28,007 nt of DNA from positions 1 through 28,007 of the IMG/VR virus record IMGVR_UViG_3300006844_000037; one strand, written 5' to 3'. Numbering within the stretch: the first letter of the stretch is position 1; each line of letters begins with the position of its first letter. Under the pieces are notes generated by a model. It was not told the DNA's origin, made no database searches, and saw only the letters and a list, made by a program, of their open reading frames with translations. The DNA comes from a virus. Of this stretch, positions 1-28,007 are shown in pieces. A program made the position numbers and the translations under genes.

Positions 1-1475
1 TCAATTTGCTGTGCCAGCGTTTGGGCCGAAGCTATGTCCCGAGCCTGAACGCGACCGCCGCGCGAATTTGCAACGGTATACGTACCGTCCGGACGCGGAC
101 CAATAACGTAGCGCGTCCCCTCTGGAGCATCGGCCACCAGCAATCCAGATTCTGTTTGTGTCCACTTCAGCGGCGGACCAGAAGTCAATTCTTTTTCCAG
201 CAACTGGATTTGATTTTCCTCAATATGCGCTAGCAAATCCGCTTTCGAAATCCTCCCTTTTTCGTCTCCTAAAAATGCTGGAAGCCCCAGCGCTTCGAAT
301 TCCTCGAGCTTGATCCCCGGCGCATTCCGAATCGTGCCGCTCCACTGCTCTCCCGTGGCAGTATTTTGTCCCTTTTCCTCGACAAATTTCTTGATCGCCG
401 AATAAAACGTCGGCGCTTGAACCTGCGGTGTATTTTGCTCCGCAATCCATCCCTCCGGCGCTGGCATCCTCTCACCAGCAGGAATATCCTGCACCGGAAT
501 TTCGCGCGCCGGCACACCCTCCGTCGCCCCCTGCAAATGCTCGACTCCGGCCGGCGGGCTCGGCGCACGGCGGGGCCTCGACAGAGCCAGAATCTGATAA
601 CCAGTGAACGGCGCTTGGGTCAAAACGCCGAGCGACGCCTCGTGTGCCACGTCCCACGGACTGATATCCTGAAGCTCTTTGCCTTGCGCAATTCCCCTTG
701 CAATAGAGCCGGCCACCGCAATCGTCGGCTGGACCAGACCGAGCTGGACCAAGGCTTCCTTGATCGGGACCTTGAGCGCTTCGACGGTCTTTCCGTGCAT
801 CAGCGCCCCGGTGAAGCCTTGCATGCCCGCAACTCCTGCGAGCATCGCCGTGCCACCATTGACCGCTGCAACCTTCGCCGCCTCCGTTACTGCGTCGTCG
901 TCACTCAAGCCTTTCGCCTTCGCCTCCTTGAACGCTGGAATCAGCGACAACAATCCACTCCCCGCCGACATCCCCGTAACCATTCCAGGCATGCCGCCGA
1001 CCCGACCGCCGAGCCCCGCCGCAACCATTTCCGGCCAACTTTCACTAATCGCATTGACGGCCTGAGCGGCCCACCACTTCGGACTAGTCCACCCCTGTTG
1101 CATCGGCGTGTTGAGCAAGCCCTCGACCTCAGGGTTGGCCGCCGTCGCCTCCGGCTGCTCCGGGACATGAAAAAAGGTTTCGCCACTCAACTTCCGCTTA
1201 ATGCCTTCATAGAAATTGGAAACCTTTTCCATTCCGCGAGCGCCGCCGCGCATCGCCGAATCAACAGCCACATCGAAATAGCCAGGGCCCGCACTCGGAC
1301 TCAACGCCGCATTTTCCATTTGCGACGGCTGCGGCTGCGGAGCATCCATATACGGATTTGCATTCCCCTCTGCCTGATACAGATAGGGATTCATCGGGCT
1401 CGGACCACGATCCGCCGACGGCTGTGGGGGCGCAGGTTGTTCCTCTGCCTCCGGCTCCAAATACGGATTCGCCAT
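1..1475 (-). CDS. Very large internal virion / polyvalent-type protein, N-terminal 491 codons (partial)
   Basis: Reading leftward from an ATG at 1475, the frame stays open to the window edge for 491 codons, so the gene continues beyond it. The start overlaps the upstream stop as TAATG. The first ~60 residues are Pro/Gln-rich and carry three NPY(L/M) motifs at about residues 3, 29 and 40. Residues ~130-300 are Ala/Gly-rich and hydrophobic in stretches. Residues ~354-425 (starting PTFYSAIKKFVEEK, with GIKLEEFEALGLPAFL and GRISKADLLAHI) resemble a module I recall from giant phage polyvalent and internal virion proteins. By that family resemblance it is probably a virion protein ejected with the DNA. 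Any enzymatic domain would lie outside the window. Its position last in the structural run fits. Confidence 0.8.
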   Translation of the reverse strand, partial: MANPYLEPEAEEQPAPPQPSADRGPSPMNPYLYQAEGNANPYMDAPQPQPSQMENAALSPSAGPGYFDVAVDSAMRGGARGMEKVSNFYEGIKRKLSGETFFHVPEQPEATAANPEVEGLLNTPMQQGWTSPKWWAAQAVNAISESWPEMVAAGLGGRVGGMPGMVTGMSAGSGLLSLIPAFKEAKAKGLSDDDAVTEAAKVAAVNGGTAMLAGVAGMQGFTGALMHGKTVEALKVPIKEALVQLGLVQPTIAVAGSIARGIAQGKELQDISPWDVAHEASLGVLTQAPFTGYQILALSRPRRAPSPPAGVEHLQGATEGVPAREIPVQDIPAGERMPAPEGWIAEQNTPQVQAPTFYSAIKKFVEEKGQNTATGEQWSGTIRNAPGIKLEEFEALGLPAFLGDEKGRISKADLLAHIEENQIQLLEKELTSGPPLKWTQTESGLLVADAPEGTRYVIGPRPDGTYTVANSRGGRVQARDIASAQTLAQQI

Positions 1476-2278
1476 TATAGCTGTCCTAGTACGTCAGAGC
1501 GTGGCCGCCCCGTCCTTTGCTCATATTGCTGCAGAATGCTTTCGCGACTCCGTTTGCCCGCATAAATCGCCTCAACGGCATTCGACACTTCCGTCGCATT
1601 ATAAGCACCGCTCGCCACTCCTTCGCTCGGAGTCATGATCCGGCTGTTGCCTGGAACTGGCGTTTGGTTCTGCTGCGGAACGGCGCGCGACGCCGGCGCT
1701 GCATCGGGGGCGCCCTCGTAAAACCATTCGAGGGCCCGCCGCCGCAACTCCGGATTTTGCTCTACATCCACCTTTGTTTTCGCCCCCAGAATTTTCAACA
1801 GAGGCTCACCAATCGGGTCCTCTGGCTTCGCGATCCAATCCCTATATTTCGTCTGCGCCTTCAACCGAAACTGAAGGCGCTGCGCCTCGGTCATAGGCCG
1901 ACCGCCTCCTTCCGCAAGCGTGGCGGCTCGATCTAGCGCCGCTTGCCCGCGCAAGAGTGCCGCTTCCCCTTTTTGCTGATTGGCATCAGCATTCGACGCC
2001 CGATACGCCTGCCTCGACGCAGCCTCCGTCGCTTCCTCCTCCTGCTTCGAAACACGAGCAGCGGCCTCACCCCCCGCTCCAAGTGAGCCCGCAATTTGCC
2101 CTATGGCCGTTTGACCCTCTGGCCTCGGCTGGAGCATCGCGGTGCCCGCCTGAATCAGAAAGGCTTGATTCTGCGGACTGGCCAGCCAACCCCTCCAGCG
2201 ATCCGCTAGCCCTGGACCAGTGTCCTGCCGCATCATTTGCTCGTCGCGCGGGTCAAGAAAATTCTGATCAGCCATCAT
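1475..2278 (-). CDS. Putative internal virion / structural protein, 267 aa
   Basis: The gene starts at MMADQNFLDPRDEQ and overlaps the stop of the gene upstream; its own stop overlaps the next start as TAATG, so the three genes are translationally linked. It is hydrophilic with no membrane segment. Residues ~75-125 are Ala/Gln/Glu-rich and predicted helical (coiled-coil-like). The C-terminus (about 225-267) has a helical segment with SNAVEAIYAGKRSRES and RTGRPRSDVLG. I do not recognise a named family. Its place between a Pro-rich protein and the giant virion protein suggests an internal or ejection protein; this is inferred from context only. Confidence 0.75.
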   Translation of the reverse strand: MMADQNFLDPRDEQMMRQDTGPGLADRWRGWLASPQNQAFLIQAGTAMLQPRPEGQTAIGQIAGSLGAGGEAAARVSKQEEEATEAASRQAYRASNADANQQKGEAALLRGQAALDRAATLAEGGGRPMTEAQRLQFRLKAQTKYRDWIAKPEDPIGEPLLKILGAKTKVDVEQNPELRRRALEWFYEGAPDAAPASRAVPQQNQTPVPGNSRIMTPSEGVASGAYNATEVSNAVEAIYAGKRSRESILQQYEQRTGRPRSDVLGQL

Positions 2279-2922
2279 CCCCTCCCAAGGAGCTGCGACA
2301 GCAGCAATAGTGGAGCAACACCAGTTTTCTGCGCATTTTGCATCAGGACAATCGGATCAATTTTACCCAATCCTCCCGTGTCCGGCCGCGGCGGTGCCAC
2401 CGGATGCGGGGCGCGCAATTGCGGCGCCTCCATCATTTTCAACCCTTGGAGCGCCAAGCCCAGCGAATCCCGGACGCTGCGCGAATTGACCTGGCCGAGC
2501 CCTCCGCCTTGTCCCTGCTGCTGCGCCGTCGATCGAATATCGAGCGACGAACTAGGTTCTGCCATTGCCATTGGCTGCTGTTGCGGATCAAGCGGCGAGC
2601 CGCTGTTCTCTGGAGGTATGGGGCCCACGAACTGATTGACCGGAATTGGCGGTCCGGCTGGCGGCTGCGGCACCCTATTCTGACTCTTCGCTGGCGCTGG
2701 TTGCGGCCGCTGAGCATGTTGTTCCGCCACAGCTTGCGGCGTCGCTATACCCATGCTCGGAACTGGACGCGGCGGTAAACCGACGCCCGGCTGCGTGGGC
2801 GCTTCACCGGCGAAAGCCATCGGCGGCTCGACGCCCTGCGCTGCAAGCTGCTCAGCCAGGTTGTCCCACAGCGACATCGGCATCGGATCGAACGCCATTT
2901 GTGGATCGAGCGGCGATACCAT
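2275..2922 (-). CDS. Pro/Gln-rich hypothetical virion protein, 215 aa
   Basis: I chose ATG 2922 because GGAGGAA lies about 5 nt upstream; the frame is open further upstream but has no comparable site. The gene then overlaps the end of the preceding gene by 71 nt in another frame. The protein opens MVSPLDPQMAFDPMPM and is dominated by Pro, Gln, Ala and Gly through residues ~35-150, so it is probably largely disordered. A short C-terminal stretch (DPIVLMQNAQKTGVAP then LLLLSQLLGRG) is helical and hydrophobic. No family is recognised. Such linker-like proteins commonly sit next to ejection-protein genes in podoviruses. Confidence 0.7.
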   Translation of the reverse strand: MVSPLDPQMAFDPMPMSLWDNLAEQLAAQGVEPPMAFAGEAPTQPGVGLPPRPVPSMGIATPQAVAEQHAQRPQPAPAKSQNRVPQPPAGPPIPVNQFVGPIPPENSGSPLDPQQQPMAMAEPSSSLDIRSTAQQQGQGGGLGQVNSRSVRDSLGLALQGLKMMEAPQLRAPHPVAPPRPDTGGLGKIDPIVLMQNAQKTGVAPLLLLSQLLGRG

Positions 2923-4012
2923 TTTGTTCCTCCATAGCTCTACGCGTTGCAAGGTCGAGATTGACCAACTTGAATCCGCCAATTTCCGTCACAGCTTCCG
3001 GCGCAAACTTCTCTATATCCTGCGCCATGACGCCGATATGCGTCGCCTGATTGCCTGCATACCGATAACGATAAACGGGCGTCCCATCGAACAGCGTTCC
3101 AATCCGGACAATATCGCGCTTCAAGCGCATGTCGCTGGATGTGAATAAAGGTAATAGGCCCGCTAATCCACTCGTGCCCCCCAGGGCTCCAAGCCCACCC
3201 AAAATTCCGGCCCCCGTTGCACCAATACCAAGTGCCGTTTGCAATCCGCTCGGCTGAGTTACTCCAGGCCCCGTAGTGACGCTGCCAGCCCCAGGAATCG
3301 CATTCAAGCCACCCAAAAATGCTTGACCCTTTAGCAGAGGCAAATACTGTTCGAACTGGCTCTGCCCCGTTTGAGCACTCAACAGCGCCTGCGCCAGGCT
3401 CCGCTGCGTATCGCCCACCGCCGTTGTGGTCAAACCCGGAATTGCCTGACTCTGTGCAATCGAGGGGGCCAATCCCATACTCTTGAGCATGGCGTCGAGC
3501 CCCGTATTATATCCTTGATAGGCAAGCTTGCTCGCCGTGTCACCCGCCGCCTGACTCGCCCCGCGGGCCGCCAGACCTTCCGCGATCCCCAACCGGCTTC
3601 CTCCATAATTGGCTCCAGGAACACCGGCGCCACCGACGATCGCCTGACCACGAAGCGCCGGTAGCACACTTTCTCCAAGATTTTGATAAATCGGTCGAAC
3701 GCTGGCATCAATCGTTCCCTGGAGTCCAGGATTCGACCGAGGGTCGAGCGCGGCGCCAGAAGTGAGAAATTGATTGCTCTGGCCCGCTCCGGTCAAAATG
3801 TTGTTCATGGCCATGGTCGAACCCAGGACCTGATTTTGACCCGCAACCTGCGTCGGATTGAACCCGGCAATCGACTCCGGCCCCGGCGCCGTTATATTGC
3901 TCTGCCCGAACTGTTGCAAATAGGGCATCGCCATGTTGAGCAGTTGGCGTTGCTCCGGACTAATCGTGGTTTGCGTGGTGGTCGTTGCCGGTGTCGTCTC
4001 GCCGCTGCCCAT
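2852..4012 (-). CDS. Virion protein with C-terminal S74-type intramolecular chaperone-like domain, 386 aa
   Basis: ATG 4012 is chosen because AAGGAG sits 7 nt upstream inside the end of the previous gene. Residues 1-290 are Gly/Ala/Gln-rich and low in charge, with helical stretches and a hydrophobic Gly-rich segment at ~258-290. Residues ~292-358 match the peptidase S74 (endosialidase chaperone) pattern: SSDMRLKRDI, then YRYRYAG, then IGVMAQDIEKFAPEAV. In that family the domain trimerises fibres and self-cleaves using a Ser-Lys pair; here S293 and K298 are candidates. The domain is shorter than usual and lacks the long C-terminal helices. The Gly-rich N-part looks more like an internal or tail-tip protein than a beta-helical spike, so the exact virion role is open. 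Confidence 0.85.
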   Translation of the reverse strand: MGSGETTPATTTTQTTISPEQRQLLNMAMPYLQQFGQSNITAPGPESIAGFNPTQVAGQNQVLGSTMAMNNILTGAGQSNQFLTSGAALDPRSNPGLQGTIDASVRPIYQNLGESVLPALRGQAIVGGAGVPGANYGGSRLGIAEGLAARGASQAAGDTASKLAYQGYNTGLDAMLKSMGLAPSIAQSQAIPGLTTTAVGDTQRSLAQALLSAQTGQSQFEQYLPLLKGQAFLGGLNAIPGAGSVTTGPGVTQPSGLQTALGIGATGAGILGGLGALGGTSGLAGLLPLFTSSDMRLKRDIVRIGTLFDGTPVYRYRYAGNQATHIGVMAQDIEKFAPEAVTEIGGFKLVNLDLATRRAMEEQNGIAARSTNGVRSDADVAVGQPG

Positions 4013-4013
4013 T

Positions 4014-4448
4014 TCAATTCTCCTTTTCCCGCTTCGCGTCCCGCACAAGAATCTCATGCGAGAACCGGAATCCCATATCCCTCAGCTTCCTGCTCCAGCC
4101 CCGCCGGGCCGCCACAACCTCGATCCTCTCACATCCGAGCCCGATGCAAACGCGGTCTAAAATGCTTTCGAGGCTCGGATGAAAAACGTCCCACGCCTGC
4201 CCGACGGCCCCGAGGAAGCGCAACACTTTTCCCTTCCGATTCGACCGGATTTCGGTAATCAATATGCATTGAATTGCGCCGTCGGATAAAACCCAAAACT
4301 GTAGGGCCCCTTTTACCGCCGCCTCGAACATTTCCTCATCCGCAAACTGTTCGTCGTATTGCGGAATCCTCCGAATCGCATTCCGAATGTCCGGCCAATA
4401 ATGCCGAAACTGCTCCGGTTCAAGCAAATATACCTGCTCCTGCTTCAT
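4014..4448 (-). CDS. GNAT-like acyltransferase-fold protein, 144 aa
   Basis: The start MKQEQVYLLEP follows the upstream stop by a few bases, and the stop precedes the next start by 1 nt. A central beta-rich stretch (QFWVLSDGAIQCILITEI, residues ~50-67) and the C-terminal pattern RRGWSRKLRDMGFRF (~115-129) resemble the last motifs of GNAT-fold proteins. The usual Q/RxxGxG/A acetyl-CoA loop is not evident. Small GNAT-like proteins encoded near tail genes are common in podoviruses with unknown substrates. It could be a structural protein that keeps only the fold, so enzymatic activity is not claimed. Confidence 0.7.
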   Translation of the reverse strand: MKQEQVYLLEPEQFRHYWPDIRNAIRRIPQYDEQFADEEMFEAAVKGALQFWVLSDGAIQCILITEIRSNRKGKVLRFLGAVGQAWDVFHPSLESILDRVCIGLGCERIEVVAARRGWSRKLRDMGFRFSHEILVRDAKREKEN

Positions 4449-4451
4449 ACT

Positions 4452-5084
4452 CTAAACCTTGTATTGGAACGAAACGGTCACGACGCTCGTATCGGTGAAG
4501 TCGGTCTCCGCCAACGCGGTCAAGGCGCCCGCCGCGTAGCGTTGTGGACTGACAGTGGCTGTACCCGAGGAAATTGGAGCCGTCACCATAGTGATCGTCC
4601 CGGCTGCCATGTTGTTGACCTGGATAGAGCCAATAGCCGTCGCGCCCGCGGTGAACGGCAGGCCCGTGATGAGGGCGGTACCGGTCGACGATCCCTTAGC
4701 CGTTAGCACAATGCGAAGTTCGCCAAAAACTCGATCGCCGATCTTGGTGTAGCTGCCGGTGAACGTGCCGGTCATGCCAGTGGAGCCGCCGCCAAACGTG
4801 AGTTGCGGCGTGAATGTGCCTTCCTCGTAGTCATCGAGAAACCGCGCCCACGCATTTCCATCGTAAACGTAAACGCCGACGCCGGAGCCCGGATTCCAAT
4901 CACTTCCATCCGCGTAAACAATCATGCCCTCGCGCGGCCGCTCCGGTTCCCGATGTGTGGGCCGCAGTTCGAGGGCAATAGTCTCTGCTTGCGCTCGCTC
5001 GATCGCCTTCAATTCGTCTTCGACAAAGCGCGCCAACTCCGCAACATCGGAGGGTGCACCAAGTCCTCTCGGGCGATAAACCAT
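4452..5084 (-). CDS. Putative tail fibre / receptor-binding protein, 210 aa
   Basis: The start overlaps the stop of the nozzle gene as TGATG. Residues ~14-40 form an amphipathic helix (VAELARFVEDELKAIERA) suited to trimerisation or virion attachment. Residues ~53-80 (MIVYADGSDWNPGSG, VYVYDGNAW) match a short beta motif frequent at the base of phage fibres. Residues ~85-210 begin EEGTFTPQLTFGGG and continue through GSYTKIGDRVF, a beta-rich region typical of fibre tips. Location directly after the nozzle gene supports a distal tail role. The fibre assignment rests on these motifs; the receptor is unknown. Confidence 0.8.
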   Translation of the reverse strand: MVYRPRGLGAPSDVAELARFVEDELKAIERAQAETIALELRPTHREPERPREGMIVYADGSDWNPGSGVGVYVYDGNAWARFLDDYEEGTFTPQLTFGGGSTGMTGTFTGSYTKIGDRVFGELRIVLTAKGSSTGTALITGLPFTAGATAIGSIQVNNMAAGTITMVTAPISSGTATVSPQRYAAGALTALAETDFTDTSVVTVSFQYKV

Positions 5085-6646
5085 CAGAAATTCCCAGTCA
5101 GTTCCATTTCGATCTTATAGCCGTCGATTTTGAACGGCGTTGTGCCACTGATTTCGAGTGCGATCGCAGGCCCCTCGACCACGAAATCCACATACCGCTG
5201 GACACTTGGATCGAACGTTTTCGCTGCACTCCAAGTCACTGCTCCATCCGGAACCTGATGACTCCCAATCCGGATCGAAACGGCGCCCCCACTCACTTTT
5301 GGCCAAAGTCGAGTGACCAGTTTCCGCTGCTGGAAATCCTCAATCCAATCTCCATTCCTTTTCCTCCCAATAATTCCCAATCCTGTCCGCTGAAGCGTCC
5401 CTGTGAAAACTGTGCCATCCCGCGTTGCTCCAGTATCGAGTAGCGCGAACTCGTTCACCGCTGTGCGGACAAGCACGATTTTGCGTCGATCCGAATTCGA
5501 CCAAAGCCCCGTATCCTCATCCCACGTACCGCTTGTCGAATTCCAAGTTTCCGCATCGCTAGTCTGAATCACGCCGGGGGCCCAATGCCTCCAATCGCAA
5601 TCACCCTCTGAAATCCTATCACTCTCATAATTATAGATAATTGCCCGATTCGGAAAACTATTCCCAGTTTCCGGATAACAGAACCAGGCTTCGCCCCTCA
5701 ACGGATGAATCATCATAAAGCTGTTGCGATAATTGGTAACATCAATCGAACCAAAAAGTGTCCGCTTCAATTTTTTGTCGAGCACACTCCGTGCTCCGTT
5801 TCCATCATGCAACATTATATCGTCCTGGGACGCGAAAATATGCCGCTTCCCGTCGCCCGTTACTGCAAGTGCCCTCGCGCACAGCAATCCGATCGTTTCC
5901 AGAAAGGCGTCCTGATCGAACACGAACCGCCCCCCGGTCGCTCGGAAGCGCCAAACACTATTCTCCTTGTAGACATAGAATCGTCCTTGGAGCGGCAGGC
6001 CATCAACGATTCCGCCACTCTCAATGTCCGGCAGCGTTACCTGACCAGCATCAACGGTCGGATCAGTGATGTCCCACGAGGTCGGCACAGCGCCCGGATC
6101 AGCCGGATGACTCCATCGAACATCGTGCGGCTGCGTCACTCCACTCGCCGTCAGATTCATCGCCATGAGGTAGGGGCCAAAGGATCGAATAACCTTCGCG
6201 CGCAAAAAACTTGGCCAATTCGGCAAATCCGCCAGCAGGACGCTCGTGCTCGCCGTCGGCCAATACTGCGGCAAATCCGTTCCATTGTTCGCAATCGTTA
6301 TACCTCCAAGGAACGTCGAATTCCAATCCGCCCCCACCGCCGCCGCATACACCGACGAACTGCGCGTGACCGTTGTGAAGTTCGAATTCGTGCTATCCGC
6401 CGCAAACGCTCCAGTCAGACTGAAATAAAGCCAAAGCTGTTCATTCCCTCTCCGCACACCCGCCAAGTGCTGCGGCGCTTGCGGCACAGTTCCGAAAACC
6501 TGCGTATACCCCCCGAGCCGGCCGATAGAATTCTCAATAATCCTGACATTATTCAGAAAATTCCATGCCTCCGGCACAAGCTCATGCGAAGGCTGATCCC
6601 GAATAACACCAATGGCCCCTACGTCATTAATATCGATGCTCGGCAT
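5084..6646 (-). CDS. Putative tail nozzle / hub structural protein, 520 aa
   Basis: The start MPSIDINDVGAIG lies 2 nt after the upstream stop. The protein is beta-rich throughout, with repeated short Gly/Trp/Tyr motifs (for example LWLYFSLTG, FYVYKENSVWRFR, RHIFASQDDIMLHDG, EAWFCYPETG) that look like propeller-type blades. The opening, in which native virion ends 'PSHELVPEAWNFLNNVRI' near residues 19-36, is typical of a family of podovirus tail proteins often called nozzle or stabilisation proteins. No membrane segment or enzyme motif is present. Its neighbours are a fibre gene downstream and the lysis module upstream. I infer it forms the distal tail tube; the structural class is more certain than the exact ring. 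Confidence 0.8.
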   Translation of the reverse strand: MPSIDINDVGAIGVIRDQPSHELVPEAWNFLNNVRIIENSIGRLGGYTQVFGTVPQAPQHLAGVRRGNEQLWLYFSLTGAFAADSTNSNFTTVTRSSSVYAAAVGADWNSTFLGGITIANNGTDLPQYWPTASTSVLLADLPNWPSFLRAKVIRSFGPYLMAMNLTASGVTQPHDVRWSHPADPGAVPTSWDITDPTVDAGQVTLPDIESGGIVDGLPLQGRFYVYKENSVWRFRATGGRFVFDQDAFLETIGLLCARALAVTGDGKRHIFASQDDIMLHDGNGARSVLDKKLKRTLFGSIDVTNYRNSFMMIHPLRGEAWFCYPETGNSFPNRAIIYNYESDRISEGDCDWRHWAPGVIQTSDAETWNSTSGTWDEDTGLWSNSDRRKIVLVRTAVNEFALLDTGATRDGTVFTGTLQRTGLGIIGRKRNGDWIEDFQQRKLVTRLWPKVSGGAVSIRIGSHQVPDGAVTWSAAKTFDPSVQRYVDFVVEGPAIALEISGTTPFKIDGYKIEMELTGNF

Positions 6647-6648
6647 TT

Positions 6649-7080
6649 TTAGCCTTTCGCCTTCACGTCTATTTTCGACTCCATTCGCAACAATCGAGCT
6701 TCTATGGAGCTTCCTATTCCTCGCAACTCACCCCGAATCTCTGCCAATATCGGATTGAAGGTTTCTTTTCGCACAAAATTATCCCTCATATACAATTCGA
6801 CCTGTGTAACCCTTTCTCGAATCGCCATAACCGTTTCTCCAATCTCTCGTTCACTTTGCACAAATTGCTCGAGGATCGCCTTTGCCTGCCCCTGGAGACT
6901 TTTCTCAACGCTTCCAATCCTCGACTCAAGCGCCTCCTGTCGCTGCGCAAGTCCAGTCATCCCATGCTTGAGCGTTCGAATATCGTAGCGCATAGCCGAA
7001 ATTATAACAACCACAGAAAGGATAATGAATACAACCTCGACAATGTCGCCAATCGTTATGCCCCAAGGCAGCGTCGTCAT
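6649..7080 (-). CDS. Membrane-anchored coiled-coil protein, 143 aa (possible inner-membrane spanin or lysis accessory)
   Basis: The ATG overlaps the TGA of the lipoprotein gene (ATGA). Residues ~8-29 form one hydrophobic segment (IVEVVFIILSVVVIISAM). Residues ~33-135 are charged and helical with heptad-like spacing (RQEALESRIGSVEKSLQ, REIGETVMAIRERVTQVE). One N-terminal membrane anchor plus a long coiled coil is the architecture of an i-spanin. However, the adjacent 80-residue gene with a nested lipoprotein already fills the Rz/Rz1 arrangement. It may be a second spanin-like partner or an unrelated membrane protein; the sequence does not decide. Confidence 0.75.
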   Translation of the reverse strand: MTTLPWGITIGDIVEVVFIILSVVVIISAMRYDIRTLKHGMTGLAQRQEALESRIGSVEKSLQGQAKAILEQFVQSEREIGETVMAIRERVTQVELYMRDNFVRKETFNPILAEIRGELRGIGSSIEARLLRMESKIDVKAKG

Positions 7081-7301
7081 TGCTTTTTTGCTTCGCAGAG
7101 TTCGCGGTACGTTTTCTCATTTGCCAGAATCCTACGCTTCACCTCCGTTGGAGCATTAATATTTCCCTCTCCTTTCGCCCTGACAACTTGCAGATAAAGC
7201 TGGCAATAGCTATCCACCGCCCCCGGCTCCGGGTTCAAGCTTGTGCAGCTCGAGGTCGAGAGCACTATCATCGAGATTGCGAATGCTTGCGACAATTTCA
7301 T
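7077..7301 (-). CDS. Small lipoprotein, outer-membrane spanin (Rz1)-like, 74 aa
   Basis: The gene begins inside the preceding 80-residue gene and overlaps it by 92 nt in a different frame, which is the classic nested Rz/Rz1 layout. Residues 1-18 are a signal peptide (KLSQAFAISMIVLSTSS) leading to Cys19 as the likely lipidated residue. The lipobox is not canonical because Thr/Ser occupy positions where Leu is preferred, although Leu14 is close. The mature part is short, has two further Cys (33, 69) and ends YRELCEAKKQ, a pattern I have seen in small phage Rz1-like lipoproteins. Role inferred: outer-membrane half of a spanin that fuses membranes at lysis. Confidence 0.75.
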   Translation of the reverse strand: MKLSQAFAISMIVLSTSSCTSLNPEPGAVDSYCQLYLQVVRAKGEGNINAPTEVKRRILANEKTYRELCEAKKQ

Positions 7302-7452
7302 CCCGAACCCCCACCTTTTTCAGAATCGAGGCAGTTTGCCTCGCGATTTCTCGTCGCTCCCCCTCACTTATCGCTTTCTGCTCCAGTGCCCAATCGGTAA
7401 TCTTGTTCACCAATTGGAGCACTGCGAGCGCCAGGCTGATCCACGAAAACAT
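7210..7452 (-). CDS. Small membrane protein, inner-membrane spanin (Rz)-like, 80 aa
   Basis: ATG 7452 overlaps the holin stop as TGATG and has GGGAAG about 5 nt upstream; a GTG one codon earlier is possible. Residues 2-17 (FSWISLALAVLQLVNK) form a single N-terminal membrane segment. Residues ~22-70 are charged and helical (EQKAISEGERREIARQT), and the C-terminus is Gly-rich. The nested downstream lipoprotein gene is the main reason for the spanin call. It is shorter than classical Rz (~150 residues), so a holin-accessory role is an alternative. Confidence 0.7.
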   Translation of the reverse strand: MFSWISLALAVLQLVNKITDWALEQKAISEGERREIARQTASILKKVGVRDEIVASIRNLDDSALDLELHKLEPGAGGGG

Positions 7453-7796
7453 CACAGCTTCCCGCTTGCAACCACCGTGGGCCCAGTCTTTTGCACAATA
7501 TCACTCGCCGATTGGACCGCCGCCGGTGCCAGACTCGTGGCTTGGATTTCGACCTTTTTGATTTCCGGCACCGCTCCCACCGCCGCATTGATTAGACCCG
7601 GCTTAGTTTTAGAAAACCAGCCCCAGATCAACACAACGGCGCTCGCCACAAGCCCGATAATCGACTCATTCGAGAAAATCGACGTGATTCCACTCACGTC
7701 CCAGCCCTTCGCCGTCGCCCATCCGATGAAAATCCCGCTGAACGTCGAAATAAACCAGCGGATCGCACTTTTCACCTGTTCCCTATTCAGTTCCAT
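7452..7796 (-). CDS. Putative holin, 114 aa
   Basis: ATG 7796 follows the endolysin stop by 4 nt, with AGGA in the overlap. Two membrane segments are visible, at about residues 10-30 (AIRWFISTFSGIFIGWAT) and 43-62 (NESIIGLVASAVVLIWGWF), followed by a soluble tail from ~65 that ends in SGKL. Two-helix proteins of this size directly after an endolysin gene are usually holins, which open the inner membrane to release the endolysin. The long soluble tail with KKVEIQATSLAPAAV is a feature I recall from holin-like proteins of alphaproteobacterial phages. Function rests on topology and position. Confidence 0.75.
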   Translation of the reverse strand: MELNREQVKSAIRWFISTFSGIFIGWATAKGWDVSGITSIFSNESIIGLVASAVVLIWGWFSKTKPGLINAAVGAVPEIKKVEIQATSLAPAAVQSASDIVQKTGPTVVASGKL

Positions 7797-7800
7797 TTTC

Positions 7801-8400
7801 CTAGTCCTCTCGTTTGAAGTAGATCGGCCCCTCGATCGGCCCATTGAGCGCCATTATCCCCTTCAAAAGGGCGGCACACCCAATCTGCGAATCCCATACC
7901 GTCGAATCCCATACCCCATCCGCCACGTATTTGCCAATTTTCTGAATATTCGTTGCTCCCCAAAGGAAGGGGCTCGGCATATTCCCCCGAAACATCCAAT
8001 ATCCCCACCCATTCCAGTTTTCACAATAATATAACTTTTTCTCTAGCCTCCAATCAATGATTTTATCGTACCCCTTTTGCCTCATAATGTCCGCCGCACT
8101 TTCCTCGAAGGTGAGATAGGGCCCCATCCCCTTCGGTTCATGCACCGACACCGTGCCGAGTGGATCTCCCTGACCCAGCTGTCGCTGAAAATTCGCACTC
8201 GACTCCCTCATATGCAGGACCGCGACCATGTCCCAGGGTACATTCGTCAAAGACTCAACGGTCATATAGCGGTGTTTGGAATTGATCAATTTTTTACAAG
8301 CAGCGAGCACCTCATTTTCCCTATTATCATTGACATCCATGCGATCCCAATACTTCGCATAGATCGGCCACATAGCGCCGTATGTCGGCTTACTTGCCAC
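7801..8400 (-). CDS. Endolysin, lysozyme-like muramidase, 199 aa
   Basis: A GTG start at 8400 is supported by GGAG 8 nt upstream within the end of the previous gene, giving an 11-nt overlap. The central motif HMRESSANFQRQLGQGDPL (residues 63-81) has Glu66 in the position of the catalytic acid of lysozyme or transglycosylase folds ('ESS'). Downstream HEPKGMGPY (87-95) and NGWGYWMFRGN, SPFLWGATN (129-151) complete a set I recognise from a common phage endolysin family. There is no signal peptide or wall-binding domain, so release depends on the adjacent holin. Substrate: peptidoglycan glycan strands, by family. Confidence 0.85.
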   Translation of the reverse strand: MASKPTYGAMWPIYAKYWDRMDVNDNRENEVLAACKKLINSKHRYMTVESLTNVPWDMVAVLHMRESSANFQRQLGQGDPLGTVSVHEPKGMGPYLTFEESAADIMRQKGYDKIIDWRLEKKLYYCENWNGWGYWMFRGNMPSPFLWGATNIQKIGKYVADGVWDSTVWDSQIGCAALLKGIMALNGPIEGPIYFKRED

Positions 8401-8584
8401 GACTTTTGCTCCGCTTTACCATCGCTTGGAGGCTTTTCTTCGGGCTCACTTTCCTCTCCGGCAGTTTTCCGCCGGGATCAGCAGCCGCATACTCCTGCCC
8501 AACACCTTGCGGAATTCCGAGCATCGACTGTCCGCTCGCCGCTGCATACATGGCACGCCGCTGCGCCTGACTTCGTGGAGGCAT
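8390..8584 (-). CDS. Small basic phage protein, 64 aa (conserved, function unknown)
   Basis: ATG 8584 has GGAGAGGG directly upstream. The N-terminal PPRSQAQRRAMYAAASGQS followed by GIPQGVGQEYAAAD and a Lys/Arg-rich tail (KSLQAMVKRSKSRGK) is a pattern found in many tailed phages, similar in style to the DUF3008-type small proteins. The net charge is strongly positive, so nucleic-acid or membrane contact is possible, but no function is established. It lies between the fibre and endolysin genes and overlaps the endolysin start, suggesting co-translation. Confidence 0.75.
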   Translation of the reverse strand: MPPRSQAQRRAMYAAASGQSMLGIPQGVGQEYAAADPGGKLPERKVSPKKSLQAMVKRSKSRGK

Positions 8585-8593
8585 ATCCCTCTC

Positions 8594-9610
8594 CTATTCT
8601 GTGACAACCATGATATTGGTGACGATTCCCGGATTCACAACGGCGAACGCATTTGCACTCCCCGTATCGCCCGCTGTTGCCGAGTGCAAGTGCGACATGC
8701 TACTCGCCCCCGACATGAAATTCGCCAGCGGTTGAGCCGCCGCTATTGCATTCGCCGCATCCGTCATCATTGTCACCGTGCCGGTCGACGAAGTTATATT
8801 CCTGATATTCACTGAGGGATTCGGCGTCGTCGAAGCCACCGTTATCACATGCGAGTGCGGGGGCAGATTCGACGTAATCAGTTGCGCCGTTTGATTCCCG
8901 CCAGCACTTCCTAGACTGGTTCCTGTTATTCCGCCCGACGCCGTAGTAAGTCGATTCGCCGCACTTCCACCCATATCGTCACGGCCGAACCCGACCCGCC
9001 CCCGCCGATCCTGGAGCGTCAACGTGCCAGCATAAGCGAAAAACTCCGGATAAAGCGTCGAACTTGCCAGCGTTTGCCCACTCGCCCATTCGAGCCCCGG
9101 CTGAAGGAACGCATACGGCACATCTATATAAGCACCGATCGGGTCCTTGAAACAGCGCTCAATGACCCACAGTCCCCCGCTCCACATCGCCCGGAACGGG
9201 ATGCCCGCAGCAGCCCTTCGAGCGCTCGACATTCCCGTCACGAACCCCGATTGAAGCGTCCCGCTCGCCGGGAATATCATCAGCGGCTTTGCGTCCTGAG
9301 TGGTTTTGATAAAAGTGCAAAACCAACCATCACTCGACGCCGTTAATGTCGGCAGCGTCACGATCAAGCTGGTGCTCGGACTCGTCACATCGACGAAAAA
9401 CGTTTTATTCATATCCGTCGACGCAACAACAAAATCCGCCGTTTTCGTCGTCGCCGTCGGGAAATAGAACGCTCTATCTGCATTCGGAAGCGTCGCCCTG
9501 AGCGCCGATTTCATATTCCGAATATGATCGTCCCCCTGACTCCGAGCATCGCTCCCATCAGGATTGGTCGTGACGAAATCATTGACAAAACTTGGCGATT
9601 CGAGCCCCAC
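8594..9610 (-). CDS. Tail fibre with collar-type domain, 338 aa
   Basis: A GTG start at 9610 is preceded by GGAGG at 5 nt. The N-terminus (FVNDFVTTNPDGSDARSQGD then DHIRNMKSALRATLPNA, residues 8-44) is a known virion-attachment signature of short phage fibres. Residues ~155-335 match a phage tail collar domain: GAYIDVPYAFLQPGLEWASG, RRGRVGFGRDDMGG, and two His-x-His motifs at H252/H254 (PPHSH) and H307/H309 (SHLH). In trimeric fibres of the T4 gp12 type such His pairs coordinate metal. It probably binds the host surface. It follows the neck adaptor gene closely. Confidence 0.85.
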   Translation of the reverse strand: MGLESPSFVNDFVTTNPDGSDARSQGDDHIRNMKSALRATLPNADRAFYFPTATTKTADFVVASTDMNKTFFVDVTSPSTSLIVTLPTLTASSDGWFCTFIKTTQDAKPLMIFPASGTLQSGFVTGMSSARRAAAGIPFRAMWSGGLWVIERCFKDPIGAYIDVPYAFLQPGLEWASGQTLASSTLYPEFFAYAGTLTLQDRRGRVGFGRDDMGGSAANRLTTASGGITGTSLGSAGGNQTAQLITSNLPPHSHVITVASTTPNPSVNIRNITSSTGTVTMMTDAANAIAAAQPLANFMSGASSMSHLHSATAGDTGSANAFAVVNPGIVTNIMVVTE

Positions 9611-9619
9611 GGGCGCCTC

Positions 9620-10303
9620 CTACAGTCTGCTGCCTAGTGCGAAACGCCGACCAGCAATTTCACGCTCAACCACAGAGGCTATCAGCGCCCGACTTGCATC
9701 CATTCGCAATTGCGCGAACTTTTGCATCGCCGCCTGATTTTGAATATCACTCGCAATTTTCCACCCCGCCCCACCAACGATCAGCCACGGATGATAGGTC
9801 AGCCAATTATTAGTCGTAGCCGAATTCTCGATATCCGAATCATGTTGATAGTAGCTCCACTGAAGCGTATAATCCTGGTCCGGGATCGGATAAATTCGAA
9901 TCACAGACTGATAAAGGACATAAGCCCTTGGAATTCCACTCTGCACAATATCCGAATCCACCTGCGGATCAAACGTCCCACGCCAATCCCCATAGAAATA
10001 TTTCTCTGCGTCCATCCGACTCATTTTTTCCAGGAAAAACGTCCGGCTCGTCGCCGTCCCCTGATACCGCAGCGCCCCCGACTTGAACTCGACTTCCTTG
10101 ATAAAGTTCGAACTGACCGGAATCTCCTGATTCCCATCACTGGCCGTTACCAGCGCTTCAGTTTTCAGAAACTCCGGCAACGTCATGCCTGGCTTTTCCA
10201 CCTCGTCCTGGGCAAAATTGAGCGTCGCCAGAATCTCCGTGGCCAGATCACTCCGCCACCCAATTCCCTGCTGAATCTGCGCGACCGCTTCGGCTCCAGT
10301 CAT
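9620..10303 (-). CDS. Putative head-tail (neck) adaptor protein, 227 aa
   Basis: ATG 10303 has AGGAG 7 nt upstream. The N-terminal half contains helices (AEAVAQIQQGIGWR; TEILATLNFAQDEVE, residues 5-36). A beta-rich insert follows (SNFIKEVEFKSGALRYQG; FDPQVDSDIVQSGIPRAYVL; IRIYPIPDQDYTLQWSYY). C-terminal helices end the protein. This helix-beta-helix plan with the 'RIYPIPD..YTL' signature matches podovirus adaptors (P22 gp4 / SU10 adaptor type) that bind the portal. The gene lies between the glycosyltransferases and the fibre gene. Confidence 0.8.
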   Translation of the reverse strand: MTGAEAVAQIQQGIGWRSDLATEILATLNFAQDEVEKPGMTLPEFLKTEALVTASDGNQEIPVSSNFIKEVEFKSGALRYQGTATSRTFFLEKMSRMDAEKYFYGDWRGTFDPQVDSDIVQSGIPRAYVLYQSVIRIYPIPDQDYTLQWSYYQHDSDIENSATTNNWLTYHPWLIVGGAGWKIASDIQNQAAMQKFAQLRMDASRALIASVVEREIAGRRFALGSRL

Positions 10304-10317
10304 CGAAAAGCTCCTGC

Positions 10318-10354
10318 AAAAGGGGCCTATATCGGGCCCCTACATGGGCCCCTT
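10318..10354 (-). repeat. GGGGCCC hairpin (dispersed family member), terminator-like
   Basis: On the minus strand, AAGGGGCC (beginning within the stop codon of glycosyltransferase 2) pairs perfectly with GGCCCCTT, followed by TTG; the loop contains a further GGGGCCC. It matches 27109-27143 at both ends. Confidence 0.6.
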
Positions 10355-11246
10355 ACGCCGCCCTACTCTCCTCTTCCAACGCCTCCGCCGAGTGCTGCTC
10401 AATCGCCCTCAACACACTTTGCGCTTTCGCGAGCAGCCGCTCGTGCCTCGCATCGAGCTGATCTGTGACTCTTTCCGCCTGGAACTTCATCGTCCATAGC
10501 GGATCACGACAGCGCGCATTCCGCTGCTCAAACTCCTGCACCAGCGTATCCAATCGCTGGATGAGCTGATACTTGAGAAAAGCCGGAGAATCGCTGACCA
10601 GGATAATCTCCCTCGCCTTTTGCACCCTCGCCGGCCGCATCAGATCGAAGTAGAGCGCCCAAAAACTAATATCGCGTCGCGGCGTCATCGGTTCCTTTTG
10701 CGGATACCGCACCTCGACATCCAGATAGCAATCCCTCCCGATCATCCTGCTCATTTCCAAATTCCACGTATCATGCCACCAGAACGGGAAAAACGGCGCC
10801 ATGAAAAATCCATTGAGTTCAATAAACTTTTTGCTCAACATTTGGAACGCGGGCATTCCTGGCTCATTCCACTGCCGACCAAAGTTGACGCAGCCGATCC
10901 CATCCGGATAGTGTTCCGCTAATTGCGAAACGTTGACGTCCCACGCAATACTCTGGATGGCCAAATCGTCGACCCCCATGATGAACCAATCGGCGTCCTC
11001 GATTTGCGCTCCGACGCTTTGAACGCGATTGAACTTTGCTCCGAGCGAATCTTCTCTTGGCTCGCAACTCCAAATGACACGTTCGTCCTTTCGAAGCTTA
11101 GAATTCGCGTAAAGCTCTTGCTCATCCTCATCGATCCCTATGACGAATTTTGTATCCGGCAGCCTCGCCTTTTCCATCGACTCCCAAACCATGTCGTCGA
11201 GGTACTCCGGCTTACCCCTCGTCGGACAACAATACACGAGTCCCAT
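10353..11246 (-). CDS. Glycosyltransferase-like protein 2 (GT-A fold), 297 aa
   Basis: ATG 11246 is chosen because GGGAAGCGGAA precedes it; the frame is open upstream without a good site. The N-terminus MGLVYCCPTRGKPEYLD is a GT-A style first strand (pPTRgrp). Residues 34-41 (VIGIDEDE) and the candidate metal-binding VDDL at ~92-95 (DWFIMGVDDL) follow. FFPFWWHDTWNLEMSR (~153-168) resembles the acceptor-side end of GT2 enzymes, and the C-terminal third is helical. Donor and acceptor are unknown. It follows another glycosyltransferase, suggesting a paired modification of a virion or host glycan. A GGGGCCC hairpin starts at its stop codon. Confidence 0.75.
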   Translation of the reverse strand: MGLVYCCPTRGKPEYLDDMVWESMEKARLPDTKFVIGIDEDEQELYANSKLRKDERVIWSCEPREDSLGAKFNRVQSVGAQIEDADWFIMGVDDLAIQSIAWDVNVSQLAEHYPDGIGCVNFGRQWNEPGMPAFQMLSKKFIELNGFFMAPFFPFWWHDTWNLEMSRMIGRDCYLDVEVRYPQKEPMTPRRDISFWALYFDLMRPARVQKAREIILVSDSPAFLKYQLIQRLDTLVQEFEQRNARCRDPLWTMKFQAERVTDQLDARHERLLAKAQSVLRAIEQHSAEALEEESRAA

Positions 11247-11265
11247 TTCCGCTTCCCTTCCCTTT

Positions 11266-12216
11266 TTAAGCCTCCAGGCCCGCACCATTACCGGCCGAAC
11301 CTGGAGGCCGTTGGATCAACACGTTCTGTTGGTTTTCAGTTGTGCTTTCCTGTTGGGTAACGTTCCCGTTCGCTCGATCAACCACCTCCTTCCGCTTTTG
11401 CGCCTGAGCCTCCGCGTAGCCAGGAGGCAGATTCGCTCCAGTCACCGCCTGGATCGGGGATTGACCCTGCTTTTCTCCTTCATCGAGCAATTTTTGCTTC
11501 TTTTGAACAGCCAGCAATTCCCGTTTCTTGTAGGTCCCAAAGCACCCGATGAATGCCTTTTCCCCGACATGTCGAAACTTAAGCCAAGGATCGCACCATA
11601 CCCGACCGCCGATATGCCGCCACCGCTGACAGAATACGAAGTCCTCGCCCCAATACCTTCCCCTTTTATCATTCTCGTCACCAGGCACAAACATACAATC
11701 GAACACCGCCCAAGCGCTTTTTGGATTCCTCGAATCATCCAAGTATTCCCTGGCGCTATACGCCTCAATCATTTTCCGAATACAAGACTTGGTCAACCTC
11801 AAGAATCCCGTCGGAATGCTATCCACCTCGAGCAATCCATTCGTCGGATCGATTTGCGCCTGCCCCTTGGTCACATCCCAACGGAACAAATACTCCTCGC
11901 CCTCCCTCCGAATCGGATACAGCCCCCCAACGCACTCGACCGGATGCTGGAGCAACCGCTTGATCGCACCCTGTTCCCACCCCAAATCATCATCGACAAA
12001 GACCAGATCATCGTACTCGCGTTCAAAAGCCATCGCAAAAAGCGTATTGCGCGCCCTCGCCACCAGCGCGTCATTACACAGCGTTTCGACGTGAATCTGC
12101 GCCCCTAGCGCCGTAATCTCGCCAATCGCATTCATTAGCGAATGACTCGTCGCAATCGAGACCTTTTGACTATAACTCGGAATTGCGATGAAAACTGTGC
12201 GAGGCTTTTTCGACAC
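11266..12216 (-). CDS. Glycosyltransferase-like protein 1 (GT-A fold), 316 aa
   Basis: GTG 12216 (VSKKPRTVFIAIPSYSQ) is chosen because GGTGGAG lies 7 nt upstream. The frame extends to a TTG at 12267, but that codon sits inside a terminator-like hairpin. Motifs: N-terminal strand TVFIAIPSY, helix NDALVARARNTLFAMA, and an acidic VFVDDDLGW with DDD at residues 75-77 as the likely metal/nucleotide-sugar site. SIPTGFLRLTKSCI and YWGEDFVFCQRWRHIGG resemble the later GT2 motifs (ED acid/base). A C-terminal tail of ~70 residues is Gln/Glu-rich. It is likely a cytoplasmic sugar transferase; the substrate is unknown. Confidence 0.8.
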   Translation of the reverse strand: MSKKPRTVFIAIPSYSQKVSIATSHSLMNAIGEITALGAQIHVETLCNDALVARARNTLFAMAFEREYDDLVFVDDDLGWEQGAIKRLLQHPVECVGGLYPIRREGEEYLFRWDVTKGQAQIDPTNGLLEVDSIPTGFLRLTKSCIRKMIEAYSAREYLDDSRNPKSAWAVFDCMFVPGDENDKRGRYWGEDFVFCQRWRHIGGRVWCDPWLKFRHVGEKAFIGCFGTYKKRELLAVQKKQKLLDEGEKQGQSPIQAVTGANLPPGYAEAQAQKRKEVVDRANGNVTQQESTTENQQNVLIQRPPGSAGNGAGLEA

Positions 12217-12230
12217 CTTGACTCTCCACC

Positions 12231-12265
12231 AAAAGGGCAGGAGAAGCTGATTTGCCCCTCCTGCC
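12231..12265 (-). terminator. Terminator-like hairpin before glycosyltransferase 1
   Basis: On the minus strand, GGCAGGAG and CTCCTGCC form a perfect 8-bp stem with a ~14-nt loop, followed by CTTTTGG. It lies between the head-fibre-like gene and the glycosyltransferases, so it may reduce read-through into them. Confidence 0.55.
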
Positions 12266-12293
12266 AAGTTGAACGCACAGCGCCCAGGAAGGA

Positions 12294-12560
12294 TTAGGCA
12301 CTGCCCTTAATCAAGCCGAGCGTGACGAGGTCGGCCCGAAGCTGATTGACCAACGTGACGATAGCATTCGCCTGAGTGCTCGTGCTATAGCCCCATTGCG
12401 TCGCCGTGAAGCTGGCCGCCGCCGTGGTCGCAACCGCGCCCTGATTCGAGCTGGCCGGCTGTCCCGACGCCGCGGCTCCGAAGAAGCCAACCCTGGAGCT
12501 GGCCGTTCCCAGCATCCGGATGTTTCCGGAAAGCCGGGGGTCCTCGAGATTTTGCCTCAT
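12294..12560 (-). CDS. Small head-fibre / decoration-like protein, 88 aa
   Basis: ATG 12560 has AAAGGAG 8 nt upstream and follows the capsid stop by 27 nt. Residues ~22-48 (RVGFFGAAASGQPASSNQGA) and the C-terminal helix (ANAIVTLVNQLRADLVTLGL, 64-83) form a pattern common in small proteins encoded just after phage capsid genes: a 'GFFGa' beta motif plus a trimer-forming helix. The middle is Ala/Ser/Thr-rich. By position and pattern it probably attaches to the capsid surface; this has not been shown for this sequence. Confidence 0.7.
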   Translation of the reverse strand: MRQNLEDPRLSGNIRMLGTASSRVGFFGAAASGQPASSNQGAVATTAAASFTATQWGYSTSTQANAIVTLVNQLRADLVTLGLIKGSA

Positions 12561-12587
12561 TTCCGTGTCTCCTTTCCCCGGCCCAGA

Positions 12588-13832
12588 TTACGTGGCCGAA
12601 ATGTTGCCGACGTAGGCGCAGCTCAGCCCACCGCCGTCAACCATGATCGAACACTCGGTTTGCACGAAACCGCGCCGCAGATCCTCATCCTTCGTCTGGA
12701 CGTCGTCCTTGGTGCTGGTGTCGCGCCCCTTGAGCGCCACATATTTGATGGCGCTGAAATCGAGCACCCACAACGACTTCTTGTAGAGCGGGTGCTGTGA
12801 GAGCAGCGGATGAGACTTGAGCAAGAGCCGACCCTGGGGCATGATGAATTCCTGGAAATTCAGCCCCCACAGCTTGATGACGCTTCCAAGCTCCATCTTG
12901 ATCCCGGTCGTGGCCTGGATCACCTTGCCCATTTCGATCCGAGCAAAGTTCCCGCAGAACCCGATCCGGGTGTCGCCGCCGCCCATGTCGAAGTTATAAG
13001 CAGGCGCAATAGCATCCGCGAACAGGGCGGCCGTGACCGCCGTCGAAAACACCGTAGTGTTCGCCGCCGGAATGAACGTCCGCAGGCTGCCCATGAACCG
13101 CTTCGGCTTCCCGTTATCCGGATCAGTGGTTTCTGCGCGCTGCCCGAACAGCATGCTCAGCTCGATCGCCTTCGCGTGATCGAACATTTTGCGCTTCTTG
13201 TCGTTCGACCAGGCGTTGCCCGTCCGCGCCGTCGTCGCATCCGCCGTTCCGCTGATCTCGTACGTGTTCTTGAAGATCTGCGTGTAGTTGAAAAACTTGA
13301 CCGGATTCCGGCTGGTTGCTCGGGGCGCCGCCGTGCCTTCCGCATACGCTGACCCGATCAAGAGGAAGCTGGCCGTGCTGCTGACAGCCGTAGCCGTCGA
13401 GCCACCTGCCCCACGTCGAACGGTGAAGCTCGAATCCGAGTTCACCAGATCGACCTCGAGCATCTCCGGGGCGAACGTCGAGCTGTCCGTCGCCGGCTCG
13501 ACCATGAGAATGTCGCCGTGCTTGAGGTGCGTTGCAGTACCGTAGAGATTCGCCATCTGCGTGGCCGTCGGATCGATCGACGACGCCGCGAGCGTGACCG
13601 TCAGATCCGTGGACGTCAATGCCACGCTATTGGTGAGGCGAATCAGATTCTGGCTTTCCGCCCACCACGAGAACTCCGGATCCGTGACCGTCTTTTTGCC
13701 CGCCTTGCCTGTCAGGGCAAAAATCGGCGAATCGCCTTGCGGCGAGAAGAACAGAATGCTTTCGCGGAAATCTTTCGGACGCTCATCGGTTCCCCAATCG
13801 CCCGTCCCGCGCAGTCCAGCTACACCGCTCAT
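12588..13832 (-). CDS. Major capsid protein, SU10-like (DUF5309-type HK97 fold), 414 aa
   Basis: ATG 13832 has TGAGGT 6 nt upstream, directly after the scaffold gene. Sequence signs of the family include an N-terminal region with DPEFSWWAESQ, an HGDILMVE loop (~104-111), FFNYTQIFKNTYEISGTA (~179-196), NDKKRKMFDHAKAIELSMLF (~208-227) and a C-terminal MPQGRLLLKSHPLL plus YVALKGRDT. I recognise these as typical of the SU10-like/DUF5309 capsid group. The length is normal for the family. It self-assembles on the scaffold around the portal; a head-fibre-like gene follows immediately. Confidence 0.9.
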   Translation of the reverse strand: MSGVAGLRGTGDWGTDERPKDFRESILFFSPQGDSPIFALTGKAGKKTVTDPEFSWWAESQNLIRLTNSVALTSTDLTVTLAASSIDPTATQMANLYGTATHLKHGDILMVEPATDSSTFAPEMLEVDLVNSDSSFTVRRGAGGSTATAVSSTASFLLIGSAYAEGTAAPRATSRNPVKFFNYTQIFKNTYEISGTADATTARTGNAWSNDKKRKMFDHAKAIELSMLFGQRAETTDPDNGKPKRFMGSLRTFIPAANTTVFSTAVTAALFADAIAPAYNFDMGGGDTRIGFCGNFARIEMGKVIQATTGIKMELGSVIKLWGLNFQEFIMPQGRLLLKSHPLLSQHPLYKKSLWVLDFSAIKYVALKGRDTSTKDDVQTKDEDLRRGFVQTECSIMVDGGGLSCAYVGNISAT

Positions 13833-13857
13833 TTTCGAACCTCATTTGGTTGCGGTG

Positions 13858-14910
13858 TTATTCATCGTCGAAGTTTTGTCCAAGGCCAGCCCACGGGCTT
13901 TCCTCCACAACTGTCGACATCGGCTGCCGCGCTCCGGGACGGGCTGGAGCAAACGGCTGAGGGCGGGGCGGCGTGGCCCCATTTTGCTTCGGCGCTGCCG
14001 CCTGTTGCGGCAACAAGCCCAAGTGCGCGTGAATGGCCGCACCGACGAACTTGATCGCATCCTGCCTGGACGCCTTCGGATTCGCCGACCGGTACATTCG
14101 CGCAAACTGATCTACGAGCGGGCCGTGGTCCCTTTGATTCAAACCAGGCCACGCAGCGAAGAACTCCGTCATCGCCTCGTTCGCCCTGGTTTGCCCCGCC
14201 AGCACGCGCTGCACCCCATCCTGGACCATTTGCGGCACCAGGCTATTGATGAGATTCATCGCATTCTTGGCAGACTCAAAATGGACCCTGGAAAGCAGCC
14301 CTGGAATGGCCGCTACCGCATCCGTGTCAAGCGCCGTTTTTTCCTCTTCGCTCAACAAATACATATTCTGCGAAAGCCAAGTTTTCACCGCCTTCGCAGT
14401 TTCTGGATTCTCGAGCCCGCGCAACGTATCCTGAAGCGAGGCCGGAGGAGAACCAGACCCTTGACCGGCCTGCGGAGGCTTTACCTCCTGCTCCTGCGTC
14501 GCTGGCGGAGCCTGGACCGGCGGCTCGGCCGGCGACGGAGCCGTGGTCTGCTCCGAGGGCGGCTTTACTGCCTGTCCAGGTTCCTGATGCGGTTGCGCCT
14601 CCTGCGGACCCTTCCCCGTAGAAGGTTCAGCAGAAACTGGTACCTCGACCTCATCCTCGTAATCGAGTGAGAGGCCTGCAAAATCGAAATTCGCCTTCGG
14701 CCGATCATCCCCCGTTTCGCCACTGACGCGGCTCGGCTCGACCGGTTGCGGAGTCGACGGCGCAGAGTCAGGGCTTGTCGCACCGGGAGGACTTGCTCCA
14801 TTCCCCGCGCCGCCGCTCCCCGCACCTCCCGAACCAGAACTAGGTGCTGCCGCACCGGCCTCTGCATCCGGGGCACGAAGCGGAAGGAATTTTTCCTGCC
14901 AACGCAACAT
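13858..14910 (-). CDS. Scaffold protein, 350 aa
   Basis: The start overlaps the upstream stop as TAATG. Residues ~1-160 are Pro/Ala/Glu/Gln/Gly-rich and disordered. Residues ~170-300 are helical and charged (LRGLENPETAKAVKTWLS, FESAKNAMNLINSLVPQMV, RTNEAMTEFFAAW-like). The C-terminus is Pro/Ala-rich and ends with WAGLGQNFDDE, an acidic tail. Composition and position between portal and major capsid genes are standard for a podovirus scaffold that guides capsid assembly and is removed before maturation. No protease motif is visible. Confidence 0.85.
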   Translation of the reverse strand: MLRWQEKFLPLRAPDAEAGAAAPSSGSGGAGSGGAGNGASPPGATSPDSAPSTPQPVEPSRVSGETGDDRPKANFDFAGLSLDYEDEVEVPVSAEPSTGKGPQEAQPHQEPGQAVKPPSEQTTAPSPAEPPVQAPPATQEQEVKPPQAGQGSGSPPASLQDTLRGLENPETAKAVKTWLSQNMYLLSEEEKTALDTDAVAAIPGLLSRVHFESAKNAMNLINSLVPQMVQDGVQRVLAGQTRANEAMTEFFAAWPGLNQRDHGPLVDQFARMYRSANPKASRQDAIKFVGAAIHAHLGLLPQQAAAPKQNGATPPRPQPFAPARPGARQPMSTVVEESPWAGLGQNFDDE

Positions 14911-15206
14911 TAAGCCACCTCATTTTCCTCGAGCTTCGTGTTCCTGAGATCCCTTGCAACTGCTATGATGCCAGAAGTTATGTCCCGTGCTAAACGGCCC
15001 ATCAAAACGGCCCCTTTCGCGGCGTTTTGCCTCATCGCCTCATCCACACTTCCCGCCGGCTTCATACACTCCTCTTCCTTTTGCTTTATATGTTCATTCA
15101 GCAGATGCACATAGAGCTTCCACCCCGGATGCAGATGCAGATTTTCGAACTCCCTCGCCCACCGCAAATGCTCCCGATCATCCTTCGTCAACGGCGCTTT
15201 CGCCAT
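14910..15206 (-). CDS. Small helical protein between portal and scaffold, 98 aa (unknown function)
   Basis: ATG 15206 overlaps the portal stop (TGATG) and has GGAGG 6 nt upstream; a TTG one codon earlier is less likely. The protein is mainly helical and charged: KDDREHLRWAREFENLHLHP, YVHLLNEHIKQKEEECM, then a conserved-looking AAKGAVLMGRLARDITSGII. There is no membrane segment or enzyme motif. Small genes in this position are frequent in podoviruses and are often annotated only as hypothetical. A head-assembly accessory role is an inference from the operon. Confidence 0.75.
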   Translation of the reverse strand: MAKAPLTKDDREHLRWAREFENLHLHPGWKLYVHLLNEHIKQKEEECMKPAGSVDEAMRQNAAKGAVLMGRLARDITSGIIAVARDLRNTKLEENEVA

Positions 15207-17122
15207 CAATAACCTCCACTTTCGCCCCCACCATTACTCGGACTCGGCGGCGTTGGAGCCGGAGCGCCGCCGCCCTGCGGACTCATTCCCGGAGGCCGCA
15301 GCGGCACAACATTCCCTTGCTGCGCCGCCATTTGCAACATCCCCGCATCTGCCGTTTGTACCCGGAACTGATTGATATTCCTCACCCCAGTCAATCCAGC
15401 AATATGTGTGAAGATGCGAGCAATGTCGAACTGCATCAACAAGTTCGGATACGCCCTCAACTGATTCATGATCGAGAGCCACATGTTCGCCATCGCCATC
15501 CGATCGACCGGGAGTGTTCCATCGACTGGCACATAATCATAGAACCCTGCAATCTGATCCGGCGTCACCTGCATGAAGTTCGGCCCCGCCTGCATCGCCA
15601 GATCCCCGACCACCTTTAGAACTTGCGGCGCGTCGTACCACTGCTGCGTTTGCTGGACCAACATTTGCGCATGCGGCGCAAAGGAGGCAGCAGACATGTA
15701 TTCGCATTGCGTTTTCTGCCTATTCACCCCGAAGCCGGTGCTCGTCCGCACCTCCGTTGCTGTTTTCCTTCCTCCGGTCGTCATCGCTCCGAACATTTGA
15801 TCATTGATTCCCATCACGCGCTCGCCGATCCCGAACATCATATTCGTATCACCGACGTGCGCCTGCGTCATATCCTGGACCGGAATTTGATGGAAGAAAG
15901 TCCGCACATCAGAACCATACGCTTCCGGTCGCAGACGATAAATGAACCCCGGCCCCCCGTCCTCAGCATCCTCAATAATAACTTTGGAGGGGTCGACAAG
16001 GAACTGATTATTGAGTGCAGCTCTGACATTGAAAAAGTGAGTGTTGAGTAGCCAGTCCATTGTATTTTGGACTGGTCGGATGATTTCTGGAATTCCCCGA
16101 TTATATATTCCATAGCCCTCGACCTCCGACTCCGCCACAGAGAATGGGAATTTCCCATGAATGGCGCCCAGAGGTTGGGCGCCAAGGAGCACGCTATAAT
16201 CACTGCTAATCGTGAAAACCCACTTTTCCGGATATTTGCTCGGTCCTAGCTCCCACTCCTCCTGGATCAGATCGACGTAGATTTCCCACACCTCCACACT
16301 CGACGGATGGTCCGATTTATCATCGGAAAACGTTCCCGCCGTTTCGGGCCGAATCAGGGCGCTCGACGGCGATTTCGGCGGGGTGTTCGCTTTTTTGAGA
16401 AAACGACAATTCTCCTCGATATAATATCCCTGATTTTTTCTGCGGACGACCTCGTTCCATCCCATGACTTTGCGAACGCCACAGAACTCCCCTTCCTGGA
16501 AACGGCCAACAGGAAAATGTCCATCGTGGATGAAGTCGAAAGGGGCAACATTATAGATTTTATTCCCCTTATATCCAGGAACTTGAATGGAAGCCTGGAG
16601 CTTTTGTGTTTTCCCTTGGACCGGGTCGACAATTTCCTCGAGCTGCCCATACTGTACCGTCTCCTCGCACCAATAGTTTCCTAAAATCCCGACCCCATAC
16701 TTGCCCACATCATAGAGCCAGATATAGTAAGGGGCCATCATTTCCCCCACTTCACACTGATACGAAATCAGTGCCTCCATCGCCTGGACCTTTTGCTCCG
16801 CCTCCCCATGCCGCCCCGCAAACTGGTGAATAGGAGTCCGAGCGAAGAAAACACTGGTCCAGTAGGTATGCGCCGTCATTAGCAGCGCATAGCTATAAGG
16901 AATCTGAATCGTCGTGTAGCGCGGCTGCCCCCGCTCCCGATCATTACGTCGGAGTGCATCCATTTCCTGCTCCGGCAAATAGGCCAGCGCCGCGTCCTCG
17001 GCCTTTTGCCAAACATCATGGAATTGCGTTTGCACCCTCAACCCGAACTTGATCCTATCCTCGAGCTTTCCCGCAATCGAATGATGAAGCGGCGAGCCCT
17101 TCGCAATTTTGCGCGTGGTCAT
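15206..17122 (-). CDS. Portal protein, 638 aa
   Basis: ATG 17122 overlaps the terminase stop as ATGA and has GAGGGG at 8 nt; the ATG two codons earlier has no spacing to that site. The protein has the typical portal course: an N-terminal helix (WQKAEDAALAYLPEQE), an 'IPYSYALLMTAHTYWTSVFF' wing segment, a long central domain with PEIIRPVQNTMDWLLNTHFF (a strong portal signature for the crown/stem region), VGDTNMMFGIGERVMGINDQ and GGRKTATEV. The C-terminus is Gly/Pro-rich (last ~50 residues). It forms the dodecameric DNA-entry ring; terminase and scaffold genes flank it. Confidence 0.92.
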   Translation of the reverse strand: MTTRKIAKGSPLHHSIAGKLEDRIKFGLRVQTQFHDVWQKAEDAALAYLPEQEMDALRRNDRERGQPRYTTIQIPYSYALLMTAHTYWTSVFFARTPIHQFAGRHGEAEQKVQAMEALISYQCEVGEMMAPYYIWLYDVGKYGVGILGNYWCEETVQYGQLEEIVDPVQGKTQKLQASIQVPGYKGNKIYNVAPFDFIHDGHFPVGRFQEGEFCGVRKVMGWNEVVRRKNQGYYIEENCRFLKKANTPPKSPSSALIRPETAGTFSDDKSDHPSSVEVWEIYVDLIQEEWELGPSKYPEKWVFTISSDYSVLLGAQPLGAIHGKFPFSVAESEVEGYGIYNRGIPEIIRPVQNTMDWLLNTHFFNVRAALNNQFLVDPSKVIIEDAEDGGPGFIYRLRPEAYGSDVRTFFHQIPVQDMTQAHVGDTNMMFGIGERVMGINDQMFGAMTTGGRKTATEVRTSTGFGVNRQKTQCEYMSAASFAPHAQMLVQQTQQWYDAPQVLKVVGDLAMQAGPNFMQVTPDQIAGFYDYVPVDGTLPVDRMAMANMWLSIMNQLRAYPNLLMQFDIARIFTHIAGLTGVRNINQFRVQTADAGMLQMAAQQGNVVPLRPPGMSPQGGGAPAPTPPSPSNGGGESGGY

Positions 17123-18681
17123 GGACATCCCCTCACGAGTCGGAGTTTCGGAACAGTGCTATTATCGATGAACCCTTTATCGTCCATCGAATCCATCCAC
17201 GGCTTCAAAAGACTCGAAACCCCAATCGCCGCCATGTCGAGAGCGTCGTCGTGCTCAACGTTAGGGTAATCTGTGAACTGCTGGATCAGCTCCGCGTGCT
17301 CTGCTCGAACAAACAGACGGCCATTCGACGCGGGGCCGGACAGGATGCTGTTTATCCTCACTGTTTTCGACCGAATATCCTCGAACAGTTGAATGTTGAA
17401 CCACTGTTTCCGCCGAATCATTTCCTGTTCCAGAATGTATTTCAAATACTTTTGCGCCGCCACGCTTTCGATTATCGCCCAATTTATCCTCCATCGCATC
17501 GCCAATTCAAAAAATTTGCTCGCCGTGAAATTCGGCTGATGCCCTCGCATCAAGCTCATTTCGAGAAGATAGAATTTATCTCCGTACCGGCGCCAAACAC
17601 CTTGAGCCTCGAAATCGGTAGATAACTCCCTCCGCTTTTCCATGCCTGGAGTCGGCGGCGGAACAGGATCAATTGCCAAGACCGTGATACCGCTCGCCGG
17701 TGCTTCAGAATAGAATTGGAGCCATTCCGGCAAAAACATACAGGTTTCGCGTGCGACAACCTTACACTCCTTTTCACGAATAAAGATTGAGAGGCGGTTC
17801 GCAGAAACAGCTGCCAGCTTCTCACGACGAAGTTGTTCCGTGGGATGTCGTTCGGGCCACGCCGAAACCTGGAATTCTGTAGGCAAGCTTTCCGTTTCCT
17901 TGGTCCAACACGAGTATCGCGCAGTTTTCCACTCCGTATCCTTTTCTGCACGTGCAACAAAATCGTCACTATGCTGGGGGGTGTTAAGGGCGACAATTTT
18001 TGCGTTTGCATCGTCCGCGATAGGCGCCAAAGAGTTTTTGACCGCACCCATAATGAGGGCATTTATTTTCTCCCTCTGCTCCTTGCTCGCAGCATTTTCA
18101 TCCGTGAGCACATCGTCGAGAATTATAAGATCAGGCCGATAATCATCGAAATTAATACCACGGATACTGTCACTAGTAATACCCACACCCAAGACCCAGA
18201 TAGGATGCGCAAGCAACCGATGCTGGATTTCCAGCTCCGTTTCCGTCCACTTTTTCCCTTTATCGAGTCCATACACGGAAGCCAATAGTGGCTTCGTCCT
18301 CTTGCCATCCGCGCCCAATTTTTCCTCAAGCCGATTCCGCAACCATTGAATATTTTGTGTAGCCTTAATTTCGCTCGCCGCCACATAGAGGATAGTTCGC
18401 GACAACCCATACGCAATCCTTTTGGCCGCAAACATTCGAAGCTTGGTCGTTTTGGCAAAATCTCGTGGGAGGATGACATTGAGCAGCCTCGACTTCGGAT
18501 CATTCAGCAGTCCATCGACCGCCGCGTGCATTTTCGGACTTTTCTGCCTTGTCGCCTGCGGGAAAAAGGTACGCGCGAACAAATCATCATCGACGGCGCA
18601 GAGCTTCACCAGTTCCGCAAGCGAAACTCTGACTCCTTGCACCTCAGCTTTCGCTCCGGCTAGGCCGCCTTTTTGATCCAT
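17119..18681 (-). CDS. terL: Terminase large subunit, 520 aa
   Basis: The start overlaps the end of the repeat-protein gene by 22 nt, with a GGGA site just upstream. ATPase half: a divergent Walker A at ~70-79 (ILPRDFAKTT), Walker B at ~184-190 (DLIILDD) and coupling motif ALNTP at 231-235. Nuclease half (RNase H-like): Asp338 in LAIDP, Glu405 in AIIESV, and HDDALD at 477-482, giving the acidic metal cluster. It pumps DNA into the procapsid and cuts genome ends. The length is typical. The separation from the small-subunit-like gene by nine genes is unusual. Confidence 0.95.
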   Translation of the reverse strand: MDQKGGLAGAKAEVQGVRVSLAELVKLCAVDDDLFARTFFPQATRQKSPKMHAAVDGLLNDPKSRLLNVILPRDFAKTTKLRMFAAKRIAYGLSRTILYVAASEIKATQNIQWLRNRLEEKLGADGKRTKPLLASVYGLDKGKKWTETELEIQHRLLAHPIWVLGVGITSDSIRGINFDDYRPDLIILDDVLTDENAASKEQREKINALIMGAVKNSLAPIADDANAKIVALNTPQHSDDFVARAEKDTEWKTARYSCWTKETESLPTEFQVSAWPERHPTEQLRREKLAAVSANRLSIFIREKECKVVARETCMFLPEWLQFYSEAPASGITVLAIDPVPPPTPGMEKRRELSTDFEAQGVWRRYGDKFYLLEMSLMRGHQPNFTASKFFELAMRWRINWAIIESVAAQKYLKYILEQEMIRRKQWFNIQLFEDIRSKTVRINSILSGPASNGRLFVRAEHAELIQQFTDYPNVEHDDALDMAAIGVSSLLKPWMDSMDDKGFIDNSTVPKLRLVRGCP

Positions 18682-20957
18682 CCCATTTTTCCCATCGTGA
18701 TGAAGAAGTGGCCATGACTGCCCGCCAACCCCGTGTTGCCAGCCGGAGCATTCGCATCCACAATAATTCCCGTTACCGTGCAGCTACCGCTCGCATTCCC
18801 GACCACCGGTACTGTGGACATCCCGACGCCAGTCACCGTGCAGGTTCCCGCGGCGCTGCCCGTAGTCTCTGTCGCCCCACCAATCGTGAGCCCGACACCC
18901 GTTACGATACAGGAACCCGCCGCATTGCCGACCACCGGAACAGTGCTTGCACCAATTCCAGTGGCGGTGCACGTTCCAGCTGCGGAACCAATAGCAGTCG
19001 TGCGACTGACCCCGATTCCAGTAACCGTACAAGTTCCTGTTGCACTGCCAACGGCGGTCGTGCGCGAAACACTGACGCCAGTCACAATGCAAGTGCCAGC
19101 GGCGGAACCGACGGCTTGCGTCGAGGAGGAACCAATGCCGCTTACCGTGCAGGTTCCGGCCGCTGACCCCGGCACGGCGGCGCGCGACACTCCGATTCCA
19201 GTAACCGTACTGGTTCCCGCAGCGCTGCCCGCCCCCGAATTTTGCTCGAACGCAATTCCCGTCACTGTGCTCGTGCCGGCCGCATTTCCGACAACCGGAA
19301 CCGTCGAAACACCAATTCCCGTTACCGTGCAAGTTCCCGCAGTCGAGCCGACAACAGCCGTTCGTGCCGCCCCGATTCCTGTTACAGTGCATGTCCCTGC
19401 CGCAGAGCCCACAGCCGTGACAGTCGAGACTCCGATTCCAGTAACAGTGCAGGAGCCAGCAGTCGAGCCGACAACGAAATAATAACCAGTCCCAACACCA
19501 TTGACGGTGCAGGTCCCCGCAGCCGATCCGACCGCAGCGACAGTAGAAACACCAATTCCAGTAACTGTGCACGTTCCCGTAGCCGATCCTGGAACTGCCG
19601 TTGTGCTAACGCCAATTCCGGTAACAGTACATGTCCCGGCTGCGCTGCCTGCGCCCTCGCTCGCGCCTTGCGGCGCAATTCCCGTTACCACGCAAGTTCC
19701 GGCCGCAGACCCAACAGCGAAGATTATCGCCAGAATAGTTCCGGAAACCGTACACGTTCCAGCAGCAGAGCCAACAGCAGGAACTGTGGAGGCCCCGATT
19801 CCTGTCGCAGTGCCGCTGCCCGCCGCATTTCCGACGGCCTGTGCTAAGCTCTGACTGACGCCGGTAACAGTGCAAGTCCCACTCGCGCTTCCTGCGGCCT
19901 GCGCCAGCGACTGGCTGACACCAGTAACAGTACACGTCCCTGCGGCCGACCCTACGACCGCAGTATTCGATACTCCGATTCCTGTAACTGTGCACGTTCC
20001 GGCAGCCGATCCCACAGAGAATATAAAGGCACGAATAACACCAGTAACAGTGCATGTGCCAGCGGCACTTCCTATTGCCGTCGTCCTTGAAGCTCCAACG
20101 CCACTAACTACGCAGGTCCCAACCACAGAGCCGGGAACTGGAACACGACTCTGTCCGACACCAGTAACAGTACAAGTACCACTACTAGCTCCAGCCCCAG
20201 TGGCCGGGCCAGTCACTTCCTTAAATGCAATATAAATAGCTGAGTTGTCACCATTGGAACCAGAAGGATTCGGCGCTGTGGTCGCACTGGTGACACTGGC
20301 AATACGGAACTCACCACGAACGCCCATGTTAGCGTTAGAACCACCGCCGCTCGTTTGATTGCCGGGCATATTCGTGAAGTTGGTCGTGGGTGTCCACGCC
20401 GTAGTAGTATTTGACTCTTGCGCGCACCCAACAAAGCGAAGATGCTCGGTCGCGCTAGTGGTAACATCTATTGGCGCAATGGCGCCTGTGGCAGAAACAC
20501 CAGTTGCCATGCCGTCATCAGAAACAGTGTTGCCAGCCCCTATTGAGAAATTCCATGCAAGAATAGCAGAGGCATCACGGCTGGTGTTCGCCGTGTTGAA
20601 GCTCGCAGTGATAGTACCGCCATTAGCAATACCAGTCGTCAAAACGCTATAGGCAACTGCGACCGTTGCCCACGCTTGCGTCGAGGACGACCCGGTTTCA
20701 ATAGCACCCTGCATAAAGGTGCCGCCACCACCAACAGCGTCAGTCGTCCAAGTATTCCCACCACTATCAGAAACCGAAAGAAGTCGAGCAAAACTTGCAC
20801 CATCCGGTGGATCGACTGAATTATCGTTATCGACTGCAACCACGATGACGACGAGCGAACCTGCCGACGCAGCAGCAGTCGTCGTCAAAACGATACTAGT
20901 TTGATTAGCTGTTTTGCTCTGATTAGTGCCAAGAGCACCAATACTTGCGAAGGCCAT
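18660..20957 (-). CDS. Tandem-repeat beta-rich surface/virion protein with 24 Cys-bearing repeats, 765 aa
   Basis: ATG 20957 has GAGGGAC 5 nt upstream. Residues 1-~250 form a Ser/Thr/Gly-rich beta domain (SIVLTTTAAASAGSLVVIVV; SVSDSGGNTWTTD; FKEVTG end), similar in style to beta-sandwich modules of phage fibres. Residues 256-739 are 24 consecutive units of 20 residues (one of 21, one of 23), consensus GSAAGTCTVTGIGVS plus five variable residues ending in V. The final 26 residues end MGWIKKAA. No signal peptide is evident. Such units would suit a beta-solenoid or stacked fibre. It lies just upstream of the terminase in the late operon, so a virion or decoration role is inferred; no family name is claimed. 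Confidence 0.85.
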   Translation of the reverse strand: MAFASIGALGTNQSKTANQTSIVLTTTAAASAGSLVVIVVAVDNDNSVDPPDGASFARLLSVSDSGGNTWTTDAVGGGGTFMQGAIETGSSSTQAWATVAVAYSVLTTGIANGGTITASFNTANTSRDASAILAWNFSIGAGNTVSDDGMATGVSATGAIAPIDVTTSATEHLRFVGCAQESNTTTAWTPTTNFTNMPGNQTSGGGSNANMGVRGEFRIASVTSATTAPNPSGSNGDNSAIYIAFKEVTGPATGAGASSGTCTVTGVGQSRVPVPGSVVGTCVVSGVGASRTTAIGSAAGTCTVTGVIRAFIFSVGSAAGTCTVTGIGVSNTAVVGSAAGTCTVTGVSQSLAQAAGSASGTCTVTGVSQSLAQAVGNAAGSGTATGIGASTVPAVGSAAGTCTVSGTILAIIFAVGSAAGTCVVTGIAPQGASEGAGSAAGTCTVTGIGVSTTAVPGSATGTCTVTGIGVSTVAAVGSAAGTCTVNGVGTGYYFVVGSTAGSCTVTGIGVSTVTAVGSAAGTCTVTGIGAARTAVVGSTAGTCTVTGIGVSTVPVVGNAAGTSTVTGIAFEQNSGAGSAAGTSTVTGIGVSRAAVPGSAAGTCTVSGIGSSSTQAVGSAAGTCIVTGVSVSRTTAVGSATGTCTVTGIGVSRTTAIGSAAGTCTATGIGASTVPVVGNAAGSCIVTGVGLTIGGATETTGSAAGTCTVTGVGMSTVPVVGNASGSCTVTGIIVDANAPAGNTGLAGSHGHFFITMGKMGWIKKAA
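18741..20192 (-). repeat. 24 tandem ~60-bp coding repeats
   Basis: Within the 765-residue gene, 24 units of 60 bp (one 63, one 69) encode the ~20-residue repeat. The amino-acid core GTCTVTG is kept in most units while third-codon positions differ widely between units, so the array is not a recent perfect duplication. A Cys is present in 21 of 24 units (absent in units 7, 16 and 17 counted from the N-terminus). Confidence 0.95.
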
Positions 20958-21179
20958 TTAATGTCCCTCGCTTCCCGGAATAAAATCTTCCGGTAGAGGA
21001 GCCCAATACGACAAAACGTCGTCCCCACGAATAGCAGGAACGACGCTCTGAATCAATTCACCACTTTTGACGGCGCGAGCGTCAATTACATCGTCGGCGT
21101 AAACAGCAACAACGACGGCGTCTTGACGCCCGAAGTCTGGCGCCACATAGACTTTGACCCCTTGTCCGACATCAGGCAC
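20958..21179 (-). CDS. Small hypothetical protein, 73 aa
   Basis: A GTG start at 21179 has AGGA upstream and overlaps the preceding gene's stop region by 8 nt; the stop is directly followed by the repeat-protein start. The protein begins MPDVGQGVKVYVAPDFGRQD and contains alternating beta stretches (AVVVAVYADDVIDARAV) and a C-terminal acidic PLPEDFIPGSEGH. No family is recognised. In context it is one of a run of small late proteins ahead of the terminase. Confidence 0.7.
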   Translation of the reverse strand: MPDVGQGVKVYVAPDFGRQDAVVVAVYADDVIDARAVKSGELIQSVVPAIRGDDVLSYWAPLPEDFIPGSEGH

Positions 21180-21477
21180 GAATGTCCTGCTTTATCCGCT
21201 TTTCCACATTATCGAGCACACCCTCGATCGTCGCATTGACCGCCGGAATGTCGACCGGATTCCCCTCGGGATAACTGGCCCAAAACCCCTTGACCATTCG
21301 GTCCTGGCCAGTTTCGTTGAAGTCTTGGACCAGGACATGGGCCGTGATCTGGATCAGCGTGTCGCCGCCCCCGGCATTTGCCGACACAAAAGTGTAGGGA
21401 TGCTCGAATTCGGCGCCCCTCTCATTCGTTTTCGCGGCGATATGCGCAAGCTGCGACGGAGTCAGTGGCGTTCCCAT
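21172..21477 (-). CDS. Small hypothetical protein, 101 aa
   Basis: ATG 21477 is preceded by GGAGG and sits next to the upstream TAA. The protein starts MGTPLTPSQLAHIAAKTNER, with an amphipathic N-terminal helix, a central beta region (TLIQITAHVLVQDFNETG) and a C-terminal helix (NATIEGVLDNVEKRIKQDI). No membrane segment or known motif is seen. Possibly a minor virion or assembly protein, by operon position. Confidence 0.72.
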   Translation of the reverse strand: MGTPLTPSQLAHIAAKTNERGAEFEHPYTFVSANAGGGDTLIQITAHVLVQDFNETGQDRMVKGFWASYPEGNPVDIPAVNATIEGVLDNVEKRIKQDIRA

Positions 21478-21894
21478 TTAGTCCTCCGTTATGTTTGTCC
21501 CGGTGGTGAGCGCAGGTGTGACGTTGGTATTGATCGTAATGTTGGGCGTTACGGTTCCGCTATAGAACAGCGTGGTCGAGCCTTGCGAAACAGTGCCCAC
21601 GCCGAAATGCGTGATCGTGCTGGCCGTATTTGTGCTCTGCGGAAAGGTGACGCTGGCCGTGAGCGTCACCTGCGAACCCGTTATCGTAAAGCCGGCTGTC
21701 GTGCGCGCAACGCTCTGGCGTGCATAACCGCCGTAGCCCGTTTCAGAGCTTGCCTGGTTGCCCGCCTCGCCTGGATCGGCGAAATGTAGCGAGAGCCAAT
21801 AAGAGCCCGTGATTCCGCTCGCCACCCCCACAATCGTGGTGGCCGTGAACAGAAGCTGGAGCAGCGAAGTTTCGAATCCGTCAGCTTTCGACAT
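21478..21894 (-). CDS. Putative virion/fibre-like beta protein, 138 aa
   Basis: ATG 21894 has AAGGG about 8 nt upstream. Residues 1-~45 (LLQLLFTATTIVGVASGITG; SYWLSLHFADPGEAGNQ) and the central GYGGYARQSVARTTAGFTIT match a pattern seen in many phage structural genes often labelled tail-fibre or head proteins. The C-terminal half is Thr-rich beta sequence (ITHFGVGTVSQGSTTLFYSG; TVTPNITINTN). There is no transmembrane topology beyond the mildly hydrophobic start. Structural role likely; exact location in the virion unknown. Confidence 0.75.
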   Translation of the reverse strand: MSKADGFETSLLQLLFTATTIVGVASGITGSYWLSLHFADPGEAGNQASSETGYGGYARQSVARTTAGFTITGSQVTLTASVTFPQSTNTASTITHFGVGTVSQGSTTLFYSGTVTPNITINTNVTPALTTGTNITED

Positions 21895-21921
21895 GGAGGA
21901 ATCCCTTTCAGCGTTCTAGGG

Positions 21922-22419
21922 TCAGCCGGCAAGCTGCCGGAGTTGATCGAACCTATTCTTGAGTTCGAGCTCGCGCTGTTCCAACGCTTTACTCTGCGCC
22001 GCCAGCGCGCTTTCCTTTATGCGAATATCCTCCATTCGCTCATTGATCTCGACGGCCTTTTTGTCGAGCCTCGACTCGGCGTCGGCAATCGAGGAGAGCT
22101 TGTACTCGTTCTCCTGCTGCCGATCTGCGAGCAATTTTTCCCGCCTAACCAAGTCCTGCTCCTTTTGCTGGACCGCCTTTAGCCCATCATCGAGCAAGCG
22201 TTTGCCCGCCTCGATTTGTGCTTTGTGCTCCGCTTGCGCTTTTTCGATAGCGGCCGCCGTAGCGTCAGCCTGTTTGCGGGCCTCCTCGGCTTTCGCAATC
22301 GAAGCCTCGGCGTCGATCCGAATTCCCTCGAGGCGCTCAAGCTCTTGCTTCGTTTTCACCGGATCAGACAGAATGCGCAAGAGCGCATCGCTGACACTGG
22401 TTCCTTGATTAATTTGCAT
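21922..22419 (-). CDS. Long coiled-coil protein, 165 aa
   Basis: ATG 22419 has GGAGG 5 nt upstream, inside the end of the preceding small gene. After MQINQGTSVSDALLRILSDP, nearly the whole protein (residues ~20-160) is a charged heptad-type helix rich in Glu, Lys, Arg, Ala and Gln, with no Pro after residue 20. Examples are KAEEARKQADATAAAIEKA and KQELERLEGIRIDAEASIAK. No catalytic motif. It could be an assembly rod or scaffold-like accessory; similar coiled coils occur near small-terminase genes. Function not assigned. Confidence 0.8.
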   Translation of the reverse strand: MQINQGTSVSDALLRILSDPVKTKQELERLEGIRIDAEASIAKAEEARKQADATAAAIEKAQAEHKAQIEAGKRLLDDGLKAVQQKEQDLVRREKLLADRQQENEYKLSSIADAESRLDKKAVEINERMEDIRIKESALAAQSKALEQRELELKNRFDQLRQLAG

Positions 22420-22504
22420 TCGAGCCTCCTATCAGCAGGCACAGACCGAGCCCCAGCCCTAGCCAGAGCAGCACCAGAGTCAAATAGCCGAGTCCGTAGA
22501 TCAT
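22409..22504 (-). CDS. Tiny single-pass membrane protein, 31 aa
   Basis: The ATG at 22504 follows the stop of the 53-residue gene by 1 nt, and its end overlaps the coiled-coil gene start. Nearly all of it is one hydrophobic helix: MIYGLGYLTLVLLWLGLGLG then LCLLIGGSNAN. No clear ribosome-binding site is visible, so translation by coupling to the upstream gene is likely. The compact gene spacing argues it is real. Function unknown. Confidence 0.6.
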   Translation of the reverse strand: MIYGLGYLTLVLLWLGLGLGLCLLIGGSNAN

Positions 22505-22505
22505 G

Positions 22506-22667
22506 TCAGCCGTGAATTGGAGGGCCGAAGGCTTTCCAGCCCAACAGCACCAGCAAGAGAAAGAGCAAAAATTTGCTCCCGACGGGACCGTAATTCGGCC
22601 AATTCCACCACAGGCCAAACACCAGCCAGAGCATCATTAGAATCCAAAAGGCGAGCCCGAGGGTCAT
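22506..22667 (-). CDS. Small two-helix membrane protein, 53 aa
   Basis: ATG 22667 has GGGAG 6 nt upstream and overlaps nothing; the frame is open earlier but without a site. Two membrane segments (LGLAFWILMMLWLVFGLWW, ~3-21; FLLFLLLVLLGWKAFG, ~33-48) are joined by NWPNYGPVGSK. This W-x-N-W-P-N-Y-G-P pattern recurs in tiny membrane proteins of many tailed phages. Holin-like activity is possible but a better-placed holin candidate sits in the lysis module at 7452-7796. Confidence 0.75.
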   Translation of the reverse strand: MTLGLAFWILMMLWLVFGLWWNWPNYGPVGSKFLLFLLLVLLGWKAFGPPIHG

Positions 22668-22668
22668 T

Positions 22669-22965
22669 TCACACTCCCGCGATGACGCTGATTTTGTAGC
22701 CGCGCCGCACGCCAAAGTATTCGGTCTGCCCCGCCCCCAGCTTGGTCATCGACGTTGTCGCCGTCGGGTCCTCGCCCACAGCAATATGGCAGGCAGACTC
22801 AGCATACAGCCGAATGAAGCGCGTCGAATTATTGAAGGCGGCAGACTTGACCTCGCTCCCAATTGCCAGCACCTGCTCGGCAATAGGCGGATATGCTGGA
22901 ACTTGGCCGACCATCCCACCAATGTTCGCCATGTCCGCAATTTCAGCAACGAGCGCATTGGCCAT
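22669..22965 (-). CDS. Conserved small phage protein, 98 aa
   Basis: ATG 22965 overlaps the nuclease stop as TAATG, which decides the start over an upstream TTG-type codon. Residues ~45-98 (FNNSTRFIRLYAESACHIAV; GEDPTATTSMTKLGAGQTEYF; then KISVI near the end) form a beta-rich pattern I recall from small structural genes of many phages. The N-terminal third is helical (VAEIADMANIGGMVGQ). A minor virion role is probable; no function is established. Confidence 0.75.
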   Translation of the reverse strand: MANALVAEIADMANIGGMVGQVPAYPPIAEQVLAIGSEVKSAAFNNSTRFIRLYAESACHIAVGEDPTATTSMTKLGAGQTEYFGVRRGYKISVIAGV

Positions 22966-23519
22966 TAGGGCCTCCAAAGTTGGGCGTAAACACAATCCTC
23001 GATGCGAGGATCGAAGTTATCGATGAGCGGCACGATTTCCGGCACCACGACGGCCGGATCAAACGACTTGCACAAACAGAGCAGACGCAAATGCTTTACC
23101 TGGAAATATTTCCGAATCACCGGAGCATAGAGTTCCTTTAACTGCCACCACGCCAGATCGGAAAAGCGCAACTTGATTTCGACAATCAAAATTCCCAATG
23201 CCTCATCCTGCACAACGGCGTCGGGCTGGCAGTATCGCGTCCGGTGGCCGTCGAAGAACTTGTACCAAGGTCCGAGGTCGAGCCGGGAGCCAAAGCGGCG
23301 GCGGAGGAAATCCTTCGCCTTTTTCTCATATGCCAGTCCTGCCTTTTGGACCTTCGTGCTTCTGCTGCGATGTGTATAAGGATTAGCACACGGTTCAACA
23401 TAGAACGGAGTTCCTGCCGGCTTAAAGCCTCGCGGCGGAAGGAGCAAGGGGGCGGCGCTGCTGGTGGCAGGAGCGCTGACCCCTAGATATAGAGCTGGCT
23501 CTAATGGTGCCTCTGTCAT
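22965..23519 (-). CDS. PD-(D/E)XK-type nuclease, 184 aa
   Basis: The start overlaps the upstream stop as TAATG. After a Pro/Ala-rich N-terminus, the core has a helix with Glu65 (AYEKKAKDFLRRRFGSRL), then PDAVV (Asp100) and ILIVEIKLRF (Glu115, Lys117). These are the alpha-1 Glu, the Asp strand and the (D/E)xK strand of the PD-(D/E)XK superfamily. A second half helix/strand pair (WWQLKELYAPVIRKYF; VKHLRLLCLCKSF) completes the fold. Such enzymes cut or resolve DNA. Beside the small-terminase-like gene, a role in replication intermediates or genome-end processing is plausible but inferred. Confidence 0.75.
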   Translation of the reverse strand: MTEAPLEPALYLGVSAPATSSAAPLLLPPRGFKPAGTPFYVEPCANPYTHRSRSTKVQKAGLAYEKKAKDFLRRRFGSRLDLGPWYKFFDGHRTRYCQPDAVVQDEALGILIVEIKLRFSDLAWWQLKELYAPVIRKYFQVKHLRLLCLCKSFDPAVVVPEIVPLIDNFDPRIEDCVYAQLWRP

Positions 23520-24151
23520 TAGAGCAGCTCTGCTCCAGGCGGGATGGCGTCCGCGAGATCGAGCTCCACATTCTCTTTCTCGACTTCCGCCGCGAGATCC
23601 TCGGAGGGCGCGCTTTCCCCTTCGGGGAGGGCCGGCTCCGCTACAAGCTTTGCGCGCTGCAAGTTCAGGAATTTTTCCCGTGCAGCCTCGAGTTGGTCAG
23701 TGCTAACTGGCGCAACAATTTGCGTCGTGTTGTTGACGACGACGGCTGTTTGCCCGCCCGCTTTCGCGGTCCCGTAGCCGAGCCTCGTGAGCGTTTTATC
23801 CGTGACATCGACCAGGTCCTCGAACGGAATCTTGTCGCGTTGGAGCTTCAACTTCTCGTGCGTGATGTCGATGGCGTCGATGGCCAGCCCGAGCAATCGG
23901 CTATTGATCTTTTCCTGAAGCTCGGCATTAACCTTGGTCCGCCGCTGCTCGTAAAGGGCGCGGAAGATGTCGCTGTTCATCACGGTGCCGATCGTCACCT
24001 CGCTGCGGCCAAGGCGGCGGGCGATTTCGCGCTGGCTCAGCGAAGGATCGATCAGCAGTTGGTCGATAATCGACTCATACCAATAGCGGATGCGCGTGGG
24101 GCGCCACGACTTGGTTCCGGGGTGGAGTTCGGCGTTCATGGTGAAAGTCAT
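23519..24151 (-). CDS. terS: Terminase small subunit-like HTH DNA-binding protein, 210 aa
   Basis: ATG 24151 is the longest sensible start, but no clear ribosome-binding site precedes it; ATG 24139 (MNAEL) is an alternative. A helix-turn-helix is visible at about residues 37-59 (SLSQREIARRLGRSEVTIGT). A helical middle follows (KINSRLLGLAIDAIDITHEK; DLVDVTDKTLTRLGYGT), then an acidic tail. This plan of HTH plus oligomerising helices is typical of small terminases. It is ~4.8 kb upstream of the large subunit, so a transcriptional regulator is an alternative. Downstream overlap with the nuclease gene suggests co-expression. Confidence 0.7.
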   Translation of the reverse strand: MTFTMNAELHPGTKSWRPTRIRYWYESIIDQLLIDPSLSQREIARRLGRSEVTIGTVMNSDIFRALYEQRRTKVNAELQEKINSRLLGLAIDAIDITHEKLKLQRDKIPFEDLVDVTDKTLTRLGYGTAKAGGQTAVVVNNTTQIVAPVSTDQLEAAREKFLNLQRAKLVAEPALPEGESAPSEDLAAEVEKENVELDLADAIPPGAELL

Positions 24152-24195
24152 GGGGCAAGGATAGGGGAAAGGAAAAGGAGTGGGGCGACCACAGT

Positions 24196-24216
24196 GAAAG
24201 GGGCCCTTTTCCTTTC
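24196..24216. repeat. Short GGGGCCC hairpin (dispersed family member)
   Basis: GAAAGG and CCTTTC arms enclose GGCCCTTTT. It shares the AAAGGGGCCC core with the intergenic hairpins at 10318, 25107, 25428 and 27109. Confidence 0.5.
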
Positions 24217-24217
24217 A

Positions 24218-24245
24218 AAAATACTCCGCGCGGCGGAAGTGGCAA
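24218..24245 (-). promoter_or_regulatory. Candidate sigma70 promoter before terS-like gene
   Basis: Read leftward, TTGCCA (24245-24240) and TATTTT (24223-24218) are separated by 16 bp, a plausible -35/-10 pair about 60 bp upstream of the terS-like start. It is the best match in this gap but weaker than the 25038-25066 promoter. Confidence 0.35.
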
Positions 24246-24314
24246 AGCGATAGAGGGGGGCCCCCCTGGCCCTGGGGGGCGGGGCCGCGCAAGCGCGCCG
24301 GGCTACAGAACGCA

Positions 24315-24336
24315 GCCAGGGCCCGTAGGCCCTGGC
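24315..24336. terminator. Strong hairpin, possible terminator
   Basis: A perfect 9-bp stem (GCCAGGGCC / GGCCCTGGC) with a CGTA loop lies 26 bp past the stop of the leftward 209-residue gene. No U-run follows, so it may act as a structured RNA end or attenuator rather than a classic intrinsic terminator. Confidence 0.45.
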
Positions 24337-24361
24337 CACAACGCGCAGCTAGTCAGTGCGT

Positions 24362-24991
24362 TCAGAGTGCGGACAGGTCCACTTCCTTGCCGGTCGCACC
24401 ACCGAGTTCGGCATACTTGGCCGCAACTGCCTTGTTCCGCATCGCAAAAGCGGGATACGTAATTGACCCCTTTGCGTAGCTACCATCCGCACCGGGGGCA
24501 ACCCGCCCTCCCGTTCGCTGGTCAACTCGCCAGTCCATTTTGCCGGTATAATCCGACTCGGGCTTGCCCGTGACCTGAGCGATCGCTGTGGCCAGAATCG
24601 CCACGTCGTAGCGCGGGCCGATGGCCGCACCCGGTTCCCGCCACTGACCCTCCCGAACTCCGTTCAGGAAATCCGTAATGGCATTTCGGGCATCATCCAG
24701 CGTACCGGGCTTTTCCTTATTGTTCAGCACGGTATTGGCCACATTACCCACCTTGGTGTGGACGCCGATGGTAGCAAAGGCGATAACGCCGAAATCGCCT
24801 ATGTACTTGGGGTGCTGCGGGTCAAGGTATACGTCGAAGTCCTCGACTGACTTGTACTTGGGGTCGCCGTCGGCGTCAACCCCGTCCTGCTGCACAAGGC
24901 TGTACCGCGCACCGGCGGCATTACCTACGTCCAGGATCTCCTTGCCATCGGCGTCGATGCGGGCCCGGTCACTGCGCTTATTTTTCGCCAT
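24362..24991 (-). CDS. First gene of leftward operon, hypothetical 209-aa protein
   Basis: ATG 24991 has GGAAGGGAA upstream and lies ~40 nt after the predicted transcription start of a strong leftward promoter. The N-terminus is basic (MAKNKRSDRARIDADGKE). The middle has alternating strands and helices (EDFDVYLDPQHPKYIGDFG; DDARNAITDFLNGVREG; DVAILATAIAQVTG) and the end is EVDLSAL, acidic. There is no HTH, nuclease motif or membrane segment. I do not recognise the family. Being first behind a promoter with an overlapping inverted repeat suggests an early or middle regulated product. Confidence 0.75.
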   Translation of the reverse strand: MAKNKRSDRARIDADGKEILDVGNAAGARYSLVQQDGVDADGDPKYKSVEDFDVYLDPQHPKYIGDFGVIAFATIGVHTKVGNVANTVLNNKEKPGTLDDARNAITDFLNGVREGQWREPGAAIGPRYDVAILATAIAQVTGKPESDYTGKMDWRVDQRTGGRVAPGADGSYAKGSITYPAFAMRNKAVAAKYAELGGATGKEVDLSAL

Positions 24992-25010
24992 AGCTCAATT
25001 CCCTTCCATC

Positions 25011-25028
25011 GGTAGCACCATTGCTACC
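25011..25028. promoter_or_regulatory. Inverted repeat over leftward transcript start (operator or leader hairpin)
   Basis: GGTAGCA and TGCTACC, 7-bp perfect arms with a 4-nt centre, begin about 3 nt downstream of the predicted start of the 25038-25066 promoter. The position suits a repressor site or a 5' stem-loop. Confidence 0.5.
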
Positions 25029-25037
25029 GTGCCAAGC

Positions 25038-25066
25038 AATCTAGCAAAGCGGCGGGGGCGAGTCAA
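25038..25066 (-). promoter_or_regulatory. Strong sigma70-like leftward promoter
   Basis: Read leftward, TTGACT (25066-25061) and TAGATT (25043-25038) are separated by exactly 17 bp. Predicted start ~25031, giving a ~40-nt leader before the 209-residue gene. This is the best promoter match I found in the window and probably feeds the leftward operon. Confidence 0.65.
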
Positions 25067-25106
25067 GCCCCCCGACCAAATATTTTTTCACGTGACAATT
25101 CTGCCA

Positions 25107-25143
25107 CAAGGGGCCCATGCCGGGGGCCAACATGGCACCTTTT
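25107..25143. repeat. GGGGCCC hairpin (dispersed family member)
   Basis: AAGGGGCCCATG pairs imperfectly with CATGGCACCTT across a GC-rich loop, followed by TTTTCG. The core AAGGGGCCCATG is shared with the copies at 10318-10354 (minus) and 27109-27143. Confidence 0.55.
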
Positions 25144-25227
25144 CGCCACACCCCCTGCGGACGTGAGCCAGACTTCCTGGATTATGAAACCTGGACGAAT
25201 TGCCGATTGCAGCGGGCCCCATTACGC

Positions 25228-25294
25228 GCACCTACCATCCCTCCCTCCCACCCTCCAGGGGGGTGCACCTTTCCACCGAGAGGCGGGTAGGTGC
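25228..25294. other. Long inverted repeat, possible structured RNA
   Basis: Perfect 9-bp arms GCACCTACC (25228) and GGTAGGTGC (25286) enclose a ~49-nt insert that itself can form a CACCC/GGGTG hairpin, and CCTTTTC follows. It could be a terminator-like or leader structure; direction is not determined. Confidence 0.4.
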
Positions 25295-25395
25295 CTTTTC
25301 AGGAAGTAGATAAAAAAAATTTACTCTAAGAACAAAATCAACCTACCCTACTCTACAGAAAACGGCCCTTGCCGCCCCCGCAGGGGGGCGTAGAA

Positions 25396-25411
25396 GGCAG
25401 GCAGGCAGGCA
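25396..25411. repeat. (GGCA)4 microsatellite
   Basis: Four perfect GGCA units are followed by degenerate GGAAGGTAGG. It is noncoding and a likely slippage site. Confidence 0.8.
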
Positions 25412-25427
25412 GGAAGGTAGGCGCAGC

Positions 25428-25449
25428 AAAAGGGCCCTTGGCCCCTTTT
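25428..25449. repeat. AAAAGGG / CCCTTTT hairpin
   Basis: AAAAGGGCC and GGCCCCTTTT form a near-perfect stem with a CTT loop, ending in a T-run on the plus strand. It may terminate a rightward transcript entering the zinc-finger gene region, or belong to the dispersed GGGGCCC family. Confidence 0.5.
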
Positions 25450-25517
25450 CGCATCCCCCCACCCCAAACCATGCTACTCTCCCCACAACCAGAACAAGGA
25501 GAACAAGGAGCCACCCC

Positions 25518-25919
25518 ATGTTCCGCATCCCCCCCTTCCGCATCCCCGGCCTCGCCGCCGCATCCCCCCTCAAGCCCATCACCTGCCTCGTTTGCCAACG
25601 CGAATTTATGCCCCTCAAAGCAGAACAAATCTACTGCCACAAACGCTGTCGTGACAAAGCCTCCCGCCTTCGTGCCCGCAAGCGCCCCCCGGCCTACATT
25701 ACTCAACACGACGCAGCCGTCCACACTCAAGCCCTAGCAACAGCGTCAACCGCACCTGCCACTCCTATCGACGACGAAAAAGCCGCTGCCCTCCGCCTTT
25801 ACATGGACCAGCTACGAGCCGAACAAGAGCGCAAGGGCGCCCCAGAACCGACACCGACGCCGCCCCCATCGCAGTCCCACGTCGAAGAATCCATCCTCGA
25901 GAAGTGGAAAAAGGAGTAA
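25518..25919 (+). CDS. CxxC zinc-finger protein, 133 aa
   Basis: ATG 25518 follows a repeated AACAAGGAG, giving a site at ~7 nt. Cys23, Cys26, Cys40 and Cys44 (CLVCQREF ... YCHKRCRDKASRLRARKR) form a C-x2-C/C-x3-C zinc module followed at once by an Arg/Lys-rich helix, a common small DNA- or RNA-binding architecture. The middle (60-85) is Ala/Thr-rich. A helical stretch EKAAALRLYMDQLRAEQERK and a final VEESILEKWKKE follow a Pro-rich linker. First gene of the rightward set; regulatory role likely but target unknown. Confidence 0.8.
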   Translation: MFRIPPFRIPGLAAASPLKPITCLVCQREFMPLKAEQIYCHKRCRDKASRLRARKRPPAYITQHDAAVHTQALATASTAPATPIDDEKAAALRLYMDQLRAEQERKGAPEPTPTPPPSQSHVEESILEKWKKE

Positions 25920-25961
25920 AAGCGAGCCCGGGCCATGATCCGCGAGCCGAGCCGCGAGCCT

Positions 25962-26056
25962 TCAGCGTGCCACAAGCATCGAGTAACCCAACCTTCGATC
26001 AGCGTGCCACCATATTCTAGCAACCCACCTCCCATCAGCGTGCTATGAAGTCCTAG
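25962..26056 (+). repeat. Three imperfect ~36-bp leader repeats upstream of the IS110-like gene
   Basis: Copies begin at 25962, 25999 and 26035 (37- and 36-bp spacing). Each starts TCAGCGTGC and has C(T/G)AG at offset 18. The third leads straight into the ribosome-binding site of the next gene. A fourth degenerate copy begins at 27153 with the same offset. Confidence 0.7.
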
Positions 26057-26066
26057 GGAGCGACTA

Positions 26067-27026
26067 ATGACTGACCGAGACTCACAGATCACCGCCCTCC
26101 GCTGCATGGTCAGCGGGGCCTACGATCTCCAGATGCTTCGAATGCAGGCCGGTTTGCGCCTGTGCGCAAACTTCCGCGCCAAACTAGGCCTCATCAAGCC
26201 CGACCCGCAATCCGAGGCCGCCGAAGAGGAGGCCGAGAAGATCATTGACCGCATCCGTACCTCCTATCGAACACTCACAGAGGGCGTGGCACGGAACCGC
26301 ACCCTCCCCGAACGGGAGGGCTTCACCGGCGACGAGCTGATCTCCGACTACTCTGAGCTAGTCCTAACGAATCAGTTCTTCCAAATTGAGCGCCAGGAAC
26401 GCGTCCAGTTTCAACAGCTCCTCCTTCTTCTAGAGGGCATCCCCATCTACGATACTTACCTCTCCCAGGTCTACGGCATCGGCCCAGCTATGGCCGGAGT
26501 CCTCATCACCTACTTCAACCCCCACAAGGCCCGGCACATTTCTAGCTTCTGGAAGTACGCGGGGCTGGATGTGGCCGGGGGCAGCGGTCGGTCCCGCCGC
26601 AAGGAACACCTCGTCCAGCGCGAGTACACCACTGCCGCTGGCGACACCGCACTCCGCGACAGCGTCACCTACAACCCATTTCTCAAGTCCAAACTGATGG
26701 GAGTCCTCACCGGCGGGTTCATGCGGAAGGCCTCACCCTGGCGCGCCGTATACGATGACTACAAGAACCGCCTCGAGACCGATCCTGCCCGCGAGCGCTG
26801 CAGCACCAACGACTGGAAGAAACGCCGCAAGGCCGGGGAGGACGTCAGCCGCCTCTGGACGCCCGGTCGCATTAACAACGCTGCCAAGCGGTACATGGTC
26901 AAGATGTTTCTTGCGGAGTTCTGGGTCCGGTGGCGCACCCTCGAAGGCCTCCCCGTGACCGAGCCCTACGCAGTGGCCAAGCTCGGTCACTCATACCATG
27001 CGAGCGCCACGTCGAGCGCGCCATGA
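26067..27026 (+). CDS. IS110-type Tnp (Transposase_20) domain protein lacking an evident RuvC-like domain, 319 aa
   Basis: ATG 26067 has AGGGAG upstream. Residues ~1-130 are helical (TSYRTLTEGVARNRTL; LTNQFFQIERQERVQFQQ). From ~133 the sequence follows the IS110 Tnp pattern: helix-hairpin-helix QVYGIGPAMAGVLITYF (134-150), SFWKYAGLDV (160-169), GGSGRSRRKEH with Ser173 in the position of the family's conserved Ser-Gly, then ALRDSVTYNPFLKSKL and a final NNAAKRYMVKMFLAEFW. The DEDD RuvC-like N-terminal domain needed by full IS110 enzymes is not visible. I recall similar phage/plasmid proteins of unknown role. It may act in recombination or be a domesticated binder; mobility is not supported. Confidence 0.75.
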   Translation: MTDRDSQITALRCMVSGAYDLQMLRMQAGLRLCANFRAKLGLIKPDPQSEAAEEEAEKIIDRIRTSYRTLTEGVARNRTLPEREGFTGDELISDYSELVLTNQFFQIERQERVQFQQLLLLLEGIPIYDTYLSQVYGIGPAMAGVLITYFNPHKARHISSFWKYAGLDVAGGSGRSRRKEHLVQREYTTAAGDTALRDSVTYNPFLKSKLMGVLTGGFMRKASPWRAVYDDYKNRLETDPARERCSTNDWKKRRKAGEDVSRLWTPGRINNAAKRYMVKMFLAEFWVRWRTLEGLPVTEPYAVAKLGHSYHASATSSAP

Positions 27027-27062
27027 TCCTCGAGAGAGCGCGCCACTGAGTGTTTATAGATA

Positions 27063-27086
27063 GTATCACGGTGCGGTATCATGATA
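27063..27086. promoter_or_regulatory. Operator-like repeats before the 64-aa gene
   Basis: GTATCA occurs at 27063 and 27076 (13-bp spacing), and the second copy overlaps a perfect 10-bp palindrome TATCATGATA (27077-27086). The surrounding sequence is AT-richer than its flanks. It resembles a regulator binding site ~100 bp upstream of the next gene. Confidence 0.4.
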
Positions 27087-27108
27087 GGTGCGACACTTTG
27101 CCGCATTG

Positions 27109-27143
27109 AAAGGGGCCCATGTTGCATGGCAATATAGGCCCTT
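27109..27143 (+). repeat. GGGGCCC hairpin (dispersed family member)
   Basis: AAGGGGCCCATGT ... ATATAGGCCCTT matches the copy at 10318-10354 read on the minus strand at both ends, with a different centre. The arms pair with one bulge. Confidence 0.6.
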
Positions 27144-27152
27144 GGGGCCGAC

Positions 27153-27183
27153 TCAACGCCCCCACAACCCCTAGGAGCGACAC
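27153..27183 (+). promoter_or_regulatory. Leader segment shared with the IS110-like gene
   Basis: CCTAGGAGCGAC immediately precedes the start codon and matches CCTAGGGAGCGAC before ATG 26067; the similarity continues into the first codons (ATGACTGA then CCGAGA). AGGAG is the ribosome-binding site. Upstream, TCAACG with CTAG at offset 18 matches the 25962-26056 repeats. Confidence 0.6.
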
Positions 27184-27378
27184 ATGACTGATCCGAGAAG
27201 CAATCTGATTGCGCCTCTGACGGTGCAGGATATCCAGAGCGATCCCTCTCACAAGCCCCTGTGGTGGAGATCGAGAGGGACCTGCTTCGATTGGGCCTCT
27301 GAGTTGGTCAATAGCTCGGCAGCTGATGAAGTGATGGTCGAGTGGGGCAAGGCTCTCAAGCCGATCCTTAACAAGTAG
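27184..27378 (+). CDS. Small hypothetical protein, 64 aa
   Basis: ATG 27184 has AGGAG at 6 nt. The protein is MTDPRSNLIAPLTVQDIQSD, then KPLWWRSRGTCFDWASELVN and a C-terminal helix DEVMVEWGKALKPILNK. It is Trp-rich (4 of 64) with no known motif. Its leader and first codons resemble those of the IS110-like gene upstream, so the two may share translational control. A strong hairpin follows the stop. Function unknown. Confidence 0.7.
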   Translation: MTDPRSNLIAPLTVQDIQSDPSHKPLWWRSRGTCFDWASELVNSSAADEVMVEWGKALKPILNK

Positions 27379-27385
27379 TTCCATC

Positions 27386-27407
27386 GGGCTGCCCGAAAGG
27401 GCAGCCC
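27386..27407. terminator. GAAA-capped hairpin after the 64-aa gene
   Basis: A perfect 9-bp stem (GGGCTGCCC / GGGCAGCCC) is closed by a GAAA tetraloop, 7 bp past the stop. Only CTCCCTTG follows, without a U-run, so it may stabilise the 3' end or terminate weakly. Confidence 0.55.
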
Positions 27408-27440
27408 TCCCTTGCTCGCAGCCACCAAAGGCATCGACCA

Positions 27441-27815
27441 ATGAACTCGCACAACGCCGACCCCACACTTCCCCATATCGCCGTCCACTTGCACTCGCAA
27501 TCCTGTCTGTCCTGTGGCCACACCGCCCGATGGAGCAAAGTCTACGAGTCCATCACTCAAGGCAACACCCTGCGCCGCCTAATGCCCGCCCGCTCCCGCG
27601 CCGCATGGCCCACCGATTACGAGATCATCGCCACTTCCATGCCCATCGAGTATGTGCCGATCTGCTTCTCTTGCATCGATGCCGCAAAAGTGGAGCCTGA
27701 CCACGAGGCCCACAAACGCTGGCAAGAGACCCTGATGCGCAAGCGCGAGGAGGCCAAAGCCCAAAGCGCAGCCCCCGCGCCAAAAGCCACCGCCCCCACA
27801 ATCGACATGCTATAA
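27441..27815 (+). CDS. CxxC zinc-binding-like protein, 124 aa
   Basis: ATG 27441 has only a weak upstream site; its leader (GCCACCAAAGGCATCGA) loosely resembles the first 36-bp leader repeat. Two Cys pairs, C22/C25 (SCLSCGHTARW) and C75/C78 (ICFSCID), are separated by ~50 residues and could form a zinc ribbon. The C-terminus is charged then Ala/Pro-rich (EAHKRWQETLMRKREEAKAQ). Likely a small DNA/RNA- or protein-binding early product; no family named. Confidence 0.75.
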   Translation: MNSHNADPTLPHIAVHLHSQSCLSCGHTARWSKVYESITQGNTLRRLMPARSRAAWPTDYEIIATSMPIEYVPICFSCIDAAKVEPDHEAHKRWQETLMRKREEAKAQSAAPAPKATAPTIDML

Positions 27816-27828
27816 GGGAGCAATGAAC

Positions 27829-28002
27829 ATGAAACACGTCACGATGATGGGCGCCGTCTGGCGCATCAATGAAAAGAACTTTCGCAAGCTGCAAGACGAA
27901 CTGAAACGCACTGGCGCGGTCGAGAACATGGATCGCTACGGCAAAGAGATCGTCGATCGTCTCTACACGATCAGCGAGATCGAATCCGAACTGCAAAACT
28001 GA
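27829..28002 (+). CDS. Small hypothetical protein, 57 aa
   Basis: ATG 27829 is preferred over ATG 27823 because GGGAG (27816-27820) is 8 nt upstream of it but only 2 nt upstream of the other. The protein begins MKHVTMMGAVWRINEKNFRK, then a charged helical stretch through DRYGKEIVDRLYTISEIESE and ends LQN. It follows the CxxC gene by 13 nt, so they are likely co-transcribed. No family recognised. Confidence 0.65.
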   Translation: MKHVTMMGAVWRINEKNFRKLQDELKRTGAVENMDRYGKEIVDRLYTISEIESELQN

Positions 28003-28007
28003 AACCC

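What the first reader, a model, noticed from the sequence alone, without database searches (positions are those of the whole stretch)
26067..27026. IS110-type Tnp domain without the DEDD domain in a phage early region
IS110 recombinases pair a RuvC-like DEDD domain with a Tnp domain carrying a conserved serine, guided by a bridge RNA. This protein shows the Tnp signature (GIGPAMAG, AGLDV, GGSG with Ser173) but its N-terminal ~130 residues look helical and lack DEDD. It is flanked by 147- and 157-bp noncoding stretches with repeats and hairpins. It could be a domesticated recombination, replication or defence protein, possibly still RNA-binding.
Basis: partly seen in the sequence, partly recalled or inferred. 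Interest (0 to 1): 0.75.

Follow-up and report, generated by a model that had tools for sequence, protein, structure and literature searches.

The report
Phage TIGR-TasA with two-unit guide array
This phage gene encodes TasA, a nuclease-free RNA-guided DNA-binding protein of the TIGR-Tas systems described in 2025, and the 'repeats' just upstream are its short guide-RNA array; it is a new, unusually small example of a known kind, and its natural target remains unknown.

Summary
The ORF at 26067-27026 is real (319 aa). It is not a crippled IS110 transposase. It is a Tas protein: NCBIfam TIGR_Tas_endo matches above its cutoff (112 vs 100 bits), and the AF2 model aligns with solved TasH and TasR (Z about 18) from the residue where their HNH or RuvC domain ends. 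With no nuclease domain it is TasA, a solo Nop domain. The 'noncoding stretch with repeats' upstream is a TIGR dual-repeat array at 25964-26045: three edge repeats, two loop repeats and 9-10-nt spacers with a 36-37-nt period. It scores 50.3 against at most 16.5 in shuffles. Over 60 loci with related tas genes carry the same array type (105 arrays, 1299 units). Their edge repeats covary exactly where a processed tigRNA would pair its ends. Two points are unusual: the array is minimal (two complete units; relatives mostly 5-81), with a repeat remnant downstream. I found no natural target above background. New member of a known kind; function beyond guided DNA binding is inferred.

The parts
26067..27026 (+). 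tasA: solo Nop-domain TIGR-associated protein, 319 aa, no nuclease domain
   Evidence: NCBIfam NF052498 112.2 bits, cutoff 100; AF2 model pLDDT 82.4; VIA Z 18.8 to TasH 9w04 and 18.1 to TasR 9mty
25964..26045 (+). TIGR dual-repeat array, two complete units, in the 5' leader of tasA
   Evidence: Chain score 50.3 with PWMs whose final training left out the window; maximum of 60 dinucleotide shuffles 16.5
25964..25972 (+). edge repeat 1 AGCGTGCCA
25973..25981 (+). spacer A1 CAAGCATCG (9 nt)
   Evidence: sequence, register
25982..25990 (+). loop repeat 1 AGTAACCCA
25991..26000 (+). spacer B1 ACCTTCGATC (10 nt)
   Evidence: sequence, register
26001..26009 (+). edge repeat 2 AGCGTGCCA
26010..26018 (+). 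spacer A2 CCATATTCT (9 nt)
   Evidence: sequence, register
26019..26027 (+). loop repeat 2 AGCAACCCA
26028..26036 (+). spacer B2 CCTCCCATC (9 nt)
   Evidence: sequence, register
26037..26045 (+). terminal, diverged edge repeat AGCGTGCTA, followed closely by the tasA ribosome-binding region
   Evidence: sequence
25968..26004 (+). predicted tigRNA-1, 37 nt, cut in the middle of the edge repeats
   Evidence: inferred by analogy with the 36-nt processing in PMC12045711 and the +1-register covariation
26005..26040 (+). predicted tigRNA-2, 36 nt
   Evidence: inferred as above
25930..25963 (+). possible degenerate first unit: truncated edge GGGCCA, spacer TGATCCGCG, loop-like AGCCGAGCC, spacer GCGAGCCTTC
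   Evidence: not scored by the array model; its spacer is near-identical to the downstream remnant (family D13); tentative
27015..27045 (+). possible remnant of a downstream array: two edge repeats AGCGCGCCA (27015, 27037) without a loop repeat; the first encodes the last residues of TasA
   Evidence: edge scores 11.8 each; few such hits elsewhere in the window; relatives carry arrays starting at the tas stop codon

Best explanation
This is a TIGR-TasA system carried by a tailed phage. The array at 25964-26045 is transcribed with tasA. Its transcript is cut in the middle of each edge repeat into two ~36-nt tigRNAs. A TasA dimer binds each tigRNA through box D (AG) and box C (CCA) of the edge and loop repeats. 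Spacers A and B pair with opposite strands of an adjoining ~18-bp DNA site, which is opened and bent but not cut, because TasA has no nuclease. The most likely outcome is an RNA-guided roadblock on transcription or replication of other DNA, such as a competing mobile element or the host. Shown here: protein family, absence of a nuclease domain, array and register, covariation of the paired edge halves in relatives. Inferred from characterised relatives: processing, RNP formation, split-strand DNA binding. Speculative: the roadblock role and the target. The confidence given is for the identification as TIGR-TasA; for guided, non-cleaving DNA binding I would say 0.6, for the roadblock role 0.35.
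For: NF052498 hit above cutoff. PHROG 4285, 3.6e-30. PDB sequence hits only to TasR 9mty (3e-12) and TasH 21kl (6.7e-9). Foldseek E<=0.001 hits are all TasH or TasR. VIA aligns model 1-310 to TasH 61-298 and model 5-299 to TasR 110-303, i.e. the protein starts where their nuclease domains end. Array score 50.3 vs shuffle maximum 16.5. The same array type flanks tas in nearly all relatives (105 arrays, 1299 units). Edge position 6 of repeat i pairs with position 3 of repeat i+1 (z 10.2), and 7 with 2 (z 8.2); other offsets give z -1.0 to 3.3, as expected if the two ends of one processed unit pair. TasA, TasH and TasR bound 36-nt tigRNAs in E. coli, and TasR and TasH target both strands (PMC12045711).
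Against: Only two complete units, against mostly 5-81 in relatives, and an apparently decayed downstream array; the system could be dying. No target found: own-genome scan of 22 relatives and the window had no A+rc(B) match with 0-1 mismatch; IMG/VR scans returned about background numbers (wrong-orientation control). No expression data. No sigma-70-like promoter or rho-independent terminator was found at the array. For TasA itself, DNA binding was inferred in the paper, not shown.
Confidence: 0.93

Rival explanations
1. A domesticated IS110 transposase fragment that lost its DEDD domain and was repurposed.
For: Transposase_20 motif at 130-180, 13.1 bits; fold similarity to IS621 (Z 13.1 over 174 residues); PHROG 4285 is labelled 'transposase'.
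Against: The Tas model scores above cutoff while Transposase_20 is below its own; Tas structures match better (Z 18-19 vs 13); 76 family members share the DEDD-less form; Ser173 is not conserved; the RNA is a tandem-spacer array, not a single bridge RNA; no IS ends were noted.
Confidence: 0.04
2. A decaying, non-functional TIGR-TasA: the gene persists but the array has collapsed to two units and remnants.
For: Fewest complete units among the loci, together with the truncated contig L040; downstream edge repeats without loops and a degenerate first unit.
Against: tasA is intact and keeps the nearly invariant family residues; both remaining units have intact boxes and paired edge halves; further arrays may lie outside this 28-kb fragment, as relatives have arrays several kb away.
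Confidence: 0.2
3. TasA-tigRNA regulates the phage's own genes, or guides its own integrase or replication machinery, rather than acting on foreign DNA.
For: Faure et al. propose bending-assisted integration as one option; the array and tas sit in a phage genome.
Against: No near-exact split target (0-1 mismatch, gaps 0-2) in the own genome for about 530 units from 22 relatives and the window. This speaks against near-perfect self-targets only; several records were searched incompletely, and random expectation is also about zero.
Confidence: 0.12

Closest known systems
TIGR-TasA with dual-repeat array (e.g. Flavonifractor plautii FpTIGR; Faure et al. 2025, PMC12045711)
   Same: Solo Nop domain, adjacent edge/loop array, 9-nt spacers, 36-nt period; phages are a usual setting
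   Different: Only two complete units here (5-15 most often in the paper); box D is AG here, whereas TasR arrays have UG
TIGR-TasH of Salicola phage CGphi29 (PDB 21kl, 9w04 are TasH structures)
   Same: Nop core fold, Z 18.8 to 9w04; phage-borne
   Different: TasH has an N-terminal HNH nuclease absent here
TIGR-TasR (PDB 9mty)
   Same: Nop core fold, Z 18.1; tandem-spacer guides
   Different: TasR has an N-terminal RuvC nuclease absent here
IS110/IS621 bridge-RNA recombinase (PDB 8wt6)
   Same: Nop-like RNA-binding part, Z 13.1 over 174 residues
   Different: No DEDD domain, no conserved Ser173, no bridge RNA or mobile element recognised
Box C/D snoRNP protein in the SSU processome (PDB 7mqa chain SB)
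   Same: Nop-domain resemblance, weak here (Z 7.7)
   Different: Recruits fibrillarin for RNA methylation; K-turn guide RNA

Membership tests
TIGR-Tas (TasA) | Tas-type Nop-domain protein | tested here: met
   NF052498 above cutoff; Z 18-19 to TasH and TasR
TIGR-Tas (TasA) | Adjacent array of alternating edge and loop repeats (8-12 nt) with ~9-nt spacers | tested here: met
   25964-26045, score 50.3 vs shuffle maximum 16.5
TIGR-Tas (TasA) | Box C and box D shared by edge and loop repeats | tested here: met
   AG...CCA in both edge and loop; edge-half covariation in +1 register in relatives
TIGR-Tas (TasA) | Multi-unit array (usually 5-15) | tested here: inconclusive
   Two complete units plus degenerate remnants; window is a fragment
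TIGR-Tas (TasA) | No HNH or RuvC domain (defines TasA) | tested here: met
   Only Transposase_20 reaches E<=1 in Pfam; model starts at TasH residue 61 and TasR residue 110
TIGR-Tas (TasA) | Processing to 36-nt tigRNAs and RNP formation | not testable with these tools
   Needs small-RNA sequencing
TIGR-Tas (TasA) | Split-strand DNA targeting | tested here: inconclusive
   No target above background
IS110 transposase | N-terminal DEDD RuvC-like domain | tested here: not met
   No Pfam hit; N-terminus helical and aligned with IS621 only from residue 122-124
IS110 transposase | Tnp domain above Pfam cutoff | tested here: not met
   13.1 bits, cutoff 21.3
IS110 transposase | Conserved catalytic serine | tested here: inconclusive
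IS110 transposase | Bridge RNA with target and donor loops | tested here: inconclusive
   No Rfam match; the flanking RNA is a TIGR array

The most novel reading that the evidence does not exclude
A TIGR-TasA reduced to two fixed guides in the leader of its own gene, acting as a dedicated RNA-guided repressor of one or two conserved sites in the host or a rival phage instead of a broad, changing array.
Probability: 0.12. Interest if true: 0.6.

Novelty: new member of a known kind. Interest (0 to 1): 0.33.

Why it matters
It resolves an 'orphan IS110 Tnp domain' into a complete RNA-guided system and shows that 'transposase' labels on such phage genes (e.g. PHROG 4285) can hide TIGR-Tas. Within-array covariation across 105 arrays independently supports, from sequence alone, the published processing and pairing model for the TasA branch. 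The two-guide locus is a small native system for asking what TasA does, an open question in the field.

Tried and rejected
Ser173 as a catalytic residue: rejected, S in 6 of 76. Targets in relatives' loci: A+rc(B) hits no more frequent than wrong-orientation or shuffled pairings. Self-targets in 22 relatives' records (most bases of each, one only in part) and the window: no match with 0-1 mismatch; 2-3 mismatch rates similar in all orientations. IMG/VR scans for both window targets: 2 hits (one exact, L104, one with a 1-nt gap, L103) and 11 hits to a shortened pattern, none with the full 19-nt site; the wrong-orientation control for the first also gave 2, so treated as background. Two units shared between related arrays: 4 and 0 hits. 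Conserved neighbours: apart from one small ORF (22509-22745, in L004-L007) only tas is shared with the tas loci. Csm3 hit in PADLOC, E 0.0038: weak, not pursued. Rfam and tRNA: nothing. Plasmids: no relative.

Full report
Observation. The ORF at 26067-27026 is intact and 319 aa long. Pfam sees only a sub-threshold Transposase_20 match at 130-180 (13.1 bits, cutoff 21.3) and no DEDD domain. NCBIfam assigns it to NF052498, TIGR-Tas RNA-guided endonuclease, at 112.2 bits against a cutoff of 100. PHROG 4285, labelled transposase, matches at 3.6e-30. The only PDB sequence hits are TasR 9mty and TasH 21kl.

Structure. The AlphaFold2 model (16-sequence alignment, pLDDT 82.4, pTM 0.76) matches TasH and TasR best (Foldseek E 3e-8 to 5e-5, all 11 hits below 0.001). 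VIA-align gives Z 18.8 to TasH 9w04, aligning model 1-310 with TasH 61-298, and Z 18.1 to TasR 9mty, aligning 5-299 with 110-303. IS621 aligns at Z 13.1 from its residue 124, and the SSU-processome Nop protein weakly (Z 7.7). The protein therefore starts about where the nuclease domain of each relative ends. By the naming of Faure et al. (PMC12045711) it is TasA, a solo Nop domain. The NCBIfam name says 'endonuclease', but this member has no nuclease domain.

The array. Between the upstream gene and tasA lie AGCGTGCCA-CAAGCATCG-AGTAACCCA-ACCTTCGATC-AGCGTGCCA-CCATATTCT-AGCAACCCA-CCTCCCATC-AGCGTGCTA at 25964-26045. This is edge, spacer A, loop, spacer B, twice, with a period of 37 and 36 nt, as defined for TIGR arrays. 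The position weight matrices used for scoring were retrained on relatives without the window (the seed matrices had included it), and the chain scores 50.3; 60 dinucleotide shuffles of the whole 28-kb window, both strands, reach at most 16.5. The array ends just before the tasA ribosome-binding region, so array and gene are probably co-transcribed (inference).

Relatives. Searches of IMG/VR and GTDB genomes gave about 100 loci, many overlapping. Nearly all carry the same array type beside tas, upstream, downstream or both; five loci (L012, L015, L059, L089, L100) show none within the stretch held. After removing duplicates there are 105 arrays with 1299 units. The window and the truncated contig L040 have the fewest complete units, two; the rest have 5-81. 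Apart from tas and one small ORF, no window protein is shared with the tas loci, so tas appears to move between unrelated phages (inference).

Covariation. Repeats vary within arrays, so the pairing partner can be tested. With permutations within loci, edge position 6 of repeat i pairs with position 3 of repeat i+1 (95.6% vs 92.5% expected, z 10.2), and position 7 with position 2 (z 8.2). Offsets -2, -1, +2 and +3 give z between -1.0 and 1.3, and the same repeat gives 2.1 and 3.3. This is the pattern expected if the transcript is cut inside each edge repeat and the two ends of one tigRNA pair, as in the TasR structure. The array calls come from one scoring model, so mis-registered repeats add some noise. 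Related sequences are not independent; the permutation controls for locus, not for shared descent of units.

Catalytic serine. This speaks against IS110-type strand exchange through that residue. I did not verify its exact equivalence to the IS621 catalytic serine.

Remnants. Two copies of AGCGCGCCA at 27015 and 27037 overlap and follow the tasA end, without a loop repeat. The stretch CCATGATCC(G/T)CGAG occurs in both flanks, 25933-25946 and 27021-27034, and looks like one spacer in two degenerate units. In relatives the downstream array often starts at the tas stop codon. I read this as a collapsed downstream array and a degenerate first upstream unit; tentative.

Targets. From the reported 8-nt 3' overhangs and the C-5 rule I derive the target of a unit as spacer A followed by the reverse complement of spacer B. 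Across loci, such targets match no more often than wrong-orientation or shuffled controls. In the units' own phage records there was no match with 0-1 mismatch, gaps 0-2. IMG/VR scans for the window's two targets returned 2 and 11 stretches; the wrong-orientation control for the first returned 2. No natural target can be claimed, and near-perfect self-targeting is not supported.

Mechanism. Most likely TasA dimers loaded with these two tigRNAs bind split 18-19-bp DNA sites and bend them without cutting. Binding and bending are inferred from TasR and TasH. The consequence, probably a block of transcription or replication on foreign DNA, is a suggestion also made by Faure et al. and is untested.

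Verdict. An ordinary-in-kind but unusually small phage TIGR-TasA locus. The family has been known since 2025.

Noticed in passing
window 25518-25919 +: Gene directly upstream of the array encodes a 133-aa protein with a weak NinG-like zinc-finger N-terminus (Pfam NinG E 2.6e-4, below cutoff).
   Followed up: no
window 25108-25141 and 27110-27143: Two copies of a 34-nt stretch starting AAGGGGCCCATG (71% identical) in two intergenic regions; possibly a shared regulatory element.
   Followed up: no
L074, L093, L094, L095 and other pairs of tas loci: Arrays of related phages share some exact dual-spacer units while most others differ, and identical units recur within single arrays (e.g. L033, L044, L063): evidence of unit duplication and turnover without known adaptation genes.
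   Followed up: partly
L018 downstream of tas: The ORF after tas and its array looks ParB-like from its sequence, as reported for some TasA loci (by eye only).
   Followed up: no
L003, L009, L010 tas stop codon: The 5'-truncated first edge repeat of the downstream array overlaps the tas stop codon (TAGCCA).
   Followed up: no
window 10353-11288 -: Glycosyltransferase-like gene among the phage structural genes (PHROG 14945, 1.8e-10).
   Followed up: no
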